The notes under the pieces are model-generated. The model was not told the DNA's origin. It ran no database searches and saw nothing but the letters and a program-made list of their open reading frames with translations. A program made the position numbers and the translations under genes. From Rhodoferax sp. (GTDB lineage: Bacteria; Pseudomonadota; Gammaproteobacteria; Burkholderiales; Burkholderiaceae_C), in contig NZ_JAMPYG010000002.1 in the NCBI RefSeq assembly GCF_023700745.1, positions 1 to 64,000 on the forward strand: DNA of 64,000 nt, read 5' to 3'. This document shows positions 1 to 64,000 of the stretch, piece by piece (position 1 is the first letter of the stretch; each line of letters starts with the position of its first letter).

Positions 1-96
1 CGTGTCGCATAACCGGGTGGTTATGTCGCGTGTCTCAAACGCCAGGTTAAATGCCAATTTTCGTGGAAGTTATTCCACTTCCCCAAAGGATACATC

Positions 97-348
97 ATGG
101 TCGTCATTCGACTCGCCCGTGGCGGTGCAAAAGCTCGCCCGTTTTTCAATATTGTGGTGGCCGACAAACGCACCCGTCGCGACGGCCGCTTTATCGAGCG
201 CATCGGTTTTTACAACCCGATCGCTACCGCCAACGAGGAAAGCATCCGCATTGCCCAGGACCGTTTGACTTACTGGCGTAGCGTGGGCGCACAAGCCTCT
301 CCCACCGTTGAACGCCTGATCAAACAATCTGCTGCCAAAGCAGCCTGA
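97..348 (+). CDS. rpsP: 30S ribosomal protein S16
   Basis: [41 protein letters not shown] is typical S16; SD aaagga upstream; followed by rimM-trmD-rplS. Confidence 0.97.
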
Positions 349-921
349 TTGTTGTTGATGTTGCCCGGCCTGGAGGCTGCCGAATTGCCGGCAGATGCCA
401 TTGAAGTCGGGCGCATCCTGGATGCCTGGGGCATCAAGGGGTGGTTCAAGGTTCTCCCCTACAGCGCCGATCCTGAGGCGCTTTTTTCTTCCAAATCCTG
501 GTTTCTGCTTCCGACCGAAAAAGGCGTCAAAACTTTTGATGGCGTTGGTTTGTTGAAAGTCAAGGAAGCCAAAATCCATTCAGACACCGTGGTCGCCTGC
601 GCGCAGGACATCAGTGACCGCAATGCGGCCGACGCACTGCGCGGTGCACGCATTTTCATTTCACGCAGCAGCTTTCCCACTGCCCAAAAAGATGAATATT
701 ACTGGGTCGACCTGATCGGGCTTGACGTCGTCAACCGCGAAGGCGTTTCCCTGGGCCAGGTTCGCGACCTGTTGACCACCGGGCCGCAAACCGTGCTGGT
801 GATCGACCGGGTGCGGGATGGCAAGACGCTGGAAATCATGATCCCGTTTGTCGCGACATACATTGATGATGTGAAACTGAGTGAGCGCCGCATCCTGGTA
901 GATTGGCAAGCAGATTACTAG
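349..921 (+). CDS. rimM: 16S rRNA processing protein RimM (start may be TTG 349 or ATG 358)
   Basis: DAIEVGRILDAWGIKGWFKVLPYS N-terminus; canonical position between rpsP and trmD. Confidence 0.94.
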   Translation: MLLMLPGLEAAELPADAIEVGRILDAWGIKGWFKVLPYSADPEALFSSKSWFLLPTEKGVKTFDGVGLLKVKEAKIHSDTVVACAQDISDRNAADALRGARIFISRSSFPTAQKDEYYWVDLIGLDVVNREGVSLGQVRDLLTTGPQTVLVIDRVRDGKTLEIMIPFVATYIDDVKLSERRILVDWQADY

Positions 922-931
922 AGACAGCACC

Positions 932-1699
932 ATGCGATTTGACGTAGTGACGCTGTTTCCGGAATTGTTTGCCCCCCTACTCACGACAGGGATCACCCGA
1001 CGCGCCTTTGAATCCGGTCAAGTGAATGTGCAGCTGCACCAGTTGCGTGATTTTGCACAAGGCAATTACCGCCGGGTTGATGACCGGCCCTTTGGCGGTG
1101 GCCCTGGCATGGTGATGATGGCGGAACCGCTGTCACAGTGCTTGACAGCGGTTCGTGCCGAACGCCATGATGACGCGCCGGTCGTCCTGTTCTCCCCCAT
1201 CGGCCAGCCCCTCAACCACGCCATGGTCACGCGCTGGTCTGAAAGCCGTGGTGCGGTGCTGATTTGCGGTCGCTACGAAGGCATCGACCAGCGTTTCATC
1301 GACACCCATGTCACCGAGCAAATCAGTCTGGGCGATTTTGTACTGTCGGGTGGGGAAATCGCTGCCATGGCCCTGCTTGACGCCGTGGCCAGGCTGCAAC
1401 CCGGCGTGTTGGGCGATGCCGACAGCCATGCACAGGACAGTTTCAACCCGGCGCTGGATGGCCTGCTGGATTGCCCACATTACACCCGTCCCGAAATCTG
1501 GCAGGGCCAAACTGTGCCCGACGTGCTGCTCAGCGGCCACCATGTCAACATTGAGCGCTGGCGTCGCGAGCAGCGCTTGTTGCTCACCCAAGGCCTGCGA
1601 CCGGAACTGATTGCACAGGCCCGCCACGCGGGTCAATTGAGTCAAACAGACGAGGTCGTGCTCTCAGGCTATAATCGCAAGCTTCCCGATCCTCTGTAA
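932..1699 (+). CDS. trmD: tRNA (guanine37-N1)-methyltransferase
   Basis: MRFDVVTLFPELF, DDRPFGGGPGMVM, GRYEGIDQR, SLGDFVLSGGE motifs. Confidence 0.97.
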   Translation: MRFDVVTLFPELFAPLLTTGITRRAFESGQVNVQLHQLRDFAQGNYRRVDDRPFGGGPGMVMMAEPLSQCLTAVRAERHDDAPVVLFSPIGQPLNHAMVTRWSESRGAVLICGRYEGIDQRFIDTHVTEQISLGDFVLSGGEIAAMALLDAVARLQPGVLGDADSHAQDSFNPALDGLLDCPHYTRPEIWQGQTVPDVLLSGHHVNIERWRREQRLLLTQGLRPELIAQARHAGQLSQTDEVVLSGYNRKLPDPL

Positions 1700-1760
1700 G
1701 ACCGCCTGGGTGCATTGCACTGAGGCATGCGTCATGGTGACGCTGGTGCTGACATGATCA

Positions 1761-2153
1761 TTGAAAGAACTTATGAACCTGATCCAAATCCTTGAGCAAG
1801 AAGAAATTGCTCGCCTGAACAAGACCATCCCCGAGTTTGGCCCTGGCGACACTGTTGTCGTGAACCTGAACGTGGTTGAAGGCACCCGCAAACGTCTGCA
1901 AGCCTATGAAGGTGTGGTGATTGCCAAGCGCAATCGCGGCCTCAACAGCGGCTTTACCGTGCGGAAAATCTCCAGCGGCGAAGGTGTCGAGCGTACGTTC
2001 CAGACCTACAGCCCGCTGATTGCCAGCATCGAAGTCAAGCGCCGCGGCGATGTGCGCCGTGCCAAGCTGTACTACTTGCGTGACCGCAGCGGCAAGTCGG
2101 CTCGTATCAAGGAAAAACTGCCAGCCCGTAAAGTGGTGAACACCGCCGCTTGA
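1761..2153 (+). CDS. rplS: 50S ribosomal protein L19
   Basis: [48 protein letters not shown]; last gene of the rpsP operon. Confidence 0.97.
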
Positions 2154-2170
2154 TAAGCCAGCGCACAGCT

Positions 2171-2207
2171 AAAAAAACCGCCCCAGTCGACTGTGGCGGT
2201 TTTTTTT
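2171..2207 (+). terminator. Intrinsic terminator after rplS (A-tract/T-tract on both sides)
   Basis: aaaaaaaccgcc-c-cagtcgactg-t-ggcggtttttttt. Confidence 0.9.
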
Positions 2208-2229
2208 CGCCCTTCATTCCTGCCCAACC

Positions 2230-2901
2230 ATGACACTACCCACGATAGATCCGCGCACAGTTCCTGTGACCCAGGTGGACAGCCATCTACCTGCGATAGA
2301 GCACCAATCGCTACAGGCCGATGCGTTACGCTCACGTTTTGCGACACCGCCCGCCTGGCAACCCGAGTTTTTGGCAGAAAAAAAATTCATGGACCGTGAG
2401 CCTATGCCTGCGGCAGTGCTGCTGCCCATAGTGCAGCGCCCGGAACCGACCGTCTTGCTCACCCTGCGCACACCACACCTGAGCACACATTCGGGACAAA
2501 TTGCCTTTCCTGGCGGCAAGGTGGATGAGACGGACACGAATGTGGTTGCTGCAGCCTTGCGAGAGGCACAGGAAGAAATTGGTCTGGATGCGCATTTTGT
2601 CGAGGTACTCGGCCAATTGCCGATCTATATTACAGGCTCGGCCTTCCATATTGCACCCGTGGTGGCACTGGTCTCTCCGGGCTTTACGCTGAGTCCCAAT
2701 CCGTATGAAGTAGCCGATGTGTTTGAAGTACCCCTGGCATACTTGATGAATCCGGCCTACCATCGGCACCATCGGACGGACTGGCAGGGCGTGCAACGCG
2801 AATGGTTGTCAATACCCTACCAGGACCATCAGACCGAGCGCTTTATCTGGGGTGCAACAGCTGGCATGCTGCGCAACTTTTACCAGTTTTTGCGGGCTTG
2901 A
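2230..2901 (+). CDS. NUDIX hydrolase, CoA pyrophosphatase-like
   Basis: LLTLRTPHLSTHSGQIAFPGGKVDETDTNVVAAALREAQEEIGL: NUDIX box plus UPF0035-type motif. Confidence 0.88.
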   Translation: MTLPTIDPRTVPVTQVDSHLPAIEHQSLQADALRSRFATPPAWQPEFLAEKKFMDREPMPAAVLLPIVQRPEPTVLLTLRTPHLSTHSGQIAFPGGKVDETDTNVVAAALREAQEEIGLDAHFVEVLGQLPIYITGSAFHIAPVVALVSPGFTLSPNPYEVADVFEVPLAYLMNPAYHRHHRTDWQGVQREWLSIPYQDHQTERFIWGATAGMLRNFYQFLRA

Positions 2902-2926
2902 ACTTTGCAGCCGCTATGATTCGCGC

Positions 2927-3883
2927 ATGAGCCTTATCTCTGTGTTATTTGCCCTGCTGCTGGAACAAGCGCGCCCCTTGAGCCGCGGCAATCCGATTCA
3001 TGCCGCCATGCGTGCCTGGGTGCGCTACTGCAGCCGTAATCTGGATACCGGCAAGCCCTTGCACGGCTGGCTGGCCTGGGGCCTGGCTGTGGGTGTGCCA
3101 TCCGGTCTGGCCTTGTTGATTTATTGGTCACTTGCTTTCTGGGTGGGGTGGCCGCTGGCGGTGCTCTGGAGCGCCCTGGTGTTGTATGCATCCCTTGGCT
3201 TTCGTCAATTCAGTTTTCATTTCACTGAAGTACGGGATGCATTGGCCAACGACGATGATGCGTTGGCCCGCTCGCTATTGGCCCAATGGCAACACATTGA
3301 CACCCAGTCCTGGTCGCGCAGCGACATCATTGGCCGCGTCATCGAATTCTCGGTACTGGCCGCCCATCGTCATGTGTTTGGCGTGCTGGCCTGGTTTTCA
3401 GTCTTGGCAGCACTTGGTTTAGGCCCCATGGGTGCCGTGTTGTACCGCTTGGCCGAATTTGTCACCCGCTACTGGAAACACAAAAGCAAAACCCTTGAGC
3501 AGCCGGTCAGCCTGGCCCTGCAAACCAATGCACACACAGCCTGGCACTGGATTGACAGCTTGCCAGCACGCATGACCGTGCTAGGCTTTGCAGTCGTAGG
3601 CAATTTTGAAGAAACCATCGACGGCTGGCGCCGTTATGCGGCGCAATCGAACACAGACAATGATGGTCTGGTGCTGGCCGCCACCGCTGGCGCCATCAAT
3701 ATTCAACTTGAAACGCCCAATGCGGCCGACACACCAGCCAACACCGGATTGCCATCGGACACCAATCTTCATCCCTCCCCCGAGCTGGCACACATGGCCA
3801 TTTTGGTCGGACTGGTCTGGCGCGCCGTGGTCATGTGGCTCGTACTTCTGGCGCTTTTGACGCTGGCACGACTCATTGCCTGA
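2927..3883 (+). CDS. CobD/CbiB-like (AmpE-like) inner membrane protein
   Basis: MSLISVLFALLLEQARPLSRGNP...; multiple hydrophobic segments; CbiB-type GAINIQLE-like segment near the C-terminus. Confidence 0.75.
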   Translation: MSLISVLFALLLEQARPLSRGNPIHAAMRAWVRYCSRNLDTGKPLHGWLAWGLAVGVPSGLALLIYWSLAFWVGWPLAVLWSALVLYASLGFRQFSFHFTEVRDALANDDDALARSLLAQWQHIDTQSWSRSDIIGRVIEFSVLAAHRHVFGVLAWFSVLAALGLGPMGAVLYRLAEFVTRYWKHKSKTLEQPVSLALQTNAHTAWHWIDSLPARMTVLGFAVVGNFEETIDGWRRYAAQSNTDNDGLVLAATAGAINIQLETPNAADTPANTGLPSDTNLHPSPELAHMAILVGLVWRAVVMWLVLLALLTLARLIA

Positions 3884-3949
3884 GCGCGAGCGCCAACATG
3901 TACCACTTGGTATAAAAATCACAAATTACCCTTTTTAAGTGAACCCGTC

Positions 3950-5029
3950 TTGAACGCCCAATTTATTAGTCCTGTCGTCCAGCAACTAGTGCCTTATGTG
4001 CCGGGTGAGCAACCCAAAATAGCCAATCTGGTCAAGCTCAATACCAACGAAAACCCTTACCCCCCGTCACCACGCGTGGTAGCCGCCATCCAGCAGGCAG
4101 CGCAGCATGGCCTGCAGCTTTACCCTGACCCTGATGGCAGCGCATTGCGGCAGGCCATCGCCCGGCATCTTGACCTGACACCCCAACAAGTCTTCTTGGG
4201 CAACGGCTCAGACGAAGTTCTGGCCCATGCTTTTTTTGCCTTTTTCCAGCAGGGCTGCCCGCTGCTGATGCCCGACATCAGCTACAGCTTTTACAAAGTC
4301 TATTGCGGCCTGTACAGCATTGCTGCACGTACTGTGCCGTTACGTGAAAACCTGCACCTGAACGTGGCCGACTATGCCGTGCCCGACCAGACTGTCGCCG
4401 GGGTGGTGATTGCCAACCCCAATGCCCCCACCGGGGTTGGCTTGCCACTGGCCGACATTGAGACATTACTGCAAATGCACCCCAACCGGGTCGTGCTGAT
4501 CGATGAGGCCTACGTTGACTTTGGCGGCCGTAGCGCCGTTGCCCTGATTGACCGCTATCCCAACCTGCTGGTAGTGCATACCCTGTCCAAGTCGCGCTCG
4601 CTCGCCGGTTTGCGCATTGGCTACGCCTGTGGCCAGGCGCACCTGGTTGAAGCCCTGAACCGGGTGAAAAACAGCTTCAACTCGTATCCGCTGGATCGGT
4701 TGGCGCTGGCCGGCGGCGCGGCCGCCTTTGAAGACCAGGCCTATTTTGAGCAAACCTGCCAAGCGGTAATGAGCAGCCGCGAAGGGCTGGTACTGGCGTT
4801 GGAAGACCTGGGCTTTGAGGTGTTGCCTTCACAAACCAATTTTGTCTTTGTACGCCACCCCGATCATGAGGGAGCCGAGCTCGCTGCCGGCTTGCGCACG
4901 CAAGGTGTGTTGGTACGGCATTTCAAACAAGCACGCATTGACCAATACCTGCGCATCAGCGTAGGCACGCCCACGCAATGTGATCAACTGGTCGCAGCCC
5001 TGGCCAAACTGGTCACGGCCAAAGCCTGA
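3950..5029 (+). CDS. hisC: Histidinol-phosphate aminotransferase (TTG start)
   Basis: [61 protein letters not shown]: class I/II aminotransferase of HisC type. Confidence 0.9.
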
Positions 5030-5064
5030 GGCACAGGCTTAAACAGCCGGACATTCGACGAAAT

Positions 5065-5104
5065 GTTGGGGTCAGAGCACGTCGCTTTGCGAGTGGTCTG
5101 ACCC
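5065..5104. repeat. REP-like palindromic element, copy 1 (identical inverted copy at 61310-61349)
   Basis: gttggggtcagagcacgtcgctttgcgagtggtctgaccc; folds gggtcaga-g-cac-g-tcgc-TTT-gcga-gtg-g-tctgaccc. Confidence 0.85.
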
Positions 5105-5110
5105 ACAAAG

Positions 5111-6028
5111 TTAATAGCGCCGTTTCTGTTTGAGTTCGGCGTATAAATCACTGTAGATCTGATAGCGATTCAGGCTGATGCTGTCAGGCTTGTCGTCCGA
5201 ATTCACTGCGGCAATCACACCACAACCAGGTTCATGCAAGTGGCTGCAGTTGTAAAACTTGCAGTGTTTGACATGGGGCTTGAGGTCGGGCATGTAGGCC
5301 GCCAACTGGGCCGGCTCAATGTGGTTCAGGCCAAACTCCTGAAACCCCGGAGAATCAATCAGTGCCGTGGTTTTGTCCGCGTCCACCCAATACCAGGTGG
5401 TGCTGGTGGTAGTGTGTTTGCCGCTGCTCAGGGCCTGTGACAAAACGCCGGTTTGCACCAGGGCACCGGGGACCAGGCAGTTGATCAAGGTGCTTTTTCC
5501 GGCACCCGACGGCCCCAGCACCAGGGTGGTCTTGCCCGTCAGCCGCGAGCTCAAGGCTGAGCGCCCAGCTTCTGCGTTCGCGAGCGAAAGCGGCAACACG
5601 TCGTAACCCATGTGCCGATAAGGTGCCAGCCAGTTCCAGGCACGGGCAAAGGGCTCGGTGAGGTCACTTTTGTTAAGGGCAATGATCGGGGTGATGTGCT
5701 GCTCTTCGGCGGCAATCAGGGCCCGGGACAGTTGGCTGCTGGAAAACTCAGGCTCGGCGGCAATCAGGATCAGCACCTGATCCAGGTTGGCGGCAAACAT
5801 CTTGGTTCGCACATCGTCCTGCCGATAGAACAGGTTGCGGCGCGGCTCTATTTTCTCAATCGTGCCTTCGTCCTGAGACGCCAGCCACAACACCCTGTCA
5901 CCCACTACGCCTTCGCTTTTTTTACCTCGCGAATGGCAAATCAAACGCTCTCCCGCTGCGTTTTCAACCAAAAAATGGCGTCCATAGTTGGCCACGATCA
6001 GGCCTGGCGCGCGTTGAGCGTGAGTCAT
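5111..6028 (-). CDS. rsgA: Ribosome small subunit-dependent GTPase A
   Basis: ALNKSDLTEP, LGPSGAGKSTLINCLVPG, DSPGFQEFGL, C-terminal CKFYNCSHLHEPGCGV zinc motif (circularly permuted GTPase). Confidence 0.95.
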   Translation of the reverse strand: MTHAQRAPGLIVANYGRHFLVENAAGERLICHSRGKKSEGVVGDRVLWLASQDEGTIEKIEPRRNLFYRQDDVRTKMFAANLDQVLILIAAEPEFSSSQLSRALIAAEEQHITPIIALNKSDLTEPFARAWNWLAPYRHMGYDVLPLSLANAEAGRSALSSRLTGKTTLVLGPSGAGKSTLINCLVPGALVQTGVLSQALSSGKHTTTSTTWYWVDADKTTALIDSPGFQEFGLNHIEPAQLAAYMPDLKPHVKHCKFYNCSHLHEPGCGVIAAVNSDDKPDSISLNRYQIYSDLYAELKQKRRY

Positions 6029-6357
6029 GGATGCGATGTGTTGACAGCGTCAGGCAGCGCATCCACTGCGGCAGCACAATCAAAGTCAGCCTGCGAGAGT
6101 CCGGCGACATCATGCGTGCAGTAACGCACCAGGCAGCGGTCAAATTGCACGATGAGTTCCGGGTGATGATGACGAGCCTGAGCCACCCAGGCTACGGCAT
6201 TGACAAACAGCATGGTCTGGGCGTAGTCGGCAAAGCAGAAGGTTTTCTGGATCACCACCGCAGCGCCATCCCCGTCCAAATTCCAGCCCTCCAGTTTGGC
6301 CAGTCTTGTGACCACTTCCGTCGCAGTCAAGGCACGTTTGCTTTGGGTGAGAGACAT
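6025..6357 (-). CDS. 4a-hydroxytetrahydrobiopterin dehydratase (PCD)
   Basis: GWNLDGDGAAVVIQKTFCFADYAQTMLFVNAVAWVAQARHHHPELIV: PCD HHPE motif. Confidence 0.9.
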   Translation of the reverse strand: MSLTQSKRALTATEVVTRLAKLEGWNLDGDGAAVVIQKTFCFADYAQTMLFVNAVAWVAQARHHHPELIVQFDRCLVRYCTHDVAGLSQADFDCAAAVDALPDAVNTSHP

Positions 6358-6371
6358 TCTGAACTCAAAAA

Positions 6372-7661
6372 TTAACGAGCCGCCGAGGCAACACCCTGCA
6401 TGCGCGCCAGCCGTTCCGAAGCACCGGGGTGCGAATAATAAAAACGCACATACAGAGGATCTGGCGTCAGGGTGGCGGCATTGTCTTCGTAAAGCTTGAG
6501 CAGCGCGCTCGACAAATCCTGCGCGCTGGTTTGCCTGACGGCATAAGCATCTGCTTCAAATTCATGCTTGCGTGACAGCTGCGCAAAGAACGGGGCAATG
6601 AAGAAGCTGAACACCGGCATGACCAGCATGAACAGCAGCAGTGCCAGCGCATCATTGCCAGACGCCAGATTGGGCTGTACCCCCAGACCCGTATAAAACC
6701 AGACTTGTTGCGTCAGATAACCCAGCAACGCAAAGCCAGCCAGACTCAGGGCAAACATGGAAATAATGCGTTTGATGATGTGCTTGTGCTTGAAATGCCC
6801 GAGCTCATGCGCCAGCACGGCATCGACCTCTGGCGCACTGAGTTTGGCCAGAAGCGTGTCATAAAACACCACCCGCTTGGCGGCACCAAAGCCCGTGAAA
6901 TAAGCGTTCGCATGGGCACTGCGCTTGCTGCCATCCATCACAAACAAGCCCCTGGCAGAAAAACCGCAACGCTGCATCAAGGCTGTCACGCGCGCTTTGA
7001 GTGTTTCGTCTTCCAGCGGTGCAAACTTGTTGAACAGGGGCGCAATCAGTGTCGGGTAGATCACCAATAACAGCAGGTTGAAACCCATCCAGAACAGCCA
7101 GGCCCACAACCACCAGAGCTTGCCCGTGGTGGCCATCATCCAGAGTATCAAGGCAGCGATCGGCAGCCCGATCAAGGCGCCGATCAGGCTGGACTTGAGC
7201 AGGTCAGCCAACCACAGCCTGAAAGTCATTTTGTTGAAGCCAAAACGCTGTTCAAGCACAAAGGTCTGGTACCAGGACAGTGGCAAATCAATGGCGCCAC
7301 TGATCACGACAAAGGCCACCAGCAAAGCCAGTTGCTGCCCCATGCCATGCGCAGTGAATGGGATCAGGGCCTGGTTCAAGGCCGAGAGCCCACCCAGCAG
7401 GGTCCAGCCCAGCAACACCGCAGCGCCCAGCGCCATTTCAAACAGACCAAGACGTGCCTTGGCCAGTGTGTAATCAGCAGCTTTTTGATGGGCCGCCAAT
7501 GAAATGCTGTCCGCAAAAGCCGCTGGTACCGCTTCCCGGTGCTGCGCCACATGGCGAATCTGACGCGAACTCAGCCAGTAACGGAGCACCAGACTCAAGC
7601 ACAAGGCAGCGGCAAACAGCGAAGTCAGTAAAAATGAAGCAGAGAAAAGCGAGTCAGTCAT
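6372..7661 (-). CDS. M48 family metalloprotease (Ste24/CAAX-type)
   Basis: Start [10 protein letters not shown]; zinc motif [34 protein letters not shown]-terminal [14 protein letters not shown]. Confidence 0.92.
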
Positions 7662-7698
7662 GGCGGCGAAGTTTAGGTCATCGGCGACAATTTGGGTC

Positions 7699-8286
7699 AT
7701 GCACAACGCCAACACCCCCACTGCCCTCCCTGCTCTGGCCAAATCGGATCTCAATCTGGTCTGGCTGGACTGCGAGATGACGGGCTTAAACCCGGAACAT
7801 GAGCGCATCATCGAGATCGCGGTCATCGTCACCGACGCCCATTTGACGCAACGCATCGAAGGCCCGGTGCTGGTGATCCACCAAAGCGACGCTCTGCTCG
7901 ACAAGATGGACAAATGGAACAAGAGCACACACGGCAAAAGTGGCCTGATTGACAAGGTCAAGGCCTCAACAGTGGTGGAAGAAGAGGCCGAGAAAGTACT
8001 GCTCCAGTTTTTAAGCCATTACGTGCCCAAGAGCGGCACCCCCATGTGCGGCAACAGCATCGGCCAGGACCGGCGTTTTCTGGCCAGGTACATGCCGAAG
8101 CTTGAAGCTTTTTTTCACTACCGCAACCTCGACGTGAGTACGCTCAAGGAACTCTCCAAGCGCTGGGCACCGGGGGTCTACAAGAGTTTTAAAAAGAAAC
8201 AACGGCATACTGCATTGGCTGATGTACATGAGTCCATCGACGAACTGGAACACTACCGCACGCACTTTCTAAAATTACCAGTCTGA
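7699..8286 (+). CDS. orn: Oligoribonuclease
   Basis: [63 protein letters not shown]. Confidence 0.96.
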
Positions 8287-8396
8287 GAAAAAACAGAAGG
8301 CCAATCAGTAGAAACCCGAATCTATGGCATAATTCGCGGCTTCGCTGAAATTACAGCGTATTTTGTACATCTCCCAACATTCACTGGGTCTGCAGC

Positions 8397-8537
8397 CAGG
8401 TTGATTCACAACCTGCCTCAAAAAGACCCCCAGCATCCAGACGCACTCACTTGGCTGAGTCTGAGCCGGTTCCGTTTGATGGTTGATGTTTTTTAACCAT
8501 GAACGGAGCAGCCGCACAACTTGCGGCGCTCTTCGTT
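8397..8537 (+). promoter_or_regulatory. Structured 5' leader of the DEAD-box helicase gene (three hairpins)
   Basis: caggttg-attca-caacctg (8397-8415); atggtt-gatgtttttt-aaccat (8479-8500); aacg-gagc-a-gccgc-acaactt-gcggc-gctc-tt-cgtt (8502-8537), just before SD gagg. Confidence 0.55.
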
Positions 8538-8550
8538 TTGAGGACATTCC

Positions 8551-10422
8551 ATGACTGACGCTACTTTAGCGGCGGGCGAATTTTCGTCTGCCGAAAACCT
8601 TTCCAACGACATCAACCTGTTGCCACATGACGCACCAGAGGCAGCAAGCCCGGTGGTCGCAGACATTCCCAACGGCTTTGTCACTCTGGGCCTGGCCCCG
8701 GAACTGATCCAGGCCGTGAAAGACCTGGGCTTTACCCAGCCCACCACGGTTCAGCTCAAAACCATTCCGCTGGCCATGCAAGGCGTCAGCTCTGACGGCA
8801 ACAGTGCCCGTTTTATCGACCTGATGGTCTCCAGTCAGACCGGCAGTGGCAAAACCGCTGCATTCTTGTTGCCCGTGCTGCACACCTTGCTCAAGCAACA
8901 GGCGCAGGCTGAGGCCAAATCCCGTGCCGATTACGAACAGGCCGTGGCCGAAGCCACCGCCAAAGGCGAAGCGCCTCCCAAGCGCGCCAAGCGCAAGGAC
9001 CCCACCAACCCACGCCATTTCAGTGCCCCCACGCCTGGCGCCCTGATTGTCTGCCCGACCCGCGAACTGGCTCAGCAAGTCGCACACGATGCGATCGACC
9101 TGGTTCAGCATTGCCGTGGCCTGCGCGTGGCCAACATCGTCGGCGGTATGCCTTACCAGTTGCAGATTGCCAAGTTGCAGAATGCCAATCTGGTGGTCGC
9201 AACACCGGGCCGTCTGCTCGACCTGCAACGTTCGATGCAAATCAAGCTCGATCAAGTGCAGTTTTTGGTGGTTGACGAAGCGGACCGCATGCTTGACCTG
9301 GGCTTCTCGGATGATCTGGCAGAAATCAACCAGCTCACCCTTGACCGCAAGCAGACCATGATGTTCAGCGCCACCTTTGCGCCACGCATCCAGCAACTGG
9401 CCGCCCGCGTGATGCGCGAGCCCCAGCGCATCACCATCGACAGCCCACAAGAAAAACACGCCAACATCAAGCAAGTGCTGTTCTGGGCTGACAACGCCCA
9501 GCACAAGCGCAAATTGCTCGACCACTGGCTGCGCGACACCACGATCAACCAAGCGATCGTGTTTGCCAGCACACAAATTGAATGCGACGGCTTGGCCAAT
9601 GACCTGCAACAGGACGGCTTTGATGCCGTCGCGCTGCACGGCGCCTTGAGCCAGGGCCTGCGCAACCGCCGCCTGATGGCGCTGCGCCAGGGTCAGGTGC
9701 AAATCCTGGTGGCAACCGATGTGGCGGCACGCGGTATTGACGTGCCCACCATCACCCACGTGTTCAACTTTGGCTTGCCGATGAAGGCCGAAGACTACAC
9801 CCACCGCATTGGCCGTACCGGCCGTGCCGGTCGTGACGGCCTGGCCGTCACGTTTGCCGAACTGCGTGACCGTCGCAAGATCTTTGACATCGAATCCTTC
9901 AATCGCCAGCCCATCAAGGCCGAAGTCGTGCCAGGTCTGGAACCCAAGCAGCGCATCCCCGAGTCACGCCCCAACAGCTTTGGCGGCCGCGACAACCGCG
10001 GTGGCGGCGACTTCAACAGCCGTGACCGCAAATTTGGCGGCGGCGGTCGCAGCGGTGGTTTTGACGCGCCGCGTGGTCACTTTGACACACCTCGCGGTGG
10101 CTTTGCCGACCGAAACACCAATGGACCCCGCATGATTAGCGCAGGCAACTTCCAGCACAACAACGGTGGCGGTTTCGCTGGCCGTGACGACCGCTCTTTT
10201 GCACCGCGTGAAAGCGCGCCACGTGAAGGCTTCAACTACGAACGCAAGGGTGGTTTCAACGACCGCTTTGCCGGCGACCGCAATGCCGGCGCAGCACCCC
10301 GTGGTGACTTTGCTGCCCGCAAGCCCGCCTTTGGCAAACCTGCGTTTTCCAAACCCGCGGGCGGTGGCAAGGTGTTCGTCCCGCGTGACGCGCAAAAACG
10401 CTTTGCCAAGAACGACCGCTAA
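8551..10422 (+). CDS. DEAD/DEAH-box ATP-dependent RNA helicase with RGG/FGG-rich C-terminal tail
   Basis: QTGSGKTAAF, PTRELAQQ, VATPGRLLDL, VVDEADRMLDLGF, SATF, HRIGRTGRAGRDG; Gly/Arg-rich tail. Confidence 0.95.
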   Translation: MTDATLAAGEFSSAENLSNDINLLPHDAPEAASPVVADIPNGFVTLGLAPELIQAVKDLGFTQPTTVQLKTIPLAMQGVSSDGNSARFIDLMVSSQTGSGKTAAFLLPVLHTLLKQQAQAEAKSRADYEQAVAEATAKGEAPPKRAKRKDPTNPRHFSAPTPGALIVCPTRELAQQVAHDAIDLVQHCRGLRVANIVGGMPYQLQIAKLQNANLVVATPGRLLDLQRSMQIKLDQVQFLVVDEADRMLDLGFSDDLAEINQLTLDRKQTMMFSATFAPRIQQLAARVMREPQRITIDSPQEKHANIKQVLFWADNAQHKRKLLDHWLRDTTINQAIVFASTQIECDGLANDLQQDGFDAVALHGALSQGLRNRRLMALRQGQVQILVATDVAARGIDVPTITHVFNFGLPMKAEDYTHRIGRTGRAGRDGLAVTFAELRDRRKIFDIESFNRQPIKAEVVPGLEPKQRIPESRPNSFGGRDNRGGGDFNSRDRKFGGGGRSGGFDAPRGHFDTPRGGFADRNTNGPRMISAGNFQHNNGGGFAGRDDRSFAPRESAPREGFNYERKGGFNDRFAGDRNAGAAPRGDFAARKPAFGKPAFSKPAGGGKVFVPRDAQKRFAKNDR

Positions 10423-10442
10423 TTAAAACTGGCAATGATCCA

Positions 10443-10475
10443 AGCCCGCTGATTGAAAAGTCAGCGGGCTTTTTT
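10443..10475 (+). terminator. Intrinsic terminator after the helicase gene
   Basis: agcccgctga-ttgaaaag-tcagcgggct-tttttg (10-bp perfect stem). Confidence 0.92.
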
Positions 10476-10521
10476 GTGCCCAAAGCCAAGACGTGACGGA
10501 TGAAGTCGCTTACGTAACCGA

Positions 10522-11088
10522 TTAACCACCACCCAACACACCGCCCTGCCAGCCACCCAGCACAATCGCAGCCACTTGCAGCAGCAACAGAAGCGCCAAA
10601 GGCGACAAGTCAATGCCGCCCACCAAGGGCAAGATGCGGCGAATGGGACGCAAAAGAGGTTCGACCAGACGGGCTATCACCCCAGTCATGACCGATGACG
10701 TAGGCACCCAGGACAAGACGGCGTAAACAATCACGGCCACCGTCAAGCCAGAAATGGCCATGCTCAGCAAGCCGAACACCGCCAGCACTGGCAAGAAAAA
10801 CAAACCGCCACCAGCTCCGGCAATGAGCCACAGCAGGGCGAATTTGGCCAGCTGCAGCAAAAAGGCCGCCACCAAACTGGCTGTGTCAAGTGCACCCATC
10901 GCCGGCAACACACGGCGCAGCGGCAGCACAATCCAGTCGGTCAGCGCAAACACGAATCGCCCCAAGGGGTTACCTGAACGCACCGACATGGGGATGCGCA
11001 GGAACTGCATGTAAAGACGCAGCAGGCTGGCACCCCCCACAACGCCCACCACGACCTCAAGCAACAAAGAAATAATCTGATAAAGCAT
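10522..11088 (-). CDS. YggT family membrane protein
   Basis: MLYQIISLLLEVVVGVVGGASLLRLYMQFLRIPMSVRSGNPLGRFVFALTDWIVLPLRRVLP: YggT signature. Confidence 0.88.
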   Translation of the reverse strand: MLYQIISLLLEVVVGVVGGASLLRLYMQFLRIPMSVRSGNPLGRFVFALTDWIVLPLRRVLPAMGALDTASLVAAFLLQLAKFALLWLIAGAGGGLFFLPVLAVFGLLSMAISGLTVAVIVYAVLSWVPTSSVMTGVIARLVEPLLRPIRRILPLVGGIDLSPLALLLLLQVAAIVLGGWQGGVLGGG

Positions 11089-11227
11089 GGCATCAATGCA
11101 GGGTTGAGAAGCAACGGTAATGATAACGACAGGCGCACTAGCTCTTAAAATTCGGAGTTCTGTCAAAACCACGTATTGCCTTGCTGCCCACTTGATGGAT
11201 TGAATGCAGCTTTTATGGATTGTCCAC

Positions 11228-12802
11228 ATGTCTGACCACACCACCACCCCCACACACCCGCCAGTCCTGCAGGATGAAAACCAGTTGATTTTGGAGCGAC
11301 GCGAAAAACTTAAAGCCCTGCGCCAGACACAGGCCGAGGGCAAAGGCGTTGCCTTCCCGAACGACTTCAAGCCCGCCGACCATGCTGCCGACCTGTTTGC
11401 CGCGCACGCCGGACAAACGCCCGAGGGCTTGATTGAACAAGGCGCGAAGGCCAAAGTGGCCGGGCGCATGATGCTCAAACGTGTCATGGGCAAGGCCAGC
11501 TTTGCCACATTGCAGGACAGTACCGGGCGTATCCAGATCTACATCAAGGGGGAAGACGTAGGAGCTGATGTGTACGCCGCCTTCAAGCATTGGGACCTGG
11601 GCGACATCGTCGCAGCAGAAGGCCTGGTCTTCAAAACCAAAACCGGTGAACTCTCCATTCACGCAAGCAGCATCCGTCTGCTGACCAAAAGCCTGCGCCC
11701 CTTGCCCGACAAGTTTCATGGCATGGCCGACCAGGAGCTTAAATACCGCCAGCGCTATGTGGACATGATCACCGACGAGGACACCCGCAAGCGCTTTATG
11801 GCGCGCAGCAAGGCTGTGTCAGGTATTCGTGAATTCATGGTGGCGCACAACTTCCTGGAAGTTGAAACACCCATGCTGCACCCGATTCCGGGCGGGGCCA
11901 ACGCCAAACCCTTCACCACCCACCACAATGCGCTGGACCAACAGATGTTCCTGCGCATTGCCCCCGAGCTTTACCTCAAGCGCCTGATCGTTGGTGGTTT
12001 CGACCGGGTGTTCGAGATCAACCGCAGCTTCCGCAACGAAGGCATCAGCGTGCGCCACAACCCTGAATTCACCATGATGGAGTTTTACGCAGCGTATTGG
12101 GACTATCAAGACCTGATGACGTTTACCGAAGCGCTGATTCGCGACGCCGCCCAGCGCGCCACGGGCACGTTGCAGCTCAGCTATGGCGGCAAGGCTGTCG
12201 ATCTTGAACAGCCCTTTGAGCGTCTGACCATCCACGAGGCGATTTGCAAGTACACCGAAGCAGGTCAGATGCTGGACGATGGCTCTGGTTTGAAGGTAGA
12301 CAGCGCGGCCTGGCTGCGCTCCGTCCTGCCCAAATTGGGCATCACCGAAGCCAAGCATCACATTTCTACCCGCAGCCTGCCCAGCCTGCAGGTGCTGTAC
12401 TTTGAGGAGACTGTGGAAGAAAAACTCTGGCAGCCAACCTTCATCATGGAGCACCCCACCGAAATCTCACCGCTGGCGCGCGCCAATGACACCCGCCCGG
12501 AGGTCACCGAACGCTTTGAGCTTTACATCACCGGGCGCGAATTCGGCAACGGTTTCTCTGAATTGAATGACGCCGAGGAACAAGCCGCCCGCTTTCAAGC
12601 CCAGGTGGCTGCCAAGGACGACGGTGATGACGAAGCCATGTACTATGACCACGACTTCATTCGTGCCCTGGAGTACGGCATGCCGCCCACCGGCGGCTGC
12701 GGCGTCGGCCTGGACCGGCTGATGATGCTGCTGACCGACAGCAGCAGCATTCGTGATGTCATCCTGTTCCCGGCCCTGCGCCGCGAAGCACAGGAAAAAT
12801 AA
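11228..12802 (+). CDS. lysS: Lysyl-tRNA synthetase, class II
   Basis: [72 protein letters not shown]. Confidence 0.97.
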
Positions 12803-12805
12803 CCC

Positions 12806-13582
12806 ATGCCGCAAGCCCCTTGGCCCTACCCACGCTGGATCGCACACCGGGGTGCTGGCAAACTGGCGCCTGAAAACACGCTGGCAGCCTTTCGGCTGGG
12901 GGCCAGCCATGGCTATCGCATGTTCGAGTGCGATGTCAAACTGAGCCGTGACGGTGTCCCTTTTTTAATGCACGATGACACCCTGACGCGCACCAGCAAC
13001 GCCGCAGACAAGCTGGGGCCAGACAGCAGTGCCACCGGTGGCGACCATCTCTGGGGAACGCTGGCCCAGCTTGATGCCGGCAGCTGGCATTCACGCACCT
13101 TTGCCGGTGAACCATTGCCCACCTTCGAAGCCATTGCCCGGTACTGCTTGCGCAATGCTTATTTTTTGAATATCGAGATCAAACCGACACCCGGTCAGGA
13201 ACGCCAGACCGGTGGTGCGGTTGCCAACCTTGCCGCACGACTGTGGCAAGGTGCCAGCGCAGCACCGCTGCTGACCTCATTTCAGGTGCCGGCACTGGAA
13301 GCTGCCATGTCAGCGCAGCCCGATTTGCCGCGCGGTCTGCTGCTCGATACGCTGTGGCCCGGCTGGCTGGAGACCGCGCAACGTCTCGGCTGCGTCGCCA
13401 TCATCTGCGACCACGTCTTGTGGGATCAGGTCAGCCTGACGCAGGCCCAAAGCGCCGCCTTCAAAACCCTCAGCTACACCGTCAACGACGAAGCCACAGC
13501 TAGGCGCCTGCTGGACCTGGGACTCGATGGCATCATTACCGATCGAGTGGATTTGTTCAGCCCGGCCAGCCTTTGCGCATAA
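12806..13582 (+). CDS. ugpQ: Glycerophosphodiester phosphodiesterase
   Basis: WIAHRGAGKLAPENTLAAFRLG...FECDVKLSRDGVPFLMHDDTLTRTSN; NIEIKPTP. Confidence 0.92.
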   Translation: MPQAPWPYPRWIAHRGAGKLAPENTLAAFRLGASHGYRMFECDVKLSRDGVPFLMHDDTLTRTSNAADKLGPDSSATGGDHLWGTLAQLDAGSWHSRTFAGEPLPTFEAIARYCLRNAYFLNIEIKPTPGQERQTGGAVANLAARLWQGASAAPLLTSFQVPALEAAMSAQPDLPRGLLLDTLWPGWLETAQRLGCVAIICDHVLWDQVSLTQAQSAAFKTLSYTVNDEATARRLLDLGLDGIITDRVDLFSPASLCA

Positions 13583-13835
13583 ACCACTGGACGGTAGCAG
13601 CCGTGACCACCAGTCCCAGATAAGTCATCATCTTGCCGTCCTGACCCAATAGCGCCAAACCGAGTGCCAGCACCACCAAACCTGACAAAAAAATGAGCGC
13701 AAACTGTGTAGTCAGTGAAAATCTGGAGGATTTTTTACCTGGCAGGAATCGGACCAACCAAGGCAGCAACAGCGCCAGCCACAAGGCAGGTGCCGCAAAA
13801 TTCACAACATGGTTCAACAGCGCAAGTATGCCCAT
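13557..13835 (-). CDS. Small hypothetical membrane protein
   Basis: 92 aa with three hydrophobic segments; converges on and overlaps ugpQ by 26 bp. Confidence 0.6.
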   Translation of the reverse strand: MGILALLNHVVNFAAPALWLALLLPWLVRFLPGKKSSRFSLTTQFALIFLSGLVVLALGLALLGQDGKMMTYLGLVVTAATVQWFMRKGWPG

Positions 13836-13894
13836 CAGCGAACCCCGGGGGAAAAGAAAAAATGATACAGGTCAAAGCACATGGCAGCTGATTT

Positions 13895-13900
13895 TATAAT
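13895..13900 (+). promoter_or_regulatory. Candidate -10 (TATAAT), 6 nt before the hemA ATG; possible leaderless promoter
   Basis: attttataat-ccacgt-ATG. Confidence 0.55.
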
Positions 13901-13906
13901 CCACGT

Positions 13907-15166
13907 ATGGCAGTCTGGGCATTAGGCATCAATCACACCACCGCACCGCTTGATCTGCGCGGTCGGTTTGCCTTCGCCATCGATCAGGTCGAACCCACTT
14001 TACATGCCTTGCGCGGTGCATTGACACGCGTGCCAGAGGCCGCCTTGATCTCGACTTGCAACCGTACCGAGATTTATTGTGCGGGTGAGCAATCCCAGCT
14101 GGAGCCCACCCTGTCCTGGCTGGCGCAATGTGGCGGTGTCCCTGCCGACCTGCTGCGCGCCCACTCCTACACCCTCAACGACGGCCTGGCGGCCCGCCAC
14201 GCTTTTCGGGTTGCCAGTGGCCTCGATTCGATGGTCCTTGGAGAACCGCAGATACTGGGCCAGATCAAGGATGCCGTGCGCGCGGCCGAAGCTGCTGGCG
14301 CACTGGGAACCACGCTGAGTCAGCTCTTTCAGCGCTCATTTGCTGTCGCCAAGGAGGTGCGCACTTCGACCGAAATCGGTGCCCACTCGATCAGCATGGC
14401 CGCCGCCGCCGTGCGACTGGCCGGACAACTTTTTGAAGACCTGACTGAGGTCAAAATTTTGTTTGTGGGGGCCGGTGAGATGATTGACCTGTGCGCCACC
14501 CACTTTGCGGCCAAAAGTCCCAAAAGCATTGCCATAGCCAACCGCACCCTGGCACGCGGCGAAGAACTGGCAAACAAATTTGGTGCCGAAGTGATGCGCC
14601 TGGCCGACCTGCCCGAGCGCCTGCATGAATTTGACGCGGTGATCAGCTGCACGGCCAGCACGCTGCCGCTGATCGGCCTGGGCTCCGTCGAGCGCGCGCT
14701 CAAACGTCGCCGCCGCCGCCCCATGTTCATGGTCGATCTGGCGGTACCGCGCGACATTGAGATTGAGGTCAAGGCGCTGGAAGATGTCTATCTCTACACC
14801 GTCGATGACCTGGCCGGAGTGGTGCAAACCGCGCAAGCCAACCGGCAAGCCGCCGTGGCGCAAGCCGAAGCCATCGTGGATGCCGGGGTACAAAGCTTTT
14901 TGCATTGGATCGAACAGCGCAGCACCGTCCCGCTGATCCAGCAACTCAACGCGCAAGCTGATGAATGGCGTGTCAATGAGATTGCCCGCGCCCGCAAGCT
15001 GCTGGCCAAAGGCGAAGACATCGAGACGGTATTGGAAGCGCTCAGCAAAGGTTTGACCCAAAAGATGCTGCATGGTGCCATGGCGGAATTGCGTGGGGGC
15101 GACAGCCACACCCGAGACCGTGCCAGCGCCGCTGTGCAACATTTTTTCTTGCGCAAAGAGCGTTAG
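13907..15166 (+). CDS. hemA: Glutamyl-tRNA reductase
   Basis: [55 protein letters not shown]. Confidence 0.97.
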
Positions 15167-15186
15167 CGACGCTGCATGCCGCTGCG

Positions 15187-15255
15187 TCTTTGCGGTCAGC
15201 GCAGCGACGTGGTCATTCCGAACAACATGGATTGCCACGTTGCGCTCGCAATGAC
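15187..15255. repeat. Degenerate palindromic repeat resembling the dispersed GTCATTGCGAG...GTGGCAATCCATG family
   Basis: gcgcagcgacgtgg ... catggattgccacgttgcgctcgcaatgac form imperfect inverted arms. Confidence 0.55.
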
Positions 15256-15315
15256 AATATGCCGGGCGCTGTGTCTGGGCTCCCCCTTCACCCTGTCTTC
15301 ATCTTCGCAAAGTCA

Positions 15316-16410
15316 ATGAAAACCTTTCTCCGTCAACAACTTGCCCGTTATGCCGATCGTCTGGGCGAACTGGAATTTTTGCTGTCGCGACCCGATATCA
15401 TGAGCGACATGGCGCAATTTCTGCTGCTGTCGCGCGAACACACCGAGGTGGCCGCGGTGGCGAGTCGCTGGCAACGCTACCAACAGCGCGAAGCGGACCT
15501 GGCCTCTGGCCAGGAATTGCTGGCAGGAAGTGCGGGTGACGCTGACATGGCGGCGATGGCGCAGGAAGAAATTGATGACGCCAGCGCCGAACTGCAGCAG
15601 CTTGAAGCCGAACTGCAGCGCATGCTGCTGCCCAAAGATCCCGATGACGCGCGCAATGCCTTTGTTGAAATTCGCGCTGGCACCGGCGGCGATGAATCTG
15701 CCCTGTTTGCCGCTGACCTCGCGCGCATGTACCTGCGCTATTGCGAACGCCGCAGCTGGAGGCCTGAAATCATCAGTGAATCGCCCAGCGAGTTAGGTGG
15801 CTACAAGGAAGTTGTCATCAAGGTCGACGGCAATCATGTCTATGGCGCCCTCAAGTTTGAGTCCGGTGGTCACCGGGTGCAGCGTGTGCCGGTCACCGAA
15901 ACCCAGGGCCGCATCCACACCAGCGCCTGCACCGTGGCCGTGCTGGCCGAACCCGATGAGGCCGAGGCCATCAAAATCAATCCGTCGGATTTGCGCATTG
16001 ACACCTATCGCGCCAGTGGTGCCGGTGGTCAGCACATCAACAAAACCGATTCTGCGGTGCGCATCACCCACCTGCCCACCGGCATCGTGGCCGAATGCCA
16101 GGACGGCCGCAGCCAGCACAGCAACAAGGCGCAGGCCCTCAAGGTACTCACCGCCCGCATTCAGGAAAAGGACCGCAGCGAGCGCGCCGCCAAAGATGCG
16201 GCCGAGCGCAAGAGTCTGGTCGGTAGCGGCGACCGCAGCGACCGCATCCGCACCTACAACTTTCCCCAAGGGCGACTCACCGACCACCGCATCAACCTGA
16301 CCTTGTACAAGCTGCTCACCATCATGGAAGGCGACCTTGACGATGTGGTCAACGCGCTGCAGGCCCACGAAGCCGCCGCGCAACTGGCAGCACTGGAACT
16401 CAATGCCTGA
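15316..16410 (+). CDS. prfA: Peptide chain release factor 1
   Basis: [60 protein letters not shown] (GGQ motif). Confidence 0.97.
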
Positions 16411-16416
16411 CGTGCA

Positions 16417-17265
16417 ATGAAACCGATTCATCTGGTTCCCGCTACCCTCGGACAAACGTTCGCCAGCCTGCAAAACAGGGGGCTGGATCGGCTGGACGCC
16501 CAACTGTTGCTACTGCACGTTCTGGACAAGCCTGTCAACCAGCGCGGCTGGCTGCTGTCGCATGATGATGCACCGTTGCTACCGGCCATCGCCTCGGCCC
16601 TGGAACCCCTGGTACAACGCCGCCTAGATGGCGAACCATTGGCCTATCTGACCGGCCACAAAGAATTTTTTGGGCTTGACTTGCAGGTGGACGCCCGGGT
16701 GCTGGTGCCCCGGCCCGATACCGAAACGCTGGTGAACTGGGCGCTGGAGGAACTCGACGGTCAGCAACGCGTGCTTGATCTGGGCACAGGAAGCGGCGCC
16801 ATCGCCCTGGCGCTCAAGGCCAGCCAGCCTGCGCTTCGCGTCCACGCCACCGACTTCAGCGCAGAGGCTCTGGCCGTGGCCCGAGCCAATGCCCAAAGGC
16901 TCAAACTTGACGTCAGCTTCCATCAGGGCGTCTGGTTTGCCGCCTTGACTGAACTTGACGCCCGGTTTGACTGCATCGTCTCCAATCCGCCTTACATCGC
17001 TGAACTTGACCCCCATCTGGCAGGGCTGCAGTTTGAGCCAGCGCAAGCACTCACCAGCGGCCCGGACGGCCTGGACGACCTGCGCCAGATCATCTGCGAG
17101 GCGCCAAGGCATTTGGTGCCTGGCGGCTGGCTGCTGCTGGAACACGGCTACGATCAAGCGTATGCCGTGCGCAGTTTGCTCAGCGCAGCAGGCTTTGTGC
17201 ACGTGCAGTCACGCCGCGACCTGGCGGGCATCGAGCGCTGTAGCGGCGGCCAGTTCAATCCGTGA
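16417..17265 (+). CDS. prmC: Release factor glutamine methyltransferase
   Basis: YLTGHKEFFGL, LVPRPDTETLVNWAL, VLDLGTGSGAIALALK, CIVSNPPYI. Confidence 0.96.
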   Translation: MKPIHLVPATLGQTFASLQNRGLDRLDAQLLLLHVLDKPVNQRGWLLSHDDAPLLPAIASALEPLVQRRLDGEPLAYLTGHKEFFGLDLQVDARVLVPRPDTETLVNWALEELDGQQRVLDLGTGSGAIALALKASQPALRVHATDFSAEALAVARANAQRLKLDVSFHQGVWFAALTELDARFDCIVSNPPYIAELDPHLAGLQFEPAQALTSGPDGLDDLRQIICEAPRHLVPGGWLLLEHGYDQAYAVRSLLSAAGFVHVQSRRDLAGIERCSGGQFNP

Positions 17266-17284
17266 AAAGAGAAGTATCCCGACC

Positions 17285-17497
17285 ATGACCAAGCCCCTTG
17301 AAGAGCGACTCACCAACCTGGAAGTCAAAGCCAGTTTCGCAGAAGACCTGCTGGACAAGCTCGATCAGATCATCATCCGCCAGCAAGACCAGATTGACCG
17401 CCTGACCCGTGAGGTGCAGTGGTTGAGTCAGCAAGCGCCGCCGGATGCGGCCACCGCGTCACGCAACCTGCGCGACGATTTGCCACCGCACTACTAA
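17285..17497 (+). CDS. slyX: SlyX family protein
   Basis: MTKPLEERLTNLEVKASFAEDLLDKLDQIIIRQQDQIDRLTREVQWLSQQ...LRDDLPPHY; C-terminal PPHY. Confidence 0.9.
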   Translation: MTKPLEERLTNLEVKASFAEDLLDKLDQIIIRQQDQIDRLTREVQWLSQQAPPDAATASRNLRDDLPPHY

Positions 17498-17592
17498 GAC
17501 CCCAGAGCATCCCTAAGCCCGGCAGGGTTTCGCCCCCTTCAGGGTCTAAAAGTGAAATAATTAAAGCTGTTTTTTTAATAGGAATCTTTAGC

Positions 17593-17919
17593 ATGAGCGA
17601 CGCACAGCAACGCATTGACGACTTGGTCAAACACAACGACATTCTGCTTTTCATGAAAGGCACGGCCAGTTTTCCGCAGTGCGGCTTCTCGGGCCGCGCG
17701 ATACAGATCCTGAAAGCCTGTGGCGTTGACCCCAAAGCCATCAAAACCGTCAATGTGCTGGAAGACGACGGCATTCGTGCTGGCATCAAGGACTACAGCA
17801 ACTGGCCCACCATTCCGCAGTTTTATTTCAAAGGCGAGTTCATTGGTGGCTCCGACATCATGATGGAAATGTACGAGAACGGTGAATTGCAGACCATGCT
17901 GGGTACGCCTGCAGCCTGA
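17593..17919 (+). CDS. grxD: Monothiol glutaredoxin (Grx4/GrxD type)
   Basis: DILLFMKGTASFPQCGFSGRAIQIL (CGFS), NWPTIPQFYFKGEFIGGSDIM. Confidence 0.95.
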   Translation: MSDAQQRIDDLVKHNDILLFMKGTASFPQCGFSGRAIQILKACGVDPKAIKTVNVLEDDGIRAGIKDYSNWPTIPQFYFKGEFIGGSDIMMEMYENGELQTMLGTPAA

Positions 17920-17933
17920 TACAGCAAGGCTGA

Positions 17934-17951
17934 CAACCCCGATGGGGGTTG
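17934..17951. other. Perfect 7-bp hairpin without T-tract in convergent gap
   Basis: caacccc-gatg-ggggttg between grxD and the transglycosylase gene. Confidence 0.6.
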
Positions 17952-17962
17952 CTTCAGCGGGG

Positions 17963-18601
17963 TCAAGCGAGCCAGACCTTCTGCGCCTTCAGTACCGCTT
18001 GCGGGTAAGGCGCACGGCCTCGTGAGCCGTTATAACGCCCCAGCGCCATGAACCAGTCTCCCCCTTCACGGTTCAGGTAGTGGCGCAAAATCACACAACC
18101 AAAGCGCAAATTGGTCTGCATGTGAAACAGTTTGCCGGCATCACCATCCGCCAGCACCCGGGTCCAGAATGGCATCACCTGCATGTATCCGCGTGCTCCT
18201 GCGCTGCTCACGGCAAACTTGCGAAAATTGCTCTCCACCTGAATCAGCCCCAACACCAGCGACTCGTCCAAACCGGCGCGCCTGGCTTCGTACCAAACCG
18301 TTTGCAGAAATTCTTTGCGGGTATTCCAGTCTGAATATTTTTTCGCCAGGCGCTCACTCATCGCGCCCAGCCAACGCAAATAACGCAGCCGCGACTCGGT
18401 GTCTGGAAACTCTGGCACGGGTGGCGCCTGGTTGGCAATAGCGGAGCTCAAGGCGGTGCGAACCGCGTCAGCCAGAGGCTCCTCCATTTGCGCCCCAGCC
18501 CAGGATGGCTCTGCATAAAGAAGCGAGCCCAGTCCTGCACCAACACAAAAAGGCCGGAGGCTCAAAACACCTGCAAGAACAGCTCGCCGGGTTGTCATCA
18601 C
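17963..18601 (-). CDS. Lytic transglycosylase (SLT domain)
   Basis: GLDESLVLGLIQVESNFRKFAVSSAGARGYMQVMPFWTRVL; LGRYNGSRG. Confidence 0.9.
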   Translation of the reverse strand: MMTTRRAVLAGVLSLRPFCVGAGLGSLLYAEPSWAGAQMEEPLADAVRTALSSAIANQAPPVPEFPDTESRLRYLRWLGAMSERLAKKYSDWNTRKEFLQTVWYEARRAGLDESLVLGLIQVESNFRKFAVSSAGARGYMQVMPFWTRVLADGDAGKLFHMQTNLRFGCVILRHYLNREGGDWFMALGRYNGSRGRAPYPQAVLKAQKVWLA

Positions 18602-18661
18602 ATCACGCCATCACGGCCAGGACAAAGCGGCACGCCTTGCGTTCAAGGTCCCTGGATTGGT

Positions 18662-20416
18662 TCATGGACCGACTTTAACCTTCAGTTTCGACATCAGCAA
18701 GTTGGCGATTCCGGTCAGGGCAATCACGCTGGCAGTGGCATCCCGGCGGTGCTGGTATTCCACATTGCCCTCTTTCAGAGCCCGGTCACCAATATTCACC
18801 CGGTGCGGCACGCCGATCAGCTCCCAGTCGGCGAACATCGCACCTGGGCGCTCGCCCCGGTCGTCCAGTATGACATCAACGCCAGCCGCCAATAGTTCGG
18901 CATACAAGTCTTCAGAAGCAGCCTTGACTTCGGTGAACCGATCCGCATTGATCGGGCAAATTACCACGGTGAACGGCGCCAAAGCATCGGGCCAGATGAT
19001 GCCACGTTCGTCGTGATTTTGTTCAATGGCAGCGGCTGGCAAACGTGTAATGCCGATGCCATAGCAGCCCATTTCCATGAACTGCGGCTTGCCGTTCATG
19101 TCCAGGAAGGTCGCCTTCATGGCCTGGCTGTATTTGGTACCGAGGTAAAAGACATGGCCCACCTCGATGCCACGCTCGATCGCCAACATACCCTGGCCAT
19201 CAGGCGAAGCATCACCGGCCACGACATTGCGCAAGTCGGCCACCAGCGTCGGTTCGGGCAGATCGCGGCCCCAGTTGACGCCGGTGATGTGAAAGTCAGC
19301 CTCGTTGGCGCCGCAGACCCAGTCGCTCATCACCGCCACTTCGCGATCCACCACCAACTGCACCGGTTTCTTCAGACCAATTGGCCCCAAATAGCCGGGC
19401 AAACAGCCAAAGTGGTCTTCAATCTCACCGAGGGTCGCAAAGCGAAAAGCCTGCAATCCAGGCAACTTGCTGACCTTGACTTCATTCATGTCGTGGTCTC
19501 CGCGCAGCAACAGCAGCCAGACCTGCGTCTTCACCACTTCACCCTGCTCATTGAGCGTATCGGTGGCCAGCACCAAGGATTTGACAGTATTTTTCAACGG
19601 TAGGTCGAGTAGTTCGGCGACCGCCGCACAGGTGCTTTTGCCGGGCGTCGCCGTCCTGGTCATGGCTTGCGTGGCCGCAGGGCGCGGGCCGACGGGAGCC
19701 AGTGCCTCGGCCTTTTCCATGTTGGCGGCGTAATCGCTGCCCGGGCAATACACAATAGCGTCTTCTCCAGTGGCGGCAATCACCTGGAACTCTTCGCTCA
19801 AATCCCCGCCAATGGCGCCACTGTCAGCCGCCACTGCACGGTAAGTCAGGCCAAAACGGTCAAAAATGCGTCGGTAGGCTTGCGCCATGACCTGGTAACT
19901 GGCTTTGGCGGACACTTGGTCGCGGTCAAAGCTGTAGGCATCTTTCATGATGAATTCACGGCCACGCATCAGACCGAAACGCGGACGCCGCTCGTCACGG
20001 AACTTGGTTTGAATCTGGTAAAAATTCTTCGGCAACTGCTTGTAGCTGCGGATTTCCTGCCTTGCAATGTCGGTCACCACCTCTTCGCTGGTCGGCTGGA
20101 TCACAAAGTCGTTCGCGTGGCGGTCCTTGATGCGCATCAACTCAGGGCCCATCTTGTCAAAACGACCGGTCTCAGCCCACAACTCGGCAGGTTGCACCAC
20201 CGGCATGGCCAACTCGACGGCACCGGCCCGGTTCATTTCTTCACGAACAATGGCCTCCACTTTGCGCACCACACGTAGCCCCATGGGCATCAGGGTGTAA
20301 ATACCAGCACCCAGTTTTTTGATCATGCCAGCACGCATCATGAGCTTGTGGCTGACAATTTCGGCATCCGCCGGGGCTTCTTTGAGGGTAGAAATAAAAA
20401 ATTGGGAGGCTCTCAT
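18662..20416 (-). CDS. proS: Prolyl-tRNA synthetase
   Basis: [49 protein letters not shown]; bacterial-type insertion domain. Confidence 0.97.
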
Positions 20417-20470
20417 GGGATATCCAGCGATCTGTCAGGGTTATGCCGCTTGCTGCACCGCCCGGGCTGT

Positions 20471-20510
20471 GCATAATCAAGCTAATTTAAAAATTGGGGT
20501 TTGATTATGC
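20471..20510. promoter_or_regulatory. Perfect 10-bp inverted repeat spanning the rppH -10-like sequence and start codon
   Basis: gcataatcaa (20471-20480) ... ttgattatgc (20501-20510), exact reverse complements. Confidence 0.6.
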
Positions 20511-21124
20511 TTGACCGGGACGGCTTTAGGCCGAACGTCGGCATCGTCCTGCTCAACCAGAAAAATCAGGTGTTTTGGGGCAAGCGTATCCGTACGCACT
20601 CCTGGCAGTTCCCGCAGGGTGGCATTGACCGAGGCGAAACCCCCGAGCAGGCCATGATTCGGGAGCTGCATGAAGAAATTGGGCTGCAACGCGAACATGT
20701 CCGCATTGTGGCCCGCACCCGTGACTGGTTGCGCTATGAGGTGCCAGACCGTTTTATTCGCCGCGATTCGCGCGGTTTTTACAAAGGCCAGAAACAGATC
20801 TGGTTCTTGTTGCAACTGGTCGGTCACGACTGGGATCTGAACTTGCGCGCCACCAGCCATCCAGAATTCGACGCCTGGCGCTGGAATGATTACTGGGTGC
20901 CGCTGGATGCGGTGGTGGAGTTCAAACGCGAGGTCTATGTGACAGCACTGACCGAGTTGTCTCGCTTTTTGCCGCGCAATGAACATCGAAACCGATTCCT
21001 GCGTCAGGGCATCCGGCCGCTGGACATGGAGCAGACCTGCGTCAATATGCCGGATGCCAGCTTTGAGATACCTCCGGGCGCCACCCACGATTCGCCGCCC
21101 CCTTCTGGACAACAACATGCCTGA
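20507..21124 (+). CDS. rppH: RNA pyrophosphohydrolase
   Basis: [60 protein letters not shown] (NUDIX, RppH type). Confidence 0.95.
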
Positions 21125-21632
21125 ATTACGGTCTCGGCACCATCTGCCATGCGCCTTGAAAAACTGGTTGTTGCTGGGTTTGGCGTGCTGTGCATTGGGA
21201 GCACAAGCACAAGGCCCGGCCGATGATCCGGACTGGAAAGAAACCGAGGTTCCGGCGCCACCCCAATTCGACACCAAGCAGCTGGTAGCCATTGACATGC
21301 CACCTTATGTGAGTATGAAATTTGGCATTGATCCCGCAACATTGGCCATCACGCCCGACGGCATCGTACGGTATGTCATGGTGGCACTGAGCCCCAGCGG
21401 TGCCATGACTGCGTTTTATGAAGGCATTCGCTGTGCCACAGGTGAAGTCAAGGGTTATGCCCGAGCCAACGCCAGCGGTATCTGGACTCTGGTGAAAAAC
21501 CCGGAATGGCGCAGGCTCAACGACAAGCAGCCGTCCAAACACGCGCTGGCGCTGGCCCAGCAAGGTGCCTGTGAAGGCAATGCCAGTGCCAGCTCGGCGG
21601 CGGATACCCTCAGAAAACTCAAAGGCAATTAG
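21117..21632 (+). CDS. CNP1-like family exported protein
   Basis: Signal peptide [41 protein letters not shown]; overlaps the rppH stop by 8 bp. Confidence 0.75.
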
Positions 21633-21635
21633 CTT

Positions 21636-21653
21636 GGCAGGCAGGTGCCTGCC
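21636..21653. other. Perfect palindrome without T-tract in convergent gap
   Basis: ggcaggca-gg-tgcctgcc between the CNP1-like gene and proB. Confidence 0.6.
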
Positions 21654-21662
21654 ATCACCGTG

Positions 21663-22799
21663 TCAGCGTTTGAGCACCAAGTTATCGCGGTGCACCATTT
21701 CTGGCTCGGCCAAATAACCCAGCAAGGCTTCAAACTGGCTTGAGGGCTTGCGACAGATCAGGCGCGCCTCGGTGCAGGCGTAGTTGGCCAGCCCACGGGC
21801 GATTTCAATCCCTTGCGGATCGCGGATGGCAATCACATCGCCGCGCGAGAAATCGCCTTCCACACCGGTCATGCCAACAGGCAACAAGCTCGAACCTTCG
21901 CCCAACAACTTGGCTACCGCACCGGCATCCACCGTGACGGCACCACGCAATTGCAAATGGTCGGCAATCCACTGCTTGCGCGCATTCTGCTTAGGCATAG
22001 GCGCCACCAGCAGCGTGCCAATAGCCTCACCCTGACCCAGACGCAGCAAGGCATCAGGCTCGCGTCCCCAGGCGATCACGGTCGAAGCGCCTGAACCCGC
22101 TGCCCGCTTGGCGGCCAAAATTTTGGTGATCATGCCGCCACGCCCCAAACTGGAACCAGCACCACCGGCCATGGCTTCCAGCGCAACATCGCCGGCCTGT
22201 GCCACATGGACAAACTGGGCATTGGCGTCCTTGCGTGGATCGGCGGTGAACAAACCTTTTTGGTCGGTCAGGATGATCAGCGCGTCGGCTTCAACCAGGT
22301 TGGCCACCAAGGCGCCCAGGGTGTCGTTGTCGCCGAACTTGATCTCGTCATTGACCACGGTGTCGTTTTCATTGATCACCGGCACCACGCCGAGTTTGAG
22401 CAGGGTCAGCAGCGTGGAACGCGCATTGAGGTAGCGCTCACGGTCCGCCAGATCGGCGTGCGTGAGCAGCACCTGGGCACTACCCAAGCCGTTTTCACGC
22501 AGTTTGGTCTCGTACATATGCGCCAGACCCATTTGTCCGACTGCCGCGGCAGCCTGCAATTCATGGATTTCATGCGGACGCTTGGCCCAGCCCAGACGCT
22601 TCATGCCTTCGGCAATGGCGCCACTGGAGACCATGATGACCTCTCGCCCCTGATGCACCAGCACCGCCATTTGTCGGCACCACTCACCGATAGCCAGCTC
22701 ATCCAGGCCCCGGCCGTCGTTGGTCACGAGACTGGAACCGACCTTGACCACCACACGGCGGGCGTCACGCAATGTTGAATTCTCTTGTTCTTGAGCCAT
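21663..22799 (-). CDS. proB: Glutamate 5-kinase (with PUA domain)
   Basis: [26 protein letters not shown]-like [18 protein letters not shown]-like C-terminus. Confidence 0.96.
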
Positions 22800-22835
22800 T
22801 TAACCCTCTTGGGCAGGTCGTTTGTTTCAGGTGCT

Positions 22836-23972
<1,137 letters not shown>

Positions 23973-23995
23973 CTATCCCGCAAGGTTTCACAAAT

Positions 23996-24020
23996 AAAAA
24001 ACCCCGCGCCGTGCGCAGGG
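23996..24020 (-). terminator. Intrinsic terminator after rpmA
   Basis: minus strand: ccctgcgc-acg-gcgcgggg-ttttt. Confidence 0.85.
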
Positions 24021-24045
24021 TCTTGCGTGGGGACAGTGTCAGCCC

Positions 24046-24306
24046 TTAAGCTGCTGCGGTCACGCTCACGGTATGCCGGTTCAAAGCGCCTTTGATGGCG
24101 AACGACACATGACCTTCTGTCAATGCAAACAGCGTGTGGTCTTTGCCAATACCAACATTGGCACCAGGATGGAATTGGGTACCGCGCTGGCGCACGATGA
24201 TCGCGCCAGGTGCGACCAATTGGCCACCAAACATCTTCACACCGAGCATTTTGGGCTTGGAATCGCGCCCGTTTCGCGTCGAGCCGCCGCCTTTTTTATG
24301 TGCCAT
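24046..24306 (-). CDS. rpmA: 50S ribosomal protein L27
   Basis: [48 protein letters not shown]. Confidence 0.98.
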
Positions 24307-24318
24307 GACTCTTGCTCC

Positions 24319-24630
24319 TTATGCAGAAATCGCACCAATCAGGAGTTCGGTGAACTGCTGACGATGACCTTGACGTTTTTGGTAGTGTTTACGACGGCGC
24401 ATTTTGAAAATGCTGACCTTGTCGTGTTTGCCATGTGCCAAAACTGTGACACTGACCGCTGCACCGGACACCAAGGGTGTACCGACCTTCAACTCTGCGC
24501 CGCTGCCGACTGCCAGAACCTGGTCGATCACAATCTCTTGGCCTACGTCCGCAGCAATCTGTTCTACTTTAATTTTTTCGCCGGTTGCAACTCTGTATTG
24601 TTTGCCACCAGTTTTTATGACCGCGTACAT
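24319..24630 (-). CDS. rplU: 50S ribosomal protein L21
   Basis: [25 protein letters not shown]...[21 protein letters not shown]. Confidence 0.98.
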
Positions 24631-24789
24631 AATAACCTCTTAATGATACTCTCCGAACGAATTTTCGCAGAGCCCGGAATTATCGCATAAGTTCTAACAA
24701 CTGTCCAATCCTGGAGAGGTGGTACGAAGTTTCGGCAAACCAAGGCTTGCGGATTTTCTATAATCCGCACAACTAATCGGGTCACTGTC

Positions 24790-25773
24790 TTGCAAGCCAC
24801 TCAATCTCAAAAACCCAGCTTTATGGCGATCATCGCGCAGGATATGCGAGAGGTCGATCTGGTCATTACGCATCGCCTCGACTCCGGCGTACCACTGGTG
24901 GGACAAGTCTCGCGGTACATCATTTCTGCTGGCGGCAAGCGGCTGCGCCCTGCGCTGCTGTTGTTGATATGCGGCGCCCTTGGCTACACAGGTGCCCAGC
25001 GCTTCAACCTGGCGGCAGTGGTGGAATTCATCCACACCTCCACCCTGTTGCATGACGATGTGGTGGACGATTCATCGATGCGACGCGGCAACCCGACCGC
25101 CAACGAAACCTTTGGCAATCCAGCCAGCGTTCTGGTCGGTGATTTCTTGTATTCCCGCTGTTTTCAAATGATGGTGGATGCGCAAAACATGCGCATCATG
25201 GAAGTCCTCGCAGAAGCCACCAATGTCATCGCTGAAGGCGAAGTCATGCAATTGATGAACATGCACAATGCAGCCCTGGATGAAACAGGCTACCTGCATG
25301 TGATTCGCTCCAAAACAGCAAAACTGTTCGAAGCAAGCGCACGCGTAGGCGCCATTTTGGCCAATGCCAGCCCCGACATGGAAGCCGTCTGCGCCAACTA
25401 TGGGCAAGCCCTTGGCACCGCCTTCCAAATCATTGACGATGTGCTTGACTACACTGGCGACGCTACGGTGATGGGCAAAAACCTGGGTGATGATCTGCGT
25501 GAAGGCAAGACCACATTGCCCCTGATCGCAGCCATGCAGCGCGCCAGCGATCAGGAGCGCCAACTCATTCAAAGCGCCATTGAAACCGGCAAACTTGAAC
25601 TGATAGACCAGGTCGTGGCCATTGTGCAAGCCACTGGCGCCCTCGATGTGGCGCGACAAGCAGCTGCAGAAGAAGCGCGCCGAGCCATCATGGCTGCCGA
25701 GCAATTACCAGACAATGCGCACAGGCAGTGTTTGATACAATTAGCGGCTCAGTTGTTGGAACGTCAATCCTGA
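24790..25773 (+). CDS. ispB: Octaprenyl-diphosphate synthase (polyprenyl synthetase); TTG 24790 or ATG 24823 start
   Basis: [42 protein letters not shown] (two DDxxD motifs). Confidence 0.93.
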
Positions 25774-25790
25774 CGCTCCAGAGCAAAAAT

Positions 25791-25867
<77 letters not shown>

Positions 25868-25875
25868 AATAAATC

Positions 25876-25911
25876 AATGGGTTAGCTCAGTATACGAGTT
25901 AGCCCATTTTG
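25876..25911 (+). terminator. Intrinsic terminator after tRNA-Pro
   Basis: tgggttagctc-agtatac-gagttagccca-tttt; 11-bp stem with two G.U pairs on the plus-strand RNA. Confidence 0.8.
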
Positions 25912-26106
25912 CTTTCTGCTACGCAGGCATCAATTTACCCAAACCACCGAGACTGACGCACTGCCCGCCCATTTTGTTGGAAGGTGACGTTGTGACAGCC
26001 CGCTGGCTATGGAATAGCTCCGGCCTGATCTTGCACAGCACGGAACTTGCGCTTCACAATACTCGTCCAAGTGCTCGTCGCGAGCAAATATTCAAGAGGT
26101 TCCAGG

Positions 26107-26607
26107 ATGCACTATCGTATTTTTCGCTGGAGTTGGCTGTTGTTGCCATGGCTTGCCGCCTGCAGCAGCTACGCGCCACCTGTCAATTTGCTCAATATCA
26201 CCAGAGATGCACTGGTAGCCCGAATGGGAGAGCCAGATAGGGTACGGCAGATGAACGAGGGAACCCGACTGGAGTTTCCTCGCGGGCCGATGGGGAAGCA
26301 CACCTGGTTTGTCTATTTTGATGCAGCAGGGCGCGCCATCAGGTCCGAACAGGTTTTAACCGAACAGAACTTCAACCAGATCAACCCGGGCATGGCTCAG
26401 GACGAGGTGCACCAACGGCTTGGCCGACCCAGTGAGGTCCAGGCGCTCGGACGTTCGCGTGGCGTGGTATGGAGCTATCGCTACGAAAATTACTTGTGCC
26501 AATGGTTTCAGGTGGAACTGACGTTGGAGCAGCAGGTGCGTTCAACCGGTTATGGGCAACCGCCCGAATGTATGGGTAGGGACGACCTCCTTGTATCTCT
26601 GCGTTAA
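26107..26607 (+). CDS. Outer membrane lipoprotein with two SmpA/OmlA (BamE)-like segments
   Basis: Lipobox LAAC; repeats ITRDALVARMGEPDRV... and MAQDEVHQRLGRPSEV...; SD aagagg. Confidence 0.7.
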   Translation: MHYRIFRWSWLLLPWLAACSSYAPPVNLLNITRDALVARMGEPDRVRQMNEGTRLEFPRGPMGKHTWFVYFDAAGRAIRSEQVLTEQNFNQINPGMAQDEVHQRLGRPSEVQALGRSRGVVWSYRYENYLCQWFQVELTLEQQVRSTGYGQPPECMGRDDLLVSLR

Positions 26608-26663
26608 CTGGCTCGCAGAACTGCGTTTACCCAGCACTTTGGCGATCGTTTAAGCCTTGCCAG

Positions 26664-27410
26664 TCAACGGCCACCCGAAACGTCGATAAATGATCCGGTG
26701 GTGTAGGAGGCTTCATCCGAGATCAACCACAACGCGGCCTTCGCCACCTCCATTGGCTCGCCACCCCGAGCCATGGGCACAGACGACTGCAATCTGCTGA
26801 CCCGGCCAGATTCGCCACCGCTGGCATGTATCGTCGTATGAATCAAGCCCGGACGTACGCCATTGACACGAATCTTTTCAGCTGCCACTTCCTTCGACAG
26901 GCCAATCGTCAGCGCATCCAGTGCAGCTTTGGACGCCGCATAGTCAACATACTCACCCGGTGAACCCAGGACTGCCGCGCGTGAGGAAATATTGACGATG
27001 CTGCCGCCTAAGCCACCGTGCTTGGTTGACATGCGCCGCACGGCCTCACGTGCGCACAGAAAGCTGCCGGTGACATTGGTTGCCAGAACACGATTGATAC
27101 GTGCCGCATCCATCTGCTCAACGCGCATCTGGGGAGACAAAATACCGGCATTGTTGATGAGCGCATCCAGGCGCCCAAATCGCTTGTCGATCTGCACGAA
27201 CAGACTTTCAACCGCAACCTCGTCAGACACGTCGGCCTGGATCGCCAAGGCGGTCCCGTCCGCACTTTCAATGGCGGCGATCACTTCTGCGGCGGCCGCT
27301 GCATCCGTCCGGTAACTGATGCAGACGGTGTAACCCTGGCTGGCAGCAACTAACGCACAAGCTGCGCCAATACCGCGTCCGCCGCCAGTAATGAGGATGA
27401 TTTTTTCCAT
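26664..27410 (-). CDS. SDR family oxidoreductase
   Basis: ILITGGGRGIGAACAL, NNAGIL, YAASKAALDAL, SYTTGSFIDVSGGR. Confidence 0.92.
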   Translation of the reverse strand: MEKIILITGGGRGIGAACALVAASQGYTVCISYRTDAAAAAEVIAAIESADGTALAIQADVSDEVAVESLFVQIDKRFGRLDALINNAGILSPQMRVEQMDAARINRVLATNVTGSFLCAREAVRRMSTKHGGLGGSIVNISSRAAVLGSPGEYVDYAASKAALDALTIGLSKEVAAEKIRVNGVRPGLIHTTIHASGGESGRVSRLQSSVPMARGGEPMEVAKAALWLISDEASYTTGSFIDVSGGR

Positions 27411-27482
27411 GGGGAGACCACTCCATTTCAACCAAGAGGCTCAAGAATAATGCAATGGACGATCAGCGACCAGCCAACACTT

Positions 27483-27488
27483 CATAAT
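27483..27488 (+). promoter_or_regulatory. Candidate -10 (CATAAT), 6 nt before the dacB ATG
   Basis: cttCATAAT-ataaaa-ATG. Confidence 0.35.
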
Positions 27489-27494
27489 ATAAAA

Positions 27495-28937
27495 ATGCAA
27501 TCACCCATGCCCGTCACGCGCCTCATTTCATGCACCCTGCTCTGCTTGTTGAGCAGCTTGTCCAGCGTCAGTGCCTTGGCGCAAGCCTTGCCGGATACGG
27601 TGCAGGCCGCTTTAAAGCGCGCCCAGGTGCCGACTGATGCAGTCGCTTTGCTGGTGATGGATACCGATGCCCGCACAGCGCCACGACTGAGTCACCGCGC
27701 AAATCAGGCCATGAACCCGGCATCGGTCATGAAGCTGGTCACCACCTTTGCCGCACTCGACCTGTTGGGGCCGGCCTACACCTGGCGCACACCGGTCTGG
27801 GTGAATGGCCCGGTGGTCAATGGTGTGTTGCAAGGCAGCGTTTTCATCCAGGGCCAGGGCGATCCGAAACTGGTGCTTGAAAAACTCTGGCTGCTGCTGC
27901 GCCGACTGCAAGGCCTGGGGATTCATACCATTGCCGGCGACATCGTGCTGGACAGCAGCGCCTTTGAGGTGCTGGCGACTGACCCGGCCGAATTTGATGG
28001 CGAGCCGCTACGCCCCTACAACGCCTCGGCGGATGCCTTGCTGATCAACTTCAAATCGGTGGTGATGACGTTTGCACCAGACCGGCTGGCCAACATCGCC
28101 CGCGTGCAATTTGACCCGCCCTTGTGGGGCGTTCGGCTACAGACCAGCGTGCCCCTGAGCGTCGCAAAGCCTGGCGTCACAGAGACCTGCAGCGATTACC
28201 GCGGCAATCTCAAGGCTGATTTTTCTGACCCCACGCGCATCCGCTTCAACGGCAGTTACGCTGCAAGCTGCGGTGAAAAAGTGTGGCCCATCGCCTATGC
28301 CGACCCCGGCAGCTACAACACCCGCGTCATCGAAGGGCTGTGGCGCAGCATGGGTGGTTTGCTGACCGGTACCGTCCGCACAGGTAGTGCACCACAGGAA
28401 CCAGCCACATTTGAGATCACCTCACCGCCACTGGCAGAAGTGATTCGCGACGTCAATAAATTCAGCAACAACGTGATGGCGCAGCAGATGTTTCTGACCC
28501 TTGGACTACCCGCACCCGCCACCACAGAGTCGGCGCGTGAAGCGGTGCGCCAATGGTGGCTGCACCGCATCAGCGCCAGCGACGTGCCCAACCTCGACAA
28601 CGGCTCGGGCCTGTCACGTCACAACCGTATCAGCGCACAGCAGTTGGGACAGTTACTGCAAATCGCCTATGCTTCCCCCAGCATGCCCGAGTTGATGTCA
28701 TCACTGCCATTGGTCGGCGTGGACGGCACCCTCAAACGCAGCCAGGCGAGCAACGCCAGCGCCCATTTGAAGACTGGCAGCCTGCGTGAAGTGAACGCAC
28801 TGGCAGGCTTTGTTCACGCCGCCAGTGGCAGGCGCTACGTGCTGGTGGCCATCGTCAATCACCCCAATGCGGGTGCGGCCCGCCCGGCACTCGATGCCTT
28901 GGTTGACTGGGCCGTGAGGGACAATCAAGGTCAGTAG
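27495..28937 (+). CDS. dacB: D-alanyl-D-alanine carboxypeptidase/endopeptidase (PBP4)
   Basis: NPASVMKLVTTFAALDLLGPAYTWRT (SxxK); DNGSGLSRHNRIS (SGN-like); LKTGSL (KTG). Confidence 0.94.
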   Translation: MQSPMPVTRLISCTLLCLLSSLSSVSALAQALPDTVQAALKRAQVPTDAVALLVMDTDARTAPRLSHRANQAMNPASVMKLVTTFAALDLLGPAYTWRTPVWVNGPVVNGVLQGSVFIQGQGDPKLVLEKLWLLLRRLQGLGIHTIAGDIVLDSSAFEVLATDPAEFDGEPLRPYNASADALLINFKSVVMTFAPDRLANIARVQFDPPLWGVRLQTSVPLSVAKPGVTETCSDYRGNLKADFSDPTRIRFNGSYAASCGEKVWPIAYADPGSYNTRVIEGLWRSMGGLLTGTVRTGSAPQEPATFEITSPPLAEVIRDVNKFSNNVMAQQMFLTLGLPAPATTESAREAVRQWWLHRISASDVPNLDNGSGLSRHNRISAQQLGQLLQIAYASPSMPELMSSLPLVGVDGTLKRSQASNASAHLKTGSLREVNALAGFVHAASGRRYVLVAIVNHPNAGAARPALDALVDWAVRDNQGQ

Positions 28938-28973
28938 TGCGCCTCTGCGCGCTGTCCCATTCATCTGAACGAC

Positions 28974-29228
28974 ATGACCCTCACTGACCTGATCGGTACC
29001 CTTGCCGCCGTGCTGACCACCATCAGCTTTTTACCCCAGGCACTCCACACTTTTCGCACCAAGGATGTGCGTGGCATCTCACTGGGCATGTACAGCGCAT
29101 TCACGCTGGGCGTAGCCCTCTGGCTGGCCTATGGTCTGCTCCTGGGAGCGTGGCCAGTCGTCATCGCCAACCTGATCACCCTGGCGCTGGCAAGTACCAT
29201 TCTGGTGATGAAGCTGCGGTATCGGTAG
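28974..29228 (+). CDS. SemiSWEET-family (PQ-loop) transporter
   Basis: 84 aa, three TM segments, TISFLPQALHTFRTKDVRGISLGMYSAFTLGVALWLAYG: PQ motif and SemiSWEET signature. Confidence 0.9.
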   Translation: MTLTDLIGTLAAVLTTISFLPQALHTFRTKDVRGISLGMYSAFTLGVALWLAYGLLLGAWPVVIANLITLALASTILVMKLRYR

Positions 29229-29235
29229 CCTGCGA

Positions 29236-30258
29236 CTAAATAGTGGCTGCGCGCTGCAAACGATCCCGCACACCGTCCCACTCAGACGCATCCGGTGGGG
29301 TTTCCACCCAGATTTGCGCCACCCCCTGCAAGTCAAACGCACGCAACACCGCGAACAATTGGCGGGCGGCGATGGCCGCATCAGACGGCATGCGTTGAGA
29401 CAACACGCCAGCTGCAGGCTCCTGGAGCAAGCTGCGGTGCCACACCGCCACGCGGGTCCCCGACACACCATCACGCAAAGCCGCTTGCAATTGCTGTGCA
29501 TCCATCAACCGCACCCGCGCCCGGGGGGCGTAATGCGAGTCAAGCGTGCCCGAGGCCTTGGGCGCCGGCACAGCAAGTGTGTCGACATCGTCTTTTGACA
29601 CCACCTTCAAGCCGCATACGGCCTGCACTTGTTCGGGCGTGATGGCCCCCGGGCGCAGCAGCACCGGCTGGCCACGACTGCAGTCGATGATGGTGGACTC
29701 AATGCCTACATGGCAGGCACCACCGTCCAGAATCAGCAGGTCGCCGCCAAATTCGCCCTGCACATGAGACGCCGTGGTGGGGCTGACCCGGCCAAACTGA
29801 TTGGCACTGGGGGCCGCCAGACCCCAAACGCACAAAGGCATGGTTTGACAATCCATGAGCGCCTTCAACAGTGCTTGCGCCACGGGGTGGGCCGGGCACC
29901 GCAAGCCAATGGTGGCGTTGCCGCCGGCGGTCGCCTTGGCCACATCCGGCCGGCGCGGCAGGATCAGGGTCAATGGGCCGGGCCAGAAGGCCTGCATGAG
30001 TTGGCGGGCAAAGGCCGGCACGTCAGACGCGTAATGCGCCACCGCGCCGGCATCGGCCACGTGGACGATCAGCGGGTGGTCCGCCGGGCGGCCCTTGGCT
30101 CTGAAAATTTGCGCCACGGCGGCATCGTCGTCGGCATTGGCAGCCAGACCGTAAACGGTCTCGGTGGGCAAACCCAGCAAGCCGCCCGACCGGATACAAC
30201 GGGCCGCAGCGGCGATGGATTCAGGTGCATCACCCGGCAGGATCATGGCATCAAGCAT
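29236..30258 (-). CDS. tsaC: L-threonylcarbamoyladenylate synthase (Sua5/TsaC)
   Basis: IRSGGLLGLPTETVYGLAANADD, KGRPADHPLIVHV, APSANQFGRVSPTTA, C-terminal Sua5 domain. Confidence 0.92.
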   Translation of the reverse strand: MLDAMILPGDAPESIAAAARCIRSGGLLGLPTETVYGLAANADDDAAVAQIFRAKGRPADHPLIVHVADAGAVAHYASDVPAFARQLMQAFWPGPLTLILPRRPDVAKATAGGNATIGLRCPAHPVAQALLKALMDCQTMPLCVWGLAAPSANQFGRVSPTTASHVQGEFGGDLLILDGGACHVGIESTIIDCSRGQPVLLRPGAITPEQVQAVCGLKVVSKDDVDTLAVPAPKASGTLDSHYAPRARVRLMDAQQLQAALRDGVSGTRVAVWHRSLLQEPAAGVLSQRMPSDAAIAARQLFAVLRAFDLQGVAQIWVETPPDASEWDGVRDRLQRAATI

Positions 30259-31463
30259 TAAAACGGTGCAATACCCAACACCCCAGCTGCAGCCAGCGCC
30301 GTGCTGCGGGCTTGCTCAGGGCTAGCGGCTGTGACGGTCAAATGCCCCATCTTGCGACCCTTGCTGGCTTTGAGCTTGCCGTACAAATGCAGGTGCACAC
30401 CGGGCAAGGCGAGCACCTGATCCCAGCGCGGCGTGGCCCCGTCGACCCATAAATCACCCAGTAAATTGAGCATCACTGCGGCGCTGTGCTGGCGCGGCTG
30501 CGCAAGGGGCAGACCGGCCAGGGTACGCACCTGCAAGTCAAACTGCGACACATCGCAGGCGTCCAGCGTGTAGTGGCCACTGTTGTGCGGACGGGGTGCC
30601 ATTTCGTTGACGACCAGCGCGCCAATGGCATCGCTCTCGGGCGTGTCTTCTGCCAGCACAAAAAATTCGACACACAGCACACCCACGTAATTGAGTTCAG
30701 CGGCAATATTTTTCGCCGCTTCCACCGCCTGATTGGCAAGCACTGGCGGCATATTTCCCGCATAGGCCTCGGTCACGGCCAGAATGCCTTCGCGGTGCAG
30801 ATTAAGCTGCGGTGCAAAATGCACCACCTCACCATCCCAGCCGCGTGCCACGATCACCGAACACTCGGCGGCCAGCGGCAGCATTTGCTCCAGCACACAG
30901 GGCACGTTTTTCAGGGTATCCCAGGCGCTGGCCAGCTCGGTGCGGTTGTGGCAGCGCACCTGGCCCTTGCCGTCATAGCCCAGGCGGGCAGTTTTCAAGA
31001 TACCCGGCAAAAGCTGGTCAGCCACCGCGTTGAGTTGCGCGGCGGTTTCAATCACCGCATAAGGTGCCACAGGCACCCCGCTGCGTGCCAGATGGGCTTT
31101 TTCCTTGATGCGGTCCTGCGCAATCGCCACCGCATCGGCGCTGGGCGCGGTGGGGCGTGCAGCGCCCAGGGTGACCAGCGCGGGCGCTGGTACGTTTTCA
31201 AATTCGGTGGTCACGGCGGCGCAGCGCTGCATCAATTGGGCCAAGCCTTGCTGGTCCAGGTAATCGGTCTGAATGTGGTAGTGACTGACCAGTCCGGCCG
31301 GACTGATGACGTCGGGGTCGAGCACCACGGTGAAATAACCCATGGCCTGCGCCGCCTGCACAAACATGCGCCCCAACTGGCCACCGCCCATCACGCCCAG
31401 CGTGGTCGGCTGGCCGCTGCCATTCAAGCCGGTGGCACCGGGCAACAAGATCGGGCCGCTCAT
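30258..31463 (-). CDS. purK: N5-carboxyaminoimidazole ribonucleotide synthase
   Basis: [45 protein letters not shown]. Confidence 0.96.
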
Positions 31464-31954
31464 AACTTGGGCGGCAAGGTCATGCCGCGCGCCATCTGGG
31501 TTTGCTCGGCGCGAAAGTCTTCGAGCTTGACACGCAGCACGATGTCGGTGTTGGCCAGCATGGCCAACGCAAACAATGCCGCGTTGGCCGCTCCGGCAGC
31601 GCCGATGGCAAAAGTGGCCACCGGAATGCCCTTGGGCATTTGCACAATGCTGTGCAAGGAATCCACCCCGCTCAGGTGTTTGCTGGCCACCGGCACACCG
31701 AGCACCGGCACCGTGGTCTTGGCTGCCAGCATGCCCGGCAAGTGCGCCGCGCCGCCAGCGCCGGCGATGATGGCCTTGAGGCCACGACCTACCGCAGTTT
31801 CGGCATAGGCAAACATATCGTCGGGCATACGGTGCGCCGAGACCACCCGGGCCTCGTAGGGGATGCCAAACTGTTGGAGAATGTGGACTGCGTGTTGCAT
31901 GGTGTCCCAGTCAGAGCTGGAGCCCATGAGCACACCGATTTGAATTGAGTTCAT
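31460..31954 (-). CDS. purE: N5-carboxyaminoimidazole ribonucleotide mutase
   Basis: [43 protein letters not shown]. Confidence 0.97.
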
Positions 31955-31960
31955 ACCCGA

Positions 31961-31966
31961 ATTTTA
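31961..31966 (-). promoter_or_regulatory. Candidate -10 (TAAAAT), 6 nt before the purE ATG
   Basis: minus strand: cgTAAAAT-tcgggt-ATG. Confidence 0.4.
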
Positions 31967-31991
31967 CGTTTGACCCACACGACCCAGCACC

Positions 31992-32948
31992 ATGATTAAC
32001 GTCTCCCTCCAAAATTTTGAAACCGAGGTCATTGCCGCCTCCATGACCCAGCCCATCCTGATCGACTTCTGGGCGCCCTGGTGCGGCCCCTGCAAGTCGC
32101 TCGGACCCCTTCTGGAACAGCTCGAAGTGGACTATGCAGGCCGCTTCACGCTGGTCAAGATCGACTCGGACCAGGAGCAGCAACTGGCCCAGGCCTTTGG
32201 CATTCGCAGCATTCCCACCTGCATTCTGATGATGGGCGGCAAACCCGTTGACGGCTTCATGGGAGCCCAGACGGCGCCCCAGATCCGTACGTTCCTGGAC
32301 AAACACCTGCCCAGCGAAGGCGAACTGGTGGCTGAAGCCGAAGCCGACGCCGCCCAGGAACTGCTGCAGGCCGGGGACACCGAGGCGGCGCTGGCCAAAC
32401 TGGCCGACGCCCTGGCCGCAGACCCTGGCAACGACGACGCCCGCTATGACTACATCAAACTCCTGATCGAGCTGGGCGGCCTGGAAGAGGCCGACGCCAC
32501 GCTGGCCCCCAAACTCACCGAGATACCACGACAGCTGCGCTTTGAGGCCTTGTCGCAATGGCTGAGCGCGATTGAATCTGCCGCCACAGGCCCCCAAGCC
32601 AGCTGGACGATCGGGCAATTTGACGAAAAAATTGCCCTGAACAAACGCGACTTTGACACCCGTTTTGCCAAAGCCCGGCTGCTCATGGCCGTGGGCGAAT
32701 GGCCAGCTGCCATGGACGAACTGCTGGAAATCATCATGCGCGACAAAAAATGGGCCGATGAAGCCCCGCGCAAGACCTTTGTCGCCATCCTCGAACTCAT
32801 GACCCCACCCAAACCCAAGGCAGCAGCGCAAGCCAGCGGCAAAACAGCCGGTGGCATTGAGGTGCTGGGCAAGGCGCAGGTTCAGGAAGACCCGCAGGCG
32901 GCCCTGGTGTCCAAGTACCGCCGTCAATTGAGCATGATGCTCAATTAG
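31992..32948 (+). CDS. Thioredoxin-TPR co-chaperone, YbbN/CnoX-like
   Basis: [20 protein letters not shown] thioredoxin fold with CGPC, followed by a TPR-like region. Confidence 0.9.
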
Positions 32949-33862
32949 CTGGTGAGCCGGGTCAGCGCTTCCTGGTACTTGGCTGCCGTTTTTTCGATGA
33001 CCTCACGGGGCAGGTGCGGTGCCGGCGGGCTCTTGCTCCAGGGCTGACCTGCCACCAGCGCGGTTTCCAGCCAGTCGCGCAAGAACTGCTTGTCGTAGCT
33101 GGGCGGGTTGACCCCCTCCTGGTAGCTCTCGGCGGGCCAGTAGCGCGAGGAATCGGGGGTGAGCACCTCGTCCATCAAAATCAAACTACCGTCCTGGTCC
33201 AGGCCAAATTCAAACTTGGTGTCGGCAATGATGATGCCCTTGGCGGCGGCAATCTTGCTGGCCGCTTTGTACAGCGCAAGGCTGATGTCACGGATGCGGG
33301 TGGCGAGGTCGGCACCGATCATTTCGACCGTTTTCTCGAACGTGATGTTCTCGTCATGGTCACCCATTTCGGCCTTGGCCGCCGGGGTGTAAATGGGCTC
33401 GGGCAATTGAGAAGCGTTTTTCAGGCCAGCAGGCAATTTGACGCCACATACCGCCCCGTTTTCCTGGTACTCCTTCCAGCCGCTGCCCGCCAGGTAGCCG
33501 CGCACCACGGCTTCCACCAGAATCGGTTTCAGGCGCTTGACCAGCATCGAACGTCCGGTCACCTGAGCTACTTCGGCGGCCGTGACGACACTTTCGGGCG
33601 CCTCGCCAGTGAGGTGGATCGGGCAAATTTTCAGGCCATTCGGCCCCAGTTTGTCAAACCAGAACAAGGCCATTTGCGTCAGCAACACGCCTTTGCCAGG
33701 AATGGGCTGGCCCATGATGACGTCGAAGGCACTGATGCGGTCGCTGGCCACCATCAGGATGCGGTCGTCGCCCACCGCATAGTTGTCGCGCACCTTGCCG
33801 CGCGCCAGCAAGGGCAATGATTTGATATTGGAAGTGTGCAGGGCAGCCGGGGATAGGGTCAT
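32945..33862 (-). CDS. purC: Phosphoribosylaminoimidazole-succinocarboxamide synthase
   Basis: [57 protein letters not shown]. Confidence 0.97.
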
Positions 33863-33934
33863 GGTGCGTTAACTCAAGAATGAAATGTCGAAAAGATGCT
33901 CCTAGTTTAGTTTCAATCGCCGCAGCATCAGCAA

Positions 33935-33959
33935 AAAGCCACCCGAAGGTGGCCTTTTC
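33935..33959 (-). terminator. Intrinsic terminator after fba (UUCG loop on the minus strand)
   Basis: minus strand: aaaag-gccacc-ttcg-ggtggc-ttttt. Confidence 0.9.
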
Positions 33960-33986
33960 ATTAGGTCAAGGTCGAAACCAAAGCGC

Positions 33987-35051
33987 TTAGTTCACCACCT
34001 GCGCCAGTTCGCCGCGGGCGTATTTTCCGGCCACTTCAAACAGGCTGTGGCTCTTGATCCTGGCACCCTGGCCCTGGCAACCGAACTCCAGGTAGCGCTG
34101 TTTGCACAGGGCTTTGGCGGCTTCACGGGCTGGCTTGAGCCAATCACGGGCGTCAAACTTGTCGGGGTTCTCGAACATGTACTTGCGCACGGCGGCTGTC
34201 ATGGCGAGGCGGATGTCGGTGTCAATGTTGATCTTGCGCACGCCATACTTGATGGCTTTCTGGATTTCCTCGACCGGCACGCCATAGGTTTCTTTCATCT
34301 TGCCGCCATACTGGTTGATGAGAGCCAGCGATTCCTGCGGCACGCTGCTCGAGCCGTGCATCACCAGATGGGTGTTGGGCAGCCGGCGGTTGATTTCCAT
34401 CACGCGGTCAATCGCCAAAATGTCGCCGGTGGGCTTGCGCGTGAACTTGTAGGCGCCGTGACTGGTACCAATGGCAATAGCCAGCGCATCAAGCTGGGTG
34501 CGCTTGACAAAATCGGCCGCTTGCTCGGGGTCGGTGAGCATCTGCTCACGCGTCATGGTGGCGTCGGTGCCATGGCCGTCTTCCTTGTCACCCTTCATCG
34601 TTTCCAGGGAACCCAGGCAGCCCAGTTCGCCCTCCACCGTGACACCCACGGCATGGGCCATGTCTACCACCTTGCGGGTGACTTCAACGTTGTACTCATA
34701 GCTGGCAATGGTCTTGCCATCCGCTTCCAGACTGCCGTCCATCATGACCGAACTGAAACCGAGATCAATGGCCCCCTGGCAGACGGCCGGGTTCTGGCCA
34801 TGGTCCTGATGCATCACCAGCGGAATGTGCGGATAGGACTCAATGGCCGCCAGAATCAGGTGCTTGATGAAGGGCTCACCCGCATACTTGCGGGCGCCAG
34901 CGCTGGCCTGCAAAATGACGGGCGCGCCCACTTCATCGGCAGCCGACATCACCGCTTGCACTTGCTCCAGGTTGTTGACGTTGAAAGCCGGAATGCCGTA
35001 ACCGTTGACCGCCGCGTGGTCAAGCAGTTCGCGCATAGAAACGAGTGCCAT
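33987..35051 (-). CDS. fba: Class II fructose-1,6-bisphosphate aldolase
   Basis: [56 protein letters not shown]. Confidence 0.97.
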
Positions 35052-35138
35052 GATGGTGTCCTTTGAAAATTGGTAACTGAGCAGTAACTCGCTCCAATTC
35101 TAGCCACTCAACTGGCAGGGAAACTATCGTCGACTGAC

Positions 35139-36569
35139 CTACCCCACCCGGCAAATCTTGAGCATGTTGGTGCCGCCGGGCGAGCCCATGGGTTCACCAC
35201 AGGTAATGGCATAAACATCGCCTTTCTGGACAATACCGCGCGCCTTGAGATCGGCCTCGGACTCAGCCAGCGCCGTGTCGCGGTCGGCGCTGGTGTCAAT
35301 CAGGATCGGTCGCACATTGCGGTAAAGCGTCATTTTGCGTTGCGTGGCAATTTTGGAAGTCAACGCGTAAATGGGCACCTGGATCAGGTGGCGGCTCATC
35401 CACAACGCGGTCGAACCGCTGTCGGTCATGGCCACAATGGCTTTGGCGCCCAGATGGTGCGCCGTAAACAAGGCCCCCATCGCAATGGACTGGTCAATAC
35501 GGGTAAAGGTCTTGCCGGTAAAGTCAGCTTCAAGCCTGAACATCTCGCCCCCCTCTGCCGCATGGCAGATCTTGGCCATTTCAATGACCGTTTCCAGCGG
35601 GTATTTGCCTGCGGCGGTCTCGGCCGACAGCATCACGGCATCGGTGCCGTCCAGTACCGCATTGGCGACGTCACTCACTTCGGCGCGGGTCGGCACCGGG
35701 TTGGTGATCATCGACTCCATCATCTGTGTTGCGGTAATCACGACACGATCATGCTCGCGCGCCAGCTTGATCATGCGTTTTTGCAGAGCCGGCACCACGG
35801 CGTTGCCCACTTCGACAGCCAGGTCACCACGGGCCACCATGATGCCGTCACTGGCCAGCAAAATCTCCTCAAGGTGAGGAATCGCCTCAGCGCGCTCGAT
35901 CTTGGCAATCAGGCCAGGACGGTGCCCGTCGTCGGCCGCCACGCTGCACAGTTGACGCGCCATTTCCATGTCGGTGGCATTTTTGGGAAAACTCACGGCC
36001 ACATAATCGGCATGAAAACTCATGGCGGTACGGATGTCTTCCATGTCCTTGGCGGTCAGGGCTGGAGCCGTCAAACCGCCGCCCTGCTTGTTGATGCCCT
36101 TGTTGTTGGACAACTCGCCGCCCATCCTGACCGTGGTGTAGATGGCCTCGCCCTTGACCGCATCGACAATGATGACGATCAGTCCATCGTTGAGCAACAG
36201 CACATCACCCTCTTTGACTTCGCGCGGCAGGGCCTTGTAATCCAGGCCGACCGCATCGATGTCACCGAGTTCGGTGCGCGCCGCATCCAGCACGAAGCAT
36301 TGACCTGGCTGCAAAAACACCTTGCCTTCGGCAAACTTGCCAACCCGGATTTTTGGCCCTTGCAAGTCGGCCATGATGGCAACCTCGCGCCCGGCGCGTT
36401 TGGCGGCTTCGCGCACCAGACGCGCCCGCTCAATGTGATCTTGCGCCTTCCCATGGCTGAAATTCAGGCGCACCACGTTGACCCCGGCGCGAATCATTCG
36501 CTCAAGCAAGACGGGATCGCTGGATGCTGGGCCTAAAGTGGCAACAATTTTGGTCGCGCGACGTGGCAT
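35139..36569 (-). CDS. pyk: Pyruvate kinase
   Basis: MPRRATKIVATLGPASSDPVLLERMIRAGVNVVRLNFSHG; MVARGDLAVEVG; ATQMMESMI. Confidence 0.97.
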   Translation of the reverse strand: MPRRATKIVATLGPASSDPVLLERMIRAGVNVVRLNFSHGKAQDHIERARLVREAAKRAGREVAIMADLQGPKIRVGKFAEGKVFLQPGQCFVLDAARTELGDIDAVGLDYKALPREVKEGDVLLLNDGLIVIIVDAVKGEAIYTTVRMGGELSNNKGINKQGGGLTAPALTAKDMEDIRTAMSFHADYVAVSFPKNATDMEMARQLCSVAADDGHRPGLIAKIERAEAIPHLEEILLASDGIMVARGDLAVEVGNAVVPALQKRMIKLAREHDRVVITATQMMESMITNPVPTRAEVSDVANAVLDGTDAVMLSAETAAGKYPLETVIEMAKICHAAEGGEMFRLEADFTGKTFTRIDQSIAMGALFTAHHLGAKAIVAMTDSGSTALWMSRHLIQVPIYALTSKIATQRKMTLYRNVRPILIDTSADRDTALAESEADLKARGIVQKGDVYAITCGEPMGSPGGTNMLKICRVG

Positions 36570-36663
36570 GAATCTATCTCCGGTGTAATTTAGTTTCCTG
36601 ATTTTCACACAAAGCAGTTACATCACAACAACAAGAAGCGCCCCGGTTGTCGCCACCCAAGCG

Positions 36664-37011
36664 CTACCACCCGAGCCCCAGATGCAGTGGCAAATAAACC
36701 GCCATGCCCGAAACAATGGTACCCAACACGGCCTGACCCTGACCTTTGCGCCAGAAGAAATAACCGCCCCCTACCAAAGCAGCATAGATGCGGGCGTCCT
36801 GCCAGGAACTGATGAGATGGCCTTGCACCATGACGATTTCAGGGACCACCACAGCCGCCAGCGCGGCAATGGGGGCATATTGCAAGCCACGCTGCGCCCA
36901 GTGCGGCAAATGCCAGGGCTCATTGCTCATGAAAAAGAAACAGCGGGTGACCATGGTGACCCATGCCAGTCCCACGATCGCCCCGAGTGTCCAGAGATCG
37001 GTGTCACTCAT
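36664..37011 (-). CDS. AzlD family branched-chain amino acid export subunit
   Basis: WVTMVTRCFFFMSNEPWHLPHWAQRGLQYAPIAALAAVVVPE; 4-bp overlap with the AzlC stop. Confidence 0.85.
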   Translation of the reverse strand: MSDTDLWTLGAIVGLAWVTMVTRCFFFMSNEPWHLPHWAQRGLQYAPIAALAAVVVPEIVMVQGHLISSWQDARIYAALVGGGYFFWRKGQGQAVLGTIVSGMAVYLPLHLGLGW

Positions 37012-37763
37012 GACGGCACCCTGGGTTTATCCGGCGTTTTGGGCCAGCTTGCCTCAAGGATCAGGCACAGGGCCACGGCGCTGGCAATCGCCACCACGAT
37101 GTTGAGTTTGAGCGGCAGCGCGTAGGCCACCACGGCGGCCAAACCAGCCACGCCAGCCGAAACACGCCGCAAATGGCTCGACGCCAGGGAACACCCGACG
37201 CCGATCAAGGCCAGAATACCGGCAAAGCCCAAACCCCAGTGGGTCGGAATCACATTGGCCAGCGCGATGCCCAGCAAGCTGGCACTTTGCCAACTGACCC
37301 AGTTGAACAGGCTGCCACCACTCAGGTAGGCCAGTTGTTCACGACGCTCGATGTCGTCGCCGGGGGGATGGTAGTAGTGCCTGGTAAACATGACGTAGCT
37401 CAGATCTGCGGTCAGATAGCCATGGAACAGGCGCCAACGCAGTGGCAGGTGCATCAAGTAGGGCCGCATGTGGGCACTGAACACCACAAAACGCAAATTC
37501 ACGCAAAAACCGGTGGCCAGAATCACCCAGACCGGCGCTCCCGCAGCAATCAAGGGCATGGCCGCCAGTTGCGAGCTGCCAGCAAACACCAGCAAACTCA
37601 TGGCCACGGCTTCAAACGTACTCATGCCCGACTTGACCATGGCCACACCCGTCATCAGACCCCAGGCCGCCAAGCCAGGTGACACCGAGGCCATCTCACG
37701 CAGGCCGCGCGCGAACGCCGGGTGTTGCCACCAACTGCGGGCGCGGGCATGCAGCCGGCGCAT
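37008..37763 (-). CDS. AzlC family ABC/branched-chain amino acid export permease
   Basis: PGLAAWGLMTGVAMVKSGMSTFEAVAMSLLVFAGSSQLAAMPLI; start MRRLHARA overlaps the fmt stop as ATGA. Confidence 0.88.
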   Translation of the reverse strand: MRRLHARARSWWQHPAFARGLREMASVSPGLAAWGLMTGVAMVKSGMSTFEAVAMSLLVFAGSSQLAAMPLIAAGAPVWVILATGFCVNLRFVVFSAHMRPYLMHLPLRWRLFHGYLTADLSYVMFTRHYYHPPGDDIERREQLAYLSGGSLFNWVSWQSASLLGIALANVIPTHWGLGFAGILALIGVGCSLASSHLRRVSAGVAGLAAVVAYALPLKLNIVVAIASAVALCLILEASWPKTPDKPRVPS

Positions 37764-38722
37764 CAGCCGAGCACCCGCCCCACCTGCAGGGGGCAACCGC
37801 GCAGAAACTCGGCGCTGGAGAGGCGTTTGCCACCAGGACGCTGCAGTTCAGTGATGGTGAGCGTTGAATCAAGCGCTGTGACCACAATACCGGAGGGCGC
37901 CAATGCCACAATTTGTCCAACAACCTGACCGGCTGCGGGGAGCGCATCGCCCACCTCCGCTGCCCAGATTTTGAGCGCTTCCGCACCGAGCGCGGTGCTG
38001 GCACCCGGAAACGGGTTGAAGGCACGCACCCGTTGGCTGATGGTTTGCGCCGACTGCGACCAGTCAATGGCGGCCTCGGCCTTGTCAATTTTGCTGGCGT
38101 AAGTGATGCCCTGAAGCGGCTGTGGCACAGGCTGCAGCTTGCCATGCTCTGCCTGCCCCAAAACCTGCACCATCAGTTGGCCACCCAGTTCAGCCAGCCG
38201 GTCATGCAAACTGCCCGTGGTATCGGACGGCAAGATTGGCAATGCCTGGCTCAGCAACATGTCACCCGTGTCCAGACCCGCATCCATTTGCATGATGGTG
38301 ACACCCGTGACCGCATCACCCGCTTCAATGGCGCGGTGAATCGGTGCCGCACCGCGCCAGCGCGGCAACAAGGAAGCGTGAATATTGAAACAACCCAGAC
38401 GCGGCAGGTCGAGCACCCACTGCGGCAGGATCAAGCCATAAGCGGCCACCACCATGGCATCGGCTTGTGCCGCCTCAAGTGCCCTGCGGACGGCCTCAGC
38501 ATCATCCGGGTACTTGCCATCCAGACGCAGACTGCGCGGTTGCGCCACCGTGATCCCATGCGCCAGCGCAAATTGTTTGACCGGCGAAGGCTGCAGCTTC
38601 ATGCCGCGCCCGGCAGGTCGGTCAGGCTGGCTCAACACCAGCACAATGTCGTGACCGGCGGCATGCAGATGCGCCAAAGCCACGGCGGCAAATTCGGGCG
38701 TGCCCGCAAACACCAGCTTCAA
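37763..38722 (-). CDS. fmt: Methionyl-tRNA formyltransferase
   Basis: [69 protein letters not shown]. Confidence 0.97.
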
Positions 38723-39228
38723 GAACGGTCCTCACGCTGGGCTTTGATCAACTTGATTTTGATGCGATTGCGTTTGAGGGGCGACAGATACTCGACGAAC
38801 ACCTTGCCCATGAGGTGATCCATTTCATGCTGGATGCACACGGCCAGCAGGCCGTCGGCCTCAATCAGGTGCGTCCTGCCCTCGCCATCAAGCGCTTCCA
38901 CCTTGACGGCATCATGGCGTTTGACGCTATCGTAAATGCCAGGCACTGACAGGCAGCCCTCTTCGTTCACATGCATCTCGGGACTGGCCCAGAGAATTTT
39001 TGGATTGATCAGCACCAGGGGTACATCCCGGCCCTCGGAAATATCCATCACAATCAGGCGTTCATGCACATTGACCTGGGTGGCGGCCAAGCCAATGCCC
39101 TTGGCCTCGTACATGGTTTCGAACATGTCGGCAATCAGGGTTTTGATGCGCGCATCGACCGCAGCCACGGGTTTGGCCACGGTGTGCAATTTGGGGTCGG
39201 GATAACAAAGAATTGGGAGTAAAGCCAT
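38719..39228 (-). CDS. def: Peptide deformylase
   Basis: [52 protein letters not shown]. Confidence 0.96.
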
Positions 39229-39357
39229 GGTGTCACTTAAAGATGTCGTTATTTTCGCAATTTTTTTCCGGCTTCGCCAATTAGCCGAATGACAATCGTT
39301 GTTCCAGCAAGGGCTTGGGCGCACAATCAAAAGCGATTGAATAGAATTGAAAACACC

Positions 39358-40572
39358 ATGGCCAAAACACTTTTTGACACCGTTTCCAACAAACTGACCT
39401 GGACCGCACTTGCCTGCAGCTTGCTGGCTGTTCCGGTGTTGTCACAGAACTTCCCAATTACCGAACAGCAACGCACAACGGCCACTCAGGTCGCCCAAAG
39501 TGGCGTCGCCCTGAGTGAATTAAGCCCCAATGCGCCGCAAAGCTATACCGTGAAGTCTGGCGATACGCTCTGGGCGATCTCTGGCCTGTTTCTGAAAAAT
39601 CCCTGGCGTTGGCCCGAACTGTGGGGCATGAATCTGTCCGACATCAAAAATCCGCACCTGATTTATCCGGGGCAGATCCTGTTCCTGGACACCAGCAGCG
39701 GCCGGGCTCGGTTAAGTCTGCGGGCAGGCACTGACGCTGGCGCCGACTTGCCGACCGTCCGTTTATCGCCACGCACGCGCATGGAAAATTTAAACGTCAG
39801 TGCCCTGCCCACCCTGAAAAGTCATCTGATCGAGCCCTTTCTGGCCGAGCCCATGATTGTGGACGAACTGGGCCTGAGCGCTGCAGCGCGCATTGTGGCC
39901 GCGCAAGACAGCCGGGTGCTGCTCACGCGCGGTGACCGGGCCTATGCCCGCGGCAACGCTGGTTTCGAGCTGCAAGATGATCCAGCCAAACAACAGAAGG
40001 CATTTCGGGTGTTTCGCAACGCCACCCCCCTGAAAGACCCCGTCAGCGGTGAAGTGCTAGGCTACGAAGCCCAATACGTTGGCAAGGCACTATTGGCGCG
40101 CAGCGAAACCACTCAGAGCAGTGTTGACGCCGATGGCAAGGCCCAAACGGACATCGTTCCGGCGACCATCGACATCGTCGTTGCCAAGGAAGAAATGCGC
40201 GTCGGTGACCGTTTGTTACCCGAGCCACCACTACAACTGCAAAGCTATGTCCCCCATGCGCCCACAGACCCGGTTGAGGCGCGCATTGTTTCCATTTATG
40301 GCAGCGCCGTGGTGAACGCAGCCCAGAACCAGGTGGTCAGCATCAACCGGGGCAGCCGTGACGGCATCGAGTCAGGCCATGTGCTGGCCATCATGACAGA
40401 CGGTGCACGTCTGCTGGACAAGACCGACACCAAGCCAACACAACTCAAACTTCCCGATGAGCGCAACGGCTTGTTGATGGTGTTTCGTACCTTTGAAAAA
40501 GTGTCTTATGCCCTGGTGCTCGACATCACCCAAGGTGTCAAGGTGGGTGATCGGCTCATCAACCCGCGCTGA
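39358..40572 (+). CDS. LysM domain-containing exported protein
   Basis: Signal-like N-terminus; [47 protein letters not shown]. Confidence 0.9.
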
Positions 40573-40592
40573 TCTCCACCTCTTGTGTCGCC

Positions 40593-41786
40593 ATGGAGCG
40601 CGATGAACTCAAGGCCTGGTTACGGCTGAGCTTGAGCCCGGGCATCGGCAACGTCACAGCGCGCAAGTTGCTGGGATGCTTTGGTATGCCCCAGGCCATT
40701 TTTGAACAAACCGCCCCGGCCTTGCGCCAAGTCGCAACGCCCGTCCAGACCCAGTCCCTGCGCACCGAACCTGCGGCATTGCCCGAGCTGTTGGAAACGA
40801 CCTGGGCCTGGCTGAACCAGACCGAAGTCAACGGCTGCCGGCGCCAGGTGCTTACCTTGGGCGACACTGGTTACCCGCAAGCGCTGCTCGACCTCGATGA
40901 TCCACCCTTGATGCTGTATCTGCTGGGCGTCGCCAGCTTTGATGAAAAAAGGGCAACATCTGCACCTTGGTCGGTCACCTCGCAGCGCTGTCTGGCCATC
41001 GTCGGCAGTCGCAACCCGACACCACAAGGTGCAGCCAATGCCAGGCAGTTTGCCAAAACCATGGTGCAAGCCGGATTGACAGTGGTGAGCGGCCTGGCTC
41101 TCGGGGTTGATGGTGCTGCCCATGCGGGCGCATTGGAAGGTTTGACCGAGGATGCCACCGATCTGCCAGCAACGATCGCAGTGATCGGCACCGGCCTGGA
41201 CCGGGTATACCCAAAGGCACATCATGGCCTGGCACACCGGATTGCACAACATGGTTTGCTGCTGAGCGAATACCCGCTGGGCACACCGCCCTTGAATGCC
41301 AACTTTCCCAAGCGCAACCGGCTCATTGCCGGACTGGCGCGGGGCACGCTGGTGGTGGAAGCTGCCCTGCAATCAGGCTCACTCATTACCGCCCGACTCA
41401 CGGCCGAACAGGGCAAAGATGTATTTGCCATTCCTGGCTCAATTCATGCTGCGCAATCGCGTGGCTGCCACGCACTGATCAAGCAAGGCGCCAAACTGGT
41501 CGAAACAGCACAAGATGTGTTGGAAGAGCTGCAGGGCTTCAGTGCCCTGTCTGTGACGGCAGAGGCTGCCCTGATGTCTGCAGACACCCCGGACGACAAG
41601 CGTACGACAGACGTTGATGCCCTGTTGCTGCAAGCCCTCGGTTTTGATCCCGTCGGGCTTGATGCGCTGCAAGGACGAACCCAACTGGTAACGGCTGACC
41701 TGCAGGCCCAATTGATGACACTGGAGATCAAGGGTCTGGTGGCACGCTTGCCAGGCGGTTTGTTTCAGCGCTTGTCTGCCGCCTGA
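40593..41786 (+). CDS. dprA: DNA processing protein DprA
   Basis: AIVGSRNPTPQGAANARQFA; VSGLALGVDGAAHAGALE; GTGLDRVYPKAH; PKRNRLIAGLARGTLVVEA. Confidence 0.95.
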   Translation: MERDELKAWLRLSLSPGIGNVTARKLLGCFGMPQAIFEQTAPALRQVATPVQTQSLRTEPAALPELLETTWAWLNQTEVNGCRRQVLTLGDTGYPQALLDLDDPPLMLYLLGVASFDEKRATSAPWSVTSQRCLAIVGSRNPTPQGAANARQFAKTMVQAGLTVVSGLALGVDGAAHAGALEGLTEDATDLPATIAVIGTGLDRVYPKAHHGLAHRIAQHGLLLSEYPLGTPPLNANFPKRNRLIAGLARGTLVVEAALQSGSLITARLTAEQGKDVFAIPGSIHAAQSRGCHALIKQGAKLVETAQDVLEELQGFSALSVTAEAALMSADTPDDKRTTDVDALLLQALGFDPVGLDALQGRTQLVTADLQAQLMTLEIKGLVARLPGGLFQRLSAA

Positions 41787-41792
41787 AAAAAT

Positions 41793-44090
41793 TTAGCCCA
41801 ACAAGAGCTCGGGATGGGCTTCCAGTTTGGCCATCGCTGAACGGGTGGCGCGCACCGTCAGGGAAACCTCCTCCTGCGGTGCCAGCAAACCCGCTTCGAG
41901 GTAAGCCGCCAACCGCACCGACTGAATCAGGTAGCTGCGCCCGACCACCGACGCAAACAGATGCAAATGCCCGATCGGACTGCGCCACATGTATTGCACC
42001 TGAACCGACTGCTCAAGATAGTCGAGGGTGAACCAGGCACCCAGACTCAGGTTTTGTGCCCAGACCATCATGACCGGACTGGGCTCGACGCCGCCACTGG
42101 TGACCACGTCCAGCTCTGAGGCATCAATGCCCAGCAAGTCTTCGATGCTCTGGGTGTCGAGCGGCAGTTCTTCAGCACCATCATCGGTGAAATAGTCCTC
42201 CAGGTTGACCAGCCTTTCGGCCAGTGCCTGAATTTGATCCATCTCGATGGCTTGCGTCTTGGACATGAACGCATCGGCCAGGATGTCGCTGATCACCTTC
42301 AAATGTCCATCCTGAACCTCGGGACTCAGACCAAGCACACCCATACCCGTGCGCAAGGACTTCAACAACTCGGGGAGCGTTGCAATCACCTGGGCACGAT
42401 CTGCCCGATTGGGCTTCGCACTCGCGGCCCAGATCAAATCAACAGCAGCTTTTTTAAACAGCAGCGTTTGCGCATGTTGCCCCCCCTGGCGCATGCTGGC
42501 CACGGCAATGACCTCGGCCCAGACCTTGTATAAAAAGTCCCTTATTTCGTCGCGCACAGGCATGTTCTTGATCTGATTGCGCAGTTCAATGGTGCACTGG
42601 ATCGCGAGAGTTTCCTTTTGCTCCACCTGTTGCGCCACGCCCACAACCTTCTGGGTTGAACCTTTTTGCGTCAGGTAACGCTTGAGGAATTCCTTGAACT
42701 CTTCGTAAACGCGCTGGTAAACACGCCCGCCGGTCTCCGGATACTGCTCGATCACCTGGACCACCCGCTTGATTTCGGTCTCCAGCGCTTCACTGCTGAT
42801 ATCGCTGGCATCAAAACCCAGCGCGCAAGACCCCATGTGATCAATCAACTGGCGGGCTGGATGATCCAGCCGGTTGAAAAAATCCGGTTCTGCCAAAGCC
42901 ACGCCCAGCACCGGCATTTGCAGTCGGGCAAACCAGACCCGAATCCCGGGCGGAATCCGGTCTTCCTGCAAAATCGACTGGAACATAAGGGCAATCAGTT
43001 CAATGATGGCCTTTTCGTTGTCGTTTTGCGCAACATTTTTGAGTTCTGCCGATTGCTGTTGCAGCTCACCAGCCAGTCGCTCCACCAACACCGCACCAAA
43101 TACCGCAGAACCAGCCCCGGCCAGAGTGCCACCCAGCACGGGGCGTTGTGCCAGTGCGGTCATCAGACTTTGCGAAGGAACTTGTCGAAAAGCTGCTGCG
43201 AAATTGTGGACAGGAGCCACGCCGGTCATCATGCGGCCTACCCGGTCCAGCACCCCCACTTCACGCGCATCGGACCAGGGCGGCACGACACCAGTTCCCG
43301 CCTGCACAGGCCAGCCTGCATCGTCTTGTGTGGCCGCGCCACCAGTGACACCCTGGGCAGGCCAACCAGGAGCCACACCCGGGGCCTCATGACCTGGGAT
43401 GTAGTTTTGCTGTGGATAGCCGGCTGAAGGGACCGGTGCCGGCCTGGGCTTGGCACGTGGCTCGAACTCGATCACCGGCAACACACCTTGCGCCACCAGC
43501 TCGGCATTGCAGTTGGCATAAATCTGTCGCCATTGCGTGTTGATATGGTGCTGCACCACCTCGTTAATCAAGGTCCACGACTCCAGCGACAGGCCACAAG
43601 CCCCCCATTGCTCCACCAGTGCTTGCAGCAAGACCTCAGGGTGAACAATGTCCTGGGAAGACAATTCCTGCACCTGTTCCAAGTGCTTGAGCCGCTTGCG
43701 CAAATCGTTGACTTCACTGGCGGCCACTTCCATCAGGGACAAGGCCATGCGTGAGGCCAGCATCCGATTTTCAACTGTTTCGGTACTGACCAACTCCAGA
43801 TGGTTGCTCTGCGATGATGTGACTGGACGCTGTACAGCCGGTTTCAGGGCAGCTTGCCAGGACGTGAGTGCCCCCTCCAGCCAACGCTCTTTTTGCTGCT
43901 CGAACAGAGTCCAGGTGTCGCGTCGCAGCTGCTGCTCGCGCATCGGCGTGACTTCGTCCAGCAAAGTGATCAAATGTTCCCGGATCGACGCCTGCAAAGC
44001 AGGCTGGACCTGAACTGCCTCATCAACCAGACGCTGACGGATGTGCGCCGCCAGGAATGCGTTTTGAGGGACCGACAACGCAGGGGCCAT
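41793..44090 (-). CDS. DUF1631 family protein
   Basis: 765 aa; N-terminal and internal helices plus C-terminal LGAWFTLDYLEQSVQVQYMWRSPIGHLHLFASVVGRSYLIQSVRLAAYLEAGLL domain. Confidence 0.75.
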   Translation of the reverse strand: MAPALSVPQNAFLAAHIRQRLVDEAVQVQPALQASIREHLITLLDEVTPMREQQLRRDTWTLFEQQKERWLEGALTSWQAALKPAVQRPVTSSQSNHLELVSTETVENRMLASRMALSLMEVAASEVNDLRKRLKHLEQVQELSSQDIVHPEVLLQALVEQWGACGLSLESWTLINEVVQHHINTQWRQIYANCNAELVAQGVLPVIEFEPRAKPRPAPVPSAGYPQQNYIPGHEAPGVAPGWPAQGVTGGAATQDDAGWPVQAGTGVVPPWSDAREVGVLDRVGRMMTGVAPVHNFAAAFRQVPSQSLMTALAQRPVLGGTLAGAGSAVFGAVLVERLAGELQQQSAELKNVAQNDNEKAIIELIALMFQSILQEDRIPPGIRVWFARLQMPVLGVALAEPDFFNRLDHPARQLIDHMGSCALGFDASDISSEALETEIKRVVQVIEQYPETGGRVYQRVYEEFKEFLKRYLTQKGSTQKVVGVAQQVEQKETLAIQCTIELRNQIKNMPVRDEIRDFLYKVWAEVIAVASMRQGGQHAQTLLFKKAAVDLIWAASAKPNRADRAQVIATLPELLKSLRTGMGVLGLSPEVQDGHLKVISDILADAFMSKTQAIEMDQIQALAERLVNLEDYFTDDGAEELPLDTQSIEDLLGIDASELDVVTSGGVEPSPVMMVWAQNLSLGAWFTLDYLEQSVQVQYMWRSPIGHLHLFASVVGRSYLIQSVRLAAYLEAGLLAPQEEVSLTVRATRSAMAKLEAHPELLLG

Positions 44091-44101
44091 GGCGGAAAAC
44101 T

Positions 44102-45058
44102 CTAAACTGTGGCGCCCGCATTGGGGTCGTTCGGATCGAGGTCTTTCTTCGCCACCCCCCCCTTGACAAGATCTTCACGCTGGATACCCAGCCACATGGC
44201 AATGGCCGCGGCGACAAACACGGAGGAGTAGATACCAAACAAAATACCAATGGTCAGCGCCAACGCAAAATAATGCAGTGTGGCCCCACCAAACAACAGC
44301 ATCGCCAACACCATCATCTGCGTCGAACCATGGGTGATGATGGTGCGGCTGATGGTGGAGGTGATGGCGTTGTTGATGATTTCCACCGTGTTCATCTTGC
44401 GGTAGCGGCGGAAGTTCTCACGAATCCGGTCAAAAATCACCACCGACTCATTCACCGAGTAGCCCAGTACGGCCAGCACGGCGGCCAGCACCGGCAACGA
44501 AAACTCCCACTGAAAGTACGCGAAGAAGCCCAGAATAATGATGACGTCGTGCATATTGGCGATGATGGCCGCCACGGCAAACTTCCACTCAAAACGCACC
44601 GCCAGGTAAATCATGATGCCGACCACCACAAAAGCCAGTGCCTTGAGGCCATCGGCAGCCAACTCATCGCCCACTTGGGGCCCCACAAATTCGGTACGCC
44701 GCATGGTGGCTGTTGCATCCAGCTCTTTCAAGGCCGCCATCACCTGAGAGCTTTGCTGGGCCGAGCTCACGCCTTTTTGGGCAGGCAGCCGAATCAGCAC
44801 GTCACGCGCGGTCCCAAAATTTTGCACCTGGACATCATTGAAACCAAGCTTGGCCACACCGGCACGCACCACGCCCAAATCAGCTGGCTGGGAATAGGTC
44901 ACTTCCAGCAAGGTGCCGCCGGTGAATTCCACCGACAGGTGCAAGCCACGCGAAAACAGGAAAAAAACCGCCGCCAAAAACGTCAGGCCGGAGATCAGGT
45001 TGAACACCAGCGCATGCCGCATGAAGGGGATATCACGCTTGATCCGAAAAAATTCCAT
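44102..45058 (-). CDS. secF: Protein translocase subunit SecF
   Basis: MEFFRIKRDIPFMRHALVFNLISGLTFLAAVFFLFSRGLHLSVEFTGGTLLEV; GYSVNESVVIFDRIRENFR. Confidence 0.96.
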   Translation of the reverse strand: MEFFRIKRDIPFMRHALVFNLISGLTFLAAVFFLFSRGLHLSVEFTGGTLLEVTYSQPADLGVVRAGVAKLGFNDVQVQNFGTARDVLIRLPAQKGVSSAQQSSQVMAALKELDATATMRRTEFVGPQVGDELAADGLKALAFVVVGIMIYLAVRFEWKFAVAAIIANMHDVIIILGFFAYFQWEFSLPVLAAVLAVLGYSVNESVVIFDRIRENFRRYRKMNTVEIINNAITSTISRTIITHGSTQMMVLAMLLFGGATLHYFALALTIGILFGIYSSVFVAAAIAMWLGIQREDLVKGGVAKKDLDPNDPNAGATV

Positions 45059-45068
45059 GGTTTTCTTT

Positions 45069-46952
45069 CTATTCGCCAGTCTTGAGGGTGGTACCAGAGT
45101 CGGGGCGCCAGATGGTGCCAATCGACACGGTCTTCAACCGGTTCTTGCGCCCGTACCAGAAGTTGACCAGGCCACGCGAGAAAAATACGCCGGAGAACAT
45201 GCTGGTCATGATGCCCAGGCAATGCACCACGGCAAAGCCGCGTACCGGACCAGAGCCAAAAGCCAGCAAAGCCAGGCCGGCGATCAGGGTGGTGATGTTG
45301 GAGTCGAAAATGGTCGCCCAGGCACGGTCGTAACCCGTGTGGATGGCCGCTTGTGCAGAAGCACCTGCGCGCAATTCTTCGCGAATACGCTCGTTGATCA
45401 GCACATTGGCATCAATCGCCATACCCAGTACCAGCGCCATGGCGGCCATACCCGGCAGCGTCAGGGTGGCCTGCAACATGGACAGGACCGCTACCAGCAG
45501 CAGCAGATTGAAGGCCAGTGCGATACTGGAAAAAACCCCGAACAGCATGTAGTAAACGCACATGAAAAGGGACACCGCCACAAAACCCCAGGCCACACTG
45601 TAAAACCCTTTGGCGATATTCTCTGCCCCCAGGCTTGGCCCAATGGTGGTTTCTTCGATGATTTCCATCGGTGCCGCCAACGAACCGGCGCGCAACAACA
45701 AGGCGGTGTCATGGGCTTCCATGGTCGTCATGCGACCTGAAATTTGCACCCGGCCGCCGCCAATTTCAGTGCGAATCACCGGCGCCGTAACCACTTCGCC
45801 CTTGCCTTTTTCAAACAGCAAAATGGCCATGCGCTTGCCCACGTTTTCACGCGTCACATCGCGAAAGATACGCGTGCCTTTGGCATCCAGGTTCAGATTG
45901 ACGGTGGGCTCCTGCGTCTGGCTGTCAAAGCCGGGTTGCGCATCGGTCAGGTTCTCGCCGGTCAGGATCACCTGCTTCTTGACAATGACCGCCTGGCCAT
46001 TGCGCTCCAGATAGCGCTCGGAACCGAACGGCACCATCGCATTGCCCAATTCGGCAGCGCGGGCCTCGGTACTTTCATCGACCATGCGCACTTCCAGCGT
46101 CGCCGTGCGGCCCAGGATGTCCTTGGCCTTGGCGGTGTCCTGCACACCTGGCAACTGCACCACGATGCGGTCCAGCCCCTGCTGCTGGATCACCGGTTCG
46201 GCCACGCCAAGCTCGTTGATCCGGTTATGCAAGGTGGTGATGTTTTGCTTGAGCGCCTGGTCCTGGATGCGCCGTGCCGCCTCCGGCTTGATGGCAGCCG
46301 TCAGCTTGAACTCGGCGCCCTCGGCCGCATCGACGGTTTGCAAGTCGGCAAACTGGTCCTGAAAAACAGCCTTGGCGGCCTCGAGCGTGGCGGCATCACG
46401 AAAGCGCACCTCGATGGTTTCCCCATTGCGGCTGATGCCACTGTGGCGAATATTTTTTTCACGCAGACTGGTGCGCACATCGCCCGAGAGTGATTCAGCG
46501 CGCTTGGTCAACGCTGCCGCCATGTCCACCTGCAGCATGAAATGCACGCCACCGCGCAGGTCCAGACCCAGATACATGGGAGACGCATGCAGGCTGGTCA
46601 ACCAGGCCGGCGAGCTGGACAACAGGTTCAAGGCCACCACGTAGCCAGGATTGGTTGCATCGGGTACCAGGGCTTTCTGGATGGCGTCCTTGGCTTTGAG
46701 CTGGGTATCGGTATCAACCAGCCTGACCTTGACGGAAGCACCTTCGAGCGTCACGATATCGGGCGAAATACCCGCCACCTTGAGCGCCGCTTCCACCTGC
46801 GACAAGGTGCCCATGTCGACCTTGACCAGCGGCTTGGCAGAAGACACCTGCACCGCGGGCGACTCACCAAAAAAGTTGGGCAAGGCATACAAGCCTCCCA
46901 CCACCAGCGCAATCACAATGATCACGTACTTCCAGACCGGATAACGATTCAT
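45069..46952 (-). CDS. secD: Protein translocase subunit SecD
   Basis: MNRYPVWKYVIIVIALVVGGLYALPNFFGESPAVQVS; LGLDLRGGVHFMLQVD; GMAIDANVLINERIREE. Confidence 0.97.
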   Translation of the reverse strand: MNRYPVWKYVIIVIALVVGGLYALPNFFGESPAVQVSSAKPLVKVDMGTLSQVEAALKVAGISPDIVTLEGASVKVRLVDTDTQLKAKDAIQKALVPDATNPGYVVALNLLSSSPAWLTSLHASPMYLGLDLRGGVHFMLQVDMAAALTKRAESLSGDVRTSLREKNIRHSGISRNGETIEVRFRDAATLEAAKAVFQDQFADLQTVDAAEGAEFKLTAAIKPEAARRIQDQALKQNITTLHNRINELGVAEPVIQQQGLDRIVVQLPGVQDTAKAKDILGRTATLEVRMVDESTEARAAELGNAMVPFGSERYLERNGQAVIVKKQVILTGENLTDAQPGFDSQTQEPTVNLNLDAKGTRIFRDVTRENVGKRMAILLFEKGKGEVVTAPVIRTEIGGGRVQISGRMTTMEAHDTALLLRAGSLAAPMEIIEETTIGPSLGAENIAKGFYSVAWGFVAVSLFMCVYYMLFGVFSSIALAFNLLLLVAVLSMLQATLTLPGMAAMALVLGMAIDANVLINERIREELRAGASAQAAIHTGYDRAWATIFDSNITTLIAGLALLAFGSGPVRGFAVVHCLGIMTSMFSGVFFSRGLVNFWYGRKNRLKTVSIGTIWRPDSGTTLKTGE

Positions 46953-47015
46953 GATCGCCTTTATGACATCAAACTGCAAAATGCCGGCACAGGCCAGCGC
47001 GCAAGGAGAGTGGGC

Positions 47016-47360
47016 TTACTTGATGCTGCCCTTGGGCAAGACCTGCACCACGGCGCTGCGTTGCAAATGGACTTCAACGCCCGCAGCGACTTCTATATCA
47101 ATGAAGCTGTCACCAAGCTTGGTCACCTTGCCCAGGATGCCGCCTGCCGTGGCGACTTCATCGCCTTTGGCCAGGGCTTCAATCATCGCCTTGTGCTCCT
47201 TGGCCTTTTTCATTTGTGGGCGAATCATCACGAAATACAAGACCACAAACATCAGCACCAAAGGCAACATGCCCATGAGCGAAGACTGCATATCACCACC
47301 AGCGGCAGCAGCGGGAGCGGTTTGGGCAATGGCAGAGGAAATAAACACAGCAAACTCCAA
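47016..47360 (-). CDS. yajC: Preprotein translocase subunit YajC (start uncertain; TTG 47360 suggested)
   Basis: FISSAIAQTAPAAAAGGDMQSSLMGMLPLVLMFVVLYFVMIRPQMKKAKEHKAMIEALAKGDEVATAGG. Confidence 0.92.
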   Translation of the reverse strand: MEFAVFISSAIAQTAPAAAAGGDMQSSLMGMLPLVLMFVVLYFVMIRPQMKKAKEHKAMIEALAKGDEVATAGGILGKVTKLGDSFIDIEVAAGVEVHLQRSAVVQVLPKGSIK

Positions 47361-47588
47361 ATAAATAAACCAACAACAAAAAAATACATGCCAAATGGCG
47401 AGCGCAAACGCGCTTTTCAGGCAGCCAGACATTGTATGCGGGCGCTCACCGGGTGCATCCAAGTCATTCATGGGTCTGCAAGACACCCAGAGGAGCAGTC
47501 AATTTTCCATGGCCAGCTCCGAGTGCCGTGCGTTGGCATGGCGAAAGCCCCGAATAGCCTGCGGAATTTGCACCACCACCGAGCCGTT

Positions 47589-48767
47589 TCAGCGGGCGGC
47601 CTTGGGCCACAGCACCCACAAGTTCAGCGGCTGCTTGAGCCGACCGGCCAGTTCACCGGCAGACTCTCCCCAGCCGGCAAAATAGTCGGCCCGCACCGCG
47701 CCGCGAATGGCACTCCCCGTGTCCTGCGCCAGCACCAGCCGCTGCAAGGCAATTTGCGGCCCCTGCGAGGCCAGCCAGACCGGCGTGCCATAGGGAATGC
47801 TCTGCGGATCGACAGCAATCGAACGCCCCGGCGTCAGTGGCACGCCTTGCGCACCCCTGGGGCCAAAGGCGGCATCCAGCTCTCCCAGTGCCTCTTCCTT
47901 GAAAAACACCACGCGCGGGTTGCGCCATAGCAGCTCATTGACACGCTGCGGGTTGCGCAGCAGCCAGGCCTGAATGCCGGGCCAGGAGGCATCGCGCAGC
48001 TCGCCCTGGTCGAGCAGCCAGCGACCAATGCTCTGATAAGGATGACCGTTGTGGCCTGCATAGGCCAGGCGAATGAGGCGGGTGCTGCCGTCAGGCTCGG
48101 TCACACGGATGCGTCCCGAGCCCTGGATTTGCAGCACCATGGCCTGCACCGGGTCGTTCAGGTAAACGATTTCACGGCCGCGCAAAGCCTCTTGCGCCAT
48201 GCCAACGCTGTCCATTTCCTGTCGCGAAAACCAGGGCTGACGCGCCTTCAGGTTGGCCGGCAATTGGTACAGGGGAACCTCAAACCCGGCTCCTGGCAAG
48301 CGCCGGGCCTGCAGTTCCGGCTCAAAATAGGCGGTCAGCAAGCCTGCCACCGGCCCCCCCTGCAAAGGCTCGACACGGTAAGGCTGAAGTCGCTCCAGCA
48401 GCCACTGGCGCTGCTCGGCCTCGGAGCCAATGCTCAGACGGCGCACCTCCGGGCACAACGGTGCAAACACAGGCCCCGGGCGTTCGCAGCTTTTGAGCCA
48501 GGCATTCCAGGCTTCAAAAAGCTTATCGCGCTCAAAGCCCGGCAGCTCAGTCCAGGCGACCGGCTGCCAGCGGCTGTTGCCACGCACCAGGGCTGGCACA
48601 GACGCTGCGGTATCAGGCAGGATCAAGGGAACGCCAGGTGCTTGCAGAACGCCAGGTGCTGTCGTGCTGCTGTCCGGCGCTGGCTGGGGTGGCGTACCAC
48701 ACGCAAGCAACACGCCAGCCAGCAGGCCCGTCAGCGTCCGCCGCAAAAATAAAGGCAGCGTCATCAC
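47589..48767 (-). CDS. mltA: Membrane-bound lytic murein transglycosylase A
   Basis: LTAYFEPELQARR; IQGSGRIRV; YAGHNGHPYQSIGRWLLDQGE; AQDTGSAIRGAVRADYFAGWG. Confidence 0.95.
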   Translation of the reverse strand: MMTLPLFLRRTLTGLLAGVLLACGTPPQPAPDSSTTAPGVLQAPGVPLILPDTAASVPALVRGNSRWQPVAWTELPGFERDKLFEAWNAWLKSCERPGPVFAPLCPEVRRLSIGSEAEQRQWLLERLQPYRVEPLQGGPVAGLLTAYFEPELQARRLPGAGFEVPLYQLPANLKARQPWFSRQEMDSVGMAQEALRGREIVYLNDPVQAMVLQIQGSGRIRVTEPDGSTRLIRLAYAGHNGHPYQSIGRWLLDQGELRDASWPGIQAWLLRNPQRVNELLWRNPRVVFFKEEALGELDAAFGPRGAQGVPLTPGRSIAVDPQSIPYGTPVWLASQGPQIALQRLVLAQDTGSAIRGAVRADYFAGWGESAGELAGRLKQPLNLWVLWPKAAR

Positions 48768-49603
48768 AGCAAGCGGTGTTCAAGTGCTGGCAAACGGCTG
48801 CGGCATTGCTGCATCAGATCCCAGGACAAGTCGGCCAGCACCACACCCGGCCCTTGCGCGCGCTCGTCCAGCACCTTGCCCCATGGATCCACCAGCATGA
48901 CGTGGCCCCAGGTGCGGCGCTGGTTGTCATGCAGGCCCCCTTGGGCCGCTGCCACCACAAAAGACAGGTTTTCAATGGCGCGGGCGCGCAACAGCAATTC
49001 CCAATGGTCGTGTCCGGTGGTGTAGGTGAAGGCGCTTGGCACCAGCATCAGGTGCGCTCCAAGCAGGGCGTAATGCCGGTACAACTCGGCAAAGCGCAGG
49101 TCGTAACACACACTCATGCCGATGCGCCAGGTATGGCCATCGCAGGAGGCCAGGTCGAAGCTGACGGGTTGCCGGCCAGCGGCCAGCACCAGTGATTCGT
49201 CATAGCGCTCCACGCCGTTGTCAAAGCGAAACAAATGCATTTTGTCGTAACGCGTCACGCATTGCCCGGTGGGCGCATGGACCAGCGAACTGTTGAACAC
49301 CCGTGCCTCAGGCGCCGCCGGGTCTGACAGGCCGGGCAACGCACTGATGGGCATGGTTCCTCCCACCAGCCACAAGCCCAGTTCATGCGCCGTGTCACTC
49401 AAAAACTGCTGTATCGGACCTTGCCCAAAAGGCTCCTGAATCGCCAATTTATCGGCATCACGGCAGCCCATCAGGCAGAAATACTCGGGCAGGACGGCCA
49501 GTTCGGCCCCCGCCAGCGCGGCCGCTTGCAGCAGCCCTTTCGCTTCGTTCAGATTGGCCGAAACATCGGACCCCGAGACCATTTGAATGGCGGCAACTTT
49601 CAT
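48764..49603 (-). CDS. Carbon-nitrogen hydrolase (Nit-like)
   Basis: LAVLPEYFCLMG; YDKMHLFRFD; IGMSVCYDLRFAELYR; E-K-C nitrilase triad. Confidence 0.92.
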   Translation of the reverse strand: MKVAAIQMVSGSDVSANLNEAKGLLQAAALAGAELAVLPEYFCLMGCRDADKLAIQEPFGQGPIQQFLSDTAHELGLWLVGGTMPISALPGLSDPAAPEARVFNSSLVHAPTGQCVTRYDKMHLFRFDNGVERYDESLVLAAGRQPVSFDLASCDGHTWRIGMSVCYDLRFAELYRHYALLGAHLMLVPSAFTYTTGHDHWELLLRARAIENLSFVVAAAQGGLHDNQRRTWGHVMLVDPWGKVLDERAQGPGVVLADLSWDLMQQCRSRLPALEHRLL

Positions 49604-52600
49604 GGTTTTATCTCCTGAATCGGCGCAGCAGAACGCGACACCTTGGTAATTTGAGGGTTGGCCCAGGGGCCGTCGATGTGAAACTCCTGGGTGGCGGATT
49701 CGATCAGCGGGCGGCGCAAAAACATCTGGGCCAGAAAAGTGCCCAGTCCAACCGCCGGATTGATCGCCGTGGCCAGCAGGGACGCGGTCCCCGTATTGAT
49801 CTCGGGGATCACCACCACCTTGATGTCCTGCGTCTCCCGGGCTATGTCGGCGCTGCCCTCCATCAAGACCGCCGCATTGACACCTTTCATTTGCAGGTTG
49901 TTGGTGAACGCCATGCCCTGGTCGATCTTCACATCACCGCGCAAAAAATCAAACGCAAACCCCTCGCTGAAAACATCCCTGAAATCCAGCGTCAAACGAC
50001 GCGGCAAGGCCTGCAGGCTCAGCACCCCGAGCAGCTTGGCAATACCCGGGTCGGCTTTGAGAAACTGGCCGGACGCCACATTGACCGTGACGGCACCACT
50101 CAGGGTCGGGTAATCGAGACTCAGGGGTGACCCCATCCAGGCCACTTGGCCTTCGAGCTTGCCACGTCCCCCCCGCACCACGTCTTTCATGCCCAGGCGA
50201 CTCAGCAAAGCGCCACTGTCGCCGACATCCAGCTTGAAATTCATCACGGTGCGCCGAGTCCCGGTCGATCTGCCTGCCAACGCCCTGGCTGCACCGGATG
50301 CCTGGGCATTGAGCGCAGACCAATTGCCACTGGCGACGAAGCTGGCCTCTGGCGTCGACAAATTGAATTGATTCAACCGCCATTCACGCACATCAGTCTG
50401 GGCACTGCGGTTCACCGCCTGCACCTCCAGACGGCCCAAATGCTTGCCGCGCAACTCAAAATCATCCACCACAATGTCAAGAGCCGGAATGCTGGCCGGT
50501 TGCGCCTCCAGCAAAGCCTCCACATCGCTCGCCACACTGGGGGCAATGGTCAAACGCGCCAAACGGGCATAGACACGCCCCTCGTTACCACCACTGGCCT
50601 GCGCATTGGGCAGCCGGTATTCCAGGTAACCATTGAGCTCAGTGGCCTGCAGGTTGGCTTGCCAGACGGCACCTTCACGGCCACCGCCAACCACCACCTG
50701 ATTGAACTGCCGGCCGCCAAATGTCAAGCGTTCCGAACGCACCGCCAACTGATCGGGCAAATACGAGGTGGCCGTGGTGCTGCCAGCCGCCAGCGCAGCA
50801 CCCGTCACCGGGGCCCCGGTGGCCTGCGTCAAAACCTCATGCCAGGCATCGACATTGAAATGGTTCAGCCTGATGTTGGCGCGTACCCCGGTTATTGGCA
50901 GCGGCGCAGATTCCTGCGCATCAAGCCCTATCTCGATGGCACCGCGCAACACCCGCGGTGCGTCCTGCGACACATCACGCTCATAGATGACATGCAGCTG
51001 GTTAGCCAAAGAAAACGTCAACCGGTCTTGCAACGGCGCTGGCGCAGCCACCAGCAAAGCGGTCTCCAGACGCAATGGCAGCAACGCGTCGGCGCTTTTG
51101 ACCAGCGGCGCAGGCAAACTCAAAGCCAATCCCTGCAAATTGCTGTTGACCACCAACTCGGACACCCCGCTGCGCAAGCCGAGCGTGGCGGTGTAGGCGG
51201 CACTGCCGCTGGCCTGCTGTGCCAGGCGCGCCACAAAGCCGAGTTCAGTCGCCTGACGCAAGCCCTCGGCCGAGGCAGTGCCATTGGCGCGTATCAGGGT
51301 CGGGGGTCGCCGGGTACCGGGTAATTCTGGTGCCAGCAGCCAGCCACCCTCCAGGCGCACGTCACCCCCCAGCATGCGCGCCTGGACACCGCTTAAAGCG
51401 AATCCGGTTTCGGAAAAGTTGACACTGCCACGGGTCCGGGTGAGCTTGGGGCTATCTGGCGTGATCTGGACATCGTTAGCCGCCAGCAAGATGCTGCCGC
51501 GCACGCTGGACTGGTTGATATTGGCAACCGGCAACTCCAGCCTGAGCTTGTAATCGGCATTGCCGGTGACCACGCTGCGGGCCAGCGCTGCGCCGGTCAT
51601 GGCGCGCAAGGGTGAGGTATTGACCAGCCGCATCAGTTCGGGCAACGGTCCCTTGAAGTCGGCATCGACCAACACCCGGGAATGGTTCAAATCATCAATC
51701 CGGGCCGCTACCTTGGTCACCTGCAGCGCCGTGCCTTCCCCCAGTCGGGCACGCGCGTTGTTGACCAGCAATTGCATGCGGTCGATCACCAGCTCGCCAC
51801 TCAGGTCTGTCAACACCGGCCAGGGCAAATCAGTCGCATCCTGCAGGCTGGGCGGTACATACGCCAGCTTGGCATCCGTCACCTGCGCGGTGATTTTGAA
51901 TGCGCCTTTTTTGGGATCAACCAAAGGCAGCTGGTCAATTTCGCCCTTGACCTGAAACCGCACCGAAGAGGCCTGACCGTCCAGCACCGCATCGCGCACG
52001 TAATCGCGCGCTGCCTGGTCTATCACCAGCGGCAGGTAACGGTGTACCTGCTTGCCCTCAGCCCGGCTCAGGTTGGCCTGCAAGTCCAGCACACCCGGGT
52101 AAAGCGCGCGCGACACCGACTTGGCCGGGTCAGCAGTTTCCCATTTGATCTGGGCCTCTCCTTCGGCGTCGGCATTGGCAAACTTGACCTTGTCCAGCTG
52201 CACCGCGATGCGATCGCCCTGCCGTTGCCAGCGGGCATCGGCTGCCAGCGTCTCAATGGGAATGCGCGGTTCCTGAAAAATTCCCGGCAAATCGACACTA
52301 CCGGCCGTCAAGGCAAGGCGTGCTTGGCCGCCTTGCTGGTCAAAATCAAAGTCCATATCAAGCCCTTTGATGCCCGGCGCTGGCGCCACGGCAGCCAATT
52401 CCAGCCGGCTGACCCTGCCGCTGGCCGCATAGCTCTGCGGCGCGCTCAATTCTCCCTGCCAGCTGGCCTGCACGGTGTCCACCTGCCCTTTGGGCGCATA
52501 GATCTGCAGCCGCTCACGAACCGTGGCAGCCAGCGGCAGACGGCTGGTAATTTGAGCCAGCGCTGCCAGGTCAAGCCGGTCGGCCTTGAACTCGCCACGC

Positions 52601-53685
52601 CCGGGCTGTCCGGCTTGCGCCTGCTCCAGCCTCAGGTAAACGTTGCCACCCGGCCAGTGCAGACCATCCGGGGTGTCAAACCGCAAGGACTCGGTGAAAA
52701 ACTCAAAACCGGATGGCAACCGCTGTCCGCCCAAGCGCCCCAGCACGCGCTGTACGGCCAGCGCCTGCAGCTCTTTCCCCAAAGCGACCTGTACTTCTGT
52801 CAGGGCCACATCGGCTGCGACCTGGGTGATGCGGCCCTGGGCTACGTCCATCCAGGCGCGCAGCGCACCCCGGCCCTTGGTCAGGTCCACCCCCAGAGGC
52901 ATGTATTGGCGCAACGCAGACAGGTCGGCGCGTTCAAATGCCGCATGCAGTTGCCCCTCCCAGTCCTGCCAGCGACCGTTCCGGCTTGCCAACAAGGGCT
53001 GCAAAAACTTGCCTCGCAAAGTAAAACGGCTACCAAGAGACTCGGGCGGGGTGGCGTCCAGCCGCATGTCGTGGTGACGGCCACGGTTGCGCACCACCAC
53101 CGACACTTGTTGCAGCAACAGCGGCTCGCCCGCCAGTTGCTCGTCGGTCCAGCGCAGCGTGCCGTCGTGAATGGCAAACTCCAGCTGCGAAAAAAACCAG
53201 TCCAGCGCCGCACTGTCGGCTTGCCGGGTATTCGAAAAATCCAGTCCGCCAATGGTGATTTTTCCGTCGGCGGCGCGCCGGATGTCAAGCTCGGGCCGAT
53301 CAATGTAAATTTGTTCAAAACCCAAACGCCACAATGAACGCGGCGATACGGCAATCAGGATCCGCGGCAAACGCAGGGCCACCCGGTCTTTCGCATCGAG
53401 CAGGGTGACGTCGGTCAACTCAAATGACGGCACCATGCCCTTGGACTGGGCTTGCACCGCCCCCACCCGCACCCTTACCCCCAGGGCCTGCGAAACCCGC
53501 GACTCCAGCTGCGGGCGAAATTCGCCGATTCGCGGCACAATCACCCAGTGCAGCGCCCCCCAGGCCAGACCGAGCAGCAGCCACGCCAATACCACCGCAG
53601 CCAGCAGCCATCGCGTCAGACTCGACCAGGTTTTCAGCAGTTTGGAGGGAAGGGGCGACACATTGATTCGATTAAAGTTGCTCAA
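49600..53685 (-). CDS. YhdP family AsmA-like protein (TIGR02099 type), TTG start
   Basis: 1361 aa; N-terminal TM; long beta-rich AsmA-like body; C-terminal NPAVGLGTFLAQMFLRRPLIESATQEFHIDGPWANPQI. Confidence 0.92.
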   Translation of the reverse strand: MSNFNRINVSPLPSKLLKTWSSLTRWLLAAVVLAWLLLGLAWGALHWVIVPRIGEFRPQLESRVSQALGVRVRVGAVQAQSKGMVPSFELTDVTLLDAKDRVALRLPRILIAVSPRSLWRLGFEQIYIDRPELDIRRAADGKITIGGLDFSNTRQADSAALDWFFSQLEFAIHDGTLRWTDEQLAGEPLLLQQVSVVVRNRGRHHDMRLDATPPESLGSRFTLRGKFLQPLLASRNGRWQDWEGQLHAAFERADLSALRQYMPLGVDLTKGRGALRAWMDVAQGRITQVAADVALTEVQVALGKELQALAVQRVLGRLGGQRLPSGFEFFTESLRFDTPDGLHWPGGNVYLRLEQAQAGQPGRGEFKADRLDLAALAQITSRLPLAATVRERLQIYAPKGQVDTVQASWQGELSAPQSYAASGRVSRLELAAVAPAPGIKGLDMDFDFDQQGGQARLALTAGSVDLPGIFQEPRIPIETLAADARWQRQGDRIAVQLDKVKFANADAEGEAQIKWETADPAKSVSRALYPGVLDLQANLSRAEGKQVHRYLPLVIDQAARDYVRDAVLDGQASSVRFQVKGEIDQLPLVDPKKGAFKITAQVTDAKLAYVPPSLQDATDLPWPVLTDLSGELVIDRMQLLVNNARARLGEGTALQVTKVAARIDDLNHSRVLVDADFKGPLPELMRLVNTSPLRAMTGAALARSVVTGNADYKLRLELPVANINQSSVRGSILLAANDVQITPDSPKLTRTRGSVNFSETGFALSGVQARMLGGDVRLEGGWLLAPELPGTRRPPTLIRANGTASAEGLRQATELGFVARLAQQASGSAAYTATLGLRSGVSELVVNSNLQGLALSLPAPLVKSADALLPLRLETALLVAAPAPLQDRLTFSLANQLHVIYERDVSQDAPRVLRGAIEIGLDAQESAPLPITGVRANIRLNHFNVDAWHEVLTQATGAPVTGAALAAGSTTATSYLPDQLAVRSERLTFGGRQFNQVVVGGGREGAVWQANLQATELNGYLEYRLPNAQASGGNEGRVYARLARLTIAPSVASDVEALLEAQPASIPALDIVVDDFELRGKHLGRLEVQAVNRSAQTDVREWRLNQFNLSTPEASFVASGNWSALNAQASGAARALAGRSTGTRRTVMNFKLDVGDSGALLSRLGMKDVVRGGRGKLEGQVAWMGSPLSLDYPTLSGAVTVNVASGQFLKADPGIAKLLGVLSLQALPRRLTLDFRDVFSEGFAFDFLRGDVKIDQGMAFTNNLQMKGVNAAVLMEGSADIARETQDIKVVVIPEINTGTASLLATAINPAVGLGTFLAQMFLRRPLIESATQEFHIDGPWANPQITKVSRSAAPIQEIKP

Positions 53686-53693
53686 GCAGAATT

Positions 53694-56402
53694 ATGACCC
53701 GACCCTTCCTGGCCACCCACTCCCGTTTTGCCCAACGTGTACGCCGCCGATATGAAGCCGAATTAGCCCTGCTGGCCCCCGGCGTGCCCGATCCGGGACA
53801 CATGCAAAACACCTTTGAGGCGCTCCAGGCACAGGGGCACAACATGGCCAACGCGCTGCGCATCACACGCCAGCTGGTGCTTGAGCGGCTGCTGTGTCTG
53901 GACTGCGAACAGCAACTGCCACTGGCCCGCGTCACCCAGGCCATGACCGAGCTGGCCGAATTCGCGCTCAACCACGCCCAGGCACAAGCCCAGTCAGCCC
54001 TCGATCAGACCCATGGCGCCCCACGCACACCGACAGGCCAGCGCGCCCAGGTCTGGATTGTGGGCATGGGCAAACTCGGCGCGCGCGAGCTCAATGTGTC
54101 CAGCGACATTGACCTGATTTACGTCTATGACGAAGACGGCGAAACGGCAGGGGATCTCCAGGGACGCGGGCGCATCACCAACCACGAATACTTTGGCAAG
54201 GTGGTGCGCGCGGTGTACGCGCTGGTGGGCGACACCACCGAGCATGGTTTTGTGTTCCGCGTCGATCTGGCCCTACGCCCTAATGGCAACTCCGGCCCGG
54301 CTGCGGTCTCGCTCGACGCGCTGGAGGAATACCTGCATGTGCAAGGGCGCGAATGGGAGCGCTTTGCCTGGCTCAAAAGCCGCGTCGTGGCACCGTTCGA
54401 GAGCGTCACCAGCGGTGCCACCCAGGCATTGAGAAAAATCGTGATGCCATTTGTCTTCCGACGCTACCTCGACTACAGCGTTTTCAATGCCTTGCGTGTG
54501 CTGCACCGGCAAATTCGCGAGCATGCCGCCAAACGCAGTACCGGCCACCCCGAGCGCGCCAATGATGTCAAGCTCTCTCGCGGCGGCATCCGCGAGATTG
54601 AGTTCACGGTGCAGCTGCTGCAAGTCGTGCGGGCAGGCCACTTCCCCGAATTGCGCACCCGCCCGACCCTGAGTGCGCTGCCGCGGCTGGTGCGCGCCAA
54701 CCTGATGTCGGAGCAGACCGCCCAGGCGCTGGCCCAGGCCTACGTCTTTTTGCGCCGGATTGAACACCGCATCCAGTACCTGGACGACCAGCAAACCCAT
54801 GTGCTGCCGACGCAGGACCACGACCTGGGCTGGATTGCCGAAACCATGGGTTTTGCCTCCTCGCAGGCGCTGCTGAGCCAGCTCGATGCCCATCGCGAGC
54901 TGGTGGCCCAGGAATTTGACAAACTGCTGGGCGGCCCCGAACCTGAATGCAAAGGCTGCAACAACGGCAAGTCCAACCATCGCAACCAGACCATTGACGA
55001 CCTGCTGCCACAGCTGGGCGACACCTTTCGCCAACGGCTTGAATCCTGGTGCCAGCACCCGCGCGTGCTGGCACTGCGCGACGAGGCCCGCGAGCGCCTG
55101 CAACGCCTGCTCGGGCGCACCGCGCAATGGGTGCGCGAAGACCGCGTGACGGAAGAAGCGGCCGTGCGTCTGGTGGACTGGATGGAACCCTTGCTGCGCC
55201 GCGAAAGCTACCTCGCCTTGCTGCTGGAGCGCCCGCAAGTGCACGAACGGCTGTTGCGCCTGCTCGGTGCCGCGCGCTGGCCGGCGCGCTATTTGCTGCT
55301 GCACCCTGGCGTGATCGACGAACTGGCCAGTCCGGCCATGATGGAGGAGCGCTTCAACGCCCAGGAGTTCGAGGCCGAACTAGACCACCGCCGGAAATCC
55401 CTGAGCGGCACCGGCGAGGACGACGAAGAAACCCTGCTCAACTTGCTGCGCCGCGGCCACCACGCCGAGGTGTTTCGCACCCTGGCACGGGATGTGGAGG
55501 GCAAGCTCACGGTAGAGCAGGTGGCCGACGACCTGAGTGCGCTGGCCGATGCAGTGCTGCGCATCACCACCCGCTGGTGCTGGGCCCACCTCAAAAAGGC
55601 GCACCGCGCGCAGCCCCAGTTCGGCATCATTGCCTACGGCAAGCTGGGTGGCAAGGAACTGGGCTACGGCAGCGATCTTGACATTGTGTTTGTTTTTGAC
55701 GACGACGATGAAGGCGCGCCGGAAGCCTATGCCGCGCTGGTGCGCAAGCTCATCAACTGGCTAACCGTCAAAACCGGCGAAGGCGACCTCTACGAAATTG
55801 ACACCGCGCTGCGCCCCAATGGCAACGCCGGGCTGCTGATCACCAGCTTCGCCGCTTATGCCAATTACCAGCAACAACGCGGCTCCAACACCGCCTGGAC
55901 CTGGGAACACCAGGCCATGACGCGCGCCCGCTGCGTGCTCGGTGATGCGTCCCTGCACGAACGTTTTGAGGCCGTGCGCAAAGCGGTGATCACCGCACCC
56001 CGTGATCCGATCAGCCTGCGCGCCGAGATTGTTGCCATGCGTGAGCGCATGGCCAGCGCAAATCCGGTCAAAAACGGAAAATTCGACATCAAACACAGCC
56101 CTGGTGGCATGATCGACGCCGAATTTGTCATGCAGTTCCTGGTGCTGTCGCAGTCTGCAGCCCACCCTGAATTGATCGCCAACGCGGGCAACATCGCGCT
56201 GCTGGAACGTGCTGAAAGCCTGGGCCTGCTGCCCGCAGGCGTAGGGCACGGCGCCGCCAGTGCCTACCGCGCCATGCGTCAGGTACAGCACAAGGCGCGC
56301 CTCAACGAAGAATCGATCCAACTCACGTCTGATGCCATGCCTGTCCAGCGCGATGCCATTCTGACCCTGTGGCGCCAGGTCTTTGCACCCTCTCACCCCT
56401 AG
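53694..56402 (+). CDS. glnE: Bifunctional [glutamine synthetase] adenylyltransferase/deadenylase
   Basis: GMGKLGARELNVSSDIDLIYVYDEDGET and second IAYGKLGGKELGYGSDLDIVFVFDDDD nucleotidyltransferase motifs. Confidence 0.96.
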   Translation: MTRPFLATHSRFAQRVRRRYEAELALLAPGVPDPGHMQNTFEALQAQGHNMANALRITRQLVLERLLCLDCEQQLPLARVTQAMTELAEFALNHAQAQAQSALDQTHGAPRTPTGQRAQVWIVGMGKLGARELNVSSDIDLIYVYDEDGETAGDLQGRGRITNHEYFGKVVRAVYALVGDTTEHGFVFRVDLALRPNGNSGPAAVSLDALEEYLHVQGREWERFAWLKSRVVAPFESVTSGATQALRKIVMPFVFRRYLDYSVFNALRVLHRQIREHAAKRSTGHPERANDVKLSRGGIREIEFTVQLLQVVRAGHFPELRTRPTLSALPRLVRANLMSEQTAQALAQAYVFLRRIEHRIQYLDDQQTHVLPTQDHDLGWIAETMGFASSQALLSQLDAHRELVAQEFDKLLGGPEPECKGCNNGKSNHRNQTIDDLLPQLGDTFRQRLESWCQHPRVLALRDEARERLQRLLGRTAQWVREDRVTEEAAVRLVDWMEPLLRRESYLALLLERPQVHERLLRLLGAARWPARYLLLHPGVIDELASPAMMEERFNAQEFEAELDHRRKSLSGTGEDDEETLLNLLRRGHHAEVFRTLARDVEGKLTVEQVADDLSALADAVLRITTRWCWAHLKKAHRAQPQFGIIAYGKLGGKELGYGSDLDIVFVFDDDDEGAPEAYAALVRKLINWLTVKTGEGDLYEIDTALRPNGNAGLLITSFAAYANYQQQRGSNTAWTWEHQAMTRARCVLGDASLHERFEAVRKAVITAPRDPISLRAEIVAMRERMASANPVKNGKFDIKHSPGGMIDAEFVMQFLVLSQSAAHPELIANAGNIALLERAESLGLLPAGVGHGAASAYRAMRQVQHKARLNEESIQLTSDAMPVQRDAILTLWRQVFAPSHP

Positions 56403-56417
56403 CCTCAGCCTGACGAC

Positions 56418-56879
56418 ATGCCAAAAACTGCCCTGATCACGCTCGTCGTTGTCACTGCCCTGCTGGGGGCCTGCAGCGATCGCATCAAAGACACCCACCC
56501 GCAACAACTGGTCAGCAAGCGCCAGACCATTTTCAAGAAATTCACCAAAACACTCGAACCCATGGGTCTGGTGGCACGGGATCGGCAAGATTACGTCAAG
56601 CCCGACTTCATGGCCAGCGCCCTGGCACTGCAAGAGCTCTCAAGCCAACCCTGGGCTTATTTCACCGCCGACGGCAATTACCCGCCGACCCGCGCCAAGC
56701 CCGAAGTCTGGAGCCAGCCCGGTGAATTCAAAAAAGCGCAGGATAACTACCTGGCGGCCATCGACACCCTGGTGCAGGTGGCAGGCAGCGCTGACCTGCC
56801 CAGCATCCGCGCCAGTGTGGAAACCGTGCAAAAAAGCTGCAAAAACTGCCACGACCAGTTCCGCAGCGACCGTCAATAG
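56418..56879 (+). CDS. Cytochrome c'-like protein, predicted lipoprotein
   Basis: Lipobox LLGACSD; C-terminal heme-binding CKNCH in KSCKNCHDQFRSDRQ. Confidence 0.82.
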   Translation: MPKTALITLVVVTALLGACSDRIKDTHPQQLVSKRQTIFKKFTKTLEPMGLVARDRQDYVKPDFMASALALQELSSQPWAYFTADGNYPPTRAKPEVWSQPGEFKKAQDNYLAAIDTLVQVAGSADLPSIRASVETVQKSCKNCHDQFRSDRQ

Positions 56880-56883
56880 GCTT

Positions 56884-56914
56884 GCCGCAACACCAACGGT
56901 GCGGCGAATTTTTT
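56884..56914 (+). terminator. Intrinsic terminator after the cytochrome c' gene
   Basis: gccgca-acaccaacgg-tgcggc-gaatttttt. Confidence 0.7.
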
Positions 56915-57408
56915 CAGGTATTCCGGATCTTCTTCACCAGCGCGGTGGTGGAGTACCCCGCCACAAACGGCAACGCCAGGGCCCGGCCACCCCAGGACTG
57001 CACCAGCGCCGTCTCCGGCAATTTGGCCATGTCGTAGTCACCGCCCTTGACCAGAATGTCGGGACGCACCTGGGCGATCAATTCAAACGGCGTGTCTTCA
57101 TCAAACCAGGCCACCAGACTGCTGCTGGCCAATGCGGCGATGACACAGGCGCGGTCCATTTCATTGTTCAACGGCCGGTCCGGTCCTTTGCCCAGACGTC
57201 GCGCCGATTCATCGGTATTAAGCGCCACCAGCAAGCTCGCACCCAGTGCGCGGGCTTGTGCCAGGTACATCACATGGCCCCGGTGCAACACGTCGAACAC
57301 GCCGTTGGTAAAAACCAGCGGCCGCGGCAAAGCGGCAACGCGCGCCGCCAGATCGCCTGGATGACACAGCTTGGCCGTCAAATCAGAAAAAACAGGGATT
57401 TCAGACAT
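56914..57408 (-). CDS. rfaE2: D-glycero-beta-D-manno-heptose 1-phosphate adenylyltransferase
   Basis: VFTNGVFDVLHRGHVMYLAQARALGASLLVALNTDESARRLGKGPDRPLNNEMDRACVIAAL. Confidence 0.93.
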   Translation of the reverse strand: MSEIPVFSDLTAKLCHPGDLAARVAALPRPLVFTNGVFDVLHRGHVMYLAQARALGASLLVALNTDESARRLGKGPDRPLNNEMDRACVIAALASSSLVAWFDEDTPFELIAQVRPDILVKGGDYDMAKLPETALVQSWGGRALALPFVAGYSTTALVKKIRNT

Positions 57409-57462
57409 GGGCCGAATGCTAGCAGGCATCCACGCCCCGGGCAGCTCAGGCCGATGGCCTTG

Positions 57463-57681
57463 TCATGAAGGCATGGACTGGGGCTTGCCTGAGTGAGCCT
57501 GGCGCGGGGCCAACCACGACTGCAGATTGGTAAAAACGGTCCGGCATCCGGCACAGCGGTATTGCCCGTTGGGCAGCAGTGCACCGCATGAAGCGCGGTC
57601 AATCACAGGCTGATAACAGGTGGAGCCGCACTCCCGGCACTGGTAGGCGGTCTTGAAATTGGTTTTGAAGCGTGTTGCCAT
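57463..57681 (-). CDS. Small Cys-rich (zinc-ribbon-like) conserved protein
   Basis: 72 aa; CRECGSTC...C...CAGC pattern in YQCRECGSTCYQPVIDRASCGALLPNGQYRCAGCRTVF. Confidence 0.65.
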   Translation of the reverse strand: MATRFKTNFKTAYQCRECGSTCYQPVIDRASCGALLPNGQYRCAGCRTVFTNLQSWLAPRQAHSGKPQSMPS

Positions 57682-57796
57682 GGCGGCAAACTTTAACGCC
57701 AGTCAGCACATCACAGAACAGAAAAAATGTAAGTCAATGTAAAACCCGCAACCAAACCAGCAAGCTCCCCGTCACGCCAGCCCCGACGCCTGCGAT

Positions 57797-58411
57797 TCAG
57801 CCCGGCTGGGTATCGATGAAGCTGGCACGCAGCATCAGCTTGTCCTGCAGCTTGACCAGGTTGGGGTACTGTTCGCGCCACGCCAATTGAGGGAAACGAA
57901 AATCCAGATAACCCAGCGACACACCGACCGCCACATCGGCCAGACTTAAATGAACGCCTGTGCAATAGGGTTTGTCGTCCAGATCCTTGCTGATGGCCAG
58001 CAAAGCAGCCGTCACCTTGCCAAGCTGCCGATCGATCCAGGCCTGACAGCGCTGGGCCTCCGTGCGACCACCCCAGGTGGCCTCCAGTCGCGCCAAAATG
58101 GCTGCATCCAGGATGCCATCGGCCAGGGCTTCCCAGGTTTTCACCTCGGCTCGCTCGCGCCCCACCGCAGGAATGAGTTTGCCCACCGGTGACAGGGTGT
58201 CCAGGTATTCCACAATGACCCGCGAGTCATAAATCACATCACCCGCTTCCATCACCAGACAAGGCACCTTGCCCAACGGGCTCGAAGCGGCGATGTTGGT
58301 ATTGGCGGACCACACGTCTTCCAGCACATAGTCGTAGTCAAGTTTTTTCTCGGCCATGACGATGCGTACTTTGCGCACATAAGGGCTGGTGTTGGATCCG
58401 ATCAGTTTCAT
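57797..58411 (-). CDS. Glutathione S-transferase family protein
   Basis: MKLIGSNTSPYVRKVRIVMAEKKLDYDY; LGKVPCLVMEAGDVIYDSRVIVEYLD. Confidence 0.93.
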   Translation of the reverse strand: MKLIGSNTSPYVRKVRIVMAEKKLDYDYVLEDVWSANTNIAASSPLGKVPCLVMEAGDVIYDSRVIVEYLDTLSPVGKLIPAVGRERAEVKTWEALADGILDAAILARLEATWGGRTEAQRCQAWIDRQLGKVTAALLAISKDLDDKPYCTGVHLSLADVAVGVSLGYLDFRFPQLAWREQYPNLVKLQDKLMLRASFIDTQPG

Positions 58412-58495
58412 GGTCATGTGACAGAGGTGCAATAAAAATTATGTTGCTTGCATTTTATACAGCGTTTCCCGCCTGAGCCCGGCCATCCGCACTGA

Positions 58496-59905
<1,410 letters not shown>

Positions 59906-59918
59906 CCGCCACGATCTG

Positions 59919-60479
59919 ATGGCCATCAAATCCACCATTTTCAAAGCCAGCCTGCAAATTGCCGACATCGACCACAGTTACTACGCCGACCATGCACTGA
60001 CCCTGGCGCGCCACCCCAGCGAAACCGACGAACGCATGATGGTCCGGCTGTGCGCACTGGCCTTGCAGGCCCACCAATTGCAGGACATGTGCGCTGGCGA
60101 TGGCACGCTGGCTTTTGGTGCCGGTTTATCAGACCCCGACGAACCCGACGTGTTGCTGCGCGATTTCACCGGACAAACGCGTCTGTGGATCGAAGTGGGG
60201 CAGCCCGAGGACAAGCCGCTGCTCAAGGCCTGCGGCAAGGCCGATGCGGTGGTGCTGTACTGTTTTGGCCAGGCTGCCGAGGTTTGGTGGCGTGGCATGG
60301 AGAACAAGCTGGCTCGCCCCAAAAACCTGCGCGTCTGGCGCATTCCCACGGCTGCTGCACAGGCCCTGATCCCCATGGCGCAACGCAGCATGACGCTGCA
60401 AGCCACGGTGCAGGAAGGCGTGCTGATGCTGGGTGACGGTACCCTTAACGTCGATATTGAACCGCTAAGCTGGAAGTAA
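59919..60479 (+). CDS. yaeQ: YaeQ family protein
   Basis: MAIKSTIFKASLQIADIDHSYYADHALTLARHPSETDERMMVRLCALALQA. Confidence 0.92.
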   Translation: MAIKSTIFKASLQIADIDHSYYADHALTLARHPSETDERMMVRLCALALQAHQLQDMCAGDGTLAFGAGLSDPDEPDVLLRDFTGQTRLWIEVGQPEDKPLLKACGKADAVVLYCFGQAAEVWWRGMENKLARPKNLRVWRIPTAAAQALIPMAQRSMTLQATVQEGVLMLGDGTLNVDIEPLSWK

Positions 60480-60554
60480 TTGACTGGCGTCAATTTCATG
60501 CAATGCCACAGGGATAACATGTTCCTGTTTCTTCCACTACGCACCTAACACATC

Positions 60555-61301
60555 ATGTCTGCACGTCTGCCCAACAAAGTTTCCATCATCACCGGCGCCG
60601 CTCAAGGCATCGGTCTGGCCACCGCGCTCAAGTTCGCCAAAGAAGGCGCCATTGTCATCATTTGCGACGTCAAGCAGGCCGGTGTCGACGAGGCCGTAGC
60701 GCAGTGCCGGGCACTGGGTGCCACGGCAGAAGGGTTTGTCATGGACGTGACCCAGCGCGCTATGGTCGATGCTGTGGTGGCGCAGGTCAAAGCCAAATTT
60801 GGCCGCATTGACGTGCTGGTCAACAACGCCGGCATCACCCAGGATGCGCGCCTGCAAAAAATGACTTTGGAGCAATTTGACAAGGTCATCGACGTGAACC
60901 TGCGCGGCGTGTTCCACTGCTCGCAAGCCGTTGCCGACGGCATGGTGGCCCAGGGCAGCGGCGTGATCCTGAACGCCAGCTCGGTGGTTGGCCTGTATGG
61001 CAACTTTGGCCAAACCAACTACGCTGCCACCAAGTTTGGCGTGATCGGTTTCACCAAGACCTGGAGCCGCGAACTCGGCCCCAAGGGCGTGCGCACCAAC
61101 GCGGTCGCACCCGGCTTCATCACCACGCCGATGGTGGCGGCCATGCCTGAAAAAGTGTTGCAGGACCTGGGTGCCAAGGTCGCCTTGCGCCGCCTCGGCA
61201 AGCCCGAGGAAATTGCCAACGTCTACGCCTTTTTGGCCAGCGACGAAGCCAGCTACATCAACGGCGAAGTGATCGAAGTTTCCGGCGGAATTTCCCTCTG
61301 A
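60555..61301 (+). CDS. fabG: 3-oxoacyl-ACP reductase (FabG-like SDR)
   Basis: [53 protein letters not shown]. Confidence 0.88.
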
Positions 61302-61309
61302 CACCTTGC

Positions 61310-61349
61310 GGGTCAGACCACTCGCAAAGCGACGTGCTCTGACCCCAAC
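61310..61349. repeat. REP-like palindromic element, copy 2 (exact reverse complement of 5065-5104)
   Basis: gggtcagaccactcgcaaagcgacgtgctctgaccccaac. Confidence 0.85.
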
Positions 61350-61357
61350 GGATCACC

Positions 61358-64000
61358 CTACCCCAAGCTGCCGCCTGCGCTCAAAGCGACGGCACAGTAC
61401 TTGACTTCCGGAATCAGTCCAAACGGATCGAGCGCCGCATTGGTCAACAGATTGGCGGCCGCCTCGTGGTAGGCGAAGGGCATGAACACGGTGCCACGCG
61501 GCGTGCCGTCGTCCTGGCGCACACGCAACACCACCTGGCCGCGGCGCGAACGCACCGTCAGCACGGCACCAGGCTCCAGACCCAGGGCCTGCAGGTCGGC
61601 ACCACACAGGCTGACCATGGCCACCGGCTCCAACGCGTCAAGCACCTGGCTGCGCCGTGTCATGCTGCCGGTGTGCCAGTGCTCCAACTGGCGCCCGGTG
61701 ATCAGCACGAAGGGGTAGTCGGCATCGGGCCGTTCGTCGGCGTGGATCAGCCTGGCAGGCACCAGATGCACGCGCCCGTCGGGTGTGGCCACCTGGTCCT
61801 GGAACACCGTGGCCTGGCCAGGGTCGCTGGCATCGTGGCAGGGGTAGGTCACGCTTGACTCGCGCTGCAAGCGTTCCCAGGTGATGCCGCCGATGCTGGC
61901 CTGCATGGCCTGGCGCATTTCCTCGTAGACGCTGGCCACACCATGGTAGTCGCCGCGGTAATCCCACTGCAGACCCAGGCCGGCGGCCATCTGCTGAAGA
62001 ATCCAGAGGTCGGCGCGGGCTTCGCCCGGCGGCACGATCGCCTGCTGGCCAAGCTGCACCATGCGGTCGGTGTTGCTCACCGAGCCGGTCTTCTCGGGCC
62101 AGGCGCTGGCCGGCAGCACCACGTCGGCGAGCCAGGCGGTCTCGGTCATGAAGATGTCCTGCACCACCAGATGCTCCAGCGCCGCCAGCGCTGCGCGGGC
62201 GTGGTTCAGGTCGGGGTCGCTCATGGCCGGGTTCTCGCCCATGATGTACATGCCACGCACCTTGTGCGGGTCGTTGTCCGGCGCCTGCGTCTTGTGCATG
62301 ATCTCGACCACGGTGTAGCCCCGCTCGGGATCCAGCGGCTGACCCCAGAAGTGCTCAAACCACGCCTGCGCCGCCGGGTCGTCGACCTGCTGGTAGTTCG
62401 GGTACATCATGGGGATCAGACCGGCGTCTGATGCGCCCTGCACATTGTTCTGGCCGCGCAAGGGATGCAAACCGGACCCGGGCTTGCCGATCTGCCCGGC
62501 CACCGTGGCCAACGCAATCAGGCAGCGCACGTTGTCGGTGCCGTGGATGTGCTGGCTCACGCCCATGCCCCACAGAATCATGGCACCGCGCGCCTGGGCA
62601 TAAGCGCGCGCCACTTCGCGCACGGTGCCGGCATCAATGCCGCAAATCGGCGCCATGGCCTCAGGGCTATAGGGTTTGACGGCTTCGGCCAGCGCGGCGA
62701 AGTTGCTGGCACGCCGGGTCAAAAAGTCCTGATCCGCCAGGCCTTCTTCGATGATGGTGTGGATCAGCGCATTGATCAACGCGACATCCGTGTCGGCGTT
62801 GAATTGCAGCGAGCGCCAGGCATGGCGGCTCAGGTCGGTGCGGCGCGGGTCGGCCAGCACCACACGCGCACCCGCCTTGGCGGCATTCTTGATCCAGGTG
62901 GCGGCCACCGGGTGATTCGCGCTGGGGTTGCAGCCGATCACCAGAATCAATTCCGAATGCGCCACGTCCTTGACCTGGTTCGTCACCGCGCCCGAGCCAA
63001 CGCCTTCCAGCATAGCAGCCACGCTGGAGGCATGGCACAGCCGGGTGCAATGGTCAACATTGTTCGAGCCAAAACCGGTGCGCACCAGCTTCTGAAACAG
63101 GTAAGCCTCTTCGTTGCTGCCCTTGGCCGAGCCGAAGCCGGCCAAGGACTTCGCGCCATGGGTGTCGCGCAGCGCCTTGAGCGGACCAGCCGCCAAGGCC
63201 AGGGCTTCCTCCCAGCTGGCTTCGCGAAACACCGCTGACCAGTCGCTGCTGTCACGCTTGAGTTGCTGCAGACTGGCTGGGTCCTTGGGCACACCGGGCT
63301 TGCGCACCAGTGGCTTGGTCAGGCGCTGCGGGCTGTGCGCGTAGTCAAAACCAAAACGGCCCTTGACGCACAGGCGGCTCTGGTTGGCCGGTCCATCGCG
63401 CCCCTCAACGGCGACGATGGTGTTGCCTTTGACTTTGTAGGTGACGAGGCAGCCAACACCGCAGAAAGGGCAGACCGAGTCGACCTCGCGGTCGACCGTC
63501 TGCGCACCGATGTGCGATTTGGGCATCAACGCGCCAGTTGGGCAGGCTTGCACGCATTCGCCGCAAGCAACGCAGGAGCTCAGGCCCATCGGGTCGTTCA
63601 GATCGAAGCTGATGTGGCTGTGTGCGCCGCGCCGGGCGTAGCCGATGACGTCATTGACCTGGATCTCGCGGCAGGCGCGCACGCAGCGGTTGCACTGGAT
63701 GCAGGCGTCCAGATGCACGGCCATGGCCGGGTGGGACAGGTCTGCCGCAGGCGTCTCGCGCTGCAACGCACGCAATGCCGGGCGCACCTGCACGTCCATG
63801 CGTGCGGCCCAGTCACTGAGTTCGCCATGCGGCTGCGACGCGCCGGCGGCGTTGTGCTTGTAGCCGGTGTCCGGCAGGTCGGCCAGCAGCATCTCCAGCA
63901 CCATCTGCTGGCTTTTGACGGCGCGCGCGCTGCGCGACTGCACCACCATGCCGGCACTCGGGCTGCGACAGCAGCTGGGCGCCAGGCTGCGCTCGCCCTC
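61358..64000 (-). CDS. fdsA: NAD-dependent formate dehydrogenase alpha subunit (5'-truncated by window edge)
   Basis: Open frame reaches the window edge (EGERSLAPSCCRSPSAG then MVVQSRSARAVKSQQ); ferredoxin Cys motifs CIQCNRCVRAC and CVACGECVQAC; CPFCGVGC; NVDHCTRLCHASSVAAM. Confidence 0.93.
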   Translation of the reverse strand, partial: EGERSLAPSCCRSPSAGMVVQSRSARAVKSQQMVLEMLLADLPDTGYKHNAAGASQPHGELSDWAARMDVQVRPALRALQRETPAADLSHPAMAVHLDACIQCNRCVRACREIQVNDVIGYARRGAHSHISFDLNDPMGLSSCVACGECVQACPTGALMPKSHIGAQTVDREVDSVCPFCGVGCLVTYKVKGNTIVAVEGRDGPANQSRLCVKGRFGFDYAHSPQRLTKPLVRKPGVPKDPASLQQLKRDSSDWSAVFREASWEEALALAAGPLKALRDTHGAKSLAGFGSAKGSNEEAYLFQKLVRTGFGSNNVDHCTRLCHASSVAAMLEGVGSGAVTNQVKDVAHSELILVIGCNPSANHPVAATWIKNAAKAGARVVLADPRRTDLSRHAWRSLQFNADTDVALINALIHTIIEEGLADQDFLTRRASNFAALAEAVKPYSPEAMAPICGIDAGTVREVARAYAQARGAMILWGMGVSQHIHGTDNVRCLIALATVAGQIGKPGSGLHPLRGQNNVQGASDAGLIPMMYPNYQQVDDPAAQAWFEHFWGQPLDPERGYTVVEIMHKTQAPDNDPHKVRGMYIMGENPAMSDPDLNHARAALAALEHLVVQDIFMTETAWLADVVLPASAWPEKTGSVSNTDRMVQLGQQAIVPPGEARADLWILQQMAAGLGLQWDYRGDYHGVASVYEEMRQAMQASIGGITWERLQRESSVTYPCHDASDPGQATVFQDQVATPDGRVHLVPARLIHADERPDADYPFVLITGRQLEHWHTGSMTRRSQVLDALEPVAMVSLCGADLQALGLEPGAVLTVRSRRGQVVLRVRQDDGTPRGTVFMPFAYHEAAANLLTNAALDPFGLIPEVKYCAVALSAGGSLG

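Follow-up and report, generated by a model that had tools for sequence, protein, structure and literature searches.

A palindrome family at fixed distances from stop codons in Rhodoferax, with ends resembling the repeats of a chromosomal Y1 transposase gene

The window considered here is a stretch of 64,000 nucleotides from Rhodoferax sp., and it contains two copies of a short palindrome, each located, as the initial annotation had it, in the gap between two convergent genes. The first gap is bounded by hisC (histidinol-phosphate transaminase; 3950..5029, plus strand), which ends 40 bp before the palindrome, and by rsgA (ribosome small subunit-dependent GTPase; 5111..6028, minus strand), the natural stop codon of which (5111-5113, TTA on the plus strand) is 7 bp from the palindrome core and is the same in orthologues without the element. 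The second gap is bounded by fabG (3-oxoacyl-ACP reductase; 60555..61301, plus strand), with its natural stop codon at 61299-61301, 9 bp from the core, and by the gene for the formate dehydrogenase alpha subunit (61358..63949, minus strand), with its stop at 61358-61360, 13 bp from the core. Copy 1 with its flanks occupies 5062..5113 on the plus strand, with a 34-bp core palindrome, GGTCAGAGCACGTCGCTTTGCGAGTGGTCTGACC, at 5070..5103 and an outer stem in which TTGG at 5066-5069 pairs with C5104 and C5106-A5108, leaving A5105 as a bulge. Copy 2 with its flanks occupies 61299..61360 on the minus strand; its core at 61311..61344 is identical to that of copy 1, and the TTGG of its left-end stem, read on the minus strand, is at 61345-61348.

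The identity from which the analysis started, that between positions 5065-5104 on the plus strand and the reverse complement of 61310-61349, holds over all 40 bp with 0 mismatches. The number of such matches expected by chance is 0, as estimated from 100 dinucleotide shuffles, and there is no further copy of the 40-mer with at most three mismatches elsewhere in the 64,000-nt window. The fold proposed for it, with an outer stem of 8 bp, a G.G mismatch, CAC paired with GTG, a bulged G, TCGC paired with GCGA and a TTT loop, is confirmed, and folding calculations give the hairpin −14.4 to −17.8 kcal/mol as DNA (z from −3.7 to −5.0) and −26 to −34 kcal/mol as RNA. No Rfam family matches the palindrome at gathering score; in the window Rfam has a single match, a tRNA gene at 25791-25864 on the plus strand. 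The sharp boundaries ascribed to the repeat belong to the pair and differ from those of the element itself, since conservation among 193 copies extends from about −12 to about +12 around the 34-bp core.

The two copies are indeed members of a dispersed family rather than a lone pair. A search with a 36-mer allowing three mismatches finds 19 places in the 3.2-Mb draft genome and a looser search finds 25, so that the genome has about 25 copies, while the reversed pattern used as control finds 0. With many copies, a length of 20-60 bp, intergenic location and the ability to form a hairpin, the palindrome is REP-like in the broad sense. When 36 congeners were searched, the numbers of copies were 44 in G013, 42 in G003, 24 in G022 and 9 in G032, and with two mismatches allowed another two genomes had one copy each and 30 had none. 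The exact pattern occurs in only 15 of 251 genomes of the family. Matches with a name come from Rhodoferax, Polaromonas, Hydrogenophaga and metagenome assemblies of other Comamonadaceae and Burkholderiales; two matches in Pseudomonas and one in Cellvibrionaceae are without the consensus in their flanks and seem to be due to chance.

The consensus of the element is TAATCAGTTGGGGTCAGAGCAC(R)TCGCTNNGCGAGTGGTCTGACCC(N)CAAGGTTTCA, and alignment of the 193 copies extends it to TYTAATCAGTTGG | GGTCAGAGCAC(R)TCGCTNNGCGAGTGGTCTGACC | CGCAAGGTTTCA; the stem reaches out to TTGG/CC(n)CAA. The outer stem TTGGGGTCAGA/TCTGACCC(n)CAA hardly varies among 137 copies belonging to the 34-bp class, apart from the base bulged at +2, which does vary. 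Of these copies, 132 retain the G.G mismatch, and the base that bulges out after CAC is either G or A. A minority of copies have compensatory changes in the inner TCGC/GCGA stem, from C-G to T-A and from G-C to A-T and C-G. All neighbours within 120 bp of each other, 51 pairs in number, are in direct orientation, with 0 inverted. The spacers in these arrays are 17-26 bp long in all pairs but one and are alike within an array; a CRISPR-like array was considered and rejected, because the spacers are near-identical within an array and are built of element ends. Integron attC sites have the form RYYYAAC...GTTRRRY, and the GTT...CAA polarity of the element is the reverse of this.

The palindrome could also be the Beta-proteobacterial repeat element (BRE) of Bordetella described by Hot et al. 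2011, seen here in another host. BRE has been counted in Rhodoferax ferrireducens (4) and in Polaromonas JS666 (29), and the two kinds of repeat are alike in being intergenic, beta-proteobacterial and often tandem (PMC3110155). The BRE unit is longer, 75-91 bp against about 51-60 bp here, a distinction drawn from the description of BRE rather than from its sequence. Identity of the two is somewhat unlikely, and BRE might be a relative of the element or even an overlapping family. A literature search with the sequence word GGGGTCAGA returned only unrelated papers among the matches listed.

The position of the element relative to gene ends is fixed almost to the base. When open reading frames of at least 70 codons are counted around the 182 copies with enough flanking sequence, some of which are orthologous and hence not independent, 52 copies have a reading frame on the left side that stops precisely 8 bp short of the core, and reading frames on the right side end 7, 8, 9 or 10 bp past the core in 12, 16, 35 and 10 copies, respectively; the background in the same copies, at distances of 13-39 bp, is about 1.3 stops per position. 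The same spacings recur at unrelated loci within this genome alone. The proteins concerned end at the same residue as their orthologues in 258 of about 305 comparisons, and in 187 of these 258 there is no pattern-matched element downstream, a few of them having degenerate copies. From this agreement of C-termini, also where no pattern-matched element is present, follows that the stops near elements are natural ones, and stop codons carried by the element are rejected as the main explanation, since orthologues lacking it stop at the same codon. A stop triplet is present at −11..−9 in 112 of the 182 copies, in 60 of which there is no such gene, and this speaks for a target sequence or for an end borne by the element, and not for the stop codon as such.

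A different account of the same spacing is that selection keeps the hairpin past stop codons, where it would tune translation termination or protect mRNA 3' ends. This would agree with a spacing that is fixed on both sides and symmetric about the hairpin, and with the 24 of 27 orthologous gene clusters in which the element is found on the same side across species; in addition, a study in E. coli reports that ribosomes stall at REPs located at most 15 nt from the stop codon (PMC12306157). By that analogy, effects of the nearby hairpin on rsgA and fabG are possible. Against selection for such a function speak the T-R-A sequence kept at −11..−9 in many copies without a gene, the diversity of the adjoining genes, the absence of the element from most relatives and the three clusters in which its orientation is flipped at the same gap, and it is on balance unlikely to be what keeps the copies in place.

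The flipped clusters include the hisC/rsgA gap itself (G022 compared with this genome, G000), and such changes of orientation within one gap suggest that insertion has occurred there more than once. In G022 this gap (L210) holds a degenerate copy in the orientation opposite to that of the window copy. The corresponding gap of G003 (L212) reads TGA-AACCAAT-TTA, with the 7-base AACCAAT between two stops. These seven bases resemble one end of the element fused to the other, perhaps a footprint of hairpin loss; the gap fits either an empty site or one from which the hairpin has been lost between GG repeats, and no clean empty site was recovered. Target-site duplication gave too weak a signal for a claim, the longest word common to the two flanks being 4.01 against 3.59-3.96 in shuffled pairs. 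Orientation has no lagging-strand bias as judged from GC skew on the draft contigs, where 12 of 24 copies agree with it.

Convergent gaps contain 13 of 24 copies, compared with 52 of 318 gaps overall (p = 6e-5), and with each gap given a weight according to its stops the enrichment has p = 0.008. The expected enrichment in convergent gaps is thus found, but is much weaker when adjacency to stop codons is allowed for, and the spacing to stop codons largely accounts for it. The hairpin had also been proposed to insulate convergent transcripts, and the unweighted enrichment together with the strength of the hairpin as RNA would suit a transcription terminator or insulator between convergent genes. 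No T-tract is present at copy 1, the sole copy scanned, where the search for an intrinsic terminator, i.e., a G+C-rich stem followed by a T run, gave 0 matches in 4900-5250. With about half of the copies outside convergent gaps and the bias so reduced by the weighting, a role as terminator or insulator is very improbable, and the proposal of insulation is not borne out.

The genome has one gene for a Y1 transposase (PF01797), at C14:152521-153225 on the minus strand, about 88 kb beyond the window. Its product of 234 aa has intact NHFH, LWEG and YIDLNP motifs, matches Y1_Tnp as its only Pfam family and the NCBIfam model REP_Tyr_transpos with 84.5 bits at a cut-off of 80, and weakly matches the E. 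coli TnpAREP structure 4er8. Downstream of this RAYT gene is AATTAATTGGAATCTGACCCCAATTAATTTG, which as reverse complement reads AATTAATTGGGGTCAGA, and when this 3' flank is aligned by eye with the left end of the element, AATCAGTTGGGGTCAGA, 15 of 17 bases are the same. The suggestion of an associated RAYT gene is therefore upheld in that there is exactly one, with ends common to the element, but the gene is flanked by GGGGTCAGATTCCAATTAATT repeats and not by the palindrome. These repeats are of GGGGWSAS type, with GGGGTCAG and GGGGACA(T/C) in relatives, and in this genome are present on the right side only; both are kept in G013 and G022, while the left one has been lost here. In Rhodoferax the outer end of the RAYT repeats is common to the elements and the inner hairpin is not. 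A RAYT homologue, as a single-copy gene, was present in 42 of 42 genomes of the family tested, most of which have no elements, so that inside the family one cannot tell from the gene whether a genome has elements. The gene lies upstream of gltB wherever flanks could be parsed among 30 fetched with flanks (the copy in this genome and L289-L318), in most cases with recognisable repeats, and this location is unusually stable for a transposase-like gene. In G020 (L189) and G017 (L199), the RAYT gene is preceded by two TTGGGGTCAGATTC repeats in direct tandem, at a distance of about 27 bp from each other.

Two sets of known systems are relevant for the classification of this gene and its repeats. 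In TIRtrons, a Y1 gene (TIRYT) is flanked by GGGGWSAS terminal repeats (Di Nocera et al. 2013, PMC3733652); related dispersed repeats are moderately abundant, some of them self-complementary and clustered, and such TIRYT-related repeats as well as REPs near gene ends were already known (PMC3733652). The main text of that study does not mention Rhodoferax, Polaromonas or Burkholderia. The Rhodoferax repeats are like those of TIRtrons in having the repeat ends of the transposase gene, and differ from them in that the unit is a compact hairpin, the interior of which is unlike the terminal repeats of the gene, and in that copies form direct-only arrays with fixed spacing to stops. TnpAY1 subclass 2.1, which is group 1 of Bertels, is characterised by NH[YF]H, W[EQ] and YI-LNP motifs, a length of about 238 aa and GGGG[AT][CG]A[CG] repeats, and is frequent in beta-proteobacteria; a survey found no REP-like sequences for the subclass (Quentin et al. 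2018, PMC6006769). The Rhodoferax RAYT has the motifs, the length and the GGGGWSAS repeats of this subclass, and by these sequence features it resembles TIRYT, group-1 RAYT and subclass 2.1 proteins; what sets it apart is a palindrome family with the same ends as the RAYT repeats. A C-terminal helix-turn-helix domain is a further criterion for transposases of this type, and for the Rhodoferax protein Pfam gives Y1_Tnp alone.

The proposal of a REP/RAYT-type family accordingly stands as far as a REP-like family and one RAYT gene are concerned, and a canonical REP/REPIN family of a GTAG-type RAYT, to which size, bulged hairpin, intergenic dispersal and the RAYT gene would also conform, is hardly tenable when the GT[AG]G foot is absent, with GTTG before GGGTCAGA in more than 90% of 193 copies, inverted neighbours number 0 against 51 direct, the RAYT motifs are those of subclass 2.1 and not of the GTAG subclasses, and the palindrome does not flank the gene. 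What the element has in common with the GTAG REPs, REPINs and BIMEs of group 2 and 3 RAYTs is an imperfect, bulged palindrome of 20-40 bp, found between genes and near gene 3' ends and linked to a RAYT; what it does not have is their foot, their inverted pairs, their RAYT subclass and their high number of copies, and its direct-only arrays are the opposite of the REPIN/BIME organisation. The linkage of a hairpin family to subclass 2.1, its direct-only arrays and its base-precise spacing to stops seem to be new.

The palindromes are thus probably a MITE-like or REP-like family of about 51-60 bp, the ends of which are miniature TIRs of the chromosomal TIRYT-type Y1 transposase and which inserts at T-R-A. 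To see how this could work, consider a non-autonomous element that is mobilised in trans by the RAYT. The bulged hairpin would be the means by which the transposase folds the element as a single strand, and insertion would take place on the 3' side of a T-R-A sequence, in most cases YTAA. Among such sites in a genome rich in G+C, stop codons would be the commonest at which insertion is harmless, and copies would therefore pile up past natural stops, where they would often take up all of a convergent gap. An element could then multiply where it has inserted, into head-to-tail arrays, by local re-insertion or slippage. Elements of the IS200/IS605 family have their target on the 5' side of the left end. 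The exact spacing on the left and the looser spacing on the right fit this rule; a left-hand target alone does not explain stop adjacency on the right in copies without a gene on the left.

Group-1 RAYTs are widespread and have long been kept as single genes, and we know of no substrate for them. The element family is a candidate for such a substrate, since it is a small hairpin with ends that match the repeats of the gene itself. Its fixed distance to stops hints at a simple rule that brings selfish DNA to places where it is harmless, and makes the target choice of the RAYT directly testable. Insertion by such a rule may also explain how hairpins that could act on translation termination reach the ends of many genes.

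The correspondence between palindromes and RAYT repeats extends to the order. In other genera the ends of the element are kept and its inner hairpin is replaced. Of 165 genera, 17 have palindromes that end in TGGGGTCAGA...TCTGACC and differ greatly in their interiors. A RAYT gene is commoner in genomes with palindromes (19 of 22) than in non-carriers (13 of 28; p = 0.007). In the 12 bases that follow GGGGTCAGA, palindromes agree with the RAYT repeats of their own genome at 9.9 positions and with those of other genomes at 5.8, and this same-genome match has a permutation p of 5e-5 among eight other genomes of the order, namely the carriers for which the RAYT fetched has repeats in its flanks. 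To exemplify, palindrome and RAYT repeat in G533 have the end GGGGTCAGACCCCTGTGGATAAGT in common. For about half of the carriers, no such repeats accompany the RAYT that was fetched, and several of those belong to the shorter class. Such co-variation of ends from genome to genome can be tested by mixing and matching. It is conceivable, and tentatively proposed, that the GGGGTCAGA-tagged palindromes of Burkholderiales form a REP-like superfamily served by group-1 RAYTs, in which the gltB-side RAYT of the Rhodoferax branch drives integration specific for stop codons.

Two further kinds of palindrome were seen in the course of these searches. In G305 and G230 there is a related family that has the same ends and a longer interior, GCTTTCGGCCACGCTGCGCGTGGATCTCAAGG. 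In another family of bacteria, G429 and G515 have 33 and 19 forward matches, respectively, to long palindromes ending GGGGTCAGACTCC(C)ATT..., and these are a separate abundant family.
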